A DNA stretch of 64,000 nucleotides, taken from NCBI GenBank assembly GCA_902788805.1, contig CADALO010000001.1, forward strand, positions 248,001 through 312,000. The letters are read 5' to 3'. Of the stretch, positions 1 to 64,000 are shown piece after piece. The notes below the pieces were generated by a model, which did not search any database, was not told where the DNA came from, and saw nothing but the letters and a program-made list of their open reading frames with translations. Within the stretch, counting starts at the first letter, position 1. Every line of letters starts with the position of its first letter. The stretch comes from an uncultured Bacteroidota bacterium (lineage in GTDB: Bacteria > Bacteroidota > Bacteroidia > Bacteroidales > P3). Made by a program: the position numbers and the translations under genes.

Positions 1-98
1 TCGGCTGTTGTAAAGTGCAAATAATCAGACGTTAATATGATATCGATGCTGCGCGGTCGGCGCTGTCTGCCAGTGTGCGATTCTGTTGTGCGGGGAGC

Positions 99-554
99 TT
101 AGTTCTTTTCTGTGAGGGTGAAACTGCGGAAACGCGAGGTGGTCGATGTGGTTTCTCGGACGCGTATCAGCTTGTCGCCGAAGTGCATAGTCTTGTCGTC
201 GCCGTCAGGATTCTCGGTATGGTAAACCTGAAACAGACGGTTGAAGTCGCGCAGGAAGTCGGCGCTGCGGACATCGATGATTACCTCGTAGCATTTTTCG
301 TCTGTTGGGTCCATCTTGAAGGTGCAGCGATAGTCGGCGGTGTTGATGATCATCACGCCCTCAACGCGGTTGCCTGCCGGCATATAGGTGATGTCGAACT
401 GCTGGCTTTCAGCACGATCGTTGCCAACGAAGGCTCCGAGCGACTGCACAATATGGTGCGCGTCGCGTCCCAGTTGCTCGGCAATATATGATGTTTGGGC
501 GTTGGCTATAAGTGCGCTGATTGTCAGTAATATGGCCAATATCGACTTCCTCAT
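99..554 (-). CDS. Small secreted protein of unknown function
   Basis: A 151-residue protein that I do not recognise. It starts with a clear signal peptide (MRKSILAILLTISALIANAQ, cleavage after the Ala-Gln region), so it is exported to the periplasm or surface. The mature part is about 130 residues, mixed alpha/beta in character, with no cysteines forming an obvious motif apart from isolated ones. An upstream in-frame ATG exists at 743, but the ATG at 554 is chosen because it begins the signal peptide and because it overlaps the stop of the nucleoside phosphorylase gene as ATGA. That 4-bp overlap implies translational coupling and one transcript with the phosphorylase. The phosphorylase context gives no firm clue to function. 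Existence as a gene is well supported; function is open. Confidence 0.8.
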   Translation of the reverse strand: MRKSILAILLTISALIANAQTSYIAEQLGRDAHHIVQSLGAFVGNDRAESQQFDITYMPAGNRVEGVMIINTADYRCTFKMDPTDEKCYEVIIDVRSADFLRDFNRLFQVYHTENPDGDDKTMHFGDKLIRVRETTSTTSRFRSFTLTEKN

Positions 555-1423
555 TTCGACATCCTTTCCATTATTTTTACTATCGTGTCGCGCATCAGGC
601 CGTGATAGTCGTTGATGAAGGTGCCGTCGGCGCGGTTGGCTATGATGAGGCAAACGGTCAATGCGTTGTGGCCCATTATCTTGGCGAGGCCGTAGATGGC
701 CGATGTCTCCATTTCGAGGTTGGTGACTTTCAGTCCGTCCCATCTGAAGGCGGCGAGCTTCTCGTTAAGATCCTTCACGGCGGGCGCGATGCGTATGTGT
801 CGTCCCTGTGGGGCATAGAAGCCTGGTGCCGTGGCGGTTATGCCTTTCACGGCTATATCGGCGACCTTGTCTAAAAGTTTTGCGCTGCCTTTGACGCAGT
901 AGGGGCGTGCCAGACGCCCAGGGAACTGCATATAGCTTGCAAAAGCCTCGGTCATAGCTTCTTCCAGCTCCTCGTCGCGGTGCTCGTAGTAGTTGAGCAG
1001 TCCGTCAAGGCCTATGGCGTAGGCCGATGCCACCAATGAGCCGCAGGCGATGTCGCTGTGCAGCGAGCCCGAGGTGCCTATGCGCACCATATTCAGCGTG
1101 CGGTGCCCGGCCTTGATGCGGCGTGAGGCAAGGTCTATGTTGGCGGCGGCGTCGAGTTCGGTGACGACTATGTCGATGTTGTCGCAGCCCATACCTGTGC
1201 TGAGGGCCGTGAAGCGGTGGCCGCGGTAGGTGCCTGTCAGGGCGTGCAGCTCGCGGTTCTGGCTTTCGTATTCAATGCTGTCGAACAGCTCTTTAAACAT
1301 ATTGACGCGATCGGGGTCGCCAACCAGAAAGATGTCGTCGGCCAGGTTGTCGCCATTCATATTGATATGGTAGAGGTTCCCTGAGGGAGCCAGTACCAGT
1401 TCGCTTGATTTAAGTTCGTCCAT
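551..1423 (-). CDS. Nucleoside phosphorylase (uridine phosphorylase-like)
   Basis: A 290-residue member of the PNP/UDP phosphorylase superfamily (PF01048), which cleaves nucleosides with phosphate to give a free base and ribose 1-phosphate in salvage. Visible family landmarks are the phosphate-binding GDPDRV segment near residue 36, the RIGTSGSL segment in the middle, and the nucleoside-binding LEMETSAIYG segment near residue 236 that carries the conserved Met-Glu. The uridine phosphorylase branch is the best fit, but substrate preference cannot be read from motifs alone. The frame is open up to 1474; the ATG at 1423 is preferred because the first 17 codons of the longer form look non-conserved and overlap a terminator-like hairpin. 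It overlaps the downstream secreted-protein gene by 4 bp. Confidence 0.85.
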   Translation of the reverse strand: MDELKSSELVLAPSGNLYHINMNGDNLADDIFLVGDPDRVNMFKELFDSIEYESQNRELHALTGTYRGHRFTALSTGMGCDNIDIVVTELDAAANIDLASRRIKAGHRTLNMVRIGTSGSLHSDIACGSLVASAYAIGLDGLLNYYEHRDEELEEAMTEAFASYMQFPGRLARPYCVKGSAKLLDKVADIAVKGITATAPGFYAPQGRHIRIAPAVKDLNEKLAAFRWDGLKVTNLEMETSAIYGLAKIMGHNALTVCLIIANRADGTFINDYHGLMRDTIVKIMERMSK

Positions 1424-1441
1424 AGGTTGTGTATAGAAAGA

Positions 1442-1472
1442 GACAGGCGGCGCTCTGTGTGCGTCGCCTGTC
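1442..1472 (-). terminator. Terminator-like hairpin after the repeat-rich protein gene
   Basis: An 8-bp perfect stem (gacaggcg at 1442-1449 pairs with cgcctgtc at 1465-1472) lies just downstream of the gene that ends at 1490. On the minus strand it is followed by tctttctata, a weak U-rich tract. It probably separates the repeat protein gene from the phosphorylase gene. Weak T tract, so moderate confidence. Confidence 0.45.
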
Positions 1473-1489
1473 ATATGGTTAATGTATTG

Positions 1490-2755
1490 TTATCTTGTTG
1501 GGTTCGACCCTCTGTTGGTCGTTCCGCTGTTGCGGCTGCCTGAGGTTCCGCTGTTGTTGCTGCTGCCACGGCTGCTGGTGCCGGTGTTTGTCGTGCTGCT
1601 GCTGTTGCGGCTGCCGGTGTTGGTGGTCGGCGTGGCGTTGCTGCTGCGGCTGCTGGTGTTGGCTGCCGGCTTTGCATTGCTGCTGCGACTGCTGTTGTTG
1701 GGAGCCGGTGTGACGCTGTTGCTGCGGCTGCTGGTGTTGGTAGTCGGTGTGGCGTTGCTGCTGCGGCTGCCGGTGTTGGCGCCGGTGCTTGTACCGCGGC
1801 TGCTGGTGCCAGTGTTAGTTGTTGCGTTGTTGCCGCGGCTGTTGTTGCCGGTGTTTGTTGTCGTGCTTGTACCGCGGTTGCTTGTGCCGGTGTTAGTGGT
1901 CGAGCTGCTGTTGCGGCTATTGGTTGAGCCTGTGTTGGTCGTGTTGCCGCGGTTGTTTGACGAGTTTCCGCTGACTGCTGCTCCGCGATTGCCGCTGGGT
2001 TGTGCGTTGGCGTTGCTGTTGCGATTGGTTGTGCCCGGGTTGCCGGCGTTGTTCATATTGTCGCCTGTGCGTGCTCCGCCAGCGTTGTTGAATGCTGTGC
2101 TGCGAGTGCCGGTGCTGTTGCGGCTGCTGCCTCCCAGGTATCCGTGACCGTCAGGTGTTTGCGGGTAGTTCACGCCGGGGGTGAAGGGCTTCGGAGGCAC
2201 TGGTGCCGGAGTGTGCGGGGTGCGCATATAGTAGGGGTGGTATGCCCAGGGGCCGCCGTGAGGAGGAGGCGTTGGCGGGCGCCATCCGTAGCGGTGAATC
2301 TCATAGTGGTAGGTGTAGCAGTGGTTGAAGTGTGGGTCGTGGAAGTGGCGCACGAAGGGGTTGTAGGGCGGCATCGTCCAGTAGAAGTTTGGCGTGGCCA
2401 CCGTGCTGCGGAAGCGCAGGTATTGTGCCGCACTGTACATACGGTTGCCATAGCTGTTGTAGAGCCAGATGCAGGCCAGGTCGACAGGCATATAGATTTC
2501 CTCGCCCGTGTAGGCATCGTAGCCGTAGAGCCAGATTTCATAGTATTTGCTGTTGACGCGCTCTGCCCAGACTTCGTTGACGATCACGTAAGTTGCCAGC
2601 TCATATTCGTAGCCGCAGTATATCATCAGCTCGTTTTGTGCGTCGAGCGTTCTGGCTACGCGATTGGCTTGCGAGCGCGTAAAGTAGCGCACTGAGTTGG
2701 CTGAGGCCGCGAGGACCATCATTACCATTGCTAATGTCAAGATCAGTTTTTTCAT
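1490..2755 (-). CDS. Secreted protein with Asn/Ser/Thr-rich 13-residue repeats
   Basis: A 421-residue protein. Residues 1-20 form a signal peptide (MKKLILTLAMVMMVLAASA). Residues about 21-170 are a Tyr/Trp-rich globular domain (segments such as YCGYEYELATYVIV and YYEIWLYGYDAYTGEEIYMP). Residues about 170-215 are rich in Pro, His and aromatics. The rest is low complexity in Asn, Ser, Thr, Gly and Arg. From residue 288 seven consecutive 13-residue units of the form NTGxSSRxSxATT are readable, flanked by looser copies (about 274-389). I do not recognise the N-terminal domain. The composition suggests an extracellular or surface-exposed stalk. The start ATG directly precedes the signal peptide. 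Existence is strongly supported by the signal peptide and the globular part; function unknown. Confidence 0.75.
   Translation of the reverse strand: MKKLILTLAMVMMVLAASANSVRYFTRSQANRVARTLDAQNELMIYCGYEYELATYVIVNEVWAERVNSKYYEIWLYGYDAYTGEEIYMPVDLACIWLYNSYGNRMYSAAQYLRFRSTVATPNFYWTMPPYNPFVRHFHDPHFNHCYTYHYEIHRYGWRPPTPPPHGGPWAYHPYYMRTPHTPAPVPPKPFTPGVNYPQTPDGHGYLGGSSRNSTGTRSTAFNNAGGARTGDNMNNAGNPGTTNRNSNANAQPSGNRGAAVSGNSSNNRGNTTNTGSTNSRNSSSTTNTGTSNRGTSTTTNTGNNSRGNNATTNTGTSSRGTSTGANTGSRSSNATPTTNTSSRSNSVTPAPNNSSRSSNAKPAANTSSRSSNATPTTNTGSRNSSSTTNTGTSSRGSSNNSGTSGSRNSGTTNRGSNPTR
1589..1936 (-). repeat. Tandem 39-bp coding repeats (13 residues each)
   Basis: Coding region of residues about 274-389 of the secreted protein at 1490-2755. 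Seven units are in exact 13-residue register, each starting with NTG, NTS or NNS. The unit length is a multiple of three, so copy-number change would keep the frame. Confidence 0.7.
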
Positions 2756-2984
2756 TGTTTGCTCCTTTCGTTTTATTCTTTGGCCTTGCGGCCTCGGAAG
2801 GGGTTATTTGTCATTTTTATTTTTTGTATTCTTTTCTGTCGGTTACTTGTGCTTTTTAACTAAATTTAAGTGTCTATGAGCACAATGCGTCTTTAAATGC
2901 CGGTTTCGGCGTTGCAAAACATTTTGCAAAATTAGCAAATCATCCTCATACGGCAAAATTTTTTTTAGAAAATCAAAAAAAAGC

Positions 2985-3013
2985 TTGCAATTCAAAAAAA
3001 GTTTGTATCTTTG
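2985..3013 (+). promoter_or_regulatory. Bacteroidetes-type promoter of the tRNA-Ser gene
   Basis: The -7 box tatctttg (3006-3013) fits TAnnTTTG and is preceded by ttg at 2985-2987 with 18-bp spacing. The start of transcription would be near 3020, about 50 bp before the tRNA. The rest of the gene-free stretch 2756-3071 is AT-rich and holds the divergent start region of the minus-strand repeat protein; a possible minus-strand taattttg box lies near 2930. I see nothing else there. Confidence 0.65.
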
Positions 3014-3071
3014 CACTCCGAAAACAGAGGTCAAAAAGTGGTGATTAATGCTGCAAGACGCTGTTTTACAG

Positions 3072-3161
3072 GGAGAGATGCCGGAGTGGTCGATCGGGGC
3101 GGTCTCGAAAACCGTTGACCAGCTTGCTGGTCCCAGGGTTCGAATCCCTGTCTCTCCGCCA
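3072..3161 (+). tRNA. tRNA-Ser (anticodon CGA)
   Basis: A complete class II tRNA of 90 bases including an encoded CCA. The acceptor stem ggagaga pairs with tctctcc. The anticodon stem gcggt/accgt carries the loop ctcgaaa, giving anticodon CGA, which reads UCG serine codons. A long variable arm (tgaccagcttgctggtcc) and a T arm with ggttcgaatcc follow. It has its own promoter upstream and a rho-independent terminator immediately downstream. Confidence 0.97.
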
Positions 3162-3163
3162 AG

Positions 3164-3194
3164 AAAAGCAACCTTCAAGGGTTGCTTTTTTTTA
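3164..3194 (+). terminator. Rho-independent terminator after tRNA-Ser
   Basis: Inverted repeat aaaagcaacc/ggttgctttt with loop ttcaag, running into eight or more Ts. It starts two bases after the tRNA CCA end. Confidence 0.85.
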
Positions 3195-3277
3195 TTGACA
3201 TCCGAATTTTAGGCAGGGAAAGGAATAGTTGCTGCATTCTTCCGAGACGGGTTGAGAACCAGTGGTTTGTAAAAAGA

Positions 3278-3309
3278 TTGCCGGGGAAGCGATTTTTTTC
3301 GTATCTTTG
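3278..3309 (+). promoter_or_regulatory. Promoter of the dipeptidyl peptidase gene
   Basis: The -7 box tatctttg (3302-3309) with ttg at 3278-3280 and 21-bp spacing. It lies about 30 bp before the ATG at 3341, giving a very short leader. Confidence 0.65.
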
Positions 3310-3340
3310 CACTTTCTAACGAAATATAAAAAAATAAGAT

Positions 3341-5578
3341 ATGAAACGTATAACTATTTTAATTTCATTGTTTGCTGCTATGAATATTGCCGTGGCACAA
3401 CCTACAAAACAAATAACTCTTGAAGACATCTGGGCTAACGGCACCTTTGCGCCGCGCGGCATCCAGAGCATCCGTTCGATGCAGGACGGCGAACACTATT
3501 GTGTGCTGACACGCACCGGAATCGAGAAGTTCTCGTATAAGACCGGTGAGAGCGAGGGCACGGTGTGCGCTTTTGGCGGCAAGGCCCAAGGCTTGAAGGT
3601 TAAGCCATTGCCTCCGATTGAGAGCTATGAATTCTCAGCCGACGAACAGAAGATTCTGCTCAGCAGCGGGTTCGAGCCTATCTATCGCCATAGCGGTGTT
3701 TCGGACTACTATATCTATGACGTTGCAGCCGGCACGTTCAACAAGATTTCGAACGAAGGCAAGCAACGCCTGACCACGCTTTCGCCAGACGGGACGAAGG
3801 TGGCTTATGTGCGCGACAATAACCTGTTCTATATGGACTTGGATTCGCAAACCGAGCATCAGATTACTACCGACGGACGTATGAACGCTATCATCAACGG
3901 CACTACCGATTGGGTCTACGAGGAGGAGTTTGCCATCACGCAGGGTTTCTACTGGAGTCCTGACAGCCGTCGTATAGCCTACTACCGCTTTGACGAGAGC
4001 AAGGTGCGTGAGTTTACTATGCAGACCTGGGGCGGCCTCTATCCTGACAACTACAATTACAAGTACCCCAAGGCAGGCGAGGACAATTCGGTGGTGGACA
4101 TTTATATTTACAATCTGACCGACAAGAGTGCGATGCGCCTCAACACGGGCAGTGAGAACGACCAGTATCTGCCGCGGATGCAGTGGACCAAGGATCCCAA
4201 TGTGCTGGCTTTTATGCGGATGAACCGCCTGCAGAACAAGATGGAACTGCTGACGGCCAATGCCACGACAGGCAAGATCCGTCCGCTCTACACCGAGGAA
4301 TGCGCTACATACGTCGATGTGCCCGACACGTGGAAGTTCCTTGACGACGGCAAGTCGTTCATCATTACCAGCGAGAAGGACGGATTCAACCACATCTATC
4401 TTTATGGTCTTGACGGCCAGCTGATAAGGCAGATAACTACAGGCAGCTATGACGTTGTCAATGTGTGCGGCATCGATGAGAAGAATCAGAAGATCTATTA
4501 TCGCAGCCACGAGAGCGGAGCTATCAATACGGACCTGTATGTCATTGATTTTAAGGGAAAGAAGAAAGTGTGCCTCAACTATGACGCTGCGAATAAGCTC
4601 AACGACGGCTATGGCGCCGACGGCATTGCTGACGGCAAATACATTCTGGGTACCTACAACGCAACCTTCAGCAATGGTTGCAAATACTATATCTGCACCT
4701 ACAGCAGCGCCAACCACGCGCCGCGCTATACGCTGCACGACGCCAAGGGAAGCATAGTCAAAGTGCTGCAGGACAATGCGGCACTGCAGCAGCGACTGGC
4801 TGATTATGGCGCTGAGAAAAAAGAGTTCGGTACGCTGAAGACTGACGAGGGCGTTGAGTTGAACTATTACATCATCAAGCCGGCCAACTTCAATGAGAGC
4901 CAGCAGTATCCGTTGTTCTTCTATGTGTATGGCGGTCCTGGTAACCAACAGGTTACGAATAGCTATGGCTGGAGCGACTACAACTGGTTCCGTATGCTGG
5001 CTCAAAAGGGATATGTGGTGGTGTGCTTCGACGGTCGTGGCACTGGTGGCCGTGGCGCTGACTGGAAAAAGATGACCTACAGGAACTTGGGTCACTACGA
5101 GTGCATCGATGCAATAGAGGCTGCAAAATGGTTTGGCCGCAAGCCGTGGATTGATGAGAGCCGCATCGGTATCTTTGGCTGGAGCTTTGGCGGCTACCTG
5201 TCGTCGCTTTGCATCCTGAAGGGCAACGATGTCTTCAAGAGTGCCATCGCCGTGGCGCCCGTCACCACGTGGCGCTACTATGACAACATTTACACCGAGC
5301 GTTTCCTGCAGCGTCCGCAGGACAACCCCGACGGCTACGACAACAACTCGCCGCTCAATTTTGCAGACCGTCTGAAGGGCAACTACCTGCTTGTTCACGG
5401 CACTGGCGACGACAACGTGCATTTCCAGAACGCCCTCGATATGGCCACCGCCCTTGAGAAGGCCGACAAGCAGTTTGAGATGCGCGTCTATCCTAACAAG
5501 AACCACAGCATCTACGGCGGCAACACCCGCCTGAACCTGTATAAGCTGATGACGGATTTTATCATCAGGAAACTGTAG
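3341..5578 (+). CDS. Dipeptidyl peptidase IV (S9B family serine peptidase)
   Basis: A 745-residue exported peptidase that removes X-Pro or X-Ala dipeptides from peptide N-termini. The signal peptide is MKRITILISLFAAMNIAVAQ. Residues about 40-480 form the beta-propeller domain, which carries the double-Glu motif WVYEEEF that anchors the substrate amino terminus and marks the DPP-IV branch. The C-terminal alpha/beta hydrolase has the nucleophile Ser615 in GWSFGGY, the acid in HGTGDDNVH (Asp690/Asp691) and the catalytic His722 in KNHSIYGG. Length matches bacterial DPP-IV (about 720-750). The gene has its own promoter and a terminator follows, so it appears monocistronic. It fits a peptide-using lifestyle together with the C69 dipeptidase at the window end. 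Confidence 0.95.
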   Translation: MKRITILISLFAAMNIAVAQPTKQITLEDIWANGTFAPRGIQSIRSMQDGEHYCVLTRTGIEKFSYKTGESEGTVCAFGGKAQGLKVKPLPPIESYEFSADEQKILLSSGFEPIYRHSGVSDYYIYDVAAGTFNKISNEGKQRLTTLSPDGTKVAYVRDNNLFYMDLDSQTEHQITTDGRMNAIINGTTDWVYEEEFAITQGFYWSPDSRRIAYYRFDESKVREFTMQTWGGLYPDNYNYKYPKAGEDNSVVDIYIYNLTDKSAMRLNTGSENDQYLPRMQWTKDPNVLAFMRMNRLQNKMELLTANATTGKIRPLYTEECATYVDVPDTWKFLDDGKSFIITSEKDGFNHIYLYGLDGQLIRQITTGSYDVVNVCGIDEKNQKIYYRSHESGAINTDLYVIDFKGKKKVCLNYDAANKLNDGYGADGIADGKYILGTYNATFSNGCKYYICTYSSANHAPRYTLHDAKGSIVKVLQDNAALQQRLADYGAEKKEFGTLKTDEGVELNYYIIKPANFNESQQYPLFFYVYGGPGNQQVTNSYGWSDYNWFRMLAQKGYVVVCFDGRGTGGRGADWKKMTYRNLGHYECIDAIEAAKWFGRKPWIDESRIGIFGWSFGGYLSSLCILKGNDVFKSAIAVAPVTTWRYYDNIYTERFLQRPQDNPDGYDNNSPLNFADRLKGNYLLVHGTGDDNVHFQNALDMATALEKADKQFEMRVYPNKNHSIYGGNTRLNLYKLMTDFIIRKL

Positions 5579-5616
5579 TTTTTGTAAAAGCGAAGACTTT
5601 TAAATCAATTTTTTTA

Positions 5617-5645
5617 AAAAAATCCCGAATTGTTCGGGATTTTTT
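5617..5645 (+). terminator. Terminator after the dipeptidyl peptidase gene
   Basis: aaaaaatcccgaa/ttcgggatttttt inverted repeat with loop ttg, ending in a T run. A tatttttg box (5647-5654), a possible -7 element for the next gene, starts immediately after it. Confidence 0.8.
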
Positions 5646-5729
5646 GTATTTTTGTAGTTCAATAGTTTGGGCATAGAATTGTCCAAGGCTTTGTGTATGA
5701 ATGTTGTATAATGTAAATAGTTATATCAG

Positions 5730-6527
5730 ATGAAGAAGATATTACTCCTCGTGGCAATGGCCGTGTTGATGCAGATACCGGCAAAGGCTCAGTTTGTACA
5801 TTATGGCGCACGTATCGCCGGCGGTCCCTCTTATGTGGCCGACGACCTGCTGACGCATACCCCGATCTTTGGTTTTAATATCGGTGGCTATGTGGATTAT
5901 ATGTTTACCGAATGGAAGAATCCCTGGTCGGAGAACATATACCTGCAGTTCGGTTTGAACTTTATTCGCCGTGGTACCAACTTCCAGCAGGTCTTTGTCA
6001 ATATGTCGTCAATCAGACAAGGCTTCTTCCATAACTGGTATGCGCAGATTCCTGTCATTGCAGGTTTCAAGTATGAGATTCCGCAATTGCCGGCAGGGAA
6101 CTATGTCAATTTCTTTTTAGGCCCAACGTTCAATGTGGGTCTTTGGGGTAAGCTGTGGGACCGTCAGGTGACACCAGGTATGCCTCAGAGCTCCAACAAC
6201 TATGACACTTTTGTGACCGGCGACAAAGACGACCGTGCCTCTTATCAGCATCTGCGTCGCCTCGATGCAGGCCTTATTCTTGGCGTGGGTTATCAGTGGC
6301 ATAACTTCACCTTTGACTTCTATATGGACCACGGCTTTGTGGCTTTGATGAAGAAAGACGACGTGCTTGCTCCGTTCGATCAGAACCAGAACAATCAGAA
6401 TAATCAGAACAACACGGGCACTACGACTACGCAGAACAATACGACTCCGAAGGACCGTAACGCATATACAGGCACAAACAACGCCTTTATGATTGCTGTA
6501 GGCTACCAGCTGCCGATACACAGATAA
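5730..6527 (+). CDS. Outer-membrane beta-barrel protein (PorT-like fold)
   Basis: A 265-residue protein with signal peptide MKKILLLVAMAVLMQIPAKA. The mature chain alternates aromatic and small residues as in membrane beta strands (for example FGFNIGGYVDYMFTEW and WHNFTFDFYMDHGFV) and matches the general outer membrane beta-barrel (PorT family) pattern of Bacteroidetes. Near residues 212-240 there is a low-complexity Gln/Asn/Thr insert built from NQNNQNNQNN, followed by the last strand. That insert is probably an extracellular loop. Cargo or partner is unknown. A strong bidirectional terminator follows. Confidence 0.75.
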   Translation: MKKILLLVAMAVLMQIPAKAQFVHYGARIAGGPSYVADDLLTHTPIFGFNIGGYVDYMFTEWKNPWSENIYLQFGLNFIRRGTNFQQVFVNMSSIRQGFFHNWYAQIPVIAGFKYEIPQLPAGNYVNFFLGPTFNVGLWGKLWDRQVTPGMPQSSNNYDTFVTGDKDDRASYQHLRRLDAGLILGVGYQWHNFTFDFYMDHGFVALMKKDDVLAPFDQNQNNQNNQNNTGTTTTQNNTTPKDRNAYTGTNNAFMIAVGYQLPIHR

Positions 6528-6549
6528 CAGTCATAATACAAGAAAAAGC

Positions 6550-6586
6550 AACAGGGCATTCACGATTCTCGCGAATGCCCTGTTTT
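6550..6586. terminator. Bidirectional terminator between convergent genes
   Basis: aacagggcattc/gaatgccctgtttt stem with loop acgattctcgc. Ts follow on the plus strand and a T-rich tract (gctttttct) on the minus strand. It serves the barrel protein gene (plus) and the envelope operon ending at 6606 (minus). Confidence 0.85.
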
Positions 6587-6605
6587 GTTGGCTTGTGTTC
6601 TTGTT

Positions 6606-7382
6606 TTATTTTGTTTCCTTCACTTTTGCGTATTCCTCGTTCAAGGCATTCACTATCTCGTCGGTGATGTCCATACCCTCGTTGCCGTAGAGGATAGGGC
6701 TGCTACTGAACGATTTGGCAAGGATAAGGTCGAACTGCTGGTTCTGTGCGTTGTAGTCGCGGATGAAGTTGTAGATTGCTTTGGTCATCTTCTCACTTTC
6801 GTTCATAGTCTTTTCGGCCACTTGCTGTGTGAGTTCGGCCTCAAGGCTCTGCAAACGCTGCATACGGCTGGTCAACTCTTTTTCCTTGGCCTGCTGCTGG
6901 CTGAGGGTCATATTCTCTCCGCCGCCTTTGATGTAGGCATCATAGTCTTTCTGGAATTGTGTCATCTGCTGTTTGTAGCTGTTCTCCTTGGCAGTGCGGA
7001 AGTCCTTAAGCTGCTTGTCCAAGTCGAGCGCGTACTGGTATTTTGCCAACAGGCTGTCGGTGTTGATATATGCAATCTTCAGTCCGTTCTCGCTTACTGC
7101 TACTGGAGCCTTTGCGTCGGCATTAGCCAGGCTTTTGCCGCCTTTGGCACCGATGCCGGTGAAGTGGAAAATATAGAGCAGAATAAGTCCCACCAGCAGG
7201 ATGCAGTTCACTATAGGCAGGCATTTGCACTTGCATTTCTTTTCTTCTTTGCATTCGCAAACAGGTGCAGGGCTCTCGGGTTGGGGTTGTGCCTCTGCTG
7301 TTGCGTTAACGGTCTCTGACGCCTCAAAGGTGACAGCGTTTTCGTCTAATTTGTTCTCTTCCATTTTCTTTATTATTTCCAT
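6606..7382 (-). CDS. Membrane-anchored OmpH/Skp-like protein
   Basis: A 258-residue protein. Residues 1-40 are acidic and presumably cytoplasmic. A cysteine-rich stretch (VCECKEEKKCKCKC, with a further Cys five residues on) sits just before one transmembrane segment (about residues 56-76, ILLVGLILLYIFHF). After it comes an OmpH/Skp-type domain: IAYINTDSLLAKY, then a long Gln/Lys/Glu coiled coil, then the closing part with ILAKSFSSSPILYGNEGMDITDEIV. Skp-like proteins chaperone outer-membrane proteins in the periplasm; a fixed anchor instead of a cleaved signal peptide is a variant seen in Bacteroidetes. The start may be the ATG at 7364 (MEENKLDEN) instead. It is the last gene of the minus-strand operon, 12 bp after gltX. 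Confidence 0.8.
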   Translation of the reverse strand: MEIIKKMEENKLDENAVTFEASETVNATAEAQPQPESPAPVCECKEEKKCKCKCLPIVNCILLVGLILLYIFHFTGIGAKGGKSLANADAKAPVAVSENGLKIAYINTDSLLAKYQYALDLDKQLKDFRTAKENSYKQQMTQFQKDYDAYIKGGGENMTLSQQQAKEKELTSRMQRLQSLEAELTQQVAEKTMNESEKMTKAIYNFIRDYNAQNQQFDLILAKSFSSSPILYGNEGMDITDEIVNALNEEYAKVKETK

Positions 7383-7394
7383 TTTGTTTAATTA

Positions 7395-8930
7395 TCAGTT
7401 TTCTACTTCGCCGATTGTGTCGATGGCACGCTGTACGCGGCGAATGGTCTCGTCCTTGCCAAGCATCATCACCAGCGTCAGCATATCGGGACCTACAGTC
7501 TTGCCTACTACTGCAAGGCGCAGTGAGTTCATCACCTGTCCCATATTCAAGCCGTTGCCAACGATGTAGTCGTCGAGAAGGGCCTTGTGTATTGCGTCAT
7601 ATTCGAAGGGAACAGTGTTAAGAATCTCGATAACCTTCGCCATATGTGTCGTCATACCGGCTTTCCAGCGCTTCTTGATGGCAGCAGGGTCGTATTCTGT
7701 CGGTGCAACGAAGAAATAGCTGGTGGTGTCCCACATCTCGCTGATGAAACTGATGCGCTCCTTCATCATCCCGCACACTTTGACCACATACTCGCGTTCA
7801 GCCTTTACACCGTGCTCGTCGAGGATGGGTTGGAACATATCCGCCACTTCCTCGTCGCTGTGCATCTGCATATATTCGTGGTTGAACCATTTTGCTTTCT
7901 CGACATTGAATTTGGCGCCGCTCTTACTGATATGGGCGATGTTGAACAGCTTGATAAGTTCATCCATTGACAGGATCTCCTGCTCCGTGCCCGGATTCCA
8001 GCCAAGCAGGGCAAGGATATTTACAACAGCCTCCGGGAAGTAACCGCGTTCGCGGTATCCGCTGCTCAGTTCGCCACTCTTGGGGTCGTGCCAGTCGAGC
8101 GGGAAAACGGGGAAACCGAGACGGTCGCCGTCGCGTTTGCTCAGCTTTCCGTTGCCTTCAGGTTTCAGAAGCAGAGGCAGATGTGCAAACTGCGGCATCG
8201 TATCCTCCCATCCAAAGGCTTTGTACAGCATAACGTGGAGTGGGGCAGAGGGCAGCCACTCCTCGCCGCGAATCACGTGGCTTATCTCCATCGTGTGGTC
8301 ATCCACAATGTTGGCCAAGTGATAGGTGGGCATTCCGTCGCTCTTGAAGAGCACTTTGTCATCCAACAGGTTGCTGTTCATCGTCACGTCGCCACGAATA
8401 AGGTCGTGGACAGTAATCTCAGTGTCGGCCGGGAACTTGAAGCGAACCACGAACGGTTCGCCGCTCTCTAAACGACGCTTAACCTCGTCGGCAGGCAGAC
8501 TCAGGCTGTTCTGCATCTGTGCACGGGTGTTGCAGTCATATTGGAAGGTCTTTTTCTGTGCCTCGTACTCTTTGCGTTTGGCTTCCAGTTCCTCGGGCTT
8601 GTCAAAGGCATAGTAGGCCCAGCCGTCGCGTATCAGCTGGTCGGCATACTGCTTGTACATCGGTTTGCGGTCGCTCTGGCGGTAGGGACCGAAGGGACCT
8701 CCGATGTGCACTCCTTCGTCAAACTTGATGCCCAGCCACGTCAAGGCTTCGATGATATAGTCTTCGGCACCGGGCACAAAGCGTGTCTGGTCGGTGTCTT
8801 CTATGCGCAAAATCATTTTTCCGCCATTCTGTTTGGCGAACAGATAGTTGTAAAGGGCGGTACGCACACCGCCGATGTGTAATGGCCCCGTCGGGCTCGG
8901 TGCAAATCTAACTCTTACTTCTTGTGACAT
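7395..8930 (-). CDS. gltX: Glutamyl-tRNA synthetase
   Basis: A 511-residue class I aminoacyl-tRNA synthetase that charges tRNA-Glu in the cytoplasm. The HIGH-type signature PLHIGG is at residues 16-21 and the KMSKS-type loop KLSKR at 262-266. [10 protein letters not shown] (41-50) is the typical Glu/Gln synthetase segment. Length is normal for a bacterial GltX. It sits between mtgA and the OmpH-like gene in an otherwise envelope-related run, 12 bp before the latter, so it is probably co-transcribed. Confidence 0.97.
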
Positions 8931-8997
8931 TTGCTTAATTATTATGTTGCTTGTACCAACAACGAATATTGTTTTATAATATTGTGGATGCTGTTAA

Positions 8998-9834
8998 TTA
9001 TTTGTTCTTCTGTTTTCTTACCCAGCGAAGGAAGTCCCACAGGGTCTCGTCGTCCTCTTTGCCTCGTCTTTTCGGCTTGGTTTTGAGGTCTATTCTCCCG
9101 TATTTGGCCATTCGTGCCTCCACCACAGATGTCTGACGCTTGAAGTATGGCGTTGCGTGCCCGGGATTGCGCTTCAGCGGCGATGGCAGTGTAACGGCCA
9201 GTTGTGCCGCCTCGTGCCGTGTCAGTTTGCTTGCTGAATGGCCGAAATAATGCTGCGCAGCAGCCTCGCATCCGTAAATGCCGTCGCCAAACTCTATGAT
9301 GTTGAGATACACCTCCATAATGCGCTCTTTGCCCCACAGCTTTTCTATGGCAATGGTGTAGCCAGCCTCGAAAGCCTTGCGGAGGTAACTGCGTCGATGC
9401 GGCAGAAAGGCGTTCTTGGCAGTCTGCATCGATATGGTGCTGCCACCGCGTATGCGGCGACCTCGTTTGTTCTCGCGATAGGTTTGCTTAAGCTGTCCTA
9501 CGTCAAACCCTTTGTGACGCATAAACCTGCCGTCTTCCGAGGATATCACGGCAGTAATCAGATTGGGCGAAATGTCTTCTATTTTGACATAGTCGCGCTC
9601 AAAGTTGACCTCACGCTCCTTCTCGGTCAGCTGTTGGAAGAACCGTTGCACCATCAGTGGAGTCAACGGTGGATTGATCCATTTGTACACAACGGGCAAG
9701 AGCAAGGCCAAACCAATCAGCGAAAGGAGTGTGATCCACACCACTCGCCACACTCGTCTCAGCACAGAGTGCGTCCGCGGCGCCTCTTGCTCTGGGAAAT
9801 CAACAGGGTTTGTTTTGACTTCGTTTTCTGACAT
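8998..9834 (-). CDS. mtgA: Monofunctional biosynthetic peptidoglycan transglycosylase
   Basis: A 278-residue family GT51 enzyme that polymerises lipid II into glycan strands at the outer face of the inner membrane. One transmembrane anchor lies at about residues 31-52. The catalytic Glu100 is in ISSEDGRFMRHKGFD, followed by RGGSTISMQTAKN (129-141) and the second conserved block KERIMEVYLNIIEFGDGIYG (169-188). There is no transpeptidase domain, which separates it from bifunctional PBPs. Downstream gltX begins 67 bp after its stop; upstream GT2 ends 27 bp before its start. Confidence 0.95.
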   Translation of the reverse strand: MSENEVKTNPVDFPEQEAPRTHSVLRRVWRVVWITLLSLIGLALLLPVVYKWINPPLTPLMVQRFFQQLTEKEREVNFERDYVKIEDISPNLITAVISSEDGRFMRHKGFDVGQLKQTYRENKRGRRIRGGSTISMQTAKNAFLPHRRSYLRKAFEAGYTIAIEKLWGKERIMEVYLNIIEFGDGIYGCEAAAQHYFGHSASKLTRHEAAQLAVTLPSPLKRNPGHATPYFKRQTSVVEARMAKYGRIDLKTKPKRRGKEDDETLWDFLRWVRKQKNK

Positions 9835-9861
9835 CGTGAGAATTCTCTTTTGCTGTCTGAG

Positions 9862-10866
9862 TTATATCCCCAGCTTGGAAAACACCTTCTTGCCTCTCAA
9901 GTGGTAGTCGATAAGGATAGAGCGTCTGTGCACGCAGTCAACCTCTTGGGGTTTGATGGCTTCACGCTTTAGCTTGAGCGTGGGTTTCCATTTCCTGAAT
10001 TCGCTGTGGGCTTTGAAAACAGCAATGCATTCCGCCATATTGCCTTTAAGTAAAAACGACAATGCCGCCACCCAGTCAAGGACAAAACGCAGGCAAATGA
10101 CACGGCGCAGGCGCTTGTCTGGCAGGTCTTTGTAAAGCATTGCCAGGTTGTTGCGGAAGTTGAGCAGCGTCTTCATCGGTGAACTCTTCGGCAGCGTGCC
10201 GCCACCCACGTGGTATACCTGCGCGTCGCTGGTGGCGATGACCTTGTAGCCCTTCATCTTTGTGCGCCAGCAGAAGTCGATTTCCTCCATATGCGCAAAG
10301 AAGTCGCCGTCCAGTCCGCCCAACTCTTTCCATACCGATGCGCGGACAAACATAGCAGCTCCCGATGCCCAGAAGACCTCTCGGGTATCGTCGTATTGCC
10401 CTTCGTCGCGCTCCAGGGTGCTGAATATGCGACCTCTGCAGAACGGGTAGCCCAGCTTATCGACAAAGCCGCCTGCACCGCCGGCATACTCGAAGCGGTT
10501 GCGGTCGTCGAACATCAGCAGCTTGGGCTGTGCAATGGCCACGGCGGGGTCGGCGTCCATCAGCGCCACGACCTTGTCTACCCAGCCGGGTGTCACCTCC
10601 ACGTCGTCGTTGAGCAGCACATAGTATTCCGCGTCTATTTGAGCCAGAGCCTTGTTGTAGCCTCCGGCAAAGCCATAGTTCTTGTCCATCAGTATCAGCC
10701 GCAACGACGGATAGTTCTTCTTCAGGAATTCTATGCTGTCGTCGGTCGAGCCGTTGTCGGCTATGATGACTTCAGCGTCGCCGGTGGTGTTGGCCACCAC
10801 CGATGGCAGAAAGCGCTCCAGCATCCGTCGTCCGTTCCAGTTCAATATAACTACTGCAGTCTTCAA
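9862..10866 (-). CDS. Family 2 glycosyltransferase
   Basis: A 334-residue GT2 enzyme with the GT-A fold. The N-terminus TAVVILNWNGRRMLERFLPS, the nucleotide-binding ADNGSTDDSIEFLK and the metal-binding NDDVE (residues 86-90) are all present. The pattern is close to rhamnosyl- or dTDP-sugar transferases of the WcaA type; the sugar is not predictable. It follows the LpxL-like acyltransferase in the same operon, which suggests a role in lipopolysaccharide or capsule assembly. A hydrophobic C-terminal segment (LDWVAALSFLLKGN) may touch the membrane. Confidence 0.88.
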   Translation of the reverse strand: MKTAVVILNWNGRRMLERFLPSVVANTTGDAEVIIADNGSTDDSIEFLKKNYPSLRLILMDKNYGFAGGYNKALAQIDAEYYVLLNDDVEVTPGWVDKVVALMDADPAVAIAQPKLLMFDDRNRFEYAGGAGGFVDKLGYPFCRGRIFSTLERDEGQYDDTREVFWASGAAMFVRASVWKELGGLDGDFFAHMEEIDFCWRTKMKGYKVIATSDAQVYHVGGGTLPKSSPMKTLLNFRNNLAMLYKDLPDKRLRRVICLRFVLDWVAALSFLLKGNMAECIAVFKAHSEFRKWKPTLKLKREAIKPQEVDCVHRRSILIDYHLRGKKVFSKLGI

Positions 10867-10918
10867 TCTCTTAATTATTAATTCTTATATTGAGGAATTA
10901 TCTTTTAATTCTTAATTT

Positions 10919-11812
10919 TTAATTCTTAATTATCTTGATTGTCCCATCCTTCATTATGCGGCCGTTGCGGGTCAGCTTCCAGCGGCGGTGGCTCCACAGC
11001 CAATACTGCGGATGCTGCCTTATCTGGTTCTCCAGTCGTTTGGCGTAAGCTTCTGTAATCGAGCCTTCCGGCATACTGTCGGGGCTGTCGGTCAGCAGTT
11101 CGAAGTGCACGCTGTAGCGTCCGCGGCGCTCTTTGGTGACTTCATATATGAAGACGGGCATATTGTATTTCCTTGCGAAGTGCTCAGCACCGAACAGGAA
11201 GGCGGTGTCCTGCCCCATAAACCGCGTCCAGTAGCTGCGATGCGGGTTGCTTGGCGACTGGTCGCCGAGCATCATATAAGCCACCGGCACCTTCCAGCGG
11301 TCGTAGTAGGCCATTGTCTGCCTCACATCGGTCTGATCCACAATCTCGGTGCCGTAGCGGTCGCGACGGCCGGTGATGAACTTGCCGAAGCCTTTGTTGT
11401 CGAGTGGTTTGCCTACACCAATGGCGTGATGGCTGATGCGGCTGTCGAGCGAAGTGATCATATACTCCCAGTTGTTGTAGTGCGACGACATCAGCACTAT
11501 GCTGCGGTTCTGCTCGTAATATGGCTCCAGCACCTCTTCGTTGTCGAAGCGGTAGTGCCTGCCTACGCACCTCAGCGGTGCCCGCAGGTTGTAGATGCCC
11601 TCGGCAAGCAGGTCGCACAGATGGCGGTAATATTGACGCTCAATCTTGCGCCGCTCCTTGCGTGTCTTGTCGGGAAAGCAACGCTCCAGGTTGTCGCGCA
11701 CCACCTTCACCCTGTAGCGCGCCACATAGTACACCACGGGCCACAGCAGCGTGGCGAACAGATAGTGCACGCACAGCGGCAGGTATGCAACCGGTAGCAG
11801 AAAATTATACAT
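10919..11812 (-). CDS. Lipid A biosynthesis acyltransferase (LpxL/HtrB family)
   Basis: A 297-residue lysophospholipid/lipid A acyltransferase (LABLAM family). The catalytic HX4E motif is HYNNWE (His111, Glu116), preceded by SIVLMSS. Residues 5-30 form a hydrophobic N-terminal anchor. Bacteroidetes usually carry one such late acyltransferase that adds the secondary chain to lipid A at the inner membrane. The segment DNLERCFPDKTRKERRKIER is typical of the family. It is second in the operon behind the GWxTD protein and ahead of the GT2 gene; the spacer to GT2 (10867-10918) is an AT-rich run of ttaattctta repeats. Confidence 0.9.
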   Translation of the reverse strand: MYNFLLPVAYLPLCVHYLFATLLWPVVYYVARYRVKVVRDNLERCFPDKTRKERRKIERQYYRHLCDLLAEGIYNLRAPLRCVGRHYRFDNEEVLEPYYEQNRSIVLMSSHYNNWEYMITSLDSRISHHAIGVGKPLDNKGFGKFITGRRDRYGTEIVDQTDVRQTMAYYDRWKVPVAYMMLGDQSPSNPHRSYWTRFMGQDTAFLFGAEHFARKYNMPVFIYEVTKERRGRYSVHFELLTDSPDSMPEGSITEAYAKRLENQIRQHPQYWLWSHRRWKLTRNGRIMKDGTIKIIKN

Positions 11813-11863
11813 TTGTCTCTGAACTTCCCTTTATCTTCCCAGACTCGTCATCTAATAGTCTCA

Positions 11864-13408
11864 TCAATAGCCTCTCTCGAATTGCTCGCCCACTTCGCCC
11901 ACGACATTCTCCTCCAGCTGCTGTCCGCACAGGCGGCGTTCCCACATTGAGTCGCGTACCTCGCCGCGAGCGTTAGAGTGGAGCAGTTTGTAGAATCCCG
12001 AGCGGAACTCGTCCCAGAAGATGAAGCATCGGTTGGCGTCGTCGCCTGGCAGGTTGTTGTAGCGCCACAGCTGGTAGGGCAGATAGAATATCTGGCCTTG
12101 CTTGGGCACATCGTGGGGTTGGAGGTTGTTGTTGCCCTGTATTGTCACGCCGCCGCCCATATATCGCATCGACACAAAATTCTTCTCGTCGCGTACAAAG
12201 TCGGGCGCTCCGTACTGCAGATACACGCGTCCGCGGTCGGTATGGATGCCCTTGGTCTTGGTGCCGTCGAAGTCGGCCCTGGGCCACGTGAAGTTGGCGT
12301 TGACGTAGTCGATGCGCTGTTTGTACTCGAGCCAGGCACCGTCGGGGTTCAGCGGCTCGCGGCGCACCCAGAAGCGGTACATAAAGCGCTGTTTCTCCTC
12401 GATGCCCGGACGGTGGATGATGTCGTATATGTCGCGACGCTCCACCTCATTGGCTATTGGTGCCAGGGCTTCGATATATTCGTTCAGCTGGGCCTCGTCG
12501 TTCAGCGTGCCGGCAAAGGTCATCGACACCGGCGTCTGGTTGAGCTTGGCCTCCACCTGCGGGTTGCTCCTGAAGAAAGGCAGGCGCTTGTAGAGCATAA
12601 TGTCGTTGTCGTGGTTGCGTATCTCCACCACGAGGTTGTAGTTGCCCGAGGGCAGGTCCTCGATGTCGATGGTGCTGAAGATGGGTATTATCGGCCCGCG
12701 TTCCAGTCGTTTCACGCTTTGGGTCGACTCCAGCACCTTGCCGGTCTCCTTCACCTCTATGAATGACACGGCATAGACGTATTGGTCTCTCGTCTCGTGG
12801 TTGATGTTGTAGAGCTCGCAGTAGAAGTTGATTTTGCCCACCTGCTCGGGCAGGAAGTCGTTGATGTAGGGCTCCATATCGTAGCCGCTGCGCGACAGGA
12901 TGTTGGGCGTTTCGGTCGGCGTCACGTTCGACATCATCTGCACGCTCGACAGGGCCGGCCGCTTGGTGTCGTAGTAGAGCGCCAGCTGCTGCTCTACCAC
13001 CGTGGGCTCGTCGTCACCGTTCTTGTCGCGTATCTGCAGCTTGAGGTCGTAGATGCCGTTGGCTAAGGCAAAACGCTGCACATCTATGAAATTGAAGCGG
13101 TTGGCGTCGGGACTTGCTATTTTGGGGCTGCCCAAATCGTACTTCTTTGCCAGCACGATGGAGTCGCCAAGACTGACGGTAATCAGCGCCTCGACGGTGG
13201 CCTGATACTGGTTGCCCGCCTTGACGAAGTTGAGGTTCCACGCGTCGAACGACAGATAGGTCTCGAAGTAAGAGCCTGTGCTGGGTTCGTAGAATGTGGC
13301 ATACGAGAAGACTGCCGTCAGGTGCTTGCCGTCGCTGTCGCCGCTGCCCGCCGCCGTCGCCGTCCAGAGCAGTGCCACGGCAGCTGTAAGTATAAGTATA
13401 CGTTTCAT
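11864..13408 (-). CDS. GWxTD domain-containing exported protein
   Basis: A 514-residue protein with signal peptide (MKRILILTAAVALLWTATAA). The N-terminal 300 residues are beta-rich. The C-terminal part (about 320-500) matches the GWxTD domain known from Bacteroidetes: residues 387-400 read GIHTDRGRVYLQYG, where the namesake GWxTD is changed to GIHTD, followed by APDFVRDE and a final IFYLPYQLWRY segment. Function of the family is not established. It is first in the minus-strand operon with the lipid A acyltransferase, GT2 and MtgA, so an envelope role is likely. A promoter-like tatgtttg box lies 50 bp upstream on the minus strand. Confidence 0.85.
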   Translation of the reverse strand: MKRILILTAAVALLWTATAAGSGDSDGKHLTAVFSYATFYEPSTGSYFETYLSFDAWNLNFVKAGNQYQATVEALITVSLGDSIVLAKKYDLGSPKIASPDANRFNFIDVQRFALANGIYDLKLQIRDKNGDDEPTVVEQQLALYYDTKRPALSSVQMMSNVTPTETPNILSRSGYDMEPYINDFLPEQVGKINFYCELYNINHETRDQYVYAVSFIEVKETGKVLESTQSVKRLERGPIIPIFSTIDIEDLPSGNYNLVVEIRNHDNDIMLYKRLPFFRSNPQVEAKLNQTPVSMTFAGTLNDEAQLNEYIEALAPIANEVERRDIYDIIHRPGIEEKQRFMYRFWVRREPLNPDGAWLEYKQRIDYVNANFTWPRADFDGTKTKGIHTDRGRVYLQYGAPDFVRDEKNFVSMRYMGGGVTIQGNNNLQPHDVPKQGQIFYLPYQLWRYNNLPGDDANRCFIFWDEFRSGFYKLLHSNARGEVRDSMWERRLCGQQLEENVVGEVGEQFERGY

Positions 13409-13457
13409 TTATAATGCTTTGTTTTTGTTTCTTTAAATATCTATAACGTCAGATTTG

Positions 13458-13465
13458 CAAACATA
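13458..13465 (-). promoter_or_regulatory. Likely -7 box for the envelope operon
   Basis: On the minus strand the sequence reads tatgtttg, which fits TAnnTTTG, about 50 bp before the GWxTD gene start. No clear -33 TTTG at the right distance, so moderate confidence. The region is the 3' flank of the gene ending at 13493. Confidence 0.45.
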
Positions 13466-13492
13466 TTGCCCCGCCTGCCTGAATTCTTTGCC

Positions 13493-13870
13493 TTAAAGCG
13501 TTTTCCGGTAGTTGAGCGTCTCGCCCTCCTGCTCCGCCGTCAGCAGCTTCGACGTCAACTTCTTTATCTTCAGCGTGTCGGAGATGTCGAACACCCGCTT
13601 GCCCTCGAATGTCTTTCCGTCCAGTATCAGGCAGTTGCGGCTCAGACGCCAGCTGTTGTACTGGCGTGTCGTGACGTTGATTGAGGCGGCTATGCCGTGC
13701 ACGCCGCATCTGAATCCGATCTCCTGGCCCGCCGGCCCCGTGACCCACGTACCTATGATGTCGCGCTGCCGGCTGTTGCCGAAGACGGTATAGGCCAGTA
13801 TCGCCAGCACCGCGGCGATGGCCACGATAGTCATCACAGGATGAATGCCGTTGCGTTTGCGTCTGCTCAT
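13493..13870 (-). CDS. Small membrane-anchored lipocalin-like protein
   Basis: A 125-residue protein with one N-terminal transmembrane segment (VMTIVAIAAVLAILAYTVFG) and a beta-rich exported domain. The pattern IIGTWVTGP..IGFRCG..ASIN...YNSWRLSRNCLILDG..FDISDTLKIKKLTSKLLTA resembles the lipocalin-like proteins common in Bacteroidetes, where the domain starts with a GxW motif. Function is unknown. It is divergent from the phosphatase gene at 14201 across the palindrome at 13943-14046. Confidence 0.7.
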   Translation of the reverse strand: MSRRKRNGIHPVMTIVAIAAVLAILAYTVFGNSRQRDIIGTWVTGPAGQEIGFRCGVHGIAASINVTTRQYNSWRLSRNCLILDGKTFEGKRVFDISDTLKIKKLTSKLLTAEQEGETLNYRKTL

Positions 13871-13942
13871 TTGCTATATATATTTTTAAACAATAACATC
13901 CGAAACCGGTTTTTAGTATGTCCCGCACCCTATTTTTTCCGT

Positions 13943-14046
13943 ACCAACACTGGTCGTTGTACAATATATGTACAATAGTTGTACAATATATGTACAATTG
14001 GTAAACGTACAAATATTGTACAAGTATTGTACATATATTGAGGTGG
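13943..14046. repeat. Long intergenic palindrome, sub-family A, copy 1
   Basis: Imperfect palindrome of about 104 bp between divergent genes. The left arm has four 11-bp units (core tgtacaat) starting with cgttgtacaat at 13955; the right arm has only three complementary units, the outermost having been lost. The loop is aattggtaaac. The left flank ccaacactggtcg matches the flank of the sub-family B copy at 54454; the right flank is degraded (gaggtggcg). It ends about 70 bp upstream of the -33 box of the phosphatase promoter. The rest of the 330-bp gap holds only that promoter. Confidence 0.9.
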
Positions 14047-14114
14047 CGTTTTTCGGGGCAAAAACGCATTCTGTCGCAAACGACATATCTTTTGTGAAAA
14101 ATGTCGGTGTTTTC

Positions 14115-14145
14115 TTTGCTATATTGAAAACTTTTTGTAAATTTG
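14115..14145 (+). promoter_or_regulatory. Promoter of the LMW phosphatase gene
   Basis: TTTG at 14115-14118, 19-bp spacer, taaatttg at 14138-14145. This is an exact fit to the Bacteroidetes TTTG-N19-TAnnTTTG consensus. Confidence 0.75.
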
Positions 14146-14200
14146 CAATGCAAATAACAAGAACATAATTTGCTATTTATTTGTCAATCAGAAAATAGTA

Positions 14201-14713
14201 ATGAAAACTGATATGGATAACTCGAACAAATACGGCGTCATCTTCGTATGCCACGGCAATATTTGCCGCAGTCCGATGGCCGAATTTATCCTTCGTCGAC
14301 TCATAAACCAGGCCTCGCTTGCCGACTATGTGGAGATTGCTTCGGCGGCTACATCCGACGAGGAAATCGGCAACCCTGTCTACCCCCTTGCAAAACGCAT
14401 TCTGGCCACCCACGGCATCGGCTGCCGCCTGAAGACGGCCCAGCGCCTTACCCCCAAGATGTACGACCAATACGACCTCGTTATCGGTATGGACAGCCGC
14501 AATATCGAAAACATCAAACTCCTGATAGGCGACCGACCCACCGAGAAGCTGCATCGGCTGCTCGACTTCCTGCCCGACGACAGTCCCGACCACGGGCGCG
14601 ACATCGCCGACCCTTGGTACACGCGCGATTTCGAACGCGCCTACAGCGACATCCTTCTGGGCTGCAATGCCCTCGCGGAACACCTGAAGGCCTCCATCGT
14701 TGTCGAAGAATGA
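14201..14713 (+). CDS. Low-molecular-weight protein tyrosine phosphatase
   Basis: A 170-residue LMW-PTP. The catalytic P-loop C(X)5R-S reads CHGNICRS (nucleophile Cys17, Arg23) and the general acid is in the conserved DP pair of IADPWYTRDF (Asp137). Such enzymes dephosphorylate protein tyrosines, often of polysaccharide-export tyrosine kinases, in the cytoplasm. No kinase or capsule gene lies next to it here, so the substrate is open; arsenate reductase activity is unlikely because the extra cysteines of that branch are absent. The ATG at 14213 (MDNSNKYG) is an alternative start. It has its own promoter. Confidence 0.92.
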   Translation: MKTDMDNSNKYGVIFVCHGNICRSPMAEFILRRLINQASLADYVEIASAATSDEEIGNPVYPLAKRILATHGIGCRLKTAQRLTPKMYDQYDLVIGMDSRNIENIKLLIGDRPTEKLHRLLDFLPDDSPDHGRDIADPWYTRDFERAYSDILLGCNALAEHLKASIVVEE

Positions 14714-14758
14714 TAACAGCTTGTCTATCATTGCTATAAACAGATAAATAAAAAAATA

Positions 14759-14790
14759 TTTGTCTGTTTTCTTTTTTTTTACTACTTTTG
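14759..14790 (+). promoter_or_regulatory. Promoter of the diaminohexanoate dehydrogenase gene
   Basis: TTTG at 14759-14762, 20-bp spacer, tacttttg at 14783-14790: a consensus Bacteroidetes promoter giving a leader of about 55 bases before the ATG at 14856. Confidence 0.75.
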
Positions 14791-14855
14791 AAAGTTCAAT
14801 TCTTGTTGAATTAAGTAAATAATTAATTAATAATCAATTTAATCTACTAAAAATT

Positions 14856-15929
14856 ATGCAACCAAAAGGTAACAAATACGGTGTTCACCGTGTACTCGAG
14901 CCGAAGGGCGTCCTGCCGCAGCCGGCAAACAAGATCGACAACAATATGGATGTTCTCTATGACAACGAGATCCTTATCGATGTCCAGACCCTTAACGTCG
15001 ACTCCGCGTCGTTCACCGACATTATGAACTATGCCAAGCAGCAGGCTGGCGAAGGCGCTACCAAAGAGCAGATCCTCGAAGAGGTGAAGAAAGAAATGCT
15101 GCTCAATGTCGAGCTGCAGGGCAAGCACCGCAACCGTCGTACCGGTTCCGGCGGTATGTTGCTGGGTAAGGTTGAGAAGATCGGCGACGCCCTGAAGGGC
15201 AAGATCGACCTGAAAGAGGGCGACCGCATCGCTACCCTCGTCAGCCTGTCGCTGACTCCTCTCCGCATCGACAGCTTCGGTGAGATCCGTCCCGAGATCG
15301 ACCAGGTCGACATCAAGGGTAAGGCTATCCTCTTCGAGAGCGGTATCTATGCCAAGATTCCCGACGATATGCCCGAGAAACTGGCCCTCAGCGCACTCGA
15401 TGTGGCCGGTGCTCCCGCCCAGACCGCTAAGCTGTGCCACTATGGTCAGACCGTCGTCATCCTCGGTGCTGGTGGCAAGAGCGGTATGCTCTGCTGCTAT
15501 GAGGCCAAGAAGCGCGTCGGCGTCACCGGCAAGGTTATCGGTATCGCCAACAGCCCGAAGAGCACTCAGCGCATCAAGGACCTCGGCTTCTGCGACATCG
15601 TGGAGAGCGCCGCAGGTATGACCCCTGTCCAGGTTTATGAGCTCGTCGAGCGCCTCACCGGTGGCAAGATGGCCGACGTTACCATCAACTGCGTCAACGT
15701 TCCCGACCAGGAGATGACCGCTATCCTCGTTACCAAAGATGACGGTGTTGTCTACTTCTTCTCGATGGCTACCAGCTTCACCAAGGCTTCTCTGGGTGCC
15801 GAGGGTATCGGAAGCGACGTCAATATGATTATGGGCAACGGCTACACCAAAGGCCACGCCGAGTTCACTCTGCAGGAGCTCCGCGAAAGCCCGAAACTGC
15901 GCAAGATCTTCGAAGAACTCTACGCATAA
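14856..15929 (+). CDS. kdd: L-erythro-3,5-diaminohexanoate dehydrogenase
   Basis: A 357-residue protein matching Kdd of the lysine fermentation pathway, which oxidatively deaminates L-erythro-3,5-diaminohexanoate to 5-amino-3-oxohexanoate with NAD. The N-terminal block (GVHRVLEPKGVLPQPANKID) and NRRTGSGGMLLG are characteristic of the family. A Rossmann-type nucleotide-binding loop GAGGKSG is at residues 204-210. Length is normal. Its presence, together with lysine 2,3-aminomutase 1.1 kb downstream, points to lysine catabolism and not beta-lysine osmolyte synthesis. The lysine 5,6-aminomutase genes (kamDE) and kce/kal, usually neighbours, are not in the window. A strong terminator follows. Confidence 0.9.
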   Translation: MQPKGNKYGVHRVLEPKGVLPQPANKIDNNMDVLYDNEILIDVQTLNVDSASFTDIMNYAKQQAGEGATKEQILEEVKKEMLLNVELQGKHRNRRTGSGGMLLGKVEKIGDALKGKIDLKEGDRIATLVSLSLTPLRIDSFGEIRPEIDQVDIKGKAILFESGIYAKIPDDMPEKLALSALDVAGAPAQTAKLCHYGQTVVILGAGGKSGMLCCYEAKKRVGVTGKVIGIANSPKSTQRIKDLGFCDIVESAAGMTPVQVYELVERLTGGKMADVTINCVNVPDQEMTAILVTKDDGVVYFFSMATSFTKASLGAEGIGSDVNMIMGNGYTKGHAEFTLQELRESPKLRKIFEELYA

Positions 15930-15979
15930 ACGAATTCAGGAAATTGAATCCCGTTATTCGATTTCTTAGTTCAAAACCA

Positions 15980-16014
15980 ACCTGCGGCAAGGTCATCCTT
16001 GCCGCAGGTCTTTT
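15980..16014 (+). terminator. Terminator after kdd
   Basis: acctgcggcaagg/ccttgccgcaggt stem with a 4-base loop, followed by ctttt. It lies between kdd and the lipoprotein gene and would limit read-through. Confidence 0.8.
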
Positions 16015-16026
16015 AAAAATTGTAAA

Positions 16027-16728
16027 ATGAAAATCAGACTGATGATAATTGTTTTGGCGGCAATGGCTGTCTCATCTTGTTATAGGCACAGGCTTATAGA
16101 GCTGCCGTCCAGGATGATTCCTTGCGATGTGAATCCTGACGAAGTGTTCGGTGCACACTACACGGCCGCCGATTTCCAGATTTGGCCTATGGCGGACGAT
16201 AGTATGGCTGGCATTGTTGCGGGCAGGGCAGTTCGCGAAAAAGGCATTTCGTCCGAGAGTAGCGGATGGTGTGTGTCGTTTTCAAATGCCGACACCTCTG
16301 AGGTGGGCGCCATAGCACGCGAGTTATGCGCTTCGCACCGCACCGGCGACACGGTATGCTGTTATGGCTGGGTGCCGGAGGGTTTCGATTCAAGCAAGAG
16401 TGTCATTGTGTTTGTGTGCGGCACAGCTCCTTTGATTGACGGCACTTCTGTGGCCAATGCAGGAGTGGAGTTGATGTGGGATGAGCCTAATGTCCTTTTT
16501 GAATTTGCCCAAGAACACCACTCCGACTGGCAGCGTATTACGCGCGATAATGTTATGCGTTGTCTGCCGATTATGCTCGGTGGCCGGATGTTGGCAATCC
16601 CAAGGGTGAATGCTGAAATCACTGGTGGCAAATGCAGCCTCAGCGGATTGAAGGAAGAAGAATGCTGCGCAATTGCCGCTATCCTCACTGCCGGTAAAGG
16701 TCCTGAATCACCAGCCCAGCCAAAGTGA
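16027..16728 (+). CDS. Lipoprotein with a SecD P1-head-like domain
   Basis: A 233-residue predicted lipoprotein: the signal MKIRLMIIVLAAMAVSSC ends in a lipobox-like VSSC, so it would be lipidated at Cys18. The C-terminal 90 residues resemble the P1 head subdomain of SecD/SecDF: GVELMWDEPNVLFEFAQEH, then ITRDNVMRCLPIMLGGRMLA, IPRVNAEITGGKCSLSG and a closing helix EEECCAIAAILTAG. The order (substrate-like strand, T-x-x-N helix, G-G-R-x-L-x-I-P-x-V, I-x-G-G, E-E-A helix) is the SecD head order. There is no transmembrane part, so it is not a translocase subunit. The final residues (about GKGPESPAQPK) run into the antisense gene remnant at 16685-16870. Function unknown; the fold assignment is inference. 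Confidence 0.75.
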   Translation: MKIRLMIIVLAAMAVSSCYRHRLIELPSRMIPCDVNPDEVFGAHYTAADFQIWPMADDSMAGIVAGRAVREKGISSESSGWCVSFSNADTSEVGAIARELCASHRTGDTVCCYGWVPEGFDSSKSVIVFVCGTAPLIDGTSVANAGVELMWDEPNVLFEFAQEHHSDWQRITRDNVMRCLPIMLGGRMLAIPRVNAEITGGKCSLSGLKEEECCAIAAILTAGKGPESPAQPK

Positions 16729-16870
16729 AACCGAAAATGGCGGTGATGTGCGACGTGGTGCCGTTGATTTGGGCCTTCGTCGCGTTCCAGTCCTGTAGCG
16801 ACAGGCTATTGTCTGTATTCCCTTCGTCGCCAAAATCGGTGTGGTGTGGGGCAATTAAACACCATCTTCG
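16685..16870 (-). pseudogene. Possible 3' remnant of a ThiF/TcdA-family gene
   Basis: On the minus strand about 60 codons read through to a stop at 16685 with a tail INGTTSHITAIFGFTLAGLV followed by IQDLYRQ. That resembles the C-terminal end of HesA/MoeB/ThiF-family enzymes such as tRNA threonylcarbamoyladenosine dehydratase (TcdA), which typically close with NG(T/S)ISYMPAxFG..LASxVIxDL. No upstream two-thirds of such a gene is present, because the kamA promoter and gene follow. If real, it is a decayed fragment whose end overlaps the lipoprotein gene. The rest of the gap 16871-17026 holds only the kamA promoter. Resemblance was judged by eye. Confidence 0.3.
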
Positions 16871-16917
16871 GTGAAGGGATATGTCTTGAACGGCGTGGAT
16901 TGTGAGTGAAATTTTAT

Positions 16918-16948
16918 TTTGTGGTTTTATTTTAGTTTCGTATCTTTG
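16918..16948 (+). promoter_or_regulatory. Promoter of kamA
   Basis: TTTG at 16918-16921, 19-bp spacer, tatctttg at 16941-16948; consensus fit. The leader to the ATG at 17027 would be about 70 bases. kamA therefore has its own promoter and is not simply co-transcribed with kdd. Confidence 0.75.
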
Positions 16949-17026
16949 CAGCGTGAATGTTATGTGCAATAATGTTCATAGCAGTGCTTATTGTGTTGAT
17001 TAACAAAGATAAAAATATATTTTACA

Positions 17027-18277
17027 ATGAAAGTAAACCGTAGAAAAGAATTGTTCCCGAACGTTACCGACGAACAGTGGAACGACTGGAAATGGCAGGT
17101 CAAGAACCGTATCGAGACCTACGAGGAATTGAGCAAATATTTCACCTTCAGCGATGAGGAAGCTGATGGCATCAAGAAAGCTTTGGCTAAGTTCCGTATG
17201 GCAATCACTCCTTATTATCTGAGTTTGATTGACCCCAACGACCCGTTCGATCCTATTCGTCGTCAGGCTATACCGCAAGGTGCTGAGTGCAACATCGCTC
17301 CCGCCGACCTCAACGACCCTCTGCACGAGGATGAGGACTCGCCGGCTCCCGGCCTTACGCATCGCTATCCAGACCGCGTACTGTTCCTTATCACCGATAT
17401 GTGCTCGATGTATTGCCGTCACTGCACCCGTCGTCGTTTTGCCGGTCAGAAGGATGACGAGAGCCCAAGCCAGCGCATTGAGAAGTGCTTGGAATACATT
17501 GAGAAGACTCCGCAGGTGCGCGACGTGCTGCTTAGCGGCGGCGACGCCCTGATGGTCAGCGACCAGAAATTGGAGTACATCATCGGCCGTCTGCGCAAGA
17601 TTCCGCACGTGGAGATAGTCCGCATTGGCAGCCGTACCCCTGTGGTATGCCCGCAGCGTATTACTCCTGAACTGTGTGAGATGCTGAAGAAATACCATCC
17701 CATCTGGCTCAACACCCACTTCAACCACCCCAACGAGTTCACCCCTGAGGCTGAGCAGGCTCTGGCACGTCTTGCCAATGCCGGTATTCCGCTGGGCAAC
17801 CAGACGGTGTTGCTGCGCGGCGTGAACGACTGTGTGCACGTGATGAAGAAACTGATGCACGAGCTGGTTCGCAACCGCGTGCGTCCGTACTATATCTACC
17901 AGTGCGACTTGTCGATGGGTCTGGAGCACTTCCGTACTCCGGTGAGCAAGGGTATCGAGATTATCGAGAACCTGCGTGGCCATACGAGCGGCTATGCTGT
18001 CCCGACTTTCGTGGTCGACGCTCCCGGCGGCGGTGGCAAGACTCCTGTTATGCCGCAATACGTTATTTCGCAGAGTCCTGACAAGGTTATCCTGCGCAAC
18101 TTCGAAGGTGTTATCACTACCTACACAGAGCCGCGCGAGTATCACGAAGAGTGCCACTGCGAGGCTTGCGAGGCTAAACGTCGTGTCGACGAGGGCGTTG
18201 CATCACTGCTCGAAACCGACCGTATGGCCCTCGAACCGAGCCATCTGATGCGTCACGAACGTAACAAGAAACACTAA
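17027..18277 (+). CDS. kamA: Lysine 2,3-aminomutase
   Basis: A 416-residue radical SAM, PLP-dependent enzyme converting L-lysine to L-beta-lysine, the first step of lysine fermentation. The [4Fe-4S] motif CSMYCRHC gives Cys126, Cys130 and Cys133. The PLP lysine is Lys338 in [10 protein letters not shown]. Two aspartates that hold the substrate side-chain amine in the clostridial enzyme have counterparts at Asp294 (CDLSMG) and Asp331 (VDAPGG). Full length (416 against about 340) and these residues argue against the EpmB branch that acts on EF-P. A long C-terminal extension with the Cys pair CHCEAC is typical of KamA. Neighbouring kdd supports catabolism. Confidence 0.95.
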
Positions 18278-18296
18278 TAAACCGCCATTCTATAAT

Positions 18297-18827
18297 ATGT
18301 CTGCAAAACATCGCAAAGGATTGACGATGAAAGCTGTTGCAATTTTTATGTTGCTGGGTTTTCTGTTTCCGGCTGTCAATACAATCTTGGCACAGGAGGT
18401 GTACCCGATGTACTATCCCTGCCGTTGTGAGACAGGCGAATGGGGTTATGTAGACAAAGACAATGAATGGGCTATCCGACCGATATATGACGCTGTGCTT
18501 TATGAGACCAATGGCGGTATGTATCCTGTGTCGGTTGGCGGCAAATGGGGCTACGTGGGCGTCAGCGGTGAGCCTCTCACCGATGTTGCCTACGATGCCG
18601 CTGTTTGTGAAATCGATTATGCTAAAGACGGTTACAAAGCCAATTACGCTGCTTTGCGTCGCAAGGGCAAATGGGCTTTTGTCGATGTGCAAGGCAAGTT
18701 TGTGACTGAATTCAAGTATGACGAGGTACTGATTCTTAACGGCAAGTATATTATCCGTATGCGCAACGGCAAGAAGATGCGCAGCGGCTATCTTGCCGAC
18801 GACGGCAGTGAGGTCTGGGACAATTGA
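18297..18827 (+). CDS. Secreted WG-repeat protein
   Basis: A 176-residue protein with three WG (tryptophan-glycine) repeats of about 45 residues: EWGYVDKDNEWAIRPIYDAV, KWGYVGVSGEPLTDVAYDAA and KWAFVDVQGKFVTEFKYDEV. WG repeats are found in many Bacteroidetes exported proteins; their function is not defined. The signal peptide starts at MKAVAIFMLLGFLFPAVNTI, so the ATG at 18327 may be the true start instead of 18297. It starts 20 bp after kamA and its 3' end overlaps the open frame of the PorQ-like gene, so transcription with kamA is possible. Confidence 0.8.
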   Translation: MSAKHRKGLTMKAVAIFMLLGFLFPAVNTILAQEVYPMYYPCRCETGEWGYVDKDNEWAIRPIYDAVLYETNGGMYPVSVGGKWGYVGVSGEPLTDVAYDAAVCEIDYAKDGYKANYAALRRKGKWAFVDVQGKFVTEFKYDEVLILNGKYIIRMRNGKKMRSGYLADDGSEVWDN

Positions 18828-18837
18828 AAAACGAAAA

Positions 18838-19926
18838 TTGAAGATAAATTGTTTAATATCGAAACGGAAGCTGTGGTGCTTGATGCTATGCACCATAGTT
18901 TCCGTTTTCCATTTATCTTGTCTCAACACGGTTCAGGCACAGATTGCCGGAATGAACACACTCTCGCTGCTGCGTATGCCATCGTCGGCACGCACTGCGG
19001 CACTTGGAATGGGCTATCTCTCTGTGTATGCCCCTTATGACTTGAACGTTGGGCTTGACAATCCGTCGCTTGTGTCGACAGAATATAACAACCGCTTGGC
19101 ATTGAACTATGTAGGACTCTTCTCGGGCAGCAACTTCGGCTCGGTGGCTTACGGCAAGGATTTTAAACGCTTGGGTTCGTTCCTCTTCGCTTTCCATTTC
19201 AATAGTTATGGACGTTTTGATGCGTATGATGAGCAAGAGACGTCGGATGGAACGTTCTATGCTTCGGATATAGCACTCTCGGTCGCTTGGGGCTTGAGCA
19301 TTGACTCTAATTTCTCGATTGGAGCGTCGTTCAAGCCGGTGCTGTCGCAATATGAGTCTTACACTGCTTTTGCCTTCGCACTGAACGTGGCAGGGTCGTA
19401 TGTGTCGGACAACAAGCGCTTCGCGGCGACAATACAGGCTCGCAACATCGGGGCCCAGATTGTCTCGTTTGAGAATACAACGGAGACTATTCCGTTCGAC
19501 CTTTCGGCAATGCTTTCATATAAAGCAGAGAATGCTCCATTCAGAATTTATTTTTCTATGGACCAACTTACTCGTTGGAATCTGTCGTACGATGATCCGT
19601 TAAATCCGGAGACGGTGATTGACCCATACACGGGGCAGCCTGTGGCAAAACCTTGGTATGATGGAATTTCGAATGTGCTTGACCAGGTGGCGCGACACGC
19701 GGCGGTGGGTATTGAGGCGGATATCAAGAGCCTGTTCTTTTTGAGGCTAGGCTATCGTTATCGGCAGACTGTCGAGATGGCTGCCGACGACCGTACCAAT
19801 ATCAATTTCAGCGGTTTCTCATATGGCTTTGGATTGCGTACCAAAAAGTTTGAGTTCTCTTTTGCCCGTCGCAACTACCATCTTGGACAGGCCCCAAATT
19901 ACATTTCTCTCTCATTCAAGATATGA
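18838..19926 (+). CDS. porQ: Type IX secretion system protein PorQ-like
   Basis: An outer-membrane beta-barrel protein of the PorV/PorQ type. The mature start IAGMNTLSLLRMPSSARTAA, followed by ALGMGYLSVYAPYDLNVGLD and NPSLVS, is the PorQ signature, and the remainder (about 340 residues) is barrel-like, ending in Ile. PorQ is an accessory of the Bacteroidetes type IX secretion system. The start is uncertain: the frame opens at an ATG at 18793 inside the preceding gene; an ATG at 18883 would give a signal peptide without any basic residue; a TTG at 18838 gives a basic n-region (KRK) and is used here. The stop overlaps the lipoate ligase start as ATGA, which implies coupled translation. Confidence 0.8.
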   Translation: MKINCLISKRKLWCLMLCTIVSVFHLSCLNTVQAQIAGMNTLSLLRMPSSARTAALGMGYLSVYAPYDLNVGLDNPSLVSTEYNNRLALNYVGLFSGSNFGSVAYGKDFKRLGSFLFAFHFNSYGRFDAYDEQETSDGTFYASDIALSVAWGLSIDSNFSIGASFKPVLSQYESYTAFAFALNVAGSYVSDNKRFAATIQARNIGAQIVSFENTTETIPFDLSAMLSYKAENAPFRIYFSMDQLTRWNLSYDDPLNPETVIDPYTGQPVAKPWYDGISNVLDQVARHAAVGIEADIKSLFFLRLGYRYRQTVEMAADDRTNINFSGFSYGFGLRTKKFEFSFARRNYHLGQAPNYISLSFKI

Positions 19927-20888
19927 TGCTTCAAGTTGTTGTCAGTAACCAGACCAATCCTTATTGGAATGTGGCAGTCGAGAATTATCTTGTCTCGCGT
20001 AAGTTGGACGATACGGTGGTTATGTATTTGTGGAAAAACCATCGCACTGTGGTCATTGGACAGAATCAGAATCCCTTTTCGGAGTGCAATGTCGATGCGT
20101 TGCTTGCCGATGGCGGATATGTGATGCGCCGCACTACCGGCGGCGGTGCTGTCTATCACGACGACGGCAACATAAACTTCAGTTTTGTCGCACCGTATGA
20201 CCTTTATGATCAGCAGAAACAGTTTGAGGTGATACGTACTGCAATGCGCGATTACGGTCTTGAAACAGAGCTCAGTGGGCGCAATGATATACTTTGCAAC
20301 GGGCGCAAATTCAGCGGCAATGCTTTTTCTAAAGGTCAATTCCAACGTCTGCACCACGGCACAATCCTCATCAAGGGCAATATTGACGACCTGTCACGTT
20401 ACCTTAAAGTACGGCCTGCCAAACTGCATAAACACGGTGTTGCATCGGTGCAGAGCCGTGTTGTTAATTTGTCGGAATTGGCCGATATTACCAGTGATAA
20501 TATTGTGCCGCATCTGATTAAGGCCTTTGAAACGGTGTATGGAGCTAAATCAGAGATTATTGAATTTGATGATTTTGTTCGTAAGGTCGAGGTCTTGAAT
20601 CTTTATAATAAGTACAGCAGCGACGAATGGCTCTATGGCAAATGGCGTAATTTCACTGCCTTGCGTAGTGGCCAGTTTGACTGGGGCAGTGTGGACCTTA
20701 GCCTAACTGTGGACGAACAACGACATCTCATCACCGATGTCGCTGTTGCTACCGACGCGCTGGATGTCAATCTGGTTGACACAATACGGAAACTACTTGT
20801 TGGAACGTCGTCGGTTATTGCGCCGGTGGCGCCGTCAGATGTCGACAAAACCATTGCAAACGATATTATTTCGCTGGTGTATGAGTAA
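19923..20888 (+). CDS. lplA: Lipoate-protein ligase A
   Basis: A 321-residue cytoplasmic ligase that attaches scavenged lipoate (via lipoyl-AMP) to lipoyl domains of 2-oxoacid dehydrogenases or GcvH. The diagnostic RRTTGGGAVYHDDGNINFSF block is at residues about 62-81, with GNAFSKGQFQRLHHGTILI further on. The C-terminal accessory domain (about 240-321) is present, so it is the full-length two-domain form. The gene begins ATGATG; the first ATG overlaps the stop of the PorQ-like gene. A bidirectional terminator follows immediately. Confidence 0.93.
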   Translation: MMLQVVVSNQTNPYWNVAVENYLVSRKLDDTVVMYLWKNHRTVVIGQNQNPFSECNVDALLADGGYVMRRTTGGGAVYHDDGNINFSFVAPYDLYDQQKQFEVIRTAMRDYGLETELSGRNDILCNGRKFSGNAFSKGQFQRLHHGTILIKGNIDDLSRYLKVRPAKLHKHGVASVQSRVVNLSELADITSDNIVPHLIKAFETVYGAKSEIIEFDDFVRKVEVLNLYNKYSSDEWLYGKWRNFTALRSGQFDWGSVDLSLTVDEQRHLITDVAVATDALDVNLVDTIRKLLVGTSSVIAPVAPSDVDKTIANDIISLVYE

Positions 20889-20925
20889 AAACAAAGCAGG
20901 CACATTAAGGTGCCTGCTTTGTTTT
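20887..20925. terminator. Bidirectional terminator between lplA and pta
   Basis: aaaacaaagcaggcac/gtgcctgctttgtttt perfect stem with loop attaag. A runs on the left and T runs on the right allow use from both strands. Confidence 0.88.
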
Positions 20926-20943
20926 CTGCGTTTTGCTTTGTCT

Positions 20944-21951
20944 TTATTTCTTTGCTGCAGCCTGTGTTGCTGTGATAGCAACGACGTTGACGACGTCTTC
21001 CACCGAGCATCCGCGGCTGAGGTCGTTGATGGGCGCTGCCATACCCTGCATAACGGGACCAATGGCTTCGGCACCGGCAAGACGTTGCACCAGTTTGTAA
21101 CAGATGTTGCCACTCTGCAGGTCGGGGAATACCAGCACGTTGGCTTTGCCAGCGATGTCGCTGTTTGGAGCTTTCGAGGCACCCACTTTGGGTACTATTG
21201 CAGCGTCGGCCTGCAACTCGCAGTCAAGCTTGACATTGGGGTCGAGCTCGTGGGCTACACGACCTGCCTCTATAACTTTGTCTACCAACTCGTGTTTGGC
21301 GCTGCCTTTGGTCGAGAAACTAAGGATGGCTACACGTGGTTCTTCAAAGCCTGCGATGGCTTTGGCAGTCTGGGCCGACACGACGGCAATCTGTCCAAGC
21401 TCCTCGGCAGTGGGGCAGGGGGTAGCGGCACAGTCGGCAAAGACCATCAGACCGTCTTCGCCGTAGGTCTTGTCTTTCAAGACCATAATGAAAGCACCGC
21501 TGACTACGCTTACGCCAGGCAAGGTCTTGACGACTTGGAATGCGGGACGCAGCACGTCGCCAGTGGCATTGCGGGCACCGGCGACCTCACCGTCGGCGTC
21601 GCCGTTCTTGATAAGCAGTGTGGCCAGATAGAGCGGGTCTTCTACAAGTCGCATAGCTTCGTCCATCTGCATACCTTTCTTCTTGCGTATTTCGCACAGC
21701 ATCTCGGCATAGAATTGCTTTTTGGCGTGTGTGACAGGGTCGATGATGGTGGCCTTGTCAATGTTCTTCAGTCCCCATTGTGCGGCAAGGTCCTTGATTT
21801 CCTTTTCGTTGCCCAGCAGGATGAGACGTGCGATGCCTTCATCCAGAATGATGTCGGCAGCCTTGAGGGTGCGTTCCTCTGTACCTTCGGCCAAAACGAT
21901 GCATTTGTTTGCAGCCTTTGCTTTGGCCCTGATTTGATCCATTAAACTCAT
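20944..21951 (-). CDS. pta: Phosphate acetyltransferase
   Basis: A 335-residue short-form Pta (single PTA_PTB domain) that interconverts acetyl-CoA and acetyl phosphate, giving ATP with acetate kinase. Characteristic blocks are VLAEGTEERTLKAADIILDE near the start, SFSTKGSAKHELVDKV in the middle and LVFPDLQSGNICYKLVQRL near the end. No acetate kinase gene is adjacent, although ackA usually lies beside pta in Bacteroidetes; it must be elsewhere if present. A minus-strand tatttttg box lies about 50 bp upstream. The convergent lplA shares its terminator. Confidence 0.95.
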   Translation of the reverse strand: MSLMDQIRAKAKAANKCIVLAEGTEERTLKAADIILDEGIARLILLGNEKEIKDLAAQWGLKNIDKATIIDPVTHAKKQFYAEMLCEIRKKKGMQMDEAMRLVEDPLYLATLLIKNGDADGEVAGARNATGDVLRPAFQVVKTLPGVSVVSGAFIMVLKDKTYGEDGLMVFADCAATPCPTAEELGQIAVVSAQTAKAIAGFEEPRVAILSFSTKGSAKHELVDKVIEAGRVAHELDPNVKLDCELQADAAIVPKVGASKAPNSDIAGKANVLVFPDLQSGNICYKLVQRLAGAEAIGPVMQGMAAPINDLSRGCSVEDVVNVVAITATQAAAKK

Positions 21952-22044
21952 ATTGAATACTTTTTATATGTTGATTGTCGAATAAAGTCCTTTTGATGAA
22001 TTTACAAAAATACAAATAAATCCTTATTCTCCAAAAAAAAATCG

Positions 22045-22052
22045 TAACTTTG
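22045..22052 (+). promoter_or_regulatory. -7 box of the glyS promoter
   Basis: taactttg fits TAnnTTTG, 36 bp before the glyS ATG. The divergent pta has its own tatttttg box about 40 bp to the left, on the other strand. No clear -33 element. Confidence 0.55.
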
Positions 22053-22087
22053 CCATTTAAATCGGAAACGAAAAAACAATATATATT

Positions 22088-23617
22088 ATGGCAAATCAGG
22101 AAGATATATTCAAAAAAGTAGTCTCTCACGCCAAAGAGTACGGCTTTATTTTCCCTTCAAGTGAAATCTATGACGGCCTTGGTGCAGTCTATGACTATGG
22201 CCAACTGGGTACAGAGCTTAAAAACAATATCAAGCAATATTGGTGGCGCTCAATGGTTCAGTATCACGAAAACATCGTCGGTATTGACTCGGCCATCTTT
22301 ATGCATCCCAAAATCTGGAAGGCCTCTGGCCACGTCGATGCGTTCAATGACCCTCTTATCGACAACCGCGACAGCAAGAAGCGCTACCGTGCAGATGTTC
22401 TTATCGAGGACCACATTGCCAAGATAGAAGAGAAGATTAACAAGGAGTGTGAAAAGGCACACAAGCGTTTCGGCGATGCTTTCGACCGTCAGCAGTTCGT
22501 CACCACCAATGCCAGAGTTCTTGAGCATCAAAAGCAGATTGACGAAATCCACGCAAAATATGCCCAGCTGATGAACGACAACGACCTTGCTGGTCTCAAG
22601 CAGCTTATTCTTGATCTTGGCATTGTTTGCCCTGTCAGCGGCACCCGCAACTGGACCGACGTGCGTCAGTTCAACCTTATGTTTGCTACCAAGATGGGCA
22701 GCGTCGAAGGCGAGAACGACACTCTCTATCTGCGTCCCGAGACGGCCCAGGGTATATTTGTCAACTTCCTAAATGTCCAGAAAAGCGGCCGTATGAAGAT
22801 ACCTTTTGGCATTGCCCAGATAGGCAAGGCTTTCCGTAACGAGATTGTTGCTCGCCAGTTTATCTTCCGTATGCGCGAATTCGAGCAGATGGAAATGCAG
22901 TTCTTCGTTCGTCCCGGCAGTGAGCTCGAGTGGTTCAAATACTGGAAGGAGGAGCGTCTGAAATGGCATTTGGCGCTTGGAATCCCTGCAGAAATGTACC
23001 GCTATCACGACCACGAGAAGCTGGCACACTATGCCAATGCCGCTACCGACATCGAGTTCCAGTTCCCGTTTGGCTTCAAAGAGCTTGAGGGCATCCACAG
23101 CCGCACAGACTTCGACCTTAGCCGTCACAGCCAGTTCAGTGGCAAGAAACTGCAGTATTTTGACAGCGAACTCAATGAAAGTTATACACCTTACGTTATT
23201 GAGACATCAATCGGTGTCGACCGCACATTCCTCGCCGTGTTTAGCCACGCACTTAAGGATGAAACTCTTGAGGACGGCAGTGTGCGCACAGTGTTGAGCT
23301 TGCCTGCAGTTCTGGCGCCTTACAAGGCTGCAATTCTGCCGCTAGTCAAGAAGGACGGCCTGCCTGAGAAAGCTCGCGAGATTATGGATATGCTCAAATA
23401 CGACTTTATGGTCCAATATGACGAGAAAGACGCTATCGGACGCCGCTACCGCCGCCAGGATGCCATAGGTACCCCATTCTGCATTACTGTCGACAACGAC
23501 ACGCTGACCGACAATGCCGTAACTATCCGCGAACGCGACACGATGAAACAGGAACGTATTCCTATTGAGAACATCCACTCTTATTTGAGCCAGAACATTA
23601 AACCGCTCAAAATGTGA
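22088..23617 (+). CDS. glyS: Glycyl-tRNA synthetase (class II, homodimeric type)
   Basis: A 509-residue alpha2-type glycyl-tRNA synthetase. Class II motif 2 is seen in AQIGKAFRNEIVARQFIFRM and motif 3 in IETSIGVDRTFLAVFSHAL. The N-terminus FKKVVSHAKEYGFIFPSSEI and the C-terminal anticodon-binding domain starting at LAPYKAAILPLVKK match the eukaryote/archaeal-like GlyRS used by Bacteroidetes. Cytoplasmic; charges tRNA-Gly. Own promoter upstream, terminator downstream. Confidence 0.96.
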   Translation: MANQEDIFKKVVSHAKEYGFIFPSSEIYDGLGAVYDYGQLGTELKNNIKQYWWRSMVQYHENIVGIDSAIFMHPKIWKASGHVDAFNDPLIDNRDSKKRYRADVLIEDHIAKIEEKINKECEKAHKRFGDAFDRQQFVTTNARVLEHQKQIDEIHAKYAQLMNDNDLAGLKQLILDLGIVCPVSGTRNWTDVRQFNLMFATKMGSVEGENDTLYLRPETAQGIFVNFLNVQKSGRMKIPFGIAQIGKAFRNEIVARQFIFRMREFEQMEMQFFVRPGSELEWFKYWKEERLKWHLALGIPAEMYRYHDHEKLAHYANAATDIEFQFPFGFKELEGIHSRTDFDLSRHSQFSGKKLQYFDSELNESYTPYVIETSIGVDRTFLAVFSHALKDETLEDGSVRTVLSLPAVLAPYKAAILPLVKKDGLPEKAREIMDMLKYDFMVQYDEKDAIGRRYRRQDAIGTPFCITVDNDTLTDNAVTIRERDTMKQERIPIENIHSYLSQNIKPLKM

Positions 23618-23640
23618 CTTGGTAACCCTACATAAAATAA

Positions 23641-23665
23641 AAAAGGACGCAATGCGTCCTTTTTT
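23641..23665. terminator. Terminator after glyS
   Basis: aaaaggacgcaatgcgtcctttt hairpin with flanking A and T runs; usable from both sides. It separates glyS (plus) from the barrel protein gene (minus, ends 23693). Confidence 0.82.
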
Positions 23666-23692
23666 ATTTGTATTGGCAATTTCTATGCCTGA

Positions 23693-24154
23693 TTAGAAGC
23701 AGTAGCGGATGCCGAGAGCGATGTCACCCCAGTGGAAATCAGTGTCGGGGATGATGTAGAAACGCGGACGGATGTCGAGAGAAAGCTGGATAGGAACAGC
23801 GTCGAATTTGTATTCGAGACCAGCCTGGCCAACGAGTGCGAGAGCGATGTCGCTGTCGTCGGTAACATCATAGCTCCAGAAACCAAGGTGAGCACCAACA
23901 CCTGCATACCAACTGAAGTTGCCAGTGATAGTGCCGGTCCACTGATAAACACCAGTCAAGCTGATGGCGGTGAAACCATCGTCGCCGTGCCAGCCAAGGT
24001 CGAGCTCAAGACGGTTGCCGCCCAGACCGTGCTGATAGGAAAGTTCTGCATCATAACCCTGACCACCACCAATGCGGACACCAAGGTTGTTCTGTGCGTT
24101 TGCAGTCATCGAAAGAGCGAAAACTGCTACGAGTGCTAAGAATAATTTTTTCAT
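23693..24154 (-). CDS. Small outer-membrane beta-barrel protein
   Basis: A 153-residue protein with signal peptide MKKLFLALVAVFALSMTANA. The mature chain consists of alternating-polarity strands (VRIGGGQGYDAELSYQHGL, FSWYAGVGAHLGFWSYDV, IQLSLDIRPRFYII) and ends in IRYCF, with the C-terminal aromatic that outer-membrane barrels use for assembly. It is the size of an eight-strand OmpA/OmpX-like barrel. Function unknown. A minus-strand tatctttg promoter box lies at 24254-24261. Confidence 0.8.
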   Translation of the reverse strand: MKKLFLALVAVFALSMTANAQNNLGVRIGGGQGYDAELSYQHGLGGNRLELDLGWHGDDGFTAISLTGVYQWTGTITGNFSWYAGVGAHLGFWSYDVTDDSDIALALVGQAGLEYKFDAVPIQLSLDIRPRFYIIPDTDFHWGDIALGIRYCF

Positions 24155-24253
24155 TGATTTGTTGATTTAAGTTAATAATAAGTTGAGTTAACGATTTGTT
24201 TTCTAATTTTTTGTGGGTTCTTTTGTGGTTTTCGTTCAAGTTTAAACCGTATG

Positions 24254-24261
24254 CAAAGATA
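24254..24261 (-). promoter_or_regulatory. -7 box of the small barrel protein gene
   Basis: The minus strand reads tatctttg, a perfect TAnnTTTG, about 100 bp upstream of the gene start at 24154. No -33 match at the expected distance. Confidence 0.5.
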
Positions 24262-24302
24262 CAAAGATTTATTAAAATGTCATAAATAAACTGATTTTTT
24301 TA

Positions 24303-26156
24303 TCAATTAATTCCCATTATCAGCTTGATTTTGTCGGGTTCTTTGACCTTTTTCAAGCGGTTGTTATAGTCTTCTTTTTCAAGCGAGTTGGCCAAGGTTG
24401 AGAATCTCTCCTGCATCGCCAGAATAGTCTCCTGATGGCTTTGGTAACTGTTGATATCGGCCTCGCTTATGATGTTGAGCTCATAGTCGTAGGTCTTCAG
24501 CAGTCGCTCGTAAGCCTTGTAGATGTTGGCATATTCCTTGAAGGCTGTACGGAACTGTTTGCTGTTGGCGTCAATGGTATTGTTGTTGTTGACAATGTTG
24601 ACGAATTTCTGCTGGATGTCAATGAAATGGTTAAGCAACTTGATGAAGTCTCTGCCGCCTGCCTCGTTGCTGAAATGAGGCGTGAAGTCAGTGTATTTCA
24701 TCATCTGCTTGTATCCCGGCACAAGCCCTTTCGGGGCGTTCTTGCTGCCAACAATAGAGGCACTGCCCATATCAATAATGTTGCGTATGGCCACGATTTT
24801 GATATAGAGTTGCTGCACTGTCTCAAATTCATCCAAAGTCTTGTTGAAGAATATTGCGCTGGCCTTGTTGATGAACTTAGGTACAAAGTCGCTGGCGGCG
24901 ACAAGTTCTTTGTAGGCTGTAGCCACATCAGTGATGTTTTTGTGGCATAAGGCGACAATGGAGTCGCCGCGATTCTCTATGACATCAATGCGCTGAATGG
25001 CTTTGCTGAACTCGTTCTGCACAACGACAAACTCCTGCAGGTTTGCAATGAACTTCTCGCTCTCGGCAAGGGTCGTGAACGATGGAACCTGATTCACCTC
25101 GCTGAGTATTTCCTTGTAGGAACTGTATATCTCCTTGTGCTTTTTCGAGCACTGTATCTGTAGGGTGTTGGTGTTATGGGCAATAGTGTCGCGCAGGTCA
25201 ATCACGTTGAGATAGTTCTGCTGCACAGCAATCACTTCGCGAAGTTGGGCAGTATAGTCGTTATACTCGGCTATCGTTTTGAAACTGATGGGAATCTGCA
25301 CCTTCTTGAACACTCGCAGGTATGACTTGTTGACGTCGTTATGTTCCTTGCCTGAGCGCATCTGAAGGGTGTTCTTGAAGGCCTCAATGCGTTTCGAGTA
25401 GGAGTTGTTGCCAAGCACACTGTCAAGCAGTTCGGACTGGAACATCTGCAGTTCGTCGAGTTGTTTGAAGTGGCTGTCCGTAGTGTTGTCGTCGGTCAAG
25501 TCATAGCGGTTGTATACAGCGAGGTATGCATAGAACAGGTCTTTCAGCTCCTTGATGCGGGTCTTGTCGGATATGCCCTTGGCATCGCAGATGCCTGTAA
25601 TGTTCTTGTGCATAGAGCGTATAGTGTCCTTGAGTGTGGCAAGCCGCAGGTCCTTCTCGCGTTGTATGCGAAGAGCCTCGGCACGTGCGCGTTCTTCAGC
25701 GGCACGGCGTTCGAACTCAATGCGTTCTTGCTCAAGTTTGTCGTATTGCTCGGCATCGGTCTGAAGGCGTGCAGCCATCATCTCCATTCTGACAAGGAAT
25801 GTCGCAGCGTCGGTGATGCAATGCACCGAGTCGAGCCAGATGTTGTCGCCTTCACGGGTATAGTCGTTTTTCAGGCTGTTCGACATACGGTTTATGCGCA
25901 TCCGCTGCTGGCGGCACCATTGTACCATTAATGGATAGGCGTTGGGCTGCACTTGCTGCAGGCTGTCCATAATCATTGACAGGCGGTTTTCATCATCGAA
26001 TATGCGTCCGTCAACCTGATAGCTCGAGCACAGATCCCGTGCGCTGAGGTATACTATGGCGGTGTCGTTCTGCACCCTGCCGCTTGGGTCTGATTGTGCC
26101 CAAGCAGCAGAGGCAAACATTACCAATAGAGTTAATATTGCTGTTTTGCGAATCAT
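24303..26156 (-). CDS. Large secreted helical protein of unknown function
   Basis: A 617-residue protein that I do not recognise. The start at 26156 (MIRKTAILTLLVMFASAAWA) gives a clean signal peptide; an upstream in-frame ATG at 26213 lies inside purF and is rejected. A coiled-coil segment at about residues 125-175 (EQERIEFERRAAEERARAEA) is followed by four loosely similar blocks of about 95 residues, each with a pattern like (K/R)hxxhYxxYxxhhxxhxxxPxFxxhAEhxxFhxxLxxhhxVQxxhxxhhxxxxxI; the phrases TIAEYNDYTAQLREVIAVQQ and TLAESEKFIANLQEFVVVQN show the repeat. So it is an all-helical repeat protein, probably periplasmic. It starts 10 bp after the PurF-like gene and is likely co-transcribed with it. 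Confidence 0.75.
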   Translation of the reverse strand: MIRKTAILTLLVMFASAAWAQSDPSGRVQNDTAIVYLSARDLCSSYQVDGRIFDDENRLSMIMDSLQQVQPNAYPLMVQWCRQQRMRINRMSNSLKNDYTREGDNIWLDSVHCITDAATFLVRMEMMAARLQTDAEQYDKLEQERIEFERRAAEERARAEALRIQREKDLRLATLKDTIRSMHKNITGICDAKGISDKTRIKELKDLFYAYLAVYNRYDLTDDNTTDSHFKQLDELQMFQSELLDSVLGNNSYSKRIEAFKNTLQMRSGKEHNDVNKSYLRVFKKVQIPISFKTIAEYNDYTAQLREVIAVQQNYLNVIDLRDTIAHNTNTLQIQCSKKHKEIYSSYKEILSEVNQVPSFTTLAESEKFIANLQEFVVVQNEFSKAIQRIDVIENRGDSIVALCHKNITDVATAYKELVAASDFVPKFINKASAIFFNKTLDEFETVQQLYIKIVAIRNIIDMGSASIVGSKNAPKGLVPGYKQMMKYTDFTPHFSNEAGGRDFIKLLNHFIDIQQKFVNIVNNNNTIDANSKQFRTAFKEYANIYKAYERLLKTYDYELNIISEADINSYQSHQETILAMQERFSTLANSLEKEDYNNRLKKVKEPDKIKLIMGIN

Positions 26157-26166
26157 CAAAGCGGGT

Positions 26167-27609
26167 TTACAAATCCATTTCGAGTTGGTTGAACTCAAGG
26201 TTGCTGATATCATAGCTCGAGCCGTCGAAGCAGTGGGTGCATACCTGATCCTTGGGCAGTCCTATTGCATCGCATACTGTCTGCAGGCTGTTGAATTTCA
26301 AGGTGTCGACACCTACGTGCTGGCGTATCTTCTCAACCATTGTCGCATACTCCTTGCTGCTGCTGTCGCGATAGGCCTCGAGGTTGCGGATTTCGCCGCC
26401 TTCCAGCTCTTCTATGCAGCGACGGGCGATAAGCTCCATATCGGTCTTTGATGCCGAGAAGTTAAGGTATGTACAGCCGTGGATAAGAGGCGGACAGCTG
26501 ATGCGGATATGTATGTGCTTGACACCGGCCTCGTAGAGCATCTTGACCTGGTCGCGCAGCTGCGTGCCTCTTACGATAGAGTCGTCGCAGAACACAACAT
26601 CTTTGCCTTCAAGTACTTTGCGACTGGGTATGAGCTTCATCTTTGCAACAAGGTTGCGCGACTCCTGGTTGACAGGCATAAAACTGCGTGACCACGTGGG
26701 CGTGTATTTCAGTATGCCGCGCTTGTAGGGGATGCCTTTGCCAGCCGAATAGCCCAGCGCCATACCGATGCCTGAGTCGGGGATGGCCGACACAAAGTCG
26801 GCTTCAACGTCGTCTCCCTGGCCCATTGCAAGACCGAGTTGGTAGCGCACCTCCTCGGCATTGATGTCCTCATACTGCGCTACAGGGTAGCCATAGTAAA
26901 TCCAAAGGAACGAGCACACCTGCATTCTCTTGGAGGGCTCTATAAGTTGCGTCAGACCGTCAGGCGAGATAAGTACAGCCTCGCCCGGGCCTACATAGCG
27001 TACAGTCTGGAATCCAATGTTGATATAAGAGTGGCTTTCGGAAGCTACGGCATAGTCAGCGCCGCGACGACCGATCACAAGTGGCGTGCGTCCCAGGTAG
27101 TCACGTGCGGCAATGATGCCCTTGTCGGTCAATATCAGCATCGACACACTGCCTTTGATGTGGCGGTATACATTGCGGATGCCGTCGGCAAAGTCCTTGC
27201 CCTGGGTGATAAGCAGAGCCACAAGCTCGGTGGGGTTGGTGCCGCCCATACTCAGCTCGGTGAATTGCTGACGCTGGTTGAGGCATTCGCGCTCCAGTTC
27301 GTCCATATTGTTGATCTTGCTCACCGTGCATACTGCAAAGCGCCCCAGGTGCGAGTTGACGACGATAGGCTGCGGGTCGGTGTCGCTGATGACACCAATG
27401 CCCATATTGCCGGTCATCTCGTGAAGGTCTTCGCTGAACTTGGTGCGAAAGTAAGAGTTTTGGATGTTGTGAATGTTTAAATGCATAACGCCGTTGTCAT
27501 TGGTGCTGATACCAGCGCGGCGCGTTCCAAGATGAGAATGATAATCGGTACCGTAAAAAAGGTCGGTAACACAGGGATTTTTGGTCACTACTCCAAATAG
27601 TCCACTCAT
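26167..27609 (-). CDS. PurF-like amidophosphoribosyltransferase homologue lacking the glutaminase site
   Basis: A 480-residue PurF homologue. The phosphoribosyltransferase half is intact: the PRPP loop VVFCDDSIVRGTQ is at residues 338-350, and cysteines at the places of the Fe-S ligands of the Bacillus-type enzyme are present (Cys232, Cys372 or Cys379, Cys457, Cys460). The N-terminal glutaminase half is not: the chain starts MSGLFG instead of MCGIFG, so the Cys nucleophile is Ser2, and the RYPT and HNG segments that bind glutamine are replaced (GVISDTDPQP and SHLGRFAV). Glutamine-dependent phosphoribosylamine synthesis is therefore unlikely; ammonia-dependent activity or a different role is inferred. 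Similar Cys-less homologues are annotated in other Bacteroidetes. It precedes the helical secreted protein gene by 10 bp. Confidence 0.85.
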   Translation of the reverse strand: MSGLFGVVTKNPCVTDLFYGTDYHSHLGTRRAGISTNDNGVMHLNIHNIQNSYFRTKFSEDLHEMTGNMGIGVISDTDPQPIVVNSHLGRFAVCTVSKINNMDELERECLNQRQQFTELSMGGTNPTELVALLITQGKDFADGIRNVYRHIKGSVSMLILTDKGIIAARDYLGRTPLVIGRRGADYAVASESHSYINIGFQTVRYVGPGEAVLISPDGLTQLIEPSKRMQVCSFLWIYYGYPVAQYEDINAEEVRYQLGLAMGQGDDVEADFVSAIPDSGIGMALGYSAGKGIPYKRGILKYTPTWSRSFMPVNQESRNLVAKMKLIPSRKVLEGKDVVFCDDSIVRGTQLRDQVKMLYEAGVKHIHIRISCPPLIHGCTYLNFSASKTDMELIARRCIEELEGGEIRNLEAYRDSSSKEYATMVEKIRQHVGVDTLKFNSLQTVCDAIGLPKDQVCTHCFDGSSYDISNLEFNQLEMDL

Positions 27610-27661
27610 AATTTGTTGTTTTTTAAGATGATAAAATGTATATGATGAATTAAATAAAATG

Positions 27662-27669
27662 CAAAGGTA
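27662..27669 (-). promoter_or_regulatory. -7 box of the PurF-like gene
   Basis: The minus strand reads tacctttg (TAnnTTTG) about 55 bp upstream of the start codon at 27609. Confidence 0.5.
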
Positions 27670-27712
27670 CGATTTTATTTATATATAGCAGGTGCTGTGG
27701 CGAATTTAGTTT

Positions 27713-29014
27713 TTAACAATCTTCAAACACTTCTTCGTTGGCGACAAATCTACGCAGCGTGAATCCGTCAATTGTGTTGGCAAGTTTCTCGGCCTCGGTG
27801 GGCGAAGCTACCGGTCGCCGCACGCGGATGTAATTGTCTGTGAAACCGTAGATCTTGCCTCCTTTTATGTCGCTTTCCCACAGCACCGGGCGTGTCTTGC
27901 CTTGCTGTTGCAGGTAGAATTCCTGCTTCTTGCGGTCCGACAGCTCCTGCATCAGGCGGCTGTGCTCGCGACGGTGATGCACGGCAATGCGTTCGCCCAT
28001 CTGCAAGGCGGCGGTGTTGGGGCGCTCGCTGAAGGTGAAGACGTGCAGATAGGAGATGGGCAGCCCCTCAACGAAGTGCATTACCTTCTCAAACTCCTCG
28101 TCGCTCTCGCCGTTGAACCCCACCATTATGTCGGCGGCGATGCAGGCATCTGGCATAGCAGCCTTGATTTTGTCCAGTAGCGAGGCGTAGAAAGCCGTGT
28201 CGTAGCGTCGGTGCATTAGGCTCAGCACCTTGTCGCTGCCTGCCTGCAGCGGAATGTGGAAGTGGGGCAGGAAAGCACGCGAATGGGCCACGAAGTCGAT
28301 AATCTCATCAGTCAGCAGATTGGGCTCTATGCTTGAAATGCGGTAGCGTTCAATGCCTTTCAGCTTGTCCAGCTCTTTCAGCAGACCGAAGAAGGTCTCC
28401 CCGTGGCGTTGGCCGAAGGTGCCGGTGTTCACACCTGTCAGCACCACCTCCTTGGCTCCGCTGGCCTCTATCTCACGCGCTACGGCTATGGTGTCGGCAA
28501 TGCTTGCACTGCGCGAACGGCCGCGCGCGAAGGGGATGGCGCAGTAGGTGCAGAAATAGTCGCATCCGTCCTGAATCTTGAAGAATGTGCGTGTGCGGTC
28601 GGCGTGCGAGTAGGCTATGTTGAAGGGGTAATCCCTGTCTTTTTGTGCCACGGGTTGGTTGTCGCCGCTCCGCTCTTTCATAAAAGCCTCCACATAGCGA
28701 AGCAGGTCGTGCTTGCGGTCGTTGCCGAGAATGATGTCCACACCCTCGATTTTCGCGATTTCTGCCGCCGCGTTCTGCGCAAAGCAGCCAATCACTGCGA
28801 CTATGGCCTCTGGATTACAGGCGATTGCCTGTCTGATAGCATTGCGGCATTTCTTCTCGGCAATGGCTGTAACCGTACAAGTGTTTATGATAAAAAGGTC
28901 GGCGGCTTCGTTAAAATCCACCTGCTCCCAGCCGGCAAGGGTGAAACGGCGCATAATGTCCGAAGTTTCGGCAAAATTCAGCTTGCAACCAAGGGTGTGA
29001 GCGGCTATTTTCAT
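27713..29014 (-). CDS. mtaB: tRNA t6A37 C2-methylthiotransferase MtaB
   Basis: A 433-residue radical SAM methylthiotransferase that makes ms2t6A37 in ANN-decoding tRNAs. The N-terminal UPF0004 domain has the three cluster cysteines Cys10 (HTLGCKLN), Cys46 (NTCTV) and Cys77 (IGCFAQ). The radical SAM motif CDYFCTYC gives Cys151, Cys155 and Cys158. The C-terminal region ending near residue 425 corresponds to a TRAM domain. The HTLGCKLN start separates MtaB from MiaB and RimO. No neighbour is functionally linked. Confidence 0.93.
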   Translation of the reverse strand: MKIAAHTLGCKLNFAETSDIMRRFTLAGWEQVDFNEAADLFIINTCTVTAIAEKKCRNAIRQAIACNPEAIVAVIGCFAQNAAAEIAKIEGVDIILGNDRKHDLLRYVEAFMKERSGDNQPVAQKDRDYPFNIAYSHADRTRTFFKIQDGCDYFCTYCAIPFARGRSRSASIADTIAVAREIEASGAKEVVLTGVNTGTFGQRHGETFFGLLKELDKLKGIERYRISSIEPNLLTDEIIDFVAHSRAFLPHFHIPLQAGSDKVLSLMHRRYDTAFYASLLDKIKAAMPDACIAADIMVGFNGESDEEFEKVMHFVEGLPISYLHVFTFSERPNTAALQMGERIAVHHRREHSRLMQELSDRKKQEFYLQQQGKTRPVLWESDIKGGKIYGFTDNYIRVRRPVASPTEAEKLANTIDGFTLRRFVANEEVFEDC

Positions 29015-29132
29015 CTCTTATTGGTGTCGATTTTTGAGTATTCGGGTAGTGCTTTTGGACTATTTTTATGAAAAATCAATGCCTTTGCTGATTTTATTGA
29101 AAAAATATTCTATTGAAATACAGTTATTTATA

Positions 29133-29140
29133 GGGGGGGG
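29133..29140. repeat. G8 homopolymer tract upstream of the candidate small RNA promoter
   Basis: Eight consecutive Gs, unusual in this AT-rich spacer, lying 22 bp before the -33 box at 29163. Such tracts are slippage-prone. Confidence 0.8.
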
Positions 29141-29162
29141 CACAACTTTTTGTCATTTTTTC

Positions 29163-29193
29163 TTGGTCAGTATTTGGGAAAGATGTATCTTTG
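29163..29193 (+). promoter_or_regulatory. Plus-strand promoter of a candidate small RNA
   Basis: TTG at 29163-29165, 20-bp spacer, tatctttg at 29186-29193: a full Bacteroidetes promoter pointing into a spacer that has no plus-strand protein gene. A terminator with a T run follows 80 bp downstream. Confidence 0.65.
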
Positions 29194-29199
29194 CACTCG

Positions 29200-29307
29200 A
29201 ATTCGAACAACGGATTCGCCCATTAGAATAGGCTTTCGTAATAATTTGGATTTTGTAATAGTGTTTAATGTGAACCGGAACGATGTGGTATCGTTCCGGT
29301 TTTTTTA
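29200..29307 (+). ncRNA. Candidate small RNA (about 105 nt)
   Basis: A consensus promoter (29163-29193) and a strong rho-independent terminator (29273-29307, with a run of seven Ts) on the same strand frame about 105 bases that hold no open reading frame of note. The genes on both sides are on the opposite strand, so neither signal serves them: the terminator has its T run only on the plus strand. The 3' end overlaps the last codons of the MORN-variant gene (ends 29305), so the RNA would be antisense to its terminal bases. No known RNA family was recognised. Confidence 0.45.
29273..29307 (+). terminator. Rho-independent terminator of the candidate small RNA
   Basis: aaccggaacgat/atcgttccggtt stem with loop gtggt, followed by ttttttatt on the plus strand. 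The minus strand continues cacatt, without a T run. Confidence 0.8.
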
Positions 29308-30327
29308 TTCTTCGTCCAGTTGATCGACCCGTTGCAGCGAGCGGATCATTTTGATACATTCTTCATCAGGGAAAATTGTGAAAGGCGGTTTGGGCGACAG
29401 GTCCAGTATGTCGCGTCCGTCGGCGTCTTTCTTTATGCCTACAATGCTGCCGGTGTTGGCCATCACTCTCGACTTGCGGTCTATCATCACGAATTGTTCG
29501 TGACCCACGCGCTCGTTGATGGCGTCGGGCGAGTCGGTGCAGGCCAGTTTCGACTCGTCGTTGAGGTACACCAGTGTGCCGTTTGTCCCTTTGGGCACTA
29601 TGTAGGCGATGCCGAACACCGACTGCCATTTTGCGCCCGAAGCAGTGTGCAGCAGTATCTTGCGGTCGGCAAGTATGCCCTTCTGCCAACTCTCGTCGAC
29701 GGTGCATTCGCCGTTCTCAAAGTACTGGTACTTGCCCTCCTTGACGCCGTCTTTGTAGTTGCCCTCGCGCACTTTCTTGCCGTCGTTGCCGTATTCTACA
29801 AGTTTGCCTTGCATCAGCCCCTTCTCGTAGCGGCCTGTAATCCAGCCTTTCTCGCCTATGCGCTTCCACCAGCGGCCGTCGCGGTGGTTGTCTTTCCAGT
29901 TGGCCACCTCAACGGTGTCGCCTTTGGAGTTGAATATGATGTGGGCGCCTTCTTTGATGCCCATCTTGTACGATGCAATCTTCACCACCTTGCCCTCGTC
30001 GTTGTAGAAACGCCATTCGCCGTCACGGTTCTTCTGGTTATAGTAGCCCGATGCCAGCAGTTTGCCCTGTTGGTTGTAGGCCTCGTGCGTGCAGTAGCGG
30101 CCGGGAACGGTGAAGGTGTTGCGGATCTTCAGTGTGCCGTCGGGATAGTAGTAGTTGAACGTGCCGGTTTCCTTGCCGTCAACGAAGTCGCCTTCAAAGA
30201 TGCGGCTGCCGTCCTTGTCGGTTTTTATCCAGTGTCCTTGGCGGAGTCCGTTTTTGTCAATCTTGTTCTGTGCGTTGCAGGCAAAGCCCAAGCACAAGAG
30301 TGTCAGTACGATAAGTCTGTATTTCAT
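29305..30327 (-). CDS. Secreted MORN-variant (YwqK-type) repeat protein
   Basis: A 340-residue protein with signal peptide MKYRLIVLTLLCLGFACNAQ. Residues about 21-240 are a series of MORN-like repeats of the YwqK variant, 21-25 residues each, for example GLRQGHWIKTDKDGSRIFEG, GTFNYYYPDGTLKIRN, GEWRFYNDEGKVVKIASYK, GKLVEYGNDGKKVREGNYKD and GKYQYFENGECTVDESWQ. The last 100 residues are a separate domain (WQSVFGIAYIVPKGTNGTLV). Such repeats form solenoid beta sheets; function here is unknown. The frame is open to 30429, but the ATG at 30327 starts the signal peptide and has a minus-strand taaatttg promoter box 28 bp upstream (30355-30362). Confidence 0.82.
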   Translation of the reverse strand: MKYRLIVLTLLCLGFACNAQNKIDKNGLRQGHWIKTDKDGSRIFEGDFVDGKETGTFNYYYPDGTLKIRNTFTVPGRYCTHEAYNQQGKLLASGYYNQKNRDGEWRFYNDEGKVVKIASYKMGIKEGAHIIFNSKGDTVEVANWKDNHRDGRWWKRIGEKGWITGRYEKGLMQGKLVEYGNDGKKVREGNYKDGVKEGKYQYFENGECTVDESWQKGILADRKILLHTASGAKWQSVFGIAYIVPKGTNGTLVYLNDESKLACTDSPDAINERVGHEQFVMIDRKSRVMANTGSIVGIKKDADGRDILDLSPKPPFTIFPDEECIKMIRSLQRVDQLDEE

Positions 30328-30354
30328 AATGCTTACAAATGTATTTTCAAGATG

Positions 30355-30362
30355 CAAATTTA
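30355..30362 (-). promoter_or_regulatory. -7 box of the MORN-variant gene
   Basis: The minus strand reads taaatttg (TAnnTTTG), 28 bp before the start codon at 30327. The palindrome at 30443 starts 80 bp further upstream. Confidence 0.5.
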
Positions 30363-30442
30363 CATAAAATTTGTAATATTGAGAATTTTCTTGCAAAGTT
30401 TTGTCGCAATTTTTTGCCCGTGCCGACACCGCCTTTCCGCCC

Positions 30443-30547
30443 TACCAACTCCGGTCGTTGTACAATATATGTACAATAGTTGTACAATACTTGTACAATT
30501 GTAAACGTACAAATATTGTACAAGTATTGTACATATCGGAGTTGGTA
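30443..30547. repeat. Long intergenic palindrome, sub-family A, copy 2
   Basis: A 105-bp palindrome with perfect 11-bp ends (taccaactccg ... cggagttggta). The left arm has four 11-bp units (cgttgtacaat, atatgtacaat, agttgtacaat, acttgtacaat); the right arm has three complementary units and lacks the outermost one together with two flanking bases. The loop is aattgtaaac. It lies in the 302-bp spacer upstream of the MORN-variant gene and downstream of the gene ending at 30630, both on the minus strand. I see nothing else in 30548-30629. Confidence 0.92.
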
Positions 30548-30629
30548 CCTTGAATGGATGGAAATGAAGTGGTTATGCAATAATGGCGTTTTATTGCGTT
30601 ATTCGATGAAAATCAATAAGTTGGCCGGA

Positions 30630-31127
30630 TTAGTATTCCAAAGTCTCGGTTCTGATGCGGTTTATTACCTGTTTTGTGGCCGTGTCGCTGATGTCGTGGC
30701 GGCGTATCGAGGTGCGCGATTTGGCTGGCGCTGTCGCTTGGGTGTCGGCAGGGGCGGGGTCTTGTGGAATCCACAGGTTGTTGTCTTCCTCCTGGCTTCG
30801 CGACGAGGTCGTTGCCGGCTTGAGGTAGACGCGTTCGCGCACGGCGTTGAACTGCACGGTGTATTCCCTGTGCTTGGGGTCGGGCTTGATGGTGCGTGTC
30901 ACGGCCACCTCAAAGGGGTCGTCGATGACTATGCGTATGTGGTATTCTTTCTGTTCCAGTCCTTTGATTGTCACCATTCCCGACGAGCGTTCGTTCTGCA
31001 GCGCGCCGTTGAGGTAGACAAAGAATTTGGCGTCGGTGATTGATGTGAAGGTAAGCGTTTCGTCCTGGGCGCGGACGGTGCCGAAGCTGAGAGCCAGCAA
31101 GATAATTGTCAATAGGCGGTGTTTCAT
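30630..31127 (-). CDS. Small secreted protein, resembles the leader domain of DUF4476 proteins
   Basis: A 165-residue protein with signal peptide MKHRLLTIILLALSFGTVRA. Residues about 22-95 have the pattern LTFTSITDAKFFVYLNGALQ, NERSSGMVTIKGLEQKEYHI, RIVIDDPFEVAV, which resembles the N-terminal beta domain seen before DUF4476 in Bacteroidetes and, more loosely, PEGA domains. The rest is a disordered Pro/Ala/Ser/Thr linker and a short charged tail. No DUF4476 follows. Divergent from the TonB-dependent receptor gene. Confidence 0.65.
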   Translation of the reverse strand: MKHRLLTIILLALSFGTVRAQDETLTFTSITDAKFFVYLNGALQNERSSGMVTIKGLEQKEYHIRIVIDDPFEVAVTRTIKPDPKHREYTVQFNAVRERVYLKPATTSSRSQEEDNNLWIPQDPAPADTQATAPAKSRTSIRRHDISDTATKQVINRIRTETLEY

Positions 31128-31216
31128 TTTAGGTTCGTTTTGTGTCGTTAACGCACATTATGACATTTTATTGTTCATTATAACAATAAAGATTGCCTCG
31201 CGGCGTTAATCGGGCA

Positions 31217-33784
31217 ATGAAATCCTGTACAGGCTACATAAGAGGCTTCTTTTTTGCCGCTCTGTTGTTGCTGTCTGTGTCTCTGTCGGCGCAGACGGTG
31301 GCGACGCTGCGTGGCCGCGTGTGCAGCGCCGATGGCAAACCGCTTCAGTATGCCACGGTTGCCGTGGTCAACCTCAACCCCGTGGCAGGTTTCGTCACGG
31401 ACGGCGATGGCCGTTACGCGCTGCAAATGCCAGCGGGTGATTCGCTTCACATTAATGTCAGGTATACAGGCTTTGCAACTATCGACACCGTCGTCCGGCT
31501 GTCGGCAGGTGACAATGTGTTGAACTTCGTCCTGAAGAGTACGGCTTTGCAGCTGGGGGCCGTCACGGTGACTGACGAGCGTGTGCGCACTTCGGCGTTC
31601 ACCTCAATCCGTATGGAGCAGATTGAGAACAACGTGGGACCGCAGGCCGGCGTGGAGTCGCTGCTGAAGACTCTGCCCGACGTCAGCTCCAACAACGAGC
31701 TGTCGTCGCAGTATTCGGTGCGTGGCGGCTCGTTCGACGAGAACCTCGTGTATATCAACCACGTGGAGGTCTATCGTCCTATGCTGGTGCGCAACGGGCA
31801 GCAGGAGGGCACTTCGATTATCAACCCCGATTTGGTGGACAATATTATGTTTTCTCCAGGCGGTTTCGACGCCACTTACGGCGACCGTATGGCATCGGTG
31901 CTCGACATTCGCTACGGACTTCCTTACGCGCACCGCGACACTGCCGACAACAAGCTTTTCAGCGAGACTTCGGGGTCGGCGTCGCTCTCGTTCCTGGGTG
32001 CGTCGCTGTCGCTCAAGGGCGTTGCCGGCGACCGTCTGTCCTACGCCCTCGGATTGAGGCAGCACTCTAACCGTTACATTTTCAACTCGCTGGATACCAA
32101 GGGCAATTACACCACTTCCTATAGCGACCTGCAGGCACTGCTATCCTACAAGGCAAGCCCTTCGCTCGACCTTCAGTTTATGACTATCGCCTCGCGCAAT
32201 GTCTATGGCCTTGTGCCTGATTCGCAGACCACTACCTTTGGCGGATGGCAGGAGGTGATGCAGTTTCAGGTCTACTATGAGGGGCAGGAGCGCGACAGCT
32301 ACCTTACAGGCCTTGCCGCTATCACTGCCGACTGGCATCCCAACGACGACTTTCGCCTGCGCTGGACCAACTCTTTCCAGTCGAACCAGGAGAACGAGAA
32401 ATACGACATCCTCAGCCAGTTTATGCTCTATGAGCTCAATGTGGGCAACCTCGATGAGAACGGCAACGCCGAGCGTTTTGACCGTGGCATTGGCTCGTTC
32501 CTTGAGCACGCACGCAATTACTTGACCTCCAATATTTATGCCTCGGAGCTGCACGGGACCCACTATGCGCGTCTCGGCAACTGGAACTGGGGCTTGAAGC
32601 TTCAGTATGAGCAGATTCGTGACCGTATGCGTGAGTGGAAGTGGGTCGACTCGGCAGGTTATGCCATCCCTGCCGTCATCCCTGTGCCGGGCGATTCGGC
32701 CAACTTGCCCTATACGCCTGTGCTTCAGCTCTTCTGTCGCGCCAACCACACGGTGTCTACGCTTCGGCTTTCGGCTTTTGCACAGCGCAACGTCGACCTC
32801 TACACCAAACGTGGCGACCTGGTGTCGCTTGTCGCCGGACTCAGGCTGCAGGGCTACGGCATCGATTTCACGGGCGACAACCCGACGGGCAATGCCTCGA
32901 ACTATGAACACACCATCCTTTTCGACGACACGTCCGATTACAACCGCAATATTATTGTCTCTCCTCGCATAAGCTTGAATTACAAACCTAAATGGGAGAA
33001 CGACATCCTCTTCCGCCTGGCCGCCGGCGTATACAGCCAGGCTCCGTTCTATCGTGAATACCGCTTCGACGACGGCACGCTCAACCACGCTATCCGTCCG
33101 CAGCACTCCTACCAGGCTATGGGTACCGTGGACTGGAACTTCAATATCGGGCAACGTCCGTTCAAGTTTACTACCGACTTGTATTACAAGTATGTGACTA
33201 ATCTTATTCCATACCGCATAGACAACCTTCGCGTGCGCTACGATGCCAACGACAATGCCGTGGGCTATGCCGCCGGCCTGTCGCTAAGGCTTAGCGGCGA
33301 GATGGTGGAGGGGCTGGAGTCGTGGGCCTCGCTGTCGCTTATGCGCACGCAGCAGGACATTCTGGGCGACGACTACGGCTGGATAGCGCGTCCTACCGAC
33401 CAGCGCATCAGCTTCAAGCTGTTCTTCCAGGACTATGTGCCCAACATACCGTTCTGGCGTATGTCGCTCAACTTCTTGGTGGGCAGTGGCTTGCCCTATA
33501 CGTGGCCGCGGCAGAAAGACTTTTCGATCGACCACTACTATCCGGCTTATTTCCGCGTGGACTGGGGTAACACAATACAGCTGTCGCGTTTTGAGCGCAT
33601 CAGAAACAGCCGTTTGATGCGCTATCTCGACGATATCCTTGTCTCGTTCGAGGTCTTCAATCTGTTCGACTACAAGAATGTGGTGTCATATATCTGGATA
33701 ACTGACTATTCGAACACACCCTATCACGTGCCCAACTACTTGACGGCCCGGCAGTTCAACCTTAAGTTGACGGTCACGTTCTAA
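31217..33784 (+). CDS. TonB-dependent outer-membrane receptor with carboxypeptidase-like regulatory domain
   Basis: An 855-residue receptor. The ATG at 31217 starts a signal peptide (MKSCTGYIRGFFFAALLLLS); the open frame extends to a TTG at 31193, which is less likely. Residues about 25-115 are a CarboxypepD_reg-like beta domain (VATLRGRVCSADGKPLQYAT). The plug follows: NVGPQAGVESLLKTLPDVSS, QYSVRGGSFDENLVYINHVE, INPDLVDNIMFSPGGFDATY. The barrel fills the rest and ends in KLTVTF with a terminal Phe. Substrate unknown; no SusD partner is adjacent, so it is not a classical SusCD glycan system. The M16-like gene starts 24 bp downstream and is likely in the same operon. Confidence 0.92.
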   Translation: MKSCTGYIRGFFFAALLLLSVSLSAQTVATLRGRVCSADGKPLQYATVAVVNLNPVAGFVTDGDGRYALQMPAGDSLHINVRYTGFATIDTVVRLSAGDNVLNFVLKSTALQLGAVTVTDERVRTSAFTSIRMEQIENNVGPQAGVESLLKTLPDVSSNNELSSQYSVRGGSFDENLVYINHVEVYRPMLVRNGQQEGTSIINPDLVDNIMFSPGGFDATYGDRMASVLDIRYGLPYAHRDTADNKLFSETSGSASLSFLGASLSLKGVAGDRLSYALGLRQHSNRYIFNSLDTKGNYTTSYSDLQALLSYKASPSLDLQFMTIASRNVYGLVPDSQTTTFGGWQEVMQFQVYYEGQERDSYLTGLAAITADWHPNDDFRLRWTNSFQSNQENEKYDILSQFMLYELNVGNLDENGNAERFDRGIGSFLEHARNYLTSNIYASELHGTHYARLGNWNWGLKLQYEQIRDRMREWKWVDSAGYAIPAVIPVPGDSANLPYTPVLQLFCRANHTVSTLRLSAFAQRNVDLYTKRGDLVSLVAGLRLQGYGIDFTGDNPTGNASNYEHTILFDDTSDYNRNIIVSPRISLNYKPKWENDILFRLAAGVYSQAPFYREYRFDDGTLNHAIRPQHSYQAMGTVDWNFNIGQRPFKFTTDLYYKYVTNLIPYRIDNLRVRYDANDNAVGYAAGLSLRLSGEMVEGLESWASLSLMRTQQDILGDDYGWIARPTDQRISFKLFFQDYVPNIPFWRMSLNFLVGSGLPYTWPRQKDFSIDHYYPAYFRVDWGNTIQLSRFERIRNSRLMRYLDDILVSFEVFNLFDYKNVVSYIWITDYSNTPYHVPNYLTARQFNLKLTVTF

Positions 33785-33807
33785 TCTTTCTTCAAACTAA
33801 AAGCATT

Positions 33808-35100
33808 ATGATTTCATATACGAATCCTGTCAAAGGCGCGCTCAGTCCTGCCGACATAGACCGCACACCGCTCATTCCACAACACTATGCATTGCGCAAC
33901 GGCAAGGTGGTGCACTACTTTACCGACAATCATATTGAACTGATGAAGATTGACTTCATTTTCGGTGTCGGCACGGCATTGCAGACGAAGAAGATGCAGG
34001 CCGCGTCTGCAATCAATCTGATGACCAACGGCACACAAAGGCATAGCTCGAGGGAGATTGCAGAGTTCCTCGATTTCAGAGGCATCATAATGGAAAAGAC
34101 CAACGACGAGGTGTCGTCAACGCTGACGGTATACTGTATGCCGCGCTATCTGGACGAACTGCTGCCGCTGGTCAGGGAGATGATTGAGGAGGCTGTCTAT
34201 CCGCAGGATGAGTTCGACATATTCATCGCCAAGCGCAAGCAGAAGTTAATGAGCAATATGCAACGCACGTCGTATGTGGCGCGCAACCGGTTTATGGAAT
34301 GTCTGTATGGCTCGGATCACCCGATGGGGCGCTTTGCTGTGCCAGCGGATTTGGATTTGCTTACCGTGCAGGATGTCAGAGAGTTCCGTAGATGTTATCT
34401 TGACTTTTCGCATTTGGATATTGTCGTTGGCGGCGCTGTGACGGAGGCAGACCTTGCCGTTTTCGATAAGGTTTTTGGCGGTTGTGAGTGCACTGGCTAC
34501 GAGGTTGTTGCGCTGCCTGAACCAGGTGACGCCGTTGCTGGCTTGCATAAGGTGAGGGTGCCGGACGCTGTGCAGACAACGCTCAGGGTTGGACGCAGGC
34601 TGCCGTTCAAGTGGAATGATGTGGACTATTCGCGTTTTATGGTTGTCTCTACGCTCCTTGGCGGCTATTTCGGCTCGCGCCTGATGTCGAACATCCGCGA
34701 GGACAAGGGCTATACCTACGGCATCCACGCTATGACGCAGGTGCGTCGCGGAAGCATCGATTTCTTTGTTACTACCGATGTGGCGGCAGACAAGGCTGAG
34801 CCTGCTTTGAAGGAGATAATGTTTGAGATGGACAGGCTTTGCCGTGAGCCTGTGGGTAAGGAGGAACTGGAACTGGTGAGGAATTGTATGTTGGGCGACT
34901 TTATGCGCAGCGTGGACGGCGTGTTCGAGCGCAGCGAGCGCTTCTGCCAGATGATGACCAGCGGCGTAACGGAGCAATTCACTGACAATTATATGTCGGT
35001 CTTGGAGGTTGGTGCTACCACTACTAATGACATAATGTCGATGGCACAACGCATTTTACGTCAGGATGATATGACGGTAGTTATGGCTGGCGACTGCTAA
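33808..35100 (+). CDS. M16-family metallopeptidase homologue without the zinc site
   Basis: A 430-residue protein with the two-lobe M16 (pitrilysin-like) architecture. The C-terminal lobe has FMVVSTLLGGYFGSRLMSNI and REDKGYTYGIHAMT, the R/Y motif that binds substrate. In the N-terminal lobe the HxxEH zinc motif is replaced: the segment reads AASAINLMTNGTQRHSSREI, so no catalysis is expected. Inactive M16 chains usually pair with an active one, but none is adjacent. No signal peptide is visible. It follows the TonB-dependent receptor by 24 bp. Its stop overlaps the stop of the convergent hddC by 2 bp. Confidence 0.85.
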   Translation: MISYTNPVKGALSPADIDRTPLIPQHYALRNGKVVHYFTDNHIELMKIDFIFGVGTALQTKKMQAASAINLMTNGTQRHSSREIAEFLDFRGIIMEKTNDEVSSTLTVYCMPRYLDELLPLVREMIEEAVYPQDEFDIFIAKRKQKLMSNMQRTSYVARNRFMECLYGSDHPMGRFAVPADLDLLTVQDVREFRRCYLDFSHLDIVVGGAVTEADLAVFDKVFGGCECTGYEVVALPEPGDAVAGLHKVRVPDAVQTTLRVGRRLPFKWNDVDYSRFMVVSTLLGGYFGSRLMSNIREDKGYTYGIHAMTQVRRGSIDFFVTTDVAADKAEPALKEIMFEMDRLCREPVGKEELELVRNCMLGDFMRSVDGVFERSERFCQMMTSGVTEQFTDNYMSVLEVGATTTNDIMSMAQRILRQDDMTVVMAGDC

Positions 35101-35783
35101 ATCTCGTTGCAGAGGCGACGGTAGTCCTCGGGTATGCCTATGTCGATGAAGTAGTCCGACGAGACGTAGGCGAAGAATTGTTCGGTGTTGTATTTCTTTT
35201 GAAGGATGTCTTTCTCGAAAGAGAAGGGTGTGCCTAATGGGAACTCTTCCAGCAGACTGCGGTTCAGCATATAGATGCCTCCGTTGATGGTGCCGAGTCC
35301 GCCTGCAGCCGTCTTTTCGGTGAAACGTGCTATGCGGTCGCAACAGTCGGTCGACACCGAGCCATAGCGGGCGGTGTCGGGCACCTGCCGCAGTACAACG
35401 GCCAGTCGCGTGGGCCGCGAGTGGTAGAATGCTGCAAGGTCGTTGTAGTTTATCTTGAAAAGGGTATCGCCGTTAAGGACAATAATGTCGTTTTCTTTGC
35501 ATTGTGTCAGGGCGTTGCGCATTCCGCCACCGGTGCCGAGGGGTTCGCTCTCGACGGCGTAGGAGAGGGGTGTCCCTTTGTAGTCGGTGCCGAAATGGGC
35601 TTCTATCTTCTCGTGCATATAGCCAGTGGAGAGCACTATATGGTCGAAGTGGTAGGCAATGAGGTTGTCGAGCAGCAACTCAAGGAACGGGCGTCCGTTG
35701 ATGGGCGCCATCGGCTTGGGTACTTCGCTGACGACGCTGCGCAGCCTTGTGCCGAAACCGCCGGCGAGGATGATTGCTTCCAT
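35097..35783 (-). CDS. hddC: D-glycero-alpha-D-manno-heptose 1-phosphate guanylyltransferase-like
   Basis: A 228-residue sugar nucleotidyltransferase (NTP_transferase fold). The nucleotide loop LAGGFGTRLRSVVSEVPKPM is at residues 6-25 and the metal-binding Asp is in LNGDTLF. The size and the linkage with GmhA and HddA fit HddC, which makes GDP-D-glycero-alpha-D-manno-heptose. Without that context the sequence alone would only say nucleotidyltransferase. It is last in the minus-strand heptose cluster, 125 bp after gmhA. Confidence 0.8.
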   Translation of the reverse strand: MEAIILAGGFGTRLRSVVSEVPKPMAPINGRPFLELLLDNLIAYHFDHIVLSTGYMHEKIEAHFGTDYKGTPLSYAVESEPLGTGGGMRNALTQCKENDIIVLNGDTLFKINYNDLAAFYHSRPTRLAVVLRQVPDTARYGSVSTDCCDRIARFTEKTAAGGLGTINGGIYMLNRSLLEEFPLGTPFSFEKDILQKKYNTEQFFAYVSSDYFIDIGIPEDYRRLCNEI

Positions 35784-35790
35784 AGAGTGA

Positions 35791-35900
35791 GGTTTTAAGG
35801 GTTGGAAAGGTTTTAGGGGTTGGAAAGGTTGAAAAGTCTTTATTTGGTATTAGGGGTTGTTACTTGAACCTTTTTAACCTTTTAAGCGAAGCGGCCCTTT
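35791..35900. repeat. Short direct repeats in the hddC-gmhA spacer
   Basis: Two 18-bp near-identical copies of ggtttta(a/g)gggttggaaa (35791-35808, 35809-35826) and a partial third (ggttgaaaag), followed by the complementary-type motif aacctttttaacctttt at about 35867-35883. The spacer is strongly purine/pyrimidine biased by strand. Confidence 0.6.
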
Positions 35901-35908
35901 CAAACCAT

Positions 35909-36493
35909 TTAAACTTTTTTGGGGAATATTGCCGATTCGACGAGCTCGCAGATGATGTGGCCTATCATTATGTGGCTTTCCTGAATGCGTGGCGTGTCGG
36001 TAGAGGGCACGTTGAGCAGCAGGTCAGAGGCCTCTTTCATCTTGCCACCGGTCGCTCCGGTCATCGAGATGATGCTGATACCAAGCTCCTTGCATACGTC
36101 GTATGCGTAGAGGATATTCTTGGAGTTGCCTGAGGTGCTGATGCCTATGAGGACGTCACCCTTGTGGCCTGTGCCGCGCATAAGGCGTGCGAAGATGTGC
36201 TCATAGCCGTAGTCGTTGCCGACGGCGGTAAGGTAGGAGCTGTTGCAATGCAGTGCCTCGGCGTTGAGGGGTGGACGGTCGTAATAGAAGCGGCCGCTGA
36301 GCTCGGCAGCCAGATGCTGGGCGTCGGCGGCGCTGCCGCCGTTGCCGCAGAAGTGTATCTTCCCACCGCCCTTTAGTGATGCGGTTATCATATCGGCAGC
36401 TATCTCAATGCGACGGAGCCACTCTTCTGTCGCAAGGATGCTCTCTTTGACGTCTATGCTTTGCTGAATTGCTTCTTTGATTCGAGGGTTCAT
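35909..36493 (-). CDS. gmhA: Phosphoheptose isomerase (SIS domain)
   Basis: A 194-residue isomerase converting sedoheptulose 7-phosphate to D-glycero-D-manno-heptose 7-phosphate, the first step of heptose nucleotide synthesis. It has the SIS landmarks FCGNGGSAADAQHLAAELSG and LIGISTSGNSKNILYA. The final HIICELVESAIF carries the catalytic His/Glu region. The ATG at 36493 is preferred over 36517 because aaggaac, a ribosome-binding-site-like sequence, precedes it by about 6 bases. It lies between the TonB gene and hddC. Confidence 0.92.
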   Translation of the reverse strand: MNPRIKEAIQQSIDVKESILATEEWLRRIEIAADMITASLKGGGKIHFCGNGGSAADAQHLAAELSGRFYYDRPPLNAEALHCNSSYLTAVGNDYGYEHIFARLMRGTGHKGDVLIGISTSGNSKNILYAYDVCKELGISIISMTGATGGKMKEASDLLLNVPSTDTPRIQESHIMIGHIICELVESAIFPKKV

Positions 36494-36552
36494 AAAAAGT
36501 TCCTTTTTTATTATCAATAACGCATAACTGCCTTAAAAAGTATGCGATGTTA

Positions 36553-37347
36553 TTAGTTAAGTTGGAACTGTATTGGCAATATGAACTCGCTGCGCACTTC
36601 TTTTCCGTTCTTTTTGCCCGGGTTCCACTTTGGCATCATTTTGACCACGCGAGCGACCTCTTTGCCGCATCCGCCTCCGATTTCGCGTGCAATTGACACG
36701 TTGCTTATCGAGCCGTCTTTCTCTACGACAAAACGAATCACAACCGTGCCGGTTATTAATCTGTCACCTTCAGGATATTGCAGATTCTTGTTTATGAAAT
36801 CGTACATTGCTTCTTCTCCGCCAGGGTAGGAGGGATATTCATCGGGGAAAACGTATATTTCAGACTCGCCTTCCATTACCTCCTCTTTGATGGTCTCGTC
36901 TGTCGGACCGATTTCACCTTCCGTAGGAGAGCAGGATGTGTCAATCTCGTTAACTATTTCAAATCCACACACTATTTCCGGTTCTCCCGGAATAGGTATA
37001 TCAGGACAGGGAATGTCCGTTTCAGTGTTAATAATCGTATCGGATGTGAAGGTGGTGTCGGCCGGTAGCGTGTCAAGCGGTGTGTCGACACTCAATGTTG
37101 GCTTTGCTGTGCCGCCGCAGGCGGCCAGCGACAAAGTCAATCCCGCAACTGTAGCAATGTGGCCTGTGGCCACACGTTGGGTCAATGCCTGCTCGAGATA
37201 GCGTACCTCGGCCTCGCATTTGGGGCAGGTGCCAAGGCAGTCGCCAGTATGCTTGCACTCGTCTTGATGCAGCTCAATGCCGTTCTCGTCGGCTATGCGG
37301 CGCCGCACGGCCTTAAGTTCACTGCATATTCTTTTTCCTCTTTTCAT
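36553..37347 (-). CDS. TonB-family energy transducer with N-terminal cysteine motif
   Basis: A 264-residue protein. Residues about 1-55 are cytoplasmic and carry CKHTGDCLGTCPKCEAEVRY, a zinc-ribbon-like cysteine group seen at the N-terminus of many Bacteroidales TonB proteins. One weak hydrophobic segment follows (IATVAGLTLSLAACGG, about 63-78). The middle (80-170) is an acidic, Pro/Thr-rich spacer. The C-terminus (about 172-264) is a TonB_C domain: FINKNLQYPEGDRLITGTVV, IRFVVEKDGSISNVSIAREI, KMMPKWNPGKKNGKEVRSEF. TonB proteins pass inner-membrane energy to outer-membrane receptors. ExbB/ExbD are not nearby. The gene sits inside the heptose cluster, between gmhA and hddA. Confidence 0.85.
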   Translation of the reverse strand: MKRGKRICSELKAVRRRIADENGIELHQDECKHTGDCLGTCPKCEAEVRYLEQALTQRVATGHIATVAGLTLSLAACGGTAKPTLSVDTPLDTLPADTTFTSDTIINTETDIPCPDIPIPGEPEIVCGFEIVNEIDTSCSPTEGEIGPTDETIKEEVMEGESEIYVFPDEYPSYPGGEEAMYDFINKNLQYPEGDRLITGTVVIRFVVEKDGSISNVSIAREIGGGCGKEVARVVKMMPKWNPGKKNGKEVRSEFILPIQFQLN

Positions 37348-37374
37348 AAGTATATGGTTATTATGGTTTAAAGT

Positions 37375-38400
37375 CTATTCTTTCATTGTCCAGGTCTTGA
37401 GCCCTTCGGTGGTGAACTCGTAGCGGCGTACGGCACCGCCGAACTGGGCGAGGGCATCGGCCACAGCGTGGCGTGTCAGACCAGGGCAGTAGAAGAACAT
37501 ATAGCCGCCGCCGCCAGCACCGCTGATCTTGCCGCCCGTGGCACCAGCCTTGCGCGCTGCCTCGTAGATGGCGTCGATGCGTGGATTGCTGATGCTTTTG
37601 GCCATCTGCTTCTTGTGCTGCCAGCCGAAATCGAGTATCTCGCCGATGCGGTCTATCTCGCCCTTCAGCAGCACCTCCTTCATCTGCACCGACTGCTCTT
37701 TAAGTCTGTGCATTGACTCTATGCTACTGTTCTTCTTGGCTTTGACGTTCTGCTGCTGCTCCTTGATGATGTCGGCGCTGACGTGACTGGTGTCGGTGTA
37801 GTAGAGCAGGAGGTTGTGGCACAGCTCGTCCTGATAGCTTGGACGTATACGCAAGGGGTTGACGATAACGTTCTCCTTGTCGAATTCCATAAAGTTGAAT
37901 CCGCCGAAGGTGGCGGCGTACTGGTCCTGCTTGCCGCCGGCCAGATTGAGGTCGATGCGCTCAATCTCGTATGCCAGCCGCGCGATGTCGTATTCGCCGA
38001 GGGGCAGCTTCAGCCATTCGACGAAAGCTCCCAATATGCTGACAACCAATGTCGACGAGGTTCCCATACCGCTGCCTGCGGGGGCGTCGACAAAGGAGGC
38101 TATACGCAGCGACAAAGGCTTGTGGGTGAACTGGCGCACGATGCGGTTGTAGACGCCTTTATGGAGGACAAAAAAGCCGTCGGTGTCAACTTCTGTGGCG
38201 TTTGTGTACTCTTCGCGCAGGTGCTTGTCGGGTGCCAGGAATACCACCTTGCCGTCGTCGGTAGGCTCAATGGTGGTGTAGGCGAACATATCGACGGTGG
38301 CGTTGAGTATGGCTCCGCCGTAGATGTCGGAGTAGGGCGACACGTCCGTCCCGCCGCCGGCGAGACCAAGACGCAGAGGTGCTTTGCTTCTGATTGTCAT
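37375..38400 (-). CDS. hddA: D-glycero-alpha-D-manno-heptose 7-phosphate kinase
   Basis: A 341-residue GHMP kinase. RSKAPLRLGLAGGGTDVSPY is the N-terminal family motif, PAGSGMGTSSTLVVSILGAF the ATP-binding loop and KISGAGGGGYMFFYCPG the C-terminal glycine motif. HddA phosphorylates heptose 7-phosphate at C1, on the way to GDP-heptose. GmhA and a nucleotidyltransferase in the same cluster support this over the related L-fucokinase or mevalonate kinase branches. The start overlaps the end of the glycosyltransferase gene by 4 bp (ATGA). The bisphosphatase GmhB is not in the window. Confidence 0.88.
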   Translation of the reverse strand: MTIRSKAPLRLGLAGGGTDVSPYSDIYGGAILNATVDMFAYTTIEPTDDGKVVFLAPDKHLREEYTNATEVDTDGFFVLHKGVYNRIVRQFTHKPLSLRIASFVDAPAGSGMGTSSTLVVSILGAFVEWLKLPLGEYDIARLAYEIERIDLNLAGGKQDQYAATFGGFNFMEFDKENVIVNPLRIRPSYQDELCHNLLLYYTDTSHVSADIIKEQQQNVKAKKNSSIESMHRLKEQSVQMKEVLLKGEIDRIGEILDFGWQHKKQMAKSISNPRIDAIYEAARKAGATGGKISGAGGGGYMFFYCPGLTRHAVADALAQFGGAVRRYEFTTEGLKTWTMKE

Positions 38401-39521
38401 TCGGCTCTGAGTTTATCTATTGTTTCGACAAGTTTGTCCCAGCTGTATTTCTTTTTTTCCTCGCGTACGGCTGTGGTAAAGGCTTCCTCGCGGCTGTTTG
38501 AATAGTAGTCAACAAGTGCATCGGCAATCTGTTTGGCTTCCGGTTTGACGACATATCCCATCTCGCCGTTGTGGACAATCTCGGCCAGGCCGCCGACGTC
38601 AGTCACCAGCATCGGCCGTTCGAAATGGAAGGCTATCTGCGTCACTCCGCTTTGTGTGGCACTCTTATATGGTTGAGTGACAATGTCGCAGGCGCAGAAG
38701 TACTGGCCCACCTCGTTGTCGGCAATGAAGTCGGAACGCAGCGTCACGCGGTCGCCAATGCCGAGCCGTTCTATCTGCTCCGTATAGGGTTTGGGGTCGT
38801 CGTAGAACTCGCCTGCCACCAGCAGCTTGACATTCAGTTCTTTCAGTCGTTCGTCGCCAATGGCCTCGAGCAGAAGGTCCAAGCCCTTGTAGCCTCTTAT
38901 GAAGCCAAAGAACAGCGCATAGCGCCCATCGTTGTCGAGACCGAGCATCTTGCGCGCCTCGGCCTTGGTGGTGCTTTGACCATAGTGGTCGTAGAGCGGA
39001 TGGGGACAGAAACCGCGCGGTTTCTTGCTGTCGAAGGTGCTGATGTCGTCAAGCACTGATTTCGAGAGCGATATAAAAGCGTCATTCGACTTTATGAAGT
39101 AGCGGGCAAACAGCTTGTCACCAATGCGGTGCTCGTGGGGTATCAGGTTGTGCAGCAGACCGATACGGTGCGTGCCTTTGCGTTTGGCCAGTCGCAGTAT
39201 GGTGCCCATACAGGGCGCCATAAAGGGCAGCCAGAAGGCGCTGACTATGATGTCGGCCTTTTGGCGGCGCAGGTACAGCCCTGTCCGCAGCCAGCTGAGC
39301 GGATTGATGGAGTTCATCATCCGGCGCGTCGGCCAGTCGGCAGGTGCCGGCTTGTCGTTATACTGCGTCTTGCCGGGGAAAAGGAACTTGGGATACTGCA
39401 GCGTGAACGTAACCACCTCCACTTCGCAGCCTTGGCTCTTGTATTCTTTCGCCAGTCTGTCGCTGAAATCGGCAATCCCGCCTCGGTAGGGCCACGCAGG
39501 ACCTAATAGTATGATTTTCAT
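38397..39521 (-). CDS. Family 4 glycosyltransferase
   Basis: A 374-residue GT-B glycosyltransferase of the GT4 family. The N-terminal MKIILLGPAWPYRGGIADFS and the C-terminal donor-binding region TQPYKSATQSGVTQIAFHFE, followed by PMLVTDVGGLAEIV, are typical. Operon position ahead of hddA, gmhA and hddC suggests that it may transfer heptose or build the same polysaccharide or S-layer glycan; this is inference. The ATG at 39521 is chosen over 39560, whose extra residues are non-conserved. A minus-strand tatatttg promoter box lies at 39558-39565. Confidence 0.87.
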   Translation of the reverse strand: MKIILLGPAWPYRGGIADFSDRLAKEYKSQGCEVEVVTFTLQYPKFLFPGKTQYNDKPAPADWPTRRMMNSINPLSWLRTGLYLRRQKADIIVSAFWLPFMAPCMGTILRLAKRKGTHRIGLLHNLIPHEHRIGDKLFARYFIKSNDAFISLSKSVLDDISTFDSKKPRGFCPHPLYDHYGQSTTKAEARKMLGLDNDGRYALFFGFIRGYKGLDLLLEAIGDERLKELNVKLLVAGEFYDDPKPYTEQIERLGIGDRVTLRSDFIADNEVGQYFCACDIVTQPYKSATQSGVTQIAFHFERPMLVTDVGGLAEIVHNGEMGYVVKPEAKQIADALVDYYSNSREEAFTTAVREEKKKYSWDKLVETIDKLRAE

Positions 39522-39557
39522 TGTATAATGCTCTATTCGTGGTATTCTTATAAATTG

Positions 39558-39565
39558 CAAATATA
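39558..39565 (-). promoter_or_regulatory. -7 box of the GT4/heptose operon
   Basis: The minus strand reads tatatttg (TAnnTTTG), 36 bp upstream of the start codon at 39521. The palindrome at 39654 starts about 90 bp further upstream. Confidence 0.55.
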
Positions 39566-39653
39566 CATAAAAAAATTGGTTCGGGATAATAAAACGCCTT
39601 TTTTTATGTTAATTGGACATCTTTTGCAAGTATGAAAACCATAAAAACACCAT

Positions 39654-39770
39654 ACCAACTCCGGTCGTTGTACAATATATGTACAATATTTGTACAATAT
39701 ATGTACAATTGGTAAACGTACAAATATTGTACAAATATTGTACATATATTGTACAACGACCGGAGTTGGT
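39654..39770. repeat. Long intergenic palindrome, sub-family A, copy 3 (complete type copy)
   Basis: A 117-bp palindrome with two 53-bp arms (39654-39706 and 39718-39770) that differ at a single position, around an 11-base loop aattggtaaac. Each arm begins accaactccggtcg and carries four 11-bp units whose core is tgtacaat; the unit core ttgtacaa is itself a palindrome. It lies between the divergent GT4 and DegQ-like genes. The rest of the 323-bp gap holds the GT4 promoter box and, on the right, no clear promoter. Confidence 0.96.
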
Positions 39771-39844
39771 CCCTTCCAAGTATGAGGGTGGTATGGGAAA
39801 TTGTATTGTAAATCAAGAGTATAACTTAAATCTACTATAACGAT

Positions 39845-40984
39845 ATGAAAAGGACTTTTTTGATTGTAATGTTGGCTGTGCTGACGGCAATGCCTTGCGG
39901 ATGCACTGCCCAGACGGAGAAAAACACAGAGAATCAGATTGTAACACGTGTCCAGCAACAGCCTTTGCCGTCGCTGCTGACGCAGACCGACTTTACCGAG
40001 GTGGCAGCGCGCACCATCGATGCCGTTGTGCACATCAAGACCGAGATGACTAAATTGACGCCTCTCTATCAGTCTTTTTTCGGGATGATTATCGACCGTG
40101 GCGTGAAGCGTCAGACCTATAATGCATACGGCTCGGGCGTCATCATCTCGACCGACGGTTACATTGTGACCAACAACCACGTGGTGCAGGATGCTGAACG
40201 TCTGACGGTTACGCTCAACAACAAGAAAGAACTGCCGGCGCGTATCGTGGGCATCGACCCAGCTACCGATTTGGCCGTTATCAAAATCGAAGCCGACAAT
40301 CTTGACTTTATCCCTTTTGGCAACAGCGACTCGGCACGCATCGGCGAACCGGTGCTGGCCATCGGCAACCCGTTCAATCTCACGTCTACTGTCACGGCTG
40401 GCATTATCTCGGCTAAGGCGCGCTATATGAACATCATAAACAATCCTGGAGTGGAGAGCACCATCGAGTCGTTCATTCAGACCGACGCTGCCGTCAACAG
40501 CGGCAACTCGGGTGGTGCGCTGGTCAACGGCCGTGCCGAACTGATTGGCATCAATACCGCTATCGCCAGCGGAAACGGCTATTACACAGGCTATTCCTTT
40601 GCCATTCCGTCCAATATTGCCCGTAAGGTGACGGGCGACCTGCGCCGCTACGGGGTTGTGCAACGTGGCTATCTGGGTGTCAACGTGGTAGAGGTGACAA
40701 GTGAGATTGCCACGCACCTCAAGCTCGACGAGCCTAAGGGTATCTACATTGCGCGCGTCATTCCCAAGTGCGCCGCCGAGAAAGCGGGCCTCCGCGAAGG
40801 CGACGTGCTGACGAAGGTCAACAATATGGATGTCAACTCGTATGCCTCTATGATGGAGGAGGTTGCACTCTTCAACCCGGGCGATGCCGTCGAGGTGACA
40901 TACTTGCGCGACGGCAAGCAGCAGACCGCTACGCTCACGCTGCTCAACTCGAAAGGTAACACACAGATAATCCGTCAACAATAA
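39845..40984 (+). CDS. DegQ/HtrA-like serine protease with one PDZ domain
   Basis: A 379-residue trypsin-like envelope protease. The catalytic triad is His112 (TNNHVVQD), Asp142 (TDLAVIKI) and Ser222 (NSGNSGGAL). One PDZ domain lies at about residues 265-365 (GYLGVNVVEVTSEIATHLKL onward). Two PDZ domains are usual in DegP/DegQ; one is the DegS-like number, but the N-terminus here (MKRTFLIVMLAVLTAMPCGC) looks like a cleaved or lipid signal, not a stable anchor. It is expected to degrade misfolded periplasmic proteins. The MATE gene starts 30 bp after its stop. Confidence 0.93.
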   Translation: MKRTFLIVMLAVLTAMPCGCTAQTEKNTENQIVTRVQQQPLPSLLTQTDFTEVAARTIDAVVHIKTEMTKLTPLYQSFFGMIIDRGVKRQTYNAYGSGVIISTDGYIVTNNHVVQDAERLTVTLNNKKELPARIVGIDPATDLAVIKIEADNLDFIPFGNSDSARIGEPVLAIGNPFNLTSTVTAGIISAKARYMNIINNPGVESTIESFIQTDAAVNSGNSGGALVNGRAELIGINTAIASGNGYYTGYSFAIPSNIARKVTGDLRRYGVVQRGYLGVNVVEVTSEIATHLKLDEPKGIYIARVIPKCAAEKAGLREGDVLTKVNNMDVNSYASMMEEVALFNPGDAVEVTYLRDGKQQTATLTLLNSKGNTQIIRQQ

Positions 40985-41014
40985 GCTTTGACGCTCGACG
41001 CTAAATATAGGGAA

Positions 41015-42346
41015 ATGACCGAAACGCCGGTGCCGCGTCTGGTGCTGCGGCTGGCGGTGCCGTCGATGGTGAGTATGGTCGTGACGGCATTGTATAATGT
41101 CGTCGACGCGGCCTTTGTGGGCCACCTCTCGACCGAGGCGACGGCAGGTATTGGCATCTCGTTTGCCTATATGACTTTCATTCAAGCTGTTGGTTTTTTC
41201 TTTGGCCACGGCTCGGGCAATCATATTTCGCGGGCGCTTGGTGCACGGCAGATAGACGATGCCGAGACGATGGCTGCTGTGGGCTTCTTTACTCCGCTGA
41301 TACTTGGGCTCGTAGCCACGGCGGTGGGGCTTTTGTTCCTGCCTCAGCTTGCAGTGCTGCTTGGTGCCACGCCCGACGTGGTGCCTTACGCTTGCAGCTA
41401 TTTGCGCTACATACTGATTGCCACTCCGTTTATGATGTCGGCGCTGGTGCTAAACAACCAGCTTCGACTGCAGGGCAATGCGCGGTTCGGTATGATTGGC
41501 ATCGTGAGCGGTGCCGTGCTCAACATAGTTCTCGACCCGCTGTTTATCTTTGTGCTCGACCTTGGTGTCGCGGGCGCATCCATCGCAACGGCTGTAAGCC
41601 AGATGTTTGCTTGGGGACTGCTGCTGTGGGGCACCACGCGCGACGAATCGGTCCATATTCGTTTGGCCAAATTCAAACCGAGCTTCGGCTGCTACAAGGA
41701 GATTGTGGCGGGTGGCCTGCCGTCGCTTTTCCGTCAGGCATTCAACTGTGTATCTGTGATTATGCTCAACTTCGCGGCTTCCAAGTATGCACCTGCGGGT
41801 CAGGCAGCGTCGTCGATTGCAGCCTTTGCAATCGTGTCGCGCACCACTATGTTCGCTTTCTCGCTGATTTTAGGCTTCACGCAGGGCTTTCAGCCGGTCT
41901 GCGGCTTCAACTACGGTGCCCACAAATATGGGCGTGTGCGTCAGTCCTACCTCTTTGCCTTTTCGGTGTCGGCGGCAATGCTGACGTTGCTTTCGGCTCT
42001 GGGCTTTATCTTTGCGCCACAGATTATTGCCGTGTTCCGCGACGAGGATCCTGCTTTGCTTGCCATAGGCACTGCCGCCCTGCGCTGGCAATGTGTAGTC
42101 TTCCCGCTTTGCACGCTCAGCACCTCTACCAATATGCTGTTCCAGAACATCCGTATGACGTTCCCGGCCACGCTGCTGGCCATAGGACGCCAAGGTCTGT
42201 TCTTTGTTCCGGCCATTCTTGTCCTGCCGCGGATATTTGGGCTGCAGGGCGTTGAAATGACGCAGGCTGTGGCCGATGTGTGCACTTTCTTCCTCTCTCT
42301 GCCTTTCGCGGTGTGGATCAACCGCAAGTTGAAGAGCGAGAGTTGA
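41015..42346 (+). CDS. MATE family efflux transporter
   Basis: A 443-residue multidrug and toxin extrusion-type exporter of the inner membrane with about 12 transmembrane segments in two homologous halves. Family segments include LAVPSMVSMVVTALYNVVDA near the N-terminus, GNHISRALGARQIDDAE, and the second-half counterpart GFTQGFQPVCGFNYGAHKYG. Substrate and coupling ion are not predictable. The ATG at 41015 is preferred; a TTG at 40988 is in frame. It follows the DegQ-like gene closely. Confidence 0.92.
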   Translation: MTETPVPRLVLRLAVPSMVSMVVTALYNVVDAAFVGHLSTEATAGIGISFAYMTFIQAVGFFFGHGSGNHISRALGARQIDDAETMAAVGFFTPLILGLVATAVGLLFLPQLAVLLGATPDVVPYACSYLRYILIATPFMMSALVLNNQLRLQGNARFGMIGIVSGAVLNIVLDPLFIFVLDLGVAGASIATAVSQMFAWGLLLWGTTRDESVHIRLAKFKPSFGCYKEIVAGGLPSLFRQAFNCVSVIMLNFAASKYAPAGQAASSIAAFAIVSRTTMFAFSLILGFTQGFQPVCGFNYGAHKYGRVRQSYLFAFSVSAAMLTLLSALGFIFAPQIIAVFRDEDPALLAIGTAALRWQCVVFPLCTLSTSTNMLFQNIRMTFPATLLAIGRQGLFFVPAILVLPRIFGLQGVEMTQAVADVCTFFLSLPFAVWINRKLKSES

Positions 42347-42360
42347 TTACGGTATAATAT

Positions 42361-42387
42361 TAAAGCCGCCCCTGCGGGGCGGCTTTA
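42361..42387. terminator. Hairpin between the convergent MATE and hutH genes
   Basis: A perfect 12-bp stem, taaagccgcccc/ggggcggcttta, with a tgc loop. T runs are short, but the position between two convergent genes fits a bidirectional terminator. Confidence 0.75.
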
Positions 42388-42408
42388 ACTATGTCGTTAG
42401 CCTCTTTC

Positions 42409-43911
42409 TTATTCGGCTATCTGCATCTCTTGCAGGAACTTGACGCTGGCGTGGATGTGCTTGTACATAACCTCGTCGATGTCGACAAAGTTGACGGCCT
42501 TGCGGAAGCCGGCAAACATATCCTCGATGAACGGGCTGCTCTTCAGGCCTTCCTGATGGCGGAACTCCAGTGCCTGCGCTGCGTTGAACAGCTCGATGGC
42601 AAGCACGCGCTCGGTGTTCTCGCACACGCGGTAGCACTTGGTGGCAGCGTTGCCGCCCATACTCACCAGGTCTTCCTGGTTCTGGCTGCTGGGGATGCTG
42701 TCCACGCTGCAGGGCGTGCAGAGTTGTTTCGACTGGCTTACGATAGCGGCAGCGGTGTACTGCGGAATCATAAAACCGCTGTTCAGGCCCGGCTTGGCAA
42801 CGAGGAAGCTCGGCAGACCGCGTTTGGCATCGATAAGCTGGTAGGTGCGACGCTCGCTGATGGCACCAAGTTCGGCAACGGCAATGGCTAAGAAATCAAG
42901 CACCATAGCCAGAGGCTCGCCGTGGAAGTGGCCGCCGCTTATCACCATATCCTCGTCAGGCAGCACGATGGGGTTGTCGGTCGTGGAATTGATCTCGGTC
43001 TCCACCACGCTTGCAACGTAGCGGATAGTGTCCTTTGCCGCACCGTGTACCTGCGGGGCGCAACGGAAGCTGTAAGGATCCTGTACGTGCTCTTTGTGTC
43101 TCTTTATCAGTTCGCTGCCCTCGGTATATTTGCGAACGGCAGCGGCAGTCTCCAACTGACCTTTGTGCGGACGCACGAGATGCAGGCTTTCATAGAAAGG
43201 TTCTATACGGCCATCGAAGGCGTCAAGGCTCAGGCTCAGTATCATATCGGCCTGACGGCTCAGACGCTGCGCCTTAAGCAGGCTCCAGACAGCGTAGCTG
43301 CTCATAAACTGAGTGCCGTTGAGAAGGGCCAGACCTTCTTTGCTCTGCAGCTCGATCGGTTGCCAGCCTTTGGCGGCATATACCTCGGTTGCCTCGCAGC
43401 GGCGGCCTTTCCAGTAGACCTCACCCATACCAAGCACCGAAGGCAGCATCAGGTTGGCGAGCGGACACAGGTCGCCGCTGGCGCCAAGGCTGCCCTGCTG
43501 GTATACAACAGGCAGTATGTCATCATTGAAGCAGTCGACAAGACGCTGCACGGTCTGAAGCTGGGCACCGCTGTAACCGAAGCAGAAGTTCTGCACTTTC
43601 AACAGAAGCATCAGTTTCACAACTTCTTGAGGCACCTCGTCACCGACGCCGCAGGCGTGGCTCATCACCAGATTGCGCTGCAGCTGGCTGAGCTGCTCCT
43701 TGCTGATGCTGATGTTGCAAAGGCTGCCGAAGCCAGTCGTTACGCCGTAGATGGGCTCTTTCTGGGTTTCCATCTTGCGGTTCAAGTAGTTGCGGCATTT
43801 CTCTATTCTGCCCTTAGCCTCGTCGCTCAGGGCAATTGTCATATTCTTGTCAATGATTTCACCGACCATTGCTATGGTCAGAGGCTTTTCAGGTGTGATA
43901 TAATGAGTCAT
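42409..43911 (-). CDS. hutH: Histidine ammonia-lyase
   Basis: A 500-residue aromatic amino acid ammonia-lyase of the MIO type. The self-cyclising triad Ala144-Ser145-Gly146 is in GSLGASGDLCPLAN. His85 in LVMSHACGVGDEV is at the place of the substrate-binding His typical of histidine lyases, which favours HutH over phenylalanine or tyrosine lyase. It converts histidine to urocanate and ammonia. hutU, hutI and other hut genes are absent from the window. Terminator hairpin shared with MATE. Confidence 0.92.
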   Translation of the reverse strand: MTHYITPEKPLTIAMVGEIIDKNMTIALSDEAKGRIEKCRNYLNRKMETQKEPIYGVTTGFGSLCNISISKEQLSQLQRNLVMSHACGVGDEVPQEVVKLMLLLKVQNFCFGYSGAQLQTVQRLVDCFNDDILPVVYQQGSLGASGDLCPLANLMLPSVLGMGEVYWKGRRCEATEVYAAKGWQPIELQSKEGLALLNGTQFMSSYAVWSLLKAQRLSRQADMILSLSLDAFDGRIEPFYESLHLVRPHKGQLETAAAVRKYTEGSELIKRHKEHVQDPYSFRCAPQVHGAAKDTIRYVASVVETEINSTTDNPIVLPDEDMVISGGHFHGEPLAMVLDFLAIAVAELGAISERRTYQLIDAKRGLPSFLVAKPGLNSGFMIPQYTAAAIVSQSKQLCTPCSVDSIPSSQNQEDLVSMGGNAATKCYRVCENTERVLAIELFNAAQALEFRHQEGLKSSPFIEDMFAGFRKAVNFVDIDEVMYKHIHASVKFLQEMQIAE

Positions 43912-43946
43912 CTTGAGTGTATTTCAGTTGTTGGTAATCAGTTTCT

Positions 43947-44759
43947 TTAAATTTCACACATATCAGCGATGGTGTCGTCGACCAGTATACGGCCGCAGTG
44001 CTCGCAGACAATCACTTTCTTGTGCATCTTGATTTCAGTCTGACGCTGGGGTGGAATCTTGCTGAAGCAGCCGCCACAGGCGTCGCGGTCGATCGTTACC
44101 ACGGCCAGACCGTTGCGTGCGGCGTTGCGGATACGCTTGTAGGCTGTCAGGTAGCGCGGCTCGATAAAGTGCTCTTGCTCCTCCGACTTGATGCGCAGAC
44201 GTTCCTCGTCCTTCTCGGTCTCCTTGATGATGTCGCCCAATTCGTTCTTCTTCACTTCCAGGTCTTTGCGGCGGTTTTCAAGCAACAACTCTGCTGCGGC
44301 GATGTGCTGCTGCAGTTCCTTGATGTGTGCGGCGTCCTCTTTCATACGGCGCTCGCAGAGCTGAATCTGCAGGCCGGTATATTCGATCTCCTTGTTAATG
44401 GCCTCGAACTCGCGGTTGTTGCGCACATTGTCCTGCTGCTTCTGGTATTTCTTGGTCATTTCGTTGTGCTCGGCAATCTCGCTCTTCTCGGCAGCCATCT
44501 TCTGGTTGGTAGCCTCTATCTCACTGTTAAAGTTCTGAATGCGAGTCTCCAAACCGGCAATCTCATCTTCCAGATCCTCTATGGCCTGGGGCAGCTCTCC
44601 GCGGATAATCTTAATCTTGTCTATCTCAGAATCAACCCTTTGCAGTGTATACAGAGCCACAAGGCGCTTTTCTACAGCCACATCAACATCAAGAGGACGT
44701 ACCACTTGCTGTACCTCTTCCTCTACAGTTTCTTTTTTCGTTGTCACTTTTTTTGCCAT
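43947..44759 (-). CDS. Coiled-coil protein with C4 zinc ribbon (PF02591 type)
   Basis: A 270-residue protein. The N-terminal 40 residues are Lys/Glu/Thr-rich; residues about 45-205 form a long coiled coil; the C-terminus has four zinc cysteines in ACGGCFSKIPP (Cys228, Cys231) and CEHCGRILVDD (Cys252, Cys255). This matches the DUF164/C4-type zinc ribbon family, often encoded next to Nif3-family genes, as here. Function is not settled. A minus-strand taaatttg box at about 44922-44929, inside the end of the Nif3 gene, could be its promoter, though co-transcription with Nif3 is equally likely. Confidence 0.9.
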   Translation of the reverse strand: MAKKVTTKKETVEEEVQQVVRPLDVDVAVEKRLVALYTLQRVDSEIDKIKIIRGELPQAIEDLEDEIAGLETRIQNFNSEIEATNQKMAAEKSEIAEHNEMTKKYQKQQDNVRNNREFEAINKEIEYTGLQIQLCERRMKEDAAHIKELQQHIAAAELLLENRRKDLEVKKNELGDIIKETEKDEERLRIKSEEQEHFIEPRYLTAYKRIRNAARNGLAVVTIDRDACGGCFSKIPPQRQTEIKMHKKVIVCEHCGRILVDDTIADMCEI

Positions 44760-44863
44760 TTTATATTTATTTTTTAGTTTTTCCCTTCAAAGTTCGGCCC
44801 ACTTTCTCGCAAATCGCTCTCCTTTTCCGTGCCGTTTCCGGCGTTTATTGTGCTGTGTTTGAA

Positions 44864-45958
44864 TTATATATAATATATATAACCTCTGTCGTGTTCCGAA
44901 ATTCGGCAGGCAAATTTACTAAATTTTTCTGAAATTACACTACAAATTAATTCTTTTGCAAATCTTTCGCTTTCGTAGTGGCCGATGTCCACCAGAACGA
45001 TGTCGCCTCCAGCGGCTTGGAAGTCGTGGTATTTCAAGTCGCCCGTCAGATATACGTCGGCGCTGCAGCTCTTGGCATCGCCCATCAGGAAACTGCCCGA
45101 GCCGCCGCACACAGCCACACGCTTCACCTTGTTCAGGCACAGTTCCGAGCAGCGCAGGACTTTAAGCCCCGTCACTTGCTTCACCATCTCCAGGAAGTCG
45201 TACATAGGCATCTCCTCGCCAAGCTCGCCGACCATACCGGCGCCGACACTCATTAGCTTGTTGGCCAGCGGAATACAGTCGTAGGCTGGCTCCTCGTAGG
45301 GGTGCGCCTTGAGCAATTTGCCGATCAGCCGTCCTTCGATGCGGCTCTCGTAAATCACCTCGATGCGTGTCTCGCCTTCGCGGTGTAGCTCGCCGATGCT
45401 GCCGCAATAGGGGTTGCATCCTTCGCCAGCGCGGAACGTGCCGGTACCGACACTGTTGTAACTGCAACAGTCGTAGGCTCCTATGCCTCCTGCACCGGCT
45501 GCGAACAATGCTTCGCGCACTTCATCGGCCTTGTCTTTAGGGACGTATGTCACCAGCTTGCGCAGCGCGCCGCTTACAGGCCTCAGCACCTTGCAGCGTT
45601 CCAGTCCCAACTGGCGGCACAAAACACCGTTCACGCCCCAGTCCAGATTGTCGAGGTTGGTATGTGCGGCGTAGGCACCTATGCCGTTCTCAATCAGTCG
45701 TGTAACGAGTCGTCCTGCCTCGTCGCCGGTGGTGATGCGTTTCATACCTCCGAAAATCAGCGGGTGGTGGCTTACAATCAGATTGGCGCCGGTCTCAATG
45801 GCTTCGTCCACAACGCTTTCGGTTACATCGAGCGCCACCAGTACGCCTGTCACCTCACGTTCCAGGTCGCCGACCAGGAATCCGGCGTTGTCGTACGACT
45901 CCTGATAAACGGGTAAGAATCTGCTGTTCAGATACTCAACAACTTCTCGTGTCTTCAT
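44864..45958 (-). CDS. Nif3-like dinuclear metal centre protein
   Basis: A 364-residue member of the Nif3/YbgI (DUF34) family, which forms hexameric rings with a two-metal site. Metal-binding residues are seen in NLIVSHHPLIFGG (two His) and near the C-terminus in VDIGHYESERFA (His and Glu). The central insert (about 125-230, VTYVPKDKADEVREALFAAG) is the PII-like domain of the longer form. Role unresolved; GTP cyclohydrolase-like activity has been suggested for relatives. The ATG at 45958 is chosen; the open frame continues upstream through the palindrome at 46082-46194, which cannot be coding. The zinc-ribbon gene lies 104 bp downstream. Confidence 0.92.
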   Translation of the reverse strand: MKTREVVEYLNSRFLPVYQESYDNAGFLVGDLEREVTGVLVALDVTESVVDEAIETGANLIVSHHPLIFGGMKRITTGDEAGRLVTRLIENGIGAYAAHTNLDNLDWGVNGVLCRQLGLERCKVLRPVSGALRKLVTYVPKDKADEVREALFAAGAGGIGAYDCCSYNSVGTGTFRAGEGCNPYCGSIGELHREGETRIEVIYESRIEGRLIGKLLKAHPYEEPAYDCIPLANKLMSVGAGMVGELGEEMPMYDFLEMVKQVTGLKVLRCSELCLNKVKRVAVCGGSGSFLMGDAKSCSADVYLTGDLKYHDFQAAGGDIVLVDIGHYESERFAKELICSVISEKFSKFACRISEHDRGYIYYI

Positions 45959-46081
45959 AGAAATGGTTTTTGTCGTGCCTCGGGTTATGTCCCGATGCAA
46001 ACGCAATAACTGCATTTCCGGTTTTTTATTGTACAGGCAGCGGACGAAAACCGTTAATAATCCGTTTTTTGCTGCCACCAG

Positions 46082-46194
46082 GTCCGTTCGTTGTCCAGTC
46101 GTTGTCCAGTTGTTGTCCAGTTGTTGTCCAGTCATTGACTGGACAACAACTGGACAACGAGCGGACAACGACTGGACAACGATCGGGAACGGAC
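46082..46194. repeat. Long intergenic palindrome, sub-family B, copy 1
   Basis: A 113-bp palindrome centred on cagtcattgactg. The left arm has four 11-bp units in perfect register (cgttgtccagt at 46089, 46100; tgttgtccagt at 46111, 46122). The right arm has four complementary units (actggacaac type), one of them changed to agcggacaacg. The outer ends gtccgtt/aacggac also pair. It lies between divergent Nif3 and DUF748 genes. It ends 72 bp before the -33 box of the plus-strand promoter. The remainder of the 364-bp gap is AT-rich leader sequence. Confidence 0.94.
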
Positions 46195-46266
46195 TTTTTT
46201 CGATGCGAGTGTGAAAGCGTTGCCAGTAGCTTAAAATTCAGTTTTTTTTCATTTGCATAACTTATT

Positions 46267-46297
46267 TTTGCAAAATAATACTTTTTTATTATTTTTG
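46267..46297 (+). promoter_or_regulatory. Promoter of the DUF748 gene
   Basis: TTTG at 46267-46270, 19-bp spacer, tatttttg at 46290-46297: consensus fit, about 25 bp before the start codon. A second tatttttg occurs at 46263-46270. Confidence 0.7.
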
Positions 46298-46322
46298 CAT
46301 TTTTGAAACAAGTAGGCATTAT

Positions 46323-48602
46323 ATGAAAAAGTGGTTGAAAATCACGCTGATAATCGTGGCGAGCATATTGTTGCTGCTCGTTATTGTACTCTCTGTGGCC
46401 CCGCACATAGCGAAGGGCTACGTCAACCGTCACGGCAAGGAACTCATAGGGCGCGAAATAAGGGTCGAGAAACTGCGGCTCAACGCGCTGAGCGGCCGCG
46501 TGCGCATCTATGACCTCACGGTCTTTGAGGATGACGGCACCACGGCATTTTTCTCGTTCGATACGCTCGACGTGTCGGTCAAGCTGCGCAAACTGCTTGC
46601 CAATGAGCTTTATGTGCGCCACATCACGTTGGCCGAGCCGCGTATAAGGGTGATTCAGGATGGCGACCGCTTCAACTTCAGCTCCATTATCGACCACTTT
46701 GCGTCGGACGACGATGAGACGGACGACGATACGACGTCGAGCAACTGGCGTTTCGGCTTTTATAAGATACGTCTGTCGGAGGGCGAAATCTACTATGCCG
46801 ACCCGAAGTTGGGAGGTGAGTGGGATCTTAAGAATTTGAATATCAAAGTGCCCGGAGTGTACTTCGATGGCTCGGAAAACACCGATGCCGGCCTGGCGCT
46901 GAAGCTTGCCGACGGCGGTACGCTGCGCACCGAGGCGTCGCTCAATATGGACAACAACGACTTCGCGGTGGATTTGGATTTGGAGCAGTTTGCCATCTCC
47001 AACGCCCGCGCATATCTGGCCGACATAATGAACGTGGGCAAGATGGAGGGACAGTTGGATGCTGATATTCAGGTGAAAGGCAACCTGAACGACATCTTGA
47101 GGATGAACATTGGCGGCAAGGTCGACTTGAGTGGTGTCGACATCCGCGACACGAAGAAAGAGCAGGTGTTGGCCTGCAACAAACTGTCGGTCGACGTGAA
47201 CCGCATCAATGTGAAAGAGAATCTGTATGATGTCAAGACGGTGATGATTGACGGTCTTACGTCGCACTTCGACTTATACAAGGACGGCAGCAATTTCTCG
47301 CGGCTTTTCGCTGTCGGCTCTTCTGACGAGAAACAGGCTGAGACCCAACCTAATGCCGAGCCTGCCGCCGCCGAAACGACCGCCGAGCAGTCGTCGCCGG
47401 CCAAGCCGTTCGACCTGCGTGTGGGCAAGTTGGCGTTGCGCGACGCCGAGTTCACATTCAACGACTATTCGCTGCCCGACGCTTTCTCGTTCCCCGTCAA
47501 GAAGCTGAACGTCAGCGCTGAGAACATTTCTTCGCTGGGTGACAGCAAGGCTCGCGTGTCGGCTCATCTGCCGCACGGCGGTATGGCGTTCGTGAAATGG
47601 CAAGGCAACATCGACGAGTGGAAGCATCACCAGAACCTTGTGCTGACAATCAAGAACTTGCAGTTAAAAGATTTGTCGCCTTACGCGGTGGCTTATCTCG
47701 GTCATCCGCTGACTGACGGCACCTTCTCGTTCACCAGCGAGAACACCATCCTCAACAGTCAGCTTGAAGGCCGCAACAACCTCGACTTGTTCAACCCCGA
47801 GGTGGGCGAGAAGCGCAAGGATGTGGAGCCTCAGGTCAAGATACCGCTCAAGGCGGCGCTCTATGTGCTTAAGGACAAGGACAATAAGGTGCAGTTCGAC
47901 GTTCCCGTCGCGGGCAATATCGATTCGCCCGAATTCTCTTATATGAAGATTGTGTGGAAGACGCTGGGTAACCTGCTGGTCAAGGTGGCTACGTCGCCCT
48001 TCCGCGCTGTGTCAAAGGCTCTTGGCGTGAGCGGCAACCTCGAGTATATTGCCTTCGACCCGCTGCAGGCGCAGTTCAATTCGGAGCAATACAATACGCT
48101 TAACAAAATGGTCGAGGTGATGCAGTACGACACTTCTATAGTCGTCACGTTCGCTCCGCAGATCAACATCCAGGAGGCTGCCAAGCGGCAGAGCCTCTAT
48201 CTGCTTAAGGAAGAGTATTATATTACGCGGCACCCCGAGAAGGCCAACTCGTCGATTTTGCCGCAGGCAATACTCTATGGCGAGGTGAATGCCATTACGG
48301 TCAAGGACACCGGCTTTGTGTCGTTCCTGCACAGGAAAGGGCTGTCGTCAAAGCGTCCGACCGACAAGGAGGTGCAACGCCTTGCGGAGCGGCTTTATCC
48401 GCACGACGCCGCCATCGAGAGCCTGGCCATCGTGGGTGGCTATCGCGACGAGTTCCTTAAACGCCATTTTGCCGGCCAGGGTATATCAGAAGGTCGCATA
48501 AGCGTTGACACGCCCGACAACAATGCGATGCAGTCGGGATATGTGGTCAATTCGTCGCTGATGGGCGACGAGGGCCTCGACGAGGAGATGGAGGAGGAGT
48601 AA
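46323..48602 (+). CDS. DUF748/AsmA-like inner-membrane-anchored protein
   Basis: A 759-residue protein with one N-terminal transmembrane segment (LKITLIIVASILLLLVIVLS) and a long periplasmic part. The start of the domain (GREIRVEKLRLNALSGRVRI, YDLTVFEDDG, FDTLDVSVKLRKLLANELYV) matches the AsmA/DUF748 pattern shared by bridge-like proteins that move phospholipids between membranes. The later block FNSEQYNTLNKMVEVMQYD is typical of the DUF748 C-terminal region. A disordered Ala/Glu/Thr insert lies at about residues 335-360. The exact role here is inferred from the family only. The TerB-DnaJ gene follows after 36 bp. Confidence 0.85.
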   Translation: MKKWLKITLIIVASILLLLVIVLSVAPHIAKGYVNRHGKELIGREIRVEKLRLNALSGRVRIYDLTVFEDDGTTAFFSFDTLDVSVKLRKLLANELYVRHITLAEPRIRVIQDGDRFNFSSIIDHFASDDDETDDDTTSSNWRFGFYKIRLSEGEIYYADPKLGGEWDLKNLNIKVPGVYFDGSENTDAGLALKLADGGTLRTEASLNMDNNDFAVDLDLEQFAISNARAYLADIMNVGKMEGQLDADIQVKGNLNDILRMNIGGKVDLSGVDIRDTKKEQVLACNKLSVDVNRINVKENLYDVKTVMIDGLTSHFDLYKDGSNFSRLFAVGSSDEKQAETQPNAEPAAAETTAEQSSPAKPFDLRVGKLALRDAEFTFNDYSLPDAFSFPVKKLNVSAENISSLGDSKARVSAHLPHGGMAFVKWQGNIDEWKHHQNLVLTIKNLQLKDLSPYAVAYLGHPLTDGTFSFTSENTILNSQLEGRNNLDLFNPEVGEKRKDVEPQVKIPLKAALYVLKDKDNKVQFDVPVAGNIDSPEFSYMKIVWKTLGNLLVKVATSPFRAVSKALGVSGNLEYIAFDPLQAQFNSEQYNTLNKMVEVMQYDTSIVVTFAPQINIQEAAKRQSLYLLKEEYYITRHPEKANSSILPQAILYGEVNAITVKDTGFVSFLHRKGLSSKRPTDKEVQRLAERLYPHDAAIESLAIVGGYRDEFLKRHFAGQGISEGRISVDTPDNNAMQSGYVVNSSLMGDEGLDEEMEEE

Positions 48603-48638
48603 TGTTGAATTATGAATTTTGAAGATTGAAATTGAATT

Positions 48639-49478
48639 ATGGGAATAGGAAAATGGATACTTACCGGCTTGGGCTGGTCGATGATGGGCCCCATCGGTGG
48701 CATTATAGGATACCTTATAGGCAAGAAACTCGAAAACCGCCAGACAGATGGTTATATCGGCGGCGGTGACTATTCAGGCGGTAATGACGGCAGAACCCAA
48801 CGCAGATATTACAACACCGGCTCGCAGGACGACCTGTCGGCAGCACTGCTGGTGCTTATAGCGGCAGTTATGAATGCCGACAACGAAGTGAAAAAGAGTG
48901 AGTTGACGCTGGTTAAAAGGTTCCTTGTGAGCAACTATGGCGAGGAGAAGGCCAAGGAGTTGCTGCTGAAACTGCGCGACCTGCAGGGGCAGAACATTCC
49001 GGTTGGCGACATCTGCCGCCAAATCAAGCAGAACACCGACTACACGACGCGTTATCATATGCTGGATTTCCTTTTCAGCATAGGTGACGCCGACGGCGAG
49101 ATCACCTATCCGGAGCAGACCGTGCTCCACACCATAAGCAACGGCTTGGGCATCAATGCACGCGACTATCTGTCGATTATGGCACGCCACGTCACCAGTG
49201 GCTTCGGCGGCTTTGGTGGAGGACGCAGCAATGGAGGCTATGGCTCAGGCTCGTCGTCGCATTCGTCGTCGACGAGGAAAGACCCCTACAAAGTGCTTGG
49301 CATCGACAGCTCGGCCACCGAGGATGAGATCAAGAAGGCCTACCGTCGACTGGCGATGAAGTATCATCCCGACAAGGTGGAAGGTATGGGCGAAGAGGTG
49401 AAGAAGAACGCCGAAGCCCAGTTCCGCGAAATCAACGAGGCTTACGAGCAGATCAAAGCCGAGAGAGGGATGAAGTAA
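48639..49478 (+). CDS. TerB-DnaJ (DjlA-like) co-chaperone
   Basis: A 279-residue protein. Residues 1-30 are hydrophobic and Gly-rich ([20 protein letters not shown]), probably a membrane-associated helix. Residues about 62-185 are a TerB-like helical domain ([40 protein letters not shown]). A Ser/Gly linker follows, then a J domain (about 208-275) with the HPD motif at residues 243-245 (KYHPDKVE). This is the DjlA layout: a J protein at the inner membrane that stimulates DnaK. It follows the DUF748 gene closely; a strong terminator comes next. Confidence 0.9.
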
Positions 49479-49490
49479 TAAAAAAGGATT

Positions 49491-49550
49491 AAAACAGGGG
49501 GTTGAATAGGACAATAGAAAGACTTTTGTCCTATTCACCCCCCTGTTTTT
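49491..49550. terminator. Long terminator hairpin
   Basis: A 24-bp stem with one mismatch (aaaacagggggttgaatagg... with its complement ...ctattcacccccctgtttt) and an 11-base loop, with A and T runs outside. It separates convergent genes and is unusually long for a terminator. Confidence 0.85.
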
Positions 49551-49595
49551 ACTTCCACCTGATATTATTGTTTTACTCCTGTTAAGAGGAATGTC

Positions 49596-51107
49596 TTACT
49601 TGGCGTTTGTGGTTATTCTCTTGTTTTGATTCCAGTCTTGAATCATCTTGCGGAAGGCTTTGTACTGCTTTGGGGTAACGATGCCGTCGGGGACGTCGAT
49701 GTTGAGCTCGCGGATTACATCGATTGCTCCGTTGCCAAGTTGCTTGATGCTAATCTTGATGCTGCCGAGGCCGTTGACTGTGCGGCTAATGCTGACAGGT
49801 TTGCCTACCATTGTTCCGGCATTCTGTATTGTGTAGTGGTATTTTTCGTTGCAGTTGCGCACCTTGACAGGGGCTTTGCGGTTGCTGGTAAGCCGTGCAG
49901 GATCGATACTGATGCTGCCACGTTCAGTGGGCAATGTCATCTGGGTATAGTTGCCACCAATGTTTTTTCCTTGCCATGCAAGCGTCTGTTCAATCTCGAT
50001 GGTGCGCTGTTCGTCGATAGCGGCATCTTTAAGACGAGGCGGACGCTTGTCGGTGGCCGATAGTGTGTAGTCCATATTGTGGCCGTCCTCCTGAATGGTT
50101 ACAACAATATGTCCGTCTTCCTTGTAGGCTTTGAAGCCAGCCTCTCGTATGAGGGCGAGCATTAGCCATTCCTTGTCGGCGGGGGTGCCACAGGCGGAAA
50201 GGAAGGTCTCTGAGGGTGAAGATATCTCATAACCTACCAGCGACATCGGGAAGTCGGTAGTGCGGATATGGTCGATGACATAGTCGCGGATGTTGGTGAC
50301 GTAGGTCAACTGATTGTTGTCGTGCAGTTCGCCAATCAAATAGTTCGCTTGGGAACATATCTTGGCTTCGAAGTCGACAGTGCCGGTGCCGCAGACGAAG
50401 TCGGGAACGTACGGCTTGAATGTCAGGTGGACAACAGGGTAGAGGGTCTTTGCGTAGGGCAGATAGCTGTCGTTGTAGTTCTGAGGCAGGTTGGTGGCTA
50501 CACAATGGTAGGTGTGGCCGTCTTTCAAAACCTTAATTTTGTTGCTGCCAGCGCATTCTGAAAAATTTATGTCGTAGTTGTCACGGCTTTCCGGCGTATC
50601 GAATATCACCTCGTATTTCTTTACTGGGCAGTCTTCGCTGAGGACGATTTCCTCGTCAAGGTACGACGCCTTGCGGTGGATGGTATAGTCGAGTACAATG
50701 ATGCAGTCGTACTCCAGTGCGGTGTGTACTACCACACGCTCGCGGATGCCGTTGTAGCGGCCGCAGTTCTCACACTGGCTCGGAAGCTGGTCGATGAAGG
50801 CGTTGGCAGGTGTCTGCACACGGCTGCCGTCCTTGCGGATGGTGTAGCTCTCGTTTATCCTCAGCTCATCGATGGTGGGGTTGTAGAGGATGAACGTCTC
50901 GCCCTTGTCGGCGTAGGCGGTGATGGCACGGTTGCGCAGCAGCTTGATTTCCTTACGGTAGCTGATGTCCATTGTGCCGTCGTTGTTAATTTTATAGGTG
51001 CGGCGTATGAGGTTGTACTCAGCATCCTGTGCGTAGGAAGCGGAGAACGGAGAACTGAAAACGGAGAACAGCACTACGGCGGTTAATATTCTAAAGATTC
51101 TATTCAT
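49596..51107 (-). CDS. DUF3857 protein with a degenerate transglutaminase-like domain
   Basis: A 503-residue exported protein (signal peptide within residues 1-26, ending SASYAQ). The N-terminal half is a DUF3857-type beta domain (YRKEIKLLRNRAITAYADKG, YDCIIVLDYTIHRKASYLDE). The following transglutaminase-like region lacks the catalytic Cys: the segment reads SACGTPADKEWLMLALIREA where the paralogue next door has CGVCKDKAGMLVAMLRAAGF, so Cys is replaced by Pro309. The rest (about 340-503) is a beta-sandwich. It is probably a non-catalytic homologue. The signal-peptide coding region contains heptamer repeats (51042-51069). The paralogue starts 36 bp upstream. Confidence 0.85.
   Translation of the reverse strand: MNRIFRILTAVVLFSVFSSPFSASYAQDAEYNLIRRTYKINNDGTMDISYRKEIKLLRNRAITAYADKGETFILYNPTIDELRINESYTIRKDGSRVQTPANAFIDQLPSQCENCGRYNGIRERVVVHTALEYDCIIVLDYTIHRKASYLDEEIVLSEDCPVKKYEVIFDTPESRDNYDINFSECAGSNKIKVLKDGHTYHCVATNLPQNYNDSYLPYAKTLYPVVHLTFKPYVPDFVCGTGTVDFEAKICSQANYLIGELHDNNQLTYVTNIRDYVIDHIRTTDFPMSLVGYEISSPSETFLSACGTPADKEWLMLALIREAGFKAYKEDGHIVVTIQEDGHNMDYTLSATDKRPPRLKDAAIDEQRTIEIEQTLAWQGKNIGGNYTQMTLPTERGSISIDPARLTSNRKAPVKVRNCNEKYHYTIQNAGTMVGKPVSISRTVNGLGSIKISIKQLGNGAIDVIRELNIDVPDGIVTPKQYKAFRKMIQDWNQNKRITTNAK
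51042..51069. repeat. Heptamer repeat ggagaac in a signal-peptide coding region
   Basis: Four consecutive 7-bp units: ggagaac, ggagaac, tgaaaac, ggagaac (51042-51069). They encode part of the signal peptide of the DUF3857 protein on the minus strand. Confidence 0.75.
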
Positions 51108-51143
51108 TTCTATCTGTAGTTAAAGTTAAAGTCAAGGTTAACG

Positions 51144-53137
<1,994 letters not shown>

Positions 53138-53138
<1 letters not shown>

Positions 53139-54313
53139 TATAGTTTGTATTTTTTCTTGTCGGTAAAACGGTCCAGAAGCCTGACTTCAAGCGTCAGGAC
53201 AATCGGAATAACGGCGCTGTTGAAGCTCTGGGGCCACATACTGAAGCCCACGAGGAAGGCCAGCAGAACGCATCCGATGAGCAGCGTCATCACGCGGTTT
53301 TGGTGCCGCAGACGCACCAGCAGCCACATATACAGCGGGTTGGCCCACAGCAGGTTGAAGTTGGCCTTGGTGCACCAATGGTCGCTGAAGAAAGTCATAT
53401 AGATAAGCAGCAGCGACACGGCGCAAACGGCGGTGTATACAATGCCATCGAGCCAATAGAGCTTCCACTTGGCGCGGCGCGCCATCAAAGTTATAATCAG
53501 CACGATGGCAAACAATATCCAGAAGCACATCGTGGGCGACACGCTGCGGGGCAGGGACTGCCTCGTCTCGTCAAGCATCTGCGCCGACGGTTCTGCAAGA
53601 GCCTCTCCATCAGTGAGTAGCAATGTGTCAAGCTGCCACATCATCTCGGTTGGGATATAGGCATACTGCGACTTTGTCATTACGTGGTCGCAGTTGGCGC
53701 CAAGAAGCAGGTCGACGCCCAGCCGCCACCACAGCAGCGTGCTGTCGGTGTACTTGTAGACCAGGTCGCGGTAGGTCTGCTTCGTGTCGGGGTAGTCGTC
53801 GGGCGGCAGGCTGCGCCCCTTGAGGGCCGCCGCCACCATATCCCAAATGCGCGTGGCGCAGTTGTCGCGGAAGAAATCGTATTTATAGTATCTGTTCTCG
53901 GGTCGCAGGTTGATTACCAGCATCTTGAACAGCGTGTCCAGCTCGCTTTTGCTCAGCCTAAGGCGCTGCTCGTAAACCGAACGGCCGAAATAAGAATACT
54001 CCAACCAGAAGCCACCGAGCGACTCTGTGGTGACAAGATAATTGAGCCTGCCTCCGGCAAAACGCAAATAGAAATGCGGCTCGCTGAAGTCGAAAGTGCC
54101 GTAGTTGAACACCACGTCGAGGCCCTGCACGCTGTCGCATATCCTCAGCGCCGAATGGCCGAACGACTCATAGAACTCGTCGCCAGGACCGCAGGTCAGA
54201 ACGCTCGCAAAGGCCGAGTCGGACAACCTGCCAGGCATACGCTCCGCACTTTGCCCCTGCATCGAAAAACTGCACAACAGCAATAGAATCAGTAATATAA
54301 TGCTCCTTCGCAT
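53138..54313 (-). CDS. DUF4105 (Lnb N-terminal-like) membrane protein
   Basis: A 391-residue protein. A signal peptide (MRRSIILLILLLLCSFSMQG) is followed by a DUF4105 domain at about 20-235: VLTCGPGDEFYESFGHSALR, VFNYGTFDFSEPHFYLRFAG, and YYKYDFFRDNCATRIWD. The His in GHSALR and the Cys in RDNCATR are conserved family residues and could form a catalytic pair, as in NlpC-like folds; that is inference. The C-terminal 130 residues contain about five transmembrane helices. The ATG at 54313 is chosen over 54337 because it begins the signal sequence. First gene of a three-gene minus-strand operon with the two DUF3857 proteins. Confidence 0.88.
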
Positions 54314-54341
54314 ATATGTGTTTGCATAATAATTCAAACTG

Positions 54342-54349
54342 CAAATATA
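54342..54349 (-). promoter_or_regulatory. -7 box of the DUF4105/DUF3857 operon
   Basis: The minus strand reads tatatttg (TAnnTTTG), 28 bp upstream of the start at 54313. A ttgg at about 54371-54374 on the same strand is at near-correct -33 spacing. Confidence 0.6.
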
Positions 54350-54453
54350 CGAACAAAAAATGGATTTTGACCAATACGGATTATTTTTTCCTTCGCAGTC
54401 GCCCGACGGACACCTCGTTGCAACGCAGTTTCAGCGCCGCTTTTGAGCCATAT

Positions 54454-54566
54454 CAACACTGCTCGTTGTCCAGTCGTTGTCCAGTTGTTGTCCAGTTGTT
54501 GTCCAGTCATTGACTGGACAACAACTGGACAACAACTGGACAACGACTGGACAACGGACGGTGTTG
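54454..54566. repeat. Long intergenic palindrome, sub-family B, copy 2 (complete type copy)
   Basis: A 113-bp palindrome with two 56-bp arms around a single central T (cagtcattgactg). Each arm has four 11-bp units of cgttgtccagt or tgttgtccagt. Apart from three mismatches in the outer flank the arms are perfectly complementary. The left flank caacactgctcg closely matches that of the sub-family A copy at 13943 (caacactggtcg). It lies between divergent DUF4105 and apt genes. Nothing else is seen in the 382-bp gap beyond the promoter boxes on both sides. Confidence 0.96.
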
Positions 54567-54642
54567 TCTCTGTAAAGTGTTGGTAATGAGATAGTGTTGA
54601 AACGGGCCGAAAATTCTTTTCTTTCGATTGCGAAAAGTTGTG

Positions 54643-54650
54643 TATCTTTG
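54643..54650 (+). promoter_or_regulatory. -7 box of the apt promoter
   Basis: tatctttg, perfect TAnnTTTG, 45 bp before the apt start codon. The -33 element is not clear. Confidence 0.6.
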
Positions 54651-54695
54651 CATTGTCGCAACGTGTGCGGCAAAACGCTTAAACAAACTGATATT

Positions 54696-55271
54696 ATGAA
54701 TTATAAAGACGTTATCAATCACTATCCCGATTTCCCGAAGCCCGGTATAAACTTTATCGACATTATCCCTTTTATGTCGAACAAGGAGGCTTACAATCAG
54801 CTTGTTGCCGATCTTGACGCCAATGTCCACAGCCCCAACGTCATTACCGTCGAGGCCCGCGGATTCCTATTTGCCGCTCCGCTGCTCACCCAGTCGAAAC
54901 TGGTGCAGAACATCGTGCCCATTCGCAAGAAGGGCAAGCTGCCTTTTGCCAAGGGCGATTTGCGCGATGTGCAGATAATGAAGGAATATGGCCCCGACCA
55001 CGTCTTCTACCGTCTGTCGGACATTGCGGCAGGCAAGCCTGAGGGCGACACGTTCTACCTGTCGTTCTTCGACGATATACTGGCTACGGGAGGCACCGCG
55101 GCAGGCATTGCCGAGTCGCTCAACCGCGAGCGTATTGTGCTCGACGGCAAGGAGTACAAGGTCAAGGTTCGTGAATTCATCTTCATCGTCGAGTTCCCTG
55201 ACCTCTACGACCACGCACGGCTGGAAGCCATAGCGCCAATCAAATCGTTTGTCAAGATAGAGGGCGACTGA
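54696..55271 (+). CDS. apt: Adenine phosphoribosyltransferase
   Basis: A 191-residue purine salvage enzyme forming AMP from adenine and PRPP. The PRPP-binding motif is FFDDILATGGTAAG. The N-terminal INHYPDFPKPGINFIDIIPF and the ARGFLFAAPLL segment that binds adenine are typical of Apt. The frame is open from 54594, but the ATG at 54696 gives the standard start and sits after the promoter. It is convergent with the RyR-domain gene, whose stop is 2 bp away. Confidence 0.95.
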   Translation: MNYKDVINHYPDFPKPGINFIDIIPFMSNKEAYNQLVADLDANVHSPNVITVEARGFLFAAPLLTQSKLVQNIVPIRKKGKLPFAKGDLRDVQIMKEYGPDHVFYRLSDIAAGKPEGDTFYLSFFDDILATGGTAAGIAESLNRERIVLDGKEYKVKVREFIFIVEFPDLYDHARLEAIAPIKSFVKIEGD

Positions 55272-55273
55272 TA

Positions 55274-55558
55274 TCAGTTGCTTATCTTCCATCCTTTTGC
55301 AAGGATGAATTTCAGCGTCTCGATGCTGGTGTTGCGGTCGTAGACCTTCTCCGACTCAGGCAGTTCGCTGTAAGGCACCAGGCAAGGGTGATGCTTCAGT
55401 GCGTCGTTGCGCTCGGGGCCGTAGGTCCAGCCTTGCTCAATGCGTGTGGCGGCCCATATTTCGTGTACGTTCTCGGCCATCTGCTCGGCCAGCAGCATCA
55501 GCTGTTCGGGCAATTCGATGCTGGAAGTGTCGACAATCTTTGGTTTATAGGTTGACAT
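55274..55558 (-). CDS. Small RyR-domain protein
   Basis: A 94-residue protein made almost entirely of one RyR domain (PF02026): ENVHEIWAATRIEQGWTYGP, ERNDALKHHPCLVPYSELPE, SEKVYDRNTSIETLKFILAK. This domain, first defined in ryanodine receptors, occurs as a free-standing small protein in many Bacteroidetes and may bind nucleotide-like ligands; its role is not established. No operon partner: upstream is a 317-bp spacer (55559-55875) in which I see only the plus-strand korA promoter. Confidence 0.85.
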   Translation of the reverse strand: MSTYKPKIVDTSSIELPEQLMLLAEQMAENVHEIWAATRIEQGWTYGPERNDALKHHPCLVPYSELPESEKVYDRNTSIETLKFILAKGWKISN

Positions 55559-55824
55559 ATAGTGATTGTTTTATTGCTTGTTTGTGCGAAATTCTCTGTT
55601 GAGGATTCGGCTTGCTGTTTTTTATGGATTAACGAGTTGCGGATGGTTTTATTGTTGCAGCGGCCGTTTTCGGCTCGTATCGAGGTTGGACACCGGTGCG
55701 GTTGATAAAAAATGATAACTTGCAAGGTGTTTAGCGTCAATGGGTTGTGGGTGCAGCACGGCGTGTTTTAAGGCTGGTGCTTTTTTTTATTTTGTTTTTG
55801 GGCTGCCAACTCATATTTTTTTAG

Positions 55825-55832
55825 TACTTTTG
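55825..55832 (+). promoter_or_regulatory. -7 box of the korAB promoter
   Basis: tacttttg (TAnnTTTG) 43 bp before the korA start codon, with TTTG at 55797-55800; the 24-bp spacing is longer than ideal. Confidence 0.5.
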
Positions 55833-55875
55833 CAAAACTAATTCTAAAAGCAATTATAAATTAAAATATCACAAA

Positions 55876-57714
55876 ATGTCACAAGATCAGATTGTTAATA
55901 AGGATGACCTTGTTATCCGATTTGCTGGTGACTCGGGCGACGGAATGCAGCTGTCCGGTACGCTGTTCTCCGATGCCAGTGCCCTTACAGGCAACGATAT
56001 CGCCACATTCCCCGACTATCCTGCTGAAATCCGTGCTCCGCACAACACCGTTGCCGGCGTTAGCGGCTATCAGGTTCACGTGGGTTCGCACATCTACAGT
56101 TCAGGCGACAAATGCGACATCCTGGTTGCTATGAACCCTGCTGCTTTCAAATCGCAGCTGAAATGGGCCAAGAAGGGTGCCACCGTCATCGTCGATATGG
56201 ATACCTTCACCGAGGACGCTCTTGAGAAGGCCGGTTATAAGGAGAATCCTTTCACCGACGAGCTCGAACGAGCATATACCATTGTCCGTGCGCCTATTAC
56301 AAGCTTCACAGCCAAGATTGGCGAGGAGCAGGGTGCTGACAAGAAAACCACCGACAAGTGCCGCAATATGTTTGCGCTGGGTATGATTTTCTTCCTCACG
56401 CACAAGACGCTTGAGAAGACTTTTGCCTACCTGGAGCGCAAATTCGCCAAGAAACCCGAGGTTGTGAAGCTGAACAAGGCTGTCCTCAGCGAGGGTTATG
56501 AATATGCCGACAAGCTGGAGCTTATCCACTCGAAGATTGTCGAGGTTGCTCACGCCGAGATGCCGAAGGGCCGTTATCGCAACATTACGGGTAACGTCGC
56601 CACCGCTTGGGGCCTTCTGGCAGCCAGCGAGCGCAGCGGACGTCGTCTGTTCCTCGGTAGCTATCCTATCACTCCGGCCACCGACGTTATGGTTGAGCTG
56701 GCAAAGCACAAATCGCTTGGTGCACGTGTGTTCCAGGCTGAGGACGAGATTGCCGGTATCTGCTCGGCTATCGGTGCTTCGTATGCCGGTGCTTTGGCTT
56801 GCACCTCCACTTCCGGTCCTGGTCTGTCGCTGAAGAGCGAGGCTTTAGGTCTGGCTGTTATGGTTGAGTTGCCGCTCGTGGTTGTCGACGTTCAGCGTGG
56901 CGGTCCCTCGACGGGTCTGCCCACCAAGACTGAGCAGAGCGACCTGAACCAGGCTCTCTATGGCCGTAACGGTGAGGCTCCGCTTATCGTGGTTGCTGCC
57001 AGCAGCAGTGCCAACTGCTTCTACTGGGCTTACACCGCTGCCAAGCTTGCCCTTGAGCATATGACTCCCGTCGTTCTGCTTACCGACGGCTATCTGGGCA
57101 ACGGTTCGCAGCTGTTCCGCATTCCGAAGGTTGCCGATCTGCCTTCAATCACTCCGCGTCTGGCCAAGCCGAACGACCCGAACTATCGTCCGTTCCGCCG
57201 TGATCCCGAGACGTTCGCCCGCGAGTGGGCTCTTCCTGGAATGGAAGGCCTGCGCCACCGTGTAGGCGGTCTTGAGAAGTGCCCCGACGGTCCGTTGAGC
57301 ACCGATCCCGAGAACCACGCTCTGATGACCAAGAATCGTCAGGAGAAGGTGAACCGCGTGGCCAACTATATCCCAGACCAGGAGGTTACGGGCGATCCCG
57401 ATGCCGACCTGCTCGTTGTGGGTTGGGGTGGCACCAGCGGTGCTCTGACACTTGCTGTCGAAGAGATGAACAGAGAGGGCAAGAAGGTGGCTTACACGCA
57501 CTTCAACTATATCTGCCCGCTGCCGAAGAACACCGGTGACATACTGCGCAAGTACAAGAAGATTGTCGTTTGCGAGCTGAACAACGGTCAGTTTGCCGGC
57601 TATCTGCGTACGCAGTTCCCCGAGTGCCCGATGACCCAGTACAACAAGGTTATGGGTCTGCCCTTCGAGGTTGGTGAGTTAAAAGAAGAGTTTAATAGAT
57701 TGTTGATAGGTTGA
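55876..57714 (+). CDS. korA: 2-oxoacid:ferredoxin oxidoreductase, fused gamma-alpha subunit
   Basis: A 612-residue subunit of a ferredoxin-dependent 2-oxoacid (most likely 2-oxoglutarate) oxidoreductase, which makes acyl-CoA with reduction of ferredoxin. Residues about 1-190 are the gamma domain (IRFAGDSGDGMQLSGTLFSD); residues about 210-612 are the alpha (pyrimidine-binding) domains with AEDEIAGICSAIGASYAGAL and TSTSGPGLSLKSEALGLAVM, which holds the CoA/2-oxoacid contact region. Fusion of gamma and alpha is standard for the KorA type of Bacteroidetes. korB follows after 91 bp. Confidence 0.93.
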   Translation: MSQDQIVNKDDLVIRFAGDSGDGMQLSGTLFSDASALTGNDIATFPDYPAEIRAPHNTVAGVSGYQVHVGSHIYSSGDKCDILVAMNPAAFKSQLKWAKKGATVIVDMDTFTEDALEKAGYKENPFTDELERAYTIVRAPITSFTAKIGEEQGADKKTTDKCRNMFALGMIFFLTHKTLEKTFAYLERKFAKKPEVVKLNKAVLSEGYEYADKLELIHSKIVEVAHAEMPKGRYRNITGNVATAWGLLAASERSGRRLFLGSYPITPATDVMVELAKHKSLGARVFQAEDEIAGICSAIGASYAGALACTSTSGPGLSLKSEALGLAVMVELPLVVVDVQRGGPSTGLPTKTEQSDLNQALYGRNGEAPLIVVAASSSANCFYWAYTAAKLALEHMTPVVLLTDGYLGNGSQLFRIPKVADLPSITPRLAKPNDPNYRPFRRDPETFAREWALPGMEGLRHRVGGLEKCPDGPLSTDPENHALMTKNRQEKVNRVANYIPDQEVTGDPDADLLVVGWGGTSGALTLAVEEMNREGKKVAYTHFNYICPLPKNTGDILRKYKKIVVCELNNGQFAGYLRTQFPECPMTQYNKVMGLPFEVGELKEEFNRLLIG

Positions 57715-57725
57715 TAAGTTTATAA

Positions 57726-57752
57726 GTTGATATGGGGCTTGCTCATATCAAC
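57726..57752. repeat. Intercistronic hairpin and heptad-like repeats between korA and korB
   Basis: A perfect 9-bp stem, gttgatatg/catatcaac, with loop gggcttgct, lies 12 bp after the korA stop. To its right catatcaac recurs twice more (about 57768-57776 and 57782-57790), and ttgata recurs to its left. No T run follows on the plus strand, so it is not a standard terminator. Confidence 0.65.
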
Positions 57753-57805
57753 AATTCAACCTCAAACATATCAACGTAAAACATATCAACATAAAACGTT
57801 TAATT

Positions 57806-58837
57806 ATGAGTGAAAGACATTTTGTTCCGAAAACGGACGTAGAATATACAAAAGCTGATTTTACCAGCGACCAGATGGTGAAATGGTGCCCGGGATGCGG
57901 CGACCACGCTATCCTGTCATCACTTCTCAATACGTTTCCGAAGACGCACACCAAGAAAGAGAACATCGTGATGGTCTCCGGTATCGGTTGCTCGTCGCGT
58001 ATTCCTTATTATGTGGACACCTACGGTTTCCACAGCATCCACGGTCGCGCCTGCGCTATCGCCACTGGCGTTAAGTTGGCCAACCCTGCGCTGAGCGTGT
58101 GGGTGAATATGGGCGACGGCGACTCGATGGCTATCGGTGGCAACCACCTGATCCACGCTATCCGCCGCAACCAGGACTTGAACATCACCATCTTCAACAA
58201 TGAGATTTACGGTCTGACGAAGGGTCAGTACAGCCCGACGACGAAGTTCGGCCAGGTGACGAAGACGTCGCCCTACGGCACCATCGACTACCCGTTCAAT
58301 CCGGGTGAGCTTGTAATGGGAGCACAGGGTACTTTCTTTGCCCGTACGCTTGACTGCGTGCCGGCGTTGACCACCGACGTTATGACGCGTGCTTCGCAGC
58401 ACGACGGTGCTTCGGTTGTTGAGGTGCTGCAGAACTGTATGATCTTCAACGACAAGACCCACGCTGCCATTACCGACCGCGCTGTCCGCGACGACCGTAC
58501 CATTGTCCTTGAGCACGGCAAGCCGATGATTTTCGGCAAGGAGAAGAACAAGGGCTTGCGTTTCAACGGTCGTCAGCTGGAAGCTGTCACCATTGGCGAG
58601 AACGGTGTCACTATCGACGACATTATGGTCCACGATGAGACCACCGAGGATACCGGCATCCATATGATGCTGGCCCATATGGGCGGCGACCTTCCTGTTG
58701 CACTTGGCGTTATCCGCAATGTCAAGAAGACCTCTTACACACAGCTGTATGAGGACCAGATGGACGAGCAGATGCAGAACGGCAAGTACAAATGCGTCGA
58801 CGACCTGCTCAACAGCGGCGACACTTGGGAAGTGTAA
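57806..58837 (+). CDS. korB: 2-oxoacid:ferredoxin oxidoreductase, beta subunit
   Basis: A 343-residue thiamine diphosphate-binding partner of KorA. The N-terminal WCPGCGDHAILS (Cys28, Cys31) and GIGCSSRIPYY contribute cluster cysteines. The ThDP motif runs from GDGDSMAIGG to NITIFNNEIYGLTKGQ. Length and the absence of a separate ferredoxin domain fit KorB of 2-oxoglutarate synthase. The alpha partner is 91 bp upstream, and a terminator follows. Confidence 0.94.
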   Translation: MSERHFVPKTDVEYTKADFTSDQMVKWCPGCGDHAILSSLLNTFPKTHTKKENIVMVSGIGCSSRIPYYVDTYGFHSIHGRACAIATGVKLANPALSVWVNMGDGDSMAIGGNHLIHAIRRNQDLNITIFNNEIYGLTKGQYSPTTKFGQVTKTSPYGTIDYPFNPGELVMGAQGTFFARTLDCVPALTTDVMTRASQHDGASVVEVLQNCMIFNDKTHAAITDRAVRDDRTIVLEHGKPMIFGKEKNKGLRFNGRQLEAVTIGENGVTIDDIMVHDETTEDTGIHMMLAHMGGDLPVALGVIRNVKKTSYTQLYEDQMDEQMQNGKYKCVDDLLNSGDTWEV

Positions 58838-58859
58838 CCGACTGATTGATTGAAACTGA

Positions 58860-58903
58860 AAACGGAGAGCGGACTGCTACAGTCGGTTCTCCGTTTCTTT
58901 TTT
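58860..58903 (+). terminator. Terminator after korB
   Basis: aaacggag...gact/agtc...ctccgttt imperfect stem with loop gctac, followed by ctttttttg. The stem contains the same ggagaac/gttctcc type heptamer seen in the DUF3857 genes. Confidence 0.8.
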
Positions 58904-58946
58904 TGACGGGTGGCGCGGGCTTCCAGCCTGCAAGCATACATAAGTG

Positions 58947-59246
58947 CTATACTCTTTCGAGGAGGAAACTGACGGGGCGGAAGCCGTCGTTGCAGGAGAT
59001 GAGTGCGCTGTTGGGGTTTTTCATCCAGCCGTCGTAGAAATTGCCGCGTCCGGCAGCGAGTTCCTCGACAAACCAGCGCATCGACTCCCAAGCGCTTTTG
59101 CAGAGAGTCTCTGGTTTGGTGGCATTGATGCTTATCCAGCTGTCGCCTTCGTTGATGGTGCAGGCGTGCTGGATGGGGTTCTCGTAGAGGGCTTGGAGGT
59201 CTTTGTAGTCGGCCTTGCGAATGGCTGTTATCTTAACGTTGTGCAT
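58947..59246 (-). CDS. TIGR04076 family small protein
   Basis: A 99-residue protein matching the TIGR04076 family by its whole length: KITAIRKADYKDLQALYENP, KSAWESMRWFVEELAAGRGN, FYDGWMKNPNSALISCNDGF, RPVSFLLERV. The conserved Cys near the end and the earlier Cys residues suggest a metal or redox site, but the function is unknown. The ATG at 59246 (MHNVKIT) matches the family start; the ATG at 59282 would overlap the upstream gene. It lies 12 bp downstream of the DUF6794-like gene and is probably co-transcribed. Confidence 0.88.
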   Translation of the reverse strand: MHNVKITAIRKADYKDLQALYENPIQHACTINEGDSWISINATKPETLCKSAWESMRWFVEELAAGRGNFYDGWMKNPNSALISCNDGFRPVSFLLERV

Positions 59247-59257
59247 AATCTTGATTT

Positions 59258-61189
59258 TTAATATTCCCAAATAATGTACCATAATCCGTTTGAGAAGGCG
59301 TAAGTCCTATCAGGGTAAGATTTGATTGTGTTGTCGTATTTTGCCGGTTTCCAAAACCGTCGGCTTTTGTTTTTGGCTTTGAAAAAGCGGCTGTCGATTT
59401 CTTTTTGTGTCAAATAGAAGAGGTGTCCCTTGTGCTTTACATATCCATAGAACGGTTGACTACGGTAGTCGTCTTCAAGCATTACTTGCTGAAGATGCAA
59501 AAGGGTGAAAGGATTGTCGGTGTTGAATTTGGGAAGCGCTTTTTTATTGCCGTAGGAGGGCAGGATAATGCTGCCGTCGGCAAGTTCCTCCTTGATGTCG
59601 TCAATCATTTCCATCTTTGTCGTGTCGGAAGTGTCGTCAGGGAAAAAATTGGATAGGGTTAGGAAGCAGGCGATGTTTTCCTCCAATGGTGTTTCTTCGT
59701 TTTCGGGGTCAAGGTCGAGTGTTTTGCCTTTCACCACTCTTTTCAATATGTGGCGCAGGTGGCGGTCGGTGATTTTGTATTCGGGTATAGAAACGGTTGC
59801 TGTGTCGGGTGGCGGTGGTGGAACGAGGGTCGTGTCGAAAGCTCTCCAATTGCTGTCCACACCGTGAAGGTAGTCGTAGTAGTATTCGAGTATTGCGCCG
59901 GACATATTGTCGGGATGGTAGACGCCGCGGGCATAGAAGTATCTTTCAAGTCGCGAGCCGCTCCATAATCCCCAGTTGTTGCGTAGCCACATACCGAGTC
60001 CGAAATGGTATTTGGACATACTTTCGCGGTTGGGTTGGGCAATTATGCCTCTGCGGTTTTTGAATGCTAATATAGAATCAAGCTGGCTGAAGCAGTCCTC
60101 GATGTTGCGTGGGATGTAAACGCCATCGATGGTGTCGGCGACAATGCGGCGCTCGTACCAGGCACGTCTGTTTTGCCATTCTATTTTGCCTTCGTGCTTG
60201 GCTATTAGCTTGTTGCGTTTGTGCATTGCACCAAATAGCTCTTGGTACCAGAAGTCAATTCCTTCGGGGAAGTCGCTGACATCGAAGCGTGTGTTCTTGA
60301 TGGCTTTGCGTATCTTGGCTTCGGGCAGGCTGTCGCGGTTGTCCATTTTTACAATGGTGGCGTGTCCGTCGCGGTCGATGCGCAGCAGCATACTCAGATG
60401 ATAGTATTTGTAGGCGCCGTAAATCACATCGCCTTGTGGAGTCATCCGCAGCTTTGAGGCAATCAGTTCTTCTCCCTCGCTGACATAGTCGCTTGGACAT
60501 TTGAAGTTTTTTTCTATACGTTGCCGAGGAGGTATTTGCCTCAGTTGTGATTCAGAGTGATAAGAGAACGGCAGGGTTTCGATTTCGCCTGAGGAGAGAT
60601 GGATTCTGAGCAATGTGCGTGAGGCGGTGTAAACGAAGACGGTGTCGTTGATTGCAAAGACAGGCCTGTCGGATATCAGCGTGTCGCGAGAGGTGGCGTT
60701 GGGGATAAAGAAATCCTCGAGGGTGAAATAAAGCCTGCAGTTGACGCTGTCGTTGTTGCATCCAATCAGTTCTTTCAGATTATGTTGTTCTTTGATGGCT
60801 CCGTCGACGTAGAGTGAGAAGCTGTGGGTGTGTGAAGGGTTTTCTCGTGGCGAGTAGTCGTAATTGAGCAGGTGCAAGACTGTTCGGCCGTCATTGCTGA
60901 TGAAAACCTCTCCGCAGGCAAGGTTTACGGGGATGGTGTAGAGCAACGTGGAGTCTTTGGTGCTGAATACATCTGTTTTGCCTAATGAGGTTATGTCCAA
61001 ACACCGTGCAGGGAGGGTGGTGGCTGAGTATAACCCGTTGGAAGAGTGGACGGTGACAATGTTGCGACTGCTGCTTTCAAATTGTGCCGAAGCGGGATTG
61101 TTTAATCCAGCAACCAGCAGAGCAAAGCATACGGTTTTGAATATCCATTGGGGTAGGAGCGGCCTTGGTGAATGATTGTGCCTTTTCAT
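59258..61189 (-). CDS. Secreted protein with a DUF6794-like domain
   Basis: A 643-residue protein. An N-terminal basic stretch and hydrophobic core (WIFKTVCFALLVAGLNNPAS) form a signal peptide. Residues about 40-340 look like a beta-propeller-type readout (repeated short strand pairs such as SNDGRTVLHLLNYDY and TPQGDVIYGAYKYYHLSMLL). At about 360-455 there is a block VYIPRNIEDCFSQLDSILAF ... YHFGLGMWLRNNWGLWSGSR ... YHPDNMSGAILEYYYDYLHG that resembles DUF6794. The rest includes a Pro-rich link (VPPPPPDTATV) and a charged helical region. Function unknown; domain name assigned by eye. Confidence 0.72.
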   Translation of the reverse strand: MKRHNHSPRPLLPQWIFKTVCFALLVAGLNNPASAQFESSSRNIVTVHSSNGLYSATTLPARCLDITSLGKTDVFSTKDSTLLYTIPVNLACGEVFISNDGRTVLHLLNYDYSPRENPSHTHSFSLYVDGAIKEQHNLKELIGCNNDSVNCRLYFTLEDFFIPNATSRDTLISDRPVFAINDTVFVYTASRTLLRIHLSSGEIETLPFSYHSESQLRQIPPRQRIEKNFKCPSDYVSEGEELIASKLRMTPQGDVIYGAYKYYHLSMLLRIDRDGHATIVKMDNRDSLPEAKIRKAIKNTRFDVSDFPEGIDFWYQELFGAMHKRNKLIAKHEGKIEWQNRRAWYERRIVADTIDGVYIPRNIEDCFSQLDSILAFKNRRGIIAQPNRESMSKYHFGLGMWLRNNWGLWSGSRLERYFYARGVYHPDNMSGAILEYYYDYLHGVDSNWRAFDTTLVPPPPPDTATVSIPEYKITDRHLRHILKRVVKGKTLDLDPENEETPLEENIACFLTLSNFFPDDTSDTTKMEMIDDIKEELADGSIILPSYGNKKALPKFNTDNPFTLLHLQQVMLEDDYRSQPFYGYVKHKGHLFYLTQKEIDSRFFKAKNKSRRFWKPAKYDNTIKSYPDRTYAFSNGLWYIIWEY

Positions 61190-61255
61190 AGTTGTTTGTA
61201 TTCTTATTTACTATATTTGTAACAAATCAAATGTTTTTTTTACAAAGAATGAACA

Positions 61256-62242
61256 TTAAATGAAGAACAGGCTGACGCCAATGACGCTGATGACGGCGCC
61301 GATGACTTCGCGCATTGTTACGCGCTGGTGGAAGAGCAGGGCGGCGGGAGCGATGATGAGAACAGGAGTTAGGGCGAAGATGGTCTGTGCGATGCCGGCG
61401 CTGGTGTAGAGTGTGGCCATCAACGACAGGCTTACGCCGATGAAGGGACCGAACATCGTGGAACCCAAGGCGCAAAGTATAGCCTTGCGGTCTTTGGCTG
61501 CGCGTCGGAGCTCGCCGATGGCATCTTTGCTGAGCAGCATCTGCATAAGGAAGAATCCCATAAAGCCCATAATGGCACGTATCATAGTGGCTGCAAAAGG
61601 TATGCTTATGTTGAGCGGCAACGGCAGCAAGGCATCGGAAGGGATGGCGTCGGGGGCTATTCCTGCGTCGGCAATGGATGTCTCATAGTGTTGCAGCCCC
61701 ACTTTGCTCAGCACCAAGCCACAACCTTGACAGATGCCGGCCATAGCCGCGTAGGCAATGCCACGTCGCGGCAGGTTGAGTTTCACTTTTGGATGTTCCT
61801 TCTTGTCGCCGCTGTCCTTTGAGAGAATCGACAGTGCTATGCCGCTCAGTGTCACCACCATACCGACTATGGCCAAAGGCTTCATCTGCTCACCGATGAG
61901 AATGCGGCCGAATATGGCTGCGGTAGGGGCGGAGAGGGTCATAAAGAGCTGGCCGATGCGAGAACCGATAAGGATGTAGCCTTGCATCAGGCAGAAGTCG
62001 CCGATTACGTAGCCCACCACGCCCGAGAGCAGCAACCATCGCCACGCTGCGGCGTCGGCAAAGCGAGGGAAAGGCGTTCCCATTGTCAGCCAGAGCGTTA
62101 CGGCAAGCAACAGCAGAGACATCACCATTCGTGTTATGTTGAGCGGCAGCGAACCGATGCGCTTAGATGCCACTTCGGCAAAGAGGGCTGTTGCAGTCCA
62201 CGACAGGGCTACAAAGAGTGATAGTGTTTCGCCAAAGAACAT
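61256..62242 (-). CDS. EamA/DMT-superfamily transporter
   Basis: A 328-residue inner-membrane protein with about ten transmembrane helices in two EamA repeats: FGETLSLFVALSWTATALFA opens the first, and AMAGICQGCGLVLSKVGLQH opens the second. FGPFIGVSLSLMATLYTSAG and IAQTIFALTPVLIIAPAALL near the end are characteristic DMT segments. Substrate is unknown (metabolite or amino acid export is usual). A central soluble loop (SKDSGDKKEHPKVKLNLPR) separates the halves. The lipoprotein gene ends 18 bp upstream, so they are probably co-transcribed. Confidence 0.9.
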   Translation of the reverse strand: MFFGETLSLFVALSWTATALFAEVASKRIGSLPLNITRMVMSLLLLAVTLWLTMGTPFPRFADAAAWRWLLLSGVVGYVIGDFCLMQGYILIGSRIGQLFMTLSAPTAAIFGRILIGEQMKPLAIVGMVVTLSGIALSILSKDSGDKKEHPKVKLNLPRRGIAYAAMAGICQGCGLVLSKVGLQHYETSIADAGIAPDAIPSDALLPLPLNISIPFAATMIRAIMGFMGFFLMQMLLSKDAIGELRRAAKDRKAILCALGSTMFGPFIGVSLSLMATLYTSAGIAQTIFALTPVLIIAPAALLFHQRVTMREVIGAVISVIGVSLFFI

Positions 62243-62260
62243 CGTTGCTTGAGAATGCTG

Positions 62261-63112
62261 TTAATCAATCGAGCAGCCTGGGCCGAAGAGAGACTTGGCG
62301 TAGGGGGTCAGCGGAATATGTTTTGAAAGCCAGAAGATAGGCAATACAATTTCCTGAATGCCATCGGCGTATGAGGCAATTTCGTACACTTGGTAGACGA
62401 GTGTTATAGTGCTGCGTGTGCTGTCAATGGTGAAGTCGGCTGTCACAGGCAGCCGCTCCGGGTTCACGTCGAACAATGCCTTTTGGACATCGCTATTGAC
62501 CGTAAGGTCTTCTACTGCACGAGCAATGACGGGCCCCAACAGACTGGTGTCTACCAGATCGTTAAGATGTATGATGTTACCGCTGTTGACGTCGATATTT
62601 ACATATTCGCAGGAATACAGACCGTGGGCAGCACCGACAGAATAGGTTTCCCGCCAGATGATGAATGTGGCGATGTCGCCCTGCTGTTCGCATTTGCTCT
62701 CTATTGTAAAATAACTGTACCACGATGAATCGTCTATATTCTTTACTGGCGTCACTTTTGCGCCGTCTTCGGTATAAAAAGTTGCATCGTTAAGCCAGTG
62801 GTGTGCGGCGGTTTCAAAAACATCGATTTTGTCGTTGCAGAAAAGTATGTGTGTCAATTCGTGCTCGGCTTCCGGAGTCATTATATTCTCGGTGGGCCAT
62901 ACTATGTTGTAGGACTTGCGCATTCCAATGGTATTTCCTGTGAAAGGGAATTCTTCGTCAGAGTATACAAGGAAATTTTGTTCGCTTGTCAGCGTTATGG
63001 TTGTGAATGCCTTGGTTTGTTCCAATGTTATGGTGTCGTTGTCGCCTCCGTTTGTTCTGTTGCATCCAAAGGCAAGTAGACAGGCGGCAATGATGAAGAT
63101 GTTTTTTTTCAT
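62261..63112 (-). CDS. DUF3298-domain lipoprotein
   Basis: A 283-residue lipoprotein: the signal MKKNIFIIAACLLAFGC ends in the lipobox LAFGC, giving lipidation at Cys17. The C-terminal half matches DUF3298 (RsiV-like): YSVGAAHGLYSCEYVNIDVN, SGNIIHLNDLVDTSLLGPVI, ending DGIQEIVLPIFWLSKHIPLT. The N-terminal half corresponds to the DUF4163-like partner domain. In RsiV this fold binds lysozyme; a similar role is not implied here. It lies between the C69 dipeptidase gene (12 bp upstream) and the EamA gene. Confidence 0.88.
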   Translation of the reverse strand: MKKNIFIIAACLLAFGCNRTNGGDNDTITLEQTKAFTTITLTSEQNFLVYSDEEFPFTGNTIGMRKSYNIVWPTENIMTPEAEHELTHILFCNDKIDVFETAAHHWLNDATFYTEDGAKVTPVKNIDDSSWYSYFTIESKCEQQGDIATFIIWRETYSVGAAHGLYSCEYVNIDVNSGNIIHLNDLVDTSLLGPVIARAVEDLTVNSDVQKALFDVNPERLPVTADFTIDSTRSTITLVYQVYEIASYADGIQEIVLPIFWLSKHIPLTPYAKSLFGPGCSID

Positions 63113-63124
63113 TATGATGTTTTT

Positions 63125-64000
63125 TTATCTTTCTCTACGTTCGATTACTTTCTTAAGCCGGTAGCGGTCGCCGGTGGCAGTGCCGATGGCATTGATGAAC
63201 TGCTGGTCGTAGCCAGGCGTGTCGTAGCCCCAACGCTGAAATCCACCTTTGTCGTCGACCTTGCGAACCACCTGGTCGTTGTATTTCACAATAAGGTATT
63301 TGGCCAGCTTGTCCCAGCGTGTCATCATTCGCTCGGCATAGTCGATGCTTTTCTTGTTGAGGTAGTCTCGTCTGTCGAGTGGAGTCATATCCTTGATTGC
63401 TGTTTCAACGTTGTTCTGGTCGGCAAAAAAGTAGTCTTCCAGTTCGCGTTGTGCCTGGCGCAGGTCGCCGATCATCATCGAATAGCGCGGATATACCATA
63501 TTGGCAACCCAGTTGTTCATCCAGAAGGCTGATTCGAAGCTGAATTCGTTGCGTGGGTTGTTTTCGGGACGGAACGGGTCGGGTACTTGTGTTATGCAAC
63601 AATAGAGGGGCACATACGCCACCATATTGGCATCGTCGCAGTTGAACCACGTAACGCCGCCGACATCATCGGGCAGCCAGCTTCGCATCTGGCAGGTCAT
63701 TGTGAATCCGCTTTGCTGTGTCGCTATGGGTCGTTCGCGAAAATAGTTGTTGCCGTCACGGTCTTCGAAGTGCATCGGCAGCGGACGGATGGGCATTCCC
63801 CAAGGACCGGCGGTCATATCTGATGTCATATCCAGCGCAGTCCCCTCAAAATGGTCGCGCATATCCTGCTGCACATCGCGCAGGCTCAGTTTTTCTTTAG
63901 GCTTTATCCACAACGGCAGGTGGTCGCATTTATCGAACTCACCGTTGATATAGGGCAGATACTGGTCCATATTGTCGCTGTGGTGCCGGAAGAAACTCCA
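63125..64000 (-). CDS. C69 family dipeptidase, C-terminal part (runs off the window)
   Basis: The last 291 residues of a peptidase C69 (U34) dipeptidase; the frame is open to the window edge (WSFFRHHSDNMDQYLPY), so the N-terminal catalytic Cys lies beyond 64000. Family segments are LPLWIKPKEKLSLRDVQQDM, RDHFEGTALDMTSD, and NYFRERPIATQQSGFTMTCQ. C69 enzymes hydrolyse dipeptides as N-terminal nucleophile hydrolases and are often exported in Bacteroidetes. With DPP-IV it supports peptide use. It heads a likely operon with the DUF3298 lipoprotein and EamA genes. Confidence 0.9.
   Translation of the reverse strand, partial: WSFFRHHSDNMDQYLPYINGEFDKCDHLPLWIKPKEKLSLRDVQQDMRDHFEGTALDMTSDMTAGPWGMPIRPLPMHFEDRDGNNYFRERPIATQQSGFTMTCQMRSWLPDDVGGVTWFNCDDANMVAYVPLYCCITQVPDPFRPENNPRNEFSFESAFWMNNWVANMVYPRYSMMIGDLRQAQRELEDYFFADQNNVETAIKDMTPLDRRDYLNKKSIDYAERMMTRWDKLAKYLIVKYNDQVVRKVDDKGGFQRWGYDTPGYDQQFINAIGTATGDRYRLKKVIERRER

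Follow-up and report, generated by a model that had tools for sequence, protein, structure and literature searches.

Large extragenic palindromes of a rumen Bacteroidales genus keep their sites while their repeat units are exchanged

INTRODUCTION

REP elements are short extragenic palindromes with stems of 5-13 bp and a GTAG or CGTC tag, which lie mainly downstream of genes and often contain G-T pairs (PMC3733652). The palindromes that we describe here resemble REP elements, with their RAYT transposases, in that they are dispersed and extragenic, form species-specific subfamilies, and carry complementary changes in their stems. They differ in that the stems are ~40-59 bp long and built of four 11-bp units, and in that they lie mostly upstream of genes, show no wobble bias, and have no linked Y1 transposase; their flank logos display CGACCGGAGTTGGT plus a tail and no fixed GTAG or CGTC. 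The REP class is the nearest kind, but the palindromes belong to none of the known REP, RAYT, or Rfam families. A comparison with Rfam at gathering and E-value thresholds yielded only sub-threshold matches to generic (miRNA) hairpins, and we found no description of this palindrome design in the open-access literature, in agreement with the original prediction that no known repeat or RNA family would match.

Another clade-limited repeat is PINSR, a noncoding ~190-bp repeat with about 180 copies in the Prevotella intermedia/nigrescens group, for which roughly three quarters of the positions are common to strains and no terminal inverted repeats were reported (PMC4755523). PINSR is likewise limited to a Bacteroidales clade, but it lacks a palindrome of tandem units. 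MITEs and PATEs, the latter being palindrome-associated elements mobilized by IS200/IS605, share with our palindromes the short noncoding form, the hairpins, and the oriented ends, whereas here we observed no cognate transposase and, at the sites compared, no empty site or target duplication, and the core is replaced in place. Integron attC sites are long imperfect palindromes in which species-specific sequence overlies a conserved structure, a likeness that extends to the present family. An attC identity was rejected on context, as the palindromes do not lie in cassette arrays; the chromosomal genes that flank them are ordinary (NIF3-like, AsmA, protease, and phosphatase genes).

RESULTS

Five palindromes in the window

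The window, i.e., the whole 64-kb stretch of DNA that was analyzed, holds five copies, three of A type (unit TTGTACAATAN) and two of C type (unit TTGTCCAGTNG). The type copy at 39654-39770 has 53-nt arms (39654-39706 and 39718-39770) that are 98% complementary, with one mismatch and 11 nt between them, as had been described. Compared with dinucleotide shuffles, its folding gave z = -15.9 as DNA and z = -16.7 as RNA. It sits between two divergent genes, encoding a glycosyltransferase (38397-39521, minus strand) and a trypsin-like/PDZ protease (39845-40984, plus strand). The features of the five copies are as follows:

39654..39770, no strand: type copy, A subfamily, full palindrome
39654..39667, plus strand: type copy, left outer flank ACCAACTCCGGTCG, mirrored on the right
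39668..39706, plus strand: type copy, left arm, units TTGTACAATAT ATGTACAATAT TTGTACAATAT ATGTAC
39707..39717, plus strand: type copy, center AATTGGTAAAC, 11 nt, asymmetric
39718..39756, minus strand: type copy, right arm, the four units inverted
39757..39770, minus strand: type copy, right outer flank CGACCGGAGTTGGT
13943..14040, plus strand: A-type copy, right arm truncated, without right flank
30444..30546, plus strand: A-type copy, shortened right arm, right flank present
30547..30580, plus strand: one-sided tail of the 30444 copy (ACCTTGAATGGATGGAAATGAAGTGGTTATGC)
46084..46186, no strand: C-type copy
54454..54566, no strand: C-type copy with 56-bp arms, in a divergent gap
54567..54604, plus strand: one-sided tail of the 54454 copy (CTCTGTAAAGTGTTGGTAATGAGATAGTGTTGAAACGG)

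Because the center AATTGGTAAAC is asymmetric, A-type copies have an orientation. The prediction of five elements with full arms was right in number, but the right arms of the 13943 and 30444 copies are truncated, so not all five copies are complete; similarly, its statement that the unit is itself a palindrome holds for the A-type unit (TTGTACAA) but not for the other units. The 13943 copy occupies the divergent gap from 13870 (minus strand) to 14201 (plus strand), and the 46084 copy that between a NIF3-like gene (minus strand) and an AsmA/DUF748 gene (plus strand). Two further repeats were seen in the window: a terminator-like hairpin with 27-bp arms between convergent gene ends (49491-49549), unrelated to the palindrome family, and a tandem repeat with a 39-bp unit inside a predicted coding region (1558-1922).

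Architecture of the family

All members share one design, in line with the original prediction: four 11-bp units, a center of ~11 nt, four inverted units, and a short flank, to which a one-sided tail is added. The offset between the arms is 49 nt and is identical across subfamilies of different species. The unit follows the frame TTGTnCnnTnn, in which every aligned unit has T at position 9, a base left free by the extraction pattern. A flank of the ACCAACTCCGGTCG type is mirrored on both sides of the core, and the G045 orthologue of the 39654 flank carries matched differences on both sides (CACCGTCCG / CGGACGGTG). Stems measure ~40-59 bp, with many copies at 49 to 59 bp and one mismatch-free stem of 56 bp (L338); many A-type copies have one truncated arm. 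The argument for helical phasing, by contrast, is not supported: it is only arithmetic on the 11-bp unit and the TGTNC motifs of the two arms are off one 11-bp grid across the center.

The tail, absent from the earlier description of the five elements, occurs in many members. Its consensus, GGTnCCTTGAAGGnCTGRWWWTSAR, lies on a single side at a fixed +28 from the core edge and was present in 53 of 232 flanks, compared to 5 after shuffling; 51 elements have it on one side and a single element has it on both. It is recognizable in the window genome (G000), G045, G053, and G054, and within the 64-kb window we recognized no tail without a palindrome. Tail and loop had a fixed relative orientation in 46 of 50 A-type copies. 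Since the center-to-tail orientation is kept in this way, A copies once spread, or were overwritten, as an oriented unit. For the C type, the orientation of the asymmetric unit relative to the tail could be read in 4 usable copies only. Four A-type copies (L001, L048, L049, and L058; left flanks) have a GGGGCAGGCAGGGATGCCTGCGC motif directly before the element, which is either another small repeat or a shared insertion context.

Copy number and subfamilies in the window genome

Across the 2.73 Mb of G000 (25 contigs), a three-unit pattern gave 61+54 matches while its reversed-pattern control gave 0+0, so the matches are not due to chance. A pattern for the center gave 53+63 matches, in which the symmetric C type counts on both strands. 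Four subfamilies are distinguished by their units, namely, A (TTGTACAATAN), C (TTGTCCAGTNG), D (TTGTCCGATTG), and E (TTGTCCGCTTG), with D and E surfacing when copies from relatives were mapped back to G000. About 95 clusters were located (57 A, 26 C, 6 D, and 6 E, the D and E subfamilies being sampled non-exhaustively), after an earlier count of 81 of A/C type; one E copy is split across two contig ends. The family is thus genome-wide, as had been anticipated, at a density of ~one palindrome per 29 kb. This is half the density from which "a few hundred per genome" had been extrapolated, a figure that was about twofold too high.

Assemblies were seen to break inside palindromes, at the end of contig C14 and the start of C4 in G000 (L340 and L341) and at the end of C67 in G045. 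The G000 contigs C14 and C4 are probably adjacent and joined through an E-type copy. The genome also contains a second dispersed repeat of ~120 bp (L325:9005-9183) with roughly ten matches at ~78-89% identity; around five of these matches, we saw no inverted repeat of the palindrome kind.

The design was found in a single genus

Relatives of a window gene came from rumen and gut Bacteroidales MAGs, which bears out the Bacteroidales host originally supposed. Within the genus, a relaxed four-unit pattern matched 30 of 120 genomes and was absent from the other 90. In the loci fetched, the inverted repeat was confirmed for 23 of the 30 pattern-positive genomes, and several others turned out to carry plain tandem arrays. 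Outside the genus, the sole match in a family sample of 149 genomes consisted of two same-strand matches in one genome, and a stricter pattern matched no other genome among 393 of the order. Among the genomes sampled, we saw the palindrome design in a single rumen Bacteroidales genus and nowhere else. Units are species-specific: WTGTACAGTAT in G053, WTGTACGSTAT in G054 and G042, TTGTTCAGTCG in G477, and TTGTACTATYG in G067.

Viral contigs gave no match to the palindrome pattern. Unit patterns gave four matches there, all of which were rejected, three as unrelated tandem arrays without palindromes and one (L283) as an unrelated repeat with imperfect inverted arms. Two short MAG contigs, L034 (G074:C9) and L031 (G053:C33), bear A and C copies that match those of G000 at 98-99% identity; these contigs were probably mis-binned and belong to a genome closely related to that of the window. 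Relatives also carry tandem-unit palindromes of other unit lengths, with a 7-bp unit GTGACCW (L104:9883-9985) and a 9-bp unit GGAGTTCAA (L092:1390-1497); the 7-bp palindrome occupies the gap orthologous to 39654. Because of these other unit lengths, the genus may be prone to palindromic tandem arrays more generally.

Sites are stable while cores are replaced

All five window sites are occupied in G045, a relative with 88-90% nucleotide identity, and its syntenic stretches held no extra copy beyond these five. Two further 20-kb segments of G045 contained four copies, each with a G000 copy at the aligned place. In this unbiased synteny comparison, 9 of 9 sites were thus shared, and no empty orthologous site appeared among the nine in the alignable range. 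We examined 42 G045 copies altogether and paired 28 with a G000 copy (A-A 17, C-C 5, C-D 3, C-E 2, and C-A 1); the other 14 are not evidence of absence, since they were compared only with fetched G000 loci.

The alignments show what changes at a shared site. Between L327 and L332, the flanks are continuous and an AG-to-GC change is repeated in all eight units; between L196 and L302, the tail (GAAGG..TGATTATGAGGCGAATAG) is unchanged and the two genomes differ in core type, A versus C. Sites thus remain stable while all eight units can be exchanged together (C to D, E, or A) between the same neighbors. In more distant species (~75-80%), the 46084 divergent gap again holds a palindrome with other units (TTGTACGGTAT in G054 and ATGTACAGTAT in G053), and for 7 of 34 other sampled G053/G054 copies, the flanking genes were the same as at one of 57 sampled G000 copies. 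Tail orientation agreed in six readable cross-species or G045 pairs, judged partly by profile and partly by eye.

Orthologues were 0.82-0.92 identical, no higher than paralogues (means 0.83-0.91), and same-site copies of the more distant species were 0.60-0.72 identical, compared to 0.82-0.93 within genomes. Not every site is ancient, because other species have no family copy at the 39654 and 30458 sites; at 30458, their copy-free gaps are not alignable with the occupied gap. Site sharing could also partly reflect a preference for wide gaps.

Arms covary, and homogenization fades from the center

We aligned 36 cores from about a dozen genomes without gaps; the constant TGTnC positions are a requirement of the pattern used for extraction. 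Each of the 22 pairs that vary changed on both sides. Double changes filled 270 cells, compared to 102.5 in shuffles, and a single-side change to a wobble-type pair filled 5. Arm mismatches oriented by the tail comprised 44 G.T versus 49 A.C, i.e., no wobble bias. Selection on an RNA stem is hence unsupported, because neither strand shows the expected excess of wobble pairs.

The units are not equally uniform along the arm. In the C/D/E copies of G000, deviant units next to the innermost one numbered 0 of 60, compared to 33 of 120 in the two outer units, a gradient of which part stems from a single variant common to many copies; in G054, the corresponding counts were 1 of 32 and 31 of 64. Homogenization is strongest beside the center, and the inner units are the homogenized ones. 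Some cores are mosaics, such as A-A-E-E-a-a-e-e (L295), E-C-C-C-t-d-d-d (L057), and T-T-D-C-t-c-c-c. Correction between arms is not universal, since deviant units of G000 C-type copies are mostly confined to one arm (24 versus 3) and self-mirror similarity exceeded cross-mirror similarity significantly only in G054 and in the C/D/E group of G000.

Genomic context

Every copy with readable context is intergenic, and none lies in a gene. Among 83 located copies, 41 are divergent, 34 tandem, and 8 convergent, with a median distance of 208 bp from the copy to the next start codon. The window data are suggestive of an enrichment in divergent gaps (wide divergent gaps with a copy, 4 of 7, versus other gaps, 1 of 15; p = 0.02); across the fetched loci, this enrichment was weak (OR 2.3, p = 0.06). 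On a neutral reading of the gap preference, the element is tolerated only in wide gaps.

Two simple identities were rejected. A search for an intrinsic terminator, which would have a GC-rich stem followed by a T tract at a gene end, gave no match at the type copy, and the contexts are the divergent, tandem, and convergent ones counted above. A DNA uptake sequence dialect would entail many single dispersed words, whereas the 64-kb window contains one TTGTCCAGT outside arrays and none of the other three unit words.

DISCUSSION

The preferred explanation, to which we give about even credence, is that these are large REP-like extragenic DNA palindromes, specific to the genus, that spread long ago, now sit at stable sites, and are homogenized in place by conversion from the center. 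An old dispersal would have moved a ~150-bp oriented unit comprising the palindrome and its tail. The palindrome would fold into a hairpin during replication, an SbcCD-type hairpin nuclease as known from E. coli may break the hairpin near its center, and repair from another copy would overwrite the inner units outward but spare the outer units, the flanks, and the tail; in addition, mismatch repair acting on the paired arms would help to keep them complementary. It is the overwrite fading from the center outward that leads us to propose an ancient dispersal, after which break-induced conversion acted at the fixed sites. Such overwriting matches the ectopic gene conversion expected after a hairpin break, with the break, the nuclease, and the choice of donor being putative steps. 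In E. coli, interrupted palindromes form hairpins on the lagging strand, and cleavage of these hairpins by SbcCD produces two-ended breaks, which are repaired by recombination (PMC4245961). The palindromes studied in E. coli measure 246 bp or more, whereas those described here span ~90-117 bp.

Four roles had originally been offered: a protein-binding array, a cruciform-forming site, a nonautonomous mobile element, or a domain boundary. Overall, the original interpretation is supported in part. The sites common to related species argue against recent mobility, and the data favor co-evolution of both arms and all units at the DNA level.

An array for a sequence-specific DNA-binding protein, acting as a nucleoid organizer, an insulator, or a regulator at divergent promoters, is one alternative, which we consider unlikely. 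The 11-bp spacing would put the units on one helix face, and the units would change genome-wide with the specificity of the protein. The fixed frame, whose variable positions change jointly across all units, the stable sites, the many copies between divergent genes with none in genes, the window gap counts, and the near absence of single units outside arrays all fit such an array. Yet the divergent-gap enrichment is weak across the fetched loci, several subfamilies coexist within one genome, many A-type copies have a truncated arm, and no candidate protein was identified. Moreover, a plain array does not need mirrored arms and leaves the gradient unexplained, and the lack of the pattern in 90 of 120 genus genomes means that it has no general essential role.

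It seems improbable that the present family is a nonautonomous mobile element (of MITE, PATE, or REP-like kind) whose hairpin and tail are recognized by a trans-acting transposase. Its patchy distribution in the genus would suit such an element, and a copy-and-spread phase is indeed implied, because dispersed copies have the center and asymmetric marks in common, along with a tail on one side whose orientation is fixed. Against it, none of the nine unbiased sites was empty, the core swaps stay unexplained, there is no GTAG tag, and in the fetched loci we noticed no larger element sharing these ends. Y1 transposases are absent from the element-rich genomes G042, G026, and G067 and occur in most of the element-free genomes that were checked; the 12 Y1 loci inspected all lacked a palindrome within about 1.5 kb (in MAGs, which are incomplete).

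A role at the RNA level, whether as terminator, RNase III site, or structured small RNA, is very improbable: the very strong RNA hairpin and perfect arm covariation would suit it, but wobble bias is absent on the oriented strand, single-side G-U intermediates are almost absent beside the double changes, the palindrome often lies between divergent starts so that neither gene reads through it, the type copy has no T-tract terminator match, at one convergent site the palindrome sits between two separate hairpin terminators (as read from the sequences), and no Rfam family reached the gathering score.

Returning to homogenization by conversion, the element would be a self-homogenizing DNA structure, probably selfish or neutral, that is tolerated in wide intergenic gaps, and not an RNA device. 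A bolder version, which we advance tentatively and on balance doubt, is a palindrome "drive": chromosomal palindromes would break at their own centers and take on the sequence of other copies, and a new unit would thereby sweep ~100 fixed sites. If true, the palindromes would amount to a naturally occurring, homing-like drive by gene conversion that either has no dedicated nuclease or uses one yet to be discovered; a co-evolving binding protein might be coupled to it.

In bacteria, long palindromes are usually unstable. Here, they persist at fixed sites in different species, although their sequence is rewritten in every unit and in both arms at once. Concerted evolution of dispersed bacterial repeats thereby becomes directly testable, and the copies offer a natural set of sites for the study of hairpin extrusion, breakage, and gene conversion; they also supply markers for this uncultured genus of the rumen. 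Should the unit instead be a protein code, the family would point to an unknown chromosome-organizing or insulating system.

Follow-up and report, generated by a model that had tools for sequence, protein, structure and literature searches.

Palindromes of the window and their anatomy

The spacer between a minus-strand NIF3-like gene (44864-45958) and a plus-strand AsmA/DUF748 gene (46323-48602) holds a long palindrome at 46082-46186, built of four 11-bp units per arm (unit TTGTCCAGTTG). Between the palindrome and the AsmA/DUF748 gene, and facing that gene, lies a promoter-like region on the plus strand (46268-46307) with Bacteroidetes-type -33 and -7 boxes, a motif match only. Beyond about 46178 the outermost right bases of the palindrome have no mirror image in the left arm, which may be an assembly defect. 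A second copy of the same sub-family (B), at 54454-54566, occupies the divergent spacer between the gene for an Lnb-type periplasmic protein (53138-54238, minus strand) and a plus-strand gene without a family assignment (54696-55271).

Three further palindromes belong to sub-family A, whose unit TTGTACAATAT also has an 11-bp period. The copy at 13942-14040 lies in the divergent spacer 13871-14200, flanked by genes for a lipocalin-like protein (minus strand) and an LMW phosphatase (plus strand), and a second promoter-like motif match (14115-14150, plus strand) stands between it and the gene at 14201, which it faces. The outer right arm of this copy is missing, probably through an assembly defect, and the same probably holds for the shortened right arm of the copy at 30443-30548. 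The third copy, at 39654-39770 in the divergent spacer between a glycosyltransferase gene (minus strand) and a trypsin/PDZ protease gene (plus strand), is intact on both sides. None of the five palindromes is assigned to a strand.

The window, by which we mean the whole 64-kb stretch analysed (G000:C1:248001-312000), comes from the genome of an uncultured Bacteroidales, 2.73 Mb in 25 contigs. The five long palindromes of the original prediction are present: exactly five hairpins with an 11-bp period were detected, and the same detector, applied to 20 first-order Markov surrogates of the window, returned zero hairpins. Four of the five sit between divergent genes. The copy at 30443, described in the original prediction only as upstream of a minus-strand gene, sits in a tandem spacer, some 80 bp past the stop of the upstream member of a co-directional minus-strand pair (29305-30327 and 30630-31127). 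The core TTGTACAAT occurs 11 times in the window (0.3 expected) and the core TTGTCCAGT 16 times (0.5 expected). Both are confined to the elements, with the sole exception of one TTGTCCAGT at 28170, and on this ground single sites resembling uptake sequences were rejected. Two convergent spacers of the window also hold strong hairpins, without the 11-bp period (49491-49549 and 20888-20925), which are probably ordinary terminators. In Rfam no family matched the palindromes of the window, the only match being a tRNA at 3072-3158.

Both sub-families share one layout, in which two opposed arms of about four 11-bp units each flank a short loop and continue into a variable but largely complementary outer stem. 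The palindromes measure about 100-117 bp, with termini TACCAAC...GTTGGT or variants, and all 23 of the 23 B copies scored have four units per arm on both sides. Searching by loop pattern gave 61 A and 24 B copies genome-wide. This count of at least 85 is a minimum because both loop patterns overlook a palindrome with yet another related unit, the third (TTGTCCGCTTG/ATGTCCGCTTG; L140 74-164, at about 18.3 kb of contig C12), and additional third-unit copies may lie elsewhere in the genome. Within genomes the core is invariant across hundreds of units, an invariance partly built in since units were selected by core match, and positions 1, 10 and 11 vary freely.

The right flanks of many A copies (for example L123 and L137) carry a common sequence past the palindrome, CCCTTGAAAGgCTGGAAATGAGGCGGTTA..., and a weaker relative of it, CTTGTAAcTTgCTGGTAATGA, stands alongside some B copies; the inherited unit may be longer than the palindrome itself. 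On the left, GGCAGGCAGGGATGCCTGCGC precedes the A copies at C1:72848, C3:215332, C3:224564, C5:68984, C6:426 and C8:10748, and these same flanks hold tandem CTTTCACTCCC-like or ACGCATT-like repeats, another accompanying repeat family.

Damage to the outer arms falls on one side. Among A copies of the window genome, 35 are damaged on the high-coordinate outer arm only, none on the low-coordinate arm only and one on both (loci L061-L138), and in the sister genome (G214, loci L208-L247) one-sided damage is distributed 29 high-coordinate to 0 low-coordinate. The damage is independent of loop strand. We regard it as an artefact because no biological process knows the orientation of a contig, and truncated right arms were rejected as a biological feature, one-sided damage being confined to the high-coordinate side in both of these assemblies. 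The relative G215 has about equal damage on both sides (3:2), and the scoring pattern was unsuited to a further relative, G216. The likely cause is the assembly of many near-identical palindromes. Several palindromes lie exactly at contig ends, as in G101. The pattern carries a warning that metagenome assemblies damage such palindromes systematically on one side.

Placement relative to genes and promoters

Genome-wide, the elements prefer divergent spacers. With genes placed by a custom codon-usage caller, the 75 classifiable copies divide into 43 divergent, 24 tandem and 8 convergent; a further 10 stand at contig ends, and none lies inside a gene. The earlier statement that no palindrome occupies a convergent spacer is true of the five in the window, and for the genome it gives way to these 8 of 75. 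It is uncertain whether the 24 tandem and 8 convergent copies lie outside transcripts.

Occupancy was compared among spacers of at least 100 bp, taking spacer length minus element length. In stretches of the window genome 39 of 63 divergent, 7 of 17 convergent and 21 of 122 tandem spacers are occupied, and the corresponding figures for the sister genome, sampled in 20-kb stretches, are 26 of 40, 0 of 13 and 12 of 112; as these stretches were picked around elements the absolute occupancies are too high, the contrasts being less affected. The unselected window has 4 of 7 divergent, 0 of 2 convergent and 1 of 14 tandem spacers occupied. The divergent-tandem contrast is significant in all three samples. 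Equal use of convergent spacers, which would count against the promoter reading, was not found: the divergent-convergent contrast has p = 4e-5 in the sister genome and, taken alone, is not significant in the stretches of the window genome (p = 0.17). Palindromes of the relatives show the same preference, with 14 divergent, 10 tandem and 1 convergent in G215 and 7, 5 and 1 in G216.

The Bacteroidetes-type motif TAnnTTTG is enriched 20-120 bp upstream of genes relative to the opposite strand and is therefore valid in this genome. Among 88 element-gene pairs with a -7 motif, scored by motif match only, the motif falls between element and gene in 75; in 3 pairs it overlaps the element, and in the other 10 it is on the far side. 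Promoters stand anywhere between 7 and more than 900 bp away from the edge of the element, with medians of 149 bp for the low side and 118 bp for the high side, so that the proposed spacing of 55-80 bp is no rule; distances taken from the right side are unsafe because the right outer arms are hit by the assembly artefact. The uniform loop orientation once seen in the window proved a coincidence of five. Orientation is mixed genome-wide (A, 27 plus and 34 minus; B, 18 plus and 6 minus), and of 18 orthologous pairs between the window and sister genomes 5 have opposite orientations; loop orientation as a signal of replication or strand was rejected for these reasons; inside damaged palindromes the orientation may be unreliable. 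What survives the tests that were run is the core of the original prediction, namely a DNA-level role at promoters or a preference for insertion upstream of genes rather than termination, and the arguments from loop orientation and from a fixed -33 spacing fail.

Shared sites and constraint on the unit

Close relatives, found via the adjacent AsmA/DUF748 gene, are uncultured Bacteroidales mostly from the ruminant gut. In three of their loci (L143, L144 and L154; 71-76% protein identity) an 11-bp-period palindrome likewise occupies the spacer ahead of the orthologue of the 46323 gene. It is the only one in each locus, and its unit is TTGTACAGTAT or TTGTACGGTAT and not that of B. Across these three and 40 fetched loci of G215 and G216, syntenic spacers carry a palindrome in both genomes in 12 cases, in the relative only in 2, in the window genome only in 0 and in neither in 44 (Fisher p = 1e-10). 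This table holds one site twice (L143 = L186), and the 46323 spacer makes up four of its twelve shared rows. Restricting it to spacers of 150 bp or longer gives 12, 2, 0 and 11 (p = 2e-5). The test is conditional, since the stretches were centred on palindromes; non-homologous copies would appear as discordant spacers.

All 15 of the 15 copies that could be mapped from the window genome onto sister stretches have an orthologous copy. The orthologue of the A palindrome at 39654 is found at L142 3312-3428 in the sister genome, with compensated stem changes. In the reverse mapping 16 are present; the detector picked up no counterpart of one B palindrome, and an unrelated hairpin is likewise absent. 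This B palindrome (L231 9233-9327 in G214, compared with L135) coincides with a large alignment gap and may represent gain, loss or misprojection.

Three more distant species of the genus (G101, G104 and G135) gave 0 shared sites and 3 discordant spacers. Because none is shared with these species, sites are gained and lost over longer times. Matches to a generic pattern run into the tens to hundreds in certain species of the genus and stay at background level in the rest, and a narrower pattern has almost nothing in the family's other genera. Sampled stretches of pattern-poor species hold 11-bp-period palindromes with the unit TTATACCTTAG (G113) or, more weakly, a TTATTCGATCG-like unit (G102), and a hairpin of G122 (TTCTTCAGTCG) scored 0.59, just below the detector cut-off. 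The skeleton TTnTnCnnT is common to most of these units.

The near-invariance of the core is also evident between orthologues. In 18 orthologous A pairs of the window and sister genomes the core TGTAC..T differs at 3 of 571 positions (0.5%), the core and linker labels being set by matches in the window genome, which at most halves the apparent core rate. Unit positions 7-8 show 0 differences in 189, linker positions differ at 34 of 285 (12%) and flanks at 914 of 6512 (14%). Homogenisation of whole elements, whether by conversion or by assembly collapse, would affect linkers and cores alike; a selected recognition core explains this contrast. Collapse of repeats in assembly could hide some core variants, and linkers vary nonetheless. 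Recognition for dispersal alone is disfavoured because the decaying old copies then expected are not seen. As in iteron arrays, sites are regularly spaced, with a constrained core and free linkers. At the level of sequence, these comparisons point to putative sequence-specific binding sites that would be kept by selection.

A candidate binding array and its alternatives

We hypothesize that the element is an array of double-stranded DNA binding sites. Its 9-bp sites, about four to a row and spaced 2 bp apart to give the 11-bp period, would form two rows running in opposite directions, with the site skeleton TTnTnCnnT in the window genome and the best-sampled species. A sequence-specific and probably cooperative DNA-binding protein would occupy the array between divergent promoters, and the bound array would separate the neighbouring promoters through a DNA-level action, whether as insulator, as silencer or as architectural node. 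We put the probability of this reading at about one half. The presence of A and B dialects of the unit in one genome suggests two related proteins or two binding modes. Counting against the binding array, simple tandem binding sites do not require palindromicity, the distance to the promoter is variable, and positions are unshared with distant species.

The main rival, to which we grant a real if minor chance, is a slow non-autonomous mobile or REP/MITE-like repeat, tolerated in or inserting into promoter-bearing divergent spacers and homogenised by ectopic recombination, the dialects being master sequences. Palindromes are recombinogenic. The elements are dispersed, intergenic and multicopy, their unit is species-specific with no positions shared by distant species, and two identical 93-bp copies stand at separate places in G135 (L259 and L261), all of which fits such a repeat. 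However, among mapped copies no clean empty site was seen between the sister species, bar the one B case, and old shared copies show no decay of the core while their linkers drift. The sister genome makes hardly any use of convergent spacers, which are likewise free of promoters, and neither a target-site duplication nor a mobilising gene was found. Movement as REPIN-type elements by the genome's own RAYT (Y1_Tnp) transposase seems very improbable. The window genome has three Y1_Tnp genes, one of which (L140) has a palindrome with the 11-bp period at a distance of about 1.3 kb, beyond another gene; yet the palindrome-rich G130 and G136 gave no Y1_Tnp match, G134 and G106 are absent from the 73 listed genomes with a match, and L139 and L141 lack flanking REPs of the 11-bp family. 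Hairpins beside the Y1_Tnp genes of relatives (L275, L276) are of another kind, without the period, and no 20-40 bp palindrome with a GTAG or CGTC tag at its base was seen. The equidistant palindromes beside Y1_Tnp in L140 and L276 were put down to coincidence, the two loci being on opposite strands. The relatives' Y1_Tnp genes are flanked by paired short hairpins of the type usual for REPs (L275 919-1245; L279 9187-9579, as in L276), which form a repeat family separate from the 11-bp palindromes.

A transcribed hairpin, whether a bidirectional terminator, a 5'-UTR stem or a small RNA, would account for a stem that is very stable by sequence and for the tandem and convergent copies that lie downstream of a gene. 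We think it unlikely: convergent spacers are rarely used, and those of the window at 49491 and 20888 hold hairpins without the period instead; 75 of 88 pairs have the promoter motif on the gene side of the element; the flanks and ends have no common T-run; and Rfam gave no match. Placement at gene 3' ends, as for a terminator, does not describe the family, 43 of 75 copies being divergent. Little likelihood also attaches to a topological element that forms a cruciform and so takes up the negative supercoiling arising between divergent promoters, its sequence mattering through pairing only. It agrees with the strong preference for divergent spacers, with the compensated stem changes between orthologues and with the concordance of the two arms, which exceeds that of shuffles somewhat in the A copies of the window genome and also in G215 and G216, weak evidence in itself. 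Pairing alone, however, leaves the invariant core with its free linkers and the constant 11-bp period unexplained, and arm concordance is not seen for the B copies of the window genome or for G214. Loss of SbcCD as the cause of palindrome tolerance was rejected, SbcD being present in the window genome and several palindrome-rich genomes and absent in others.

No description of this palindrome family was found in the openly accessible literature. The nearest described element in the order is the BrickBuilt MITE of Porphyromonas gingivalis (PMC4596501), which is also a multicopy, always intergenic element of Bacteroidales with tandem short repeats near promoters. BrickBuilt is a minisatellite of 23-nt direct repeats between small inverted ends and carries promoters (PMC4596501), whereas here the repeat is 11 bp and opposed in two arms, the whole element is palindromic and it lies outside promoters. 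REP, BIME and REPIN elements with their RAYTs (PMC3116915, PMC3733652, PMC8049555) are similarly dispersed extragenic palindromes with species-specific sequences and long persistence. In contrast to their 20-40 bp units, the elements described here are about 110 bp long with iterated 11-bp modules and no GTAG tag seen; they have no consistent RAYT link, favour divergent and not convergent spacers, and keep positions common to near relatives while the unit changes. Intrinsic terminators share the stable stem and the intergenic location but not the lack of a T-run, the scarcity in convergent spacers or the periodic arms of about 50 bp.

In geometry only, the binding array resembles the low-affinity DnaA sites of Escherichia coli oriC, where four 9-mers with 2-bp spacing make up each of two arrays of opposite orientation (PMC6070618, citing Rozgaja et al. 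2011). There the arrays occupy one origin locus, whereas here they occupy at least 85 loci and the unit varies between species. The three bases that end the DnaA box consensus TTATNCACA are missing from the units (TTGTACAAT, TTGTCCAGT, TTATACCTT, TTATTCGAT and others), and neither a DnaA gene nor an origin was found in the sampled stretches around elements. By analogy with this geometry we tentatively propose an undescribed class of element, in which paired opposed 9-mer arrays over a large share of the divergent promoter regions of one Bacteroidales genus might be bound by a filament-forming protein in the manner of DnaA on oriC, with site and protein dialects changing together and positions fixed among near relatives.

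It is usual to write off dispersed bacterial palindromes as selfish repeats or as terminators. In this family the position, the geometry and the constrained core are separable from sequence, in that near relatives retain the site and respell the unit. The idea that these are binding sites maintained by the host is directly testable, and the series of dialects is a route to the cognate protein.

Follow-up and report, generated by a model that had tools for sequence, protein, structure and literature searches.

Inverted arrays of 11-bp units dispersed between the genes of a Bacteroidales genome: candidate protein-binding sites partly rewritten from one another

The window analyzed here is a 64,000-nt stretch (contig C1:248001-312000) of a 2.73-Mb Bacteroidales genome in 25 contigs, denoted G000, whose placement in this order follows from its promoter-like motifs and from relatives among rumen metagenome assemblies. 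At window positions 54451 to 54569, between two divergently oriented genes, lies a palindromic repeat composed of two inverted arrays of 11-bp units, and four further copies of this repeat occur in the same window. Genes were called with our own codon-usage script, not with a standard gene finder. The features are as follows (window coordinates):

54451-54464, plus strand: left outer end of an AGT-type copy
54465-54508, plus strand: left array, four 11-bp units GTTGTCCAGT(C/T)
54509-54511, no strand: palindrome centre ATT (CATTG with the flanking C and G)
54512-54555, minus strand: right array, four inverted 11-bp units
54556-54569, minus strand: right outer end of the AGT-type copy
54342-54349, minus strand: promoter-like motif TAnnTTTG facing the left gene (called at 53138-54226, minus strand), read from the sequence
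54643-54650, plus strand: promoter-like motif TAnnTTTG facing the right gene (called at 54696-55271, plus strand), read from the sequence
46074-46196: second AGT-type copy, with one unmatched GCT unit in its right arm; G045 orthologue L326
39654-39770: TGTACAAT-type copy with two complete arms; G045 orthologue L259
30444-30546: TGTACAAT-type copy, right end shortened in the present assembly
13943-14040: TGTACAAT-type copy, right end absent from the present assembly and present in orthologue L310

The inverted repeat 54454-54509/54511-54566 has arms of 56 nt that are 95% complementary, and the DNA of this copy folds with an energy of -65.7 kcal/mol (z -18.6); the inverted repeat 46084-46134/46136-46186 has arms of 51 nt that are 92% complementary. 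As noted in the preliminary description, the copies at 46082-46194 and 54454-54566 carry the unit GTTGTCCAGTY, and the other three carry TGTACAATAN. All 5 window copies have an orthologous copy in G045 (Reindeer_2_mag_28), a metagenome assembly of a sister species whose flanks are 89.3% identical to those of G000. Elsewhere in the window we observed degenerate 39-bp tandem repeats (1558-1922), which are probably coding, and a 27-nt inverted repeat between convergent genes (49491-49549), a likely bidirectional terminator.

Across G000, the family comprises at least 95 copies (92 + 2 + 1): the first pattern searches found 27 C-type and 57 A-type copies (84 in all), reading the whole of contig C1 added 2 GCT copies, and one further A-type copy, listed at C2:40696, is counted from its pattern match. 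From one side to the other, a copy has an outer inverted end, a set of 11-bp units (as a rule four), a short centre, the inverted set, again mostly of four units, and the mirrored end. The outer inverted end reads ACCAACWCYGKTCG and variants, and in many copies a conserved head sequence lies beyond one end. Type C is defined by the unit GTTGTCCAGTY and the centre CATTG or similar, and type A by the unit TGTACAATAN and the centre GTTTAC(C). The end pattern ACCAACWCYGKTCG gave 86 matches across G000 versus 0 for the reversed-pattern control, which bears out the earlier proposal that outer ends are common to the sub-families. Six of these matches fell outside known copies and all six sat on arrays, namely, two with GAT units (L311 and L313), one with GCT units (L315), two with A units (L312 and L316), and one chimera (L314) in which A and GCT units are combined in an order that is not mirrored. 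The family thus contains at least four unit types (A, AGT, GCT and GAT, plus mixed units), and the two sub-families originally recognized are too few. The preliminary description also suggested two cognate binding proteins for two unit types; a pairing of types with proteins may exist, but among at least four types. Unit types show no regional clustering in G000 (like neighbours, 34/63 versus 36.6 when shuffled). Beside the copies, we noted tandem repeats resembling CTTTCACTCCCC, with a period of roughly 11-12 bp, that abut the tail end of several A copies (at L062, L102, L106, and L108), as well as a second dispersed repeat, GGGGTGTGTCGCAC and variants, in the flanks of several copies (L041, L045, L050, and L053).

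Long palindromes appear to have affected the assemblies. Four G000 contig ends lie inside or beside copies (the starts of C18 and C19, at L101 and L053, and the ends of C4 and C23, at L080 and L108), so this assembly breaks at the palindromes. In addition, damaged arms of A-type copies are found mostly on the contig-strand right side, with right versus left counts of 30 versus 5 in G000 and 24 versus 0 in G045; window examples are 13957-14040 and 30458-30546. Because the damage falls on the same contig-strand side in both assemblies, and does so with either polarity of the centre in G000, we rejected biological deletion of right arms and treat the damage as an error that short-read assembly makes systematically where palindromes are long.

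All 84 first-studied copies lie outside called genes, and on contig C1 a single copy of 19 overlaps one. For the 72 of these 84 copies with a called neighbour on both sides (12 lacked one on one side), the neighbouring genes are divergent in 41 cases, tandem in 24, and convergent in 7, and a TAnnTTTG motif lies between the copy and the outward-starting gene in 77/116 gaps, compared with 19 for the antisense motif. On contig C1, counting gaps of at least 80 nt, a copy occupies 13/28 divergent gaps versus 5/99 others (Fisher P 8.7e-7). Compared with a class-matched null, the copies along C1 are over-dispersed (minimum distance 6.4 kb, P 0.005; CV 0.46 versus 0.83, P 0.002), and among pattern-found copies on six contigs a single gap is shorter than 7 kb, compared with 12.6 expected under uniform placement, a weaker null.

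The preliminary description held that both unit bases that differ between the sub-families change in all four left-arm units and have complementary changes in the right arm. This does not hold for the window copy at 46082, in which the second right-arm unit from the outside is GCT and its left counterpart is AGT. More broadly, in the 25 full AGT copies, unit 2 was AGT/AGT (left/right) in 10, AGT/GCT in 8, GCT/AGT in 4, AGT/GAT in 2, GTT/AGT in 1, and GCT/GCT in 0, and unit 1 was GCT/GCT in two; the variants GCT, GTT, GAT, and AAT are unmatched between arms, and the sole clear arm-to-arm match in this set is the base after unit 3 (Fisher P 1e-4). Unit variants in one arm only are the very pattern that the preliminary description had named as refuting its claim. 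Pairing across copies was assessed on the 35 AGT copies of exact standard length (22 own, 13 from G045; others were dropped). In this set 92.6% of cells were paired versus 91.5 ± 0.3 upon shuffling, and 54 cells were changed on both sides versus 35, an excess that relatedness can inflate; the outer arm and the junction bases account for this signal. Similarly, outer 8-mers were identical between arms in 7/26 own copies (expected 2.3) and 13/47 G045 copies (expected 3.2). Arm-end coupling across copies is therefore modest and fits a start as a perfect palindrome followed by decay.

Compensation between orthologues was assessed at the ten innermost outer-end positions of the 22/27 C-C pairs with both ends intact (just 4/40 A-A pairs have both ends intact in both genomes). 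There, 111 cells were unchanged, 41 had changed on one side, 10 had changed on both sides and still paired, 2 were double changes that do not pair, and the other 56 were unpaired to begin with in our own copy, 28 of these cells being paired in G045. The 10 pairing double changes compare with 9.6 under random reassignment (P 0.5). Hence, the arms are coupled at copy formation and later changes go uncompensated between species, which leaves the proposed selection on the paired structure unsupported. Strict unit-level covariation is rejected on two grounds, the unmatched variants in the 25 AGT copies and the lack of compensation in the 22 pairs. Palindromic arrays can thus show apparent covariation even when pairing is not selected, which calls for caution when covariation tests are applied to repeats.

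These data also weigh on the idea that the copies work at the RNA level, as terminators, mRNA stabilisers, or leader structures whose pairing is selected. We consider this highly improbable: the fold is indeed very stable and matched changes are slightly in excess across copies, but that excess disappears between orthologues, convergent placement is much rarer than divergent (7/72 versus 41/72), a promoter motif separates copy and gene in 77/116 gaps, and the sole Rfam match in the window, at gathering thresholds, is a tRNA.

The comparison with G045 shows what is conserved. At least 73/92 own copies have a copy at the orthologous G045 place (A-A 40, C-C 27, A-C 6, the last class still including L065, at a displaced position, so that five A/AGT switches are counted); the G045 AGT-type copies came from the matches listed plus targeted probes, and 19/92 own copies had no partner found, with no clean empty site at three partnerless loci that we inspected closely. 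In C-type units (24 C-C pairs, 3/27 being set aside for other unit types), positions 1-7 and 10 (GTTGTCC..T.) changed in 3/1456 cases, and the free positions 8, 9, and 11 changed in 13.5, 14.1, and 21.2%, respectively, against 24.5% in flanking DNA. In A-type units (39 A-A pairs, 1/40 being set aside as a chimera), positions 2-10 (.TGTACAATA.) changed in 2/1753 cases, position 1 in 9.5%, and position 11 in 26.1%, against 29.9% in the flanks. Accordingly, 8/11 positions are frozen in C units and 9/11 in A units, in counts that are blind to units whose core changed in both genomes. The frozen/free profile was unchanged for arms found via the outer end alone, units not being required, in a search that also matched loose array-less end-like places (22 own, 40 in G045). 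This position-specific conservation shows that selection acts on the unit letters rather than on pairing. As selection on pairing would not pick positions and conversion alone would treat all positions equally, the pattern is most simply explained by a factor that reads the sequence. Conversion from a pool of copies whose variation is confined to the free positions could in part produce the same frozen pattern, chiefly in A copies.

The two genomes further reveal partial rewriting of copies from each other. At shared loci, A copies have outer ends specific to their species, mostly GGTCG in G000 and mostly GTCCG in G045; over 33 arms, A-end identity was 0.739 between orthologues and 0.730 between random cross-species pairs, versus 0.879 and 0.835 within the genomes. 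C copies retain an orthologue signal, 14/49 ends being identical versus 3.6 expected. Unit type has switched in place between A and AGT (L060, L063, L085, L099, and L104), between GAT and AGT (L313, where one GCT unit is retained in both genomes), and between GCT and AGT (L315 and L318), and L314 is a chimera in one genome and A-type in the other; among these in-place differences, both flanks were aligned only for L063, L085, and L314. Some orthologues have inverted centres (e.g., L094/L277 and L103/L289), and in L109 and L151, from two other assemblies, the GCT unit of the near-identical L034 sits on the opposite arm. L109 is a single locus on contig C33 of G053, about 98% identical to our L034 in an assembly otherwise free of copies, and is probably a mis-binned contig or a recent transfer. 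The chimera, the in-place switches, the species-specific A ends, and the coupled 8-mers together uphold the alternative offered in the preliminary description, namely copying that keeps both units and arms uniform. A possible trigger is suggested by analogy with Escherichia coli, in which SbcCD cleaves the hairpins of an interrupted palindrome, the break then being repaired by recombination (PMC4245961). G000 encodes SbcD (111 bits), and SbcCD cleavage might likewise feed conversion between copies here.

In a screen of 120 genomes from the genus, 10 had the GTTGTCC pattern, its triplets differing by lineage (AGT; GCT/GGT; GAT), and 3 had the TGTACAAT pattern; amplification is lineage-specific (G000, G045, G097, and G049). 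Among the matches listed, most named relatives that share the array plan are assemblies of rumen Bacteroidales and Prevotellaceae, several relatives have, by eye, a degenerate second arm with the 11-bp phase seemingly kept, and tandem matches without the array plan come from a deltaproteobacterial assembly, a cyanobacterium, and Streptomyces. A pattern derived from the bacterial units also matched 20 viral contigs (L207-L226), and 14/20 of these matches lie, by eye, in replication-initiator-like genes encoding tandem TTGTCCGYTTG units. The phage units fall in the linker of the initiator-like protein, with a peptide like DNKRTTNGQQTD, and may be origin iterons within the initiator gene. Two such proteins were tested and gave PHROG matches to DnaD-like helicase loaders and replisome organisers; a Pfam comparison of two phage initiators gave no match. 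The bacterial units might then be iterons of a phage-type replication initiator, serving as decoys, relics of phage or satellite origins, or sites for a mobile-element initiator, and both the shared pattern and the PHROG matches favour this. We judge it improbable, as phage arrays have one orientation and few units and lie inside a gene, the host copies occupy fixed chromosomal places, the initiator family phrog_2514 had 0 matches in 5 host genomes, and the pattern search itself favours likeness.

With respect to mobility, a REP-associated transposase had been suggested as a partner of the arrays. G000 has three Y1_Tnp (REP-type) transposase genes, and the 11-bp-array element is absent from the immediate flanks of all three; the nearest association is a GCT-type copy ~1.35 kb from one of them, with another gene between. 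Two of the three are flanked by their own GTAG-tagged short hairpins (GTAGCGTGT..ACACGC; at L120 and L121, just after the transposase genes), a separate REP/RAYT system. We therefore rejected RAYT mobilisation of the arrays, whose features also fail the REP stem test (stems of 5-13 bp tagged at one end by GTAG or CGTC), the arms being 51-56 bp with consensus ends ACCAAC...GTTGGT. Membership in REP/REPIN-RAYT is not supported.

MITE features are only partly present: the copies have terminal inverted repeats and are small, intergenic, and multicopy; target-site duplications were not seen by eye in the printed flanks, the three inspected loci gave no clean empty site, and a search for exact matches to the end pattern found no autonomous element with the same ends, the six extra outer ends all being on arrays. 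The copies may still descend from an old non-autonomous MITE- or REPIN-like repeat that spread before the species split and is now immobile, selfish or neutral, kept uniform by gene conversion and surviving in tolerant divergent spacers. Conserved outer inverted ends around a variable interior, the patchy distribution with its lineage-specific amplification, and the concerted A ends are in keeping with such an origin, and the bias toward divergent gaps could be obtained from old immobile repeats tolerated mainly between divergent promoters. We nonetheless think it the less probable course, given the lack of an autonomous partner, a lone end, or a visible target-site duplication, a position-specific freezing of units that is unexpected for neutral repeats, and the over-dispersed spacing.

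The reading we prefer, in which we place about even confidence, is that the copies are fixed protein-binding arrays, homogenised by gene conversion. Each copy would mark a fixed place on the chromosome, where 11-bp units, one to a helical turn, stand in two inverted sets (mostly of four units each) bounded by an outer inverted end. A putative sequence-specific DNA-binding protein would read the units and assemble where the two sets converge, in most cases in the space separating divergent promoters, and could act on chromosome organisation or on neighbouring promoters. Selection would keep the unit letters; the near-perfect hairpin, arising as two inverted arrays are built from one unit, would be a by-product not selected itself. 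Recombination or template switching, possibly triggered when SbcCD cuts a hairpin that is then repaired from another copy, would partly rewrite copies from each other, and such rewriting would produce the in-place switches of unit type, the chimera, the inverted centres, and the species-specific ends. The patchy spread (10/120 and 3/120 genomes of the genus) would be unusual for a core chromosomal function.

Tentatively, and with appreciably less confidence than in protein binding as such, the copies can be pictured as a chromosome-wide, over-dispersed set of ~100 docking sites, in about half of divergent gaps (13/28 on contig C1), for a putative oligomerising reader acting as an insulator, supercoil-domain, or distributed-centromere protein, the unit alphabet being rewritten by lineage and copy via gene conversion as the sites stay fixed. 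Should proteins indeed bind the arrays, one shared element would occupy about half of the divergent promoter regions counted on a single contig of this rumen-type member of the Bacteroidales, and the two sister species would provide a natural experiment on the in-place rewriting of a site alphabet.

In the open-access PMC literature (subscription papers being mostly outside this scope), we found no description of this repeat family; several known systems resemble it in part. REPs and REPINs are likewise dispersed extragenic palindromes with several sub-families per genome and have stems of 5-13 bp, a GTAG end, and a place beside RAYT genes (PMC3733652, PMC3116915), whereas the present arms are ~56 bp, end in ACCAAC/GTTGGT, and have no adjacent RAYT. 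The BrickBuilt MITE of Porphyromonas gingivalis, also dispersed and intergenic in a member of the Bacteroidota, has short tandem direct repeats inside a conserved leader and tail; it comprises 19 elements of 84-991 nt with 23-nt repeats in one orientation (PMC4596501). The present arrays lack such 23-nt tandem repeats between leader and tail, consisting instead of inverted sets of 11-bp units in ~120-nt copies numbering at least 95. The phage-initiator iterons share the tandem 11-bp unit TTGTCCRNTNG with our family but are intragenic, single in orientation, and located on viral contigs, with an initiator family that had no match in 5 hosts. Plasmid parC sites have short direct repeats of similar size, 10-20 bp long (in plasmid R1, 11 bp), to which the oligomerising protein ParR binds, with families that differ in repeats and specificities (PMC9426499). 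By contrast, parC is a plasmid centromere found once per plasmid, and here there are ~100 chromosomal sites with inverted sets. We place the family among the dispersed intergenic palindromic repeats as a new form, being neither a REP nor a proven MITE.
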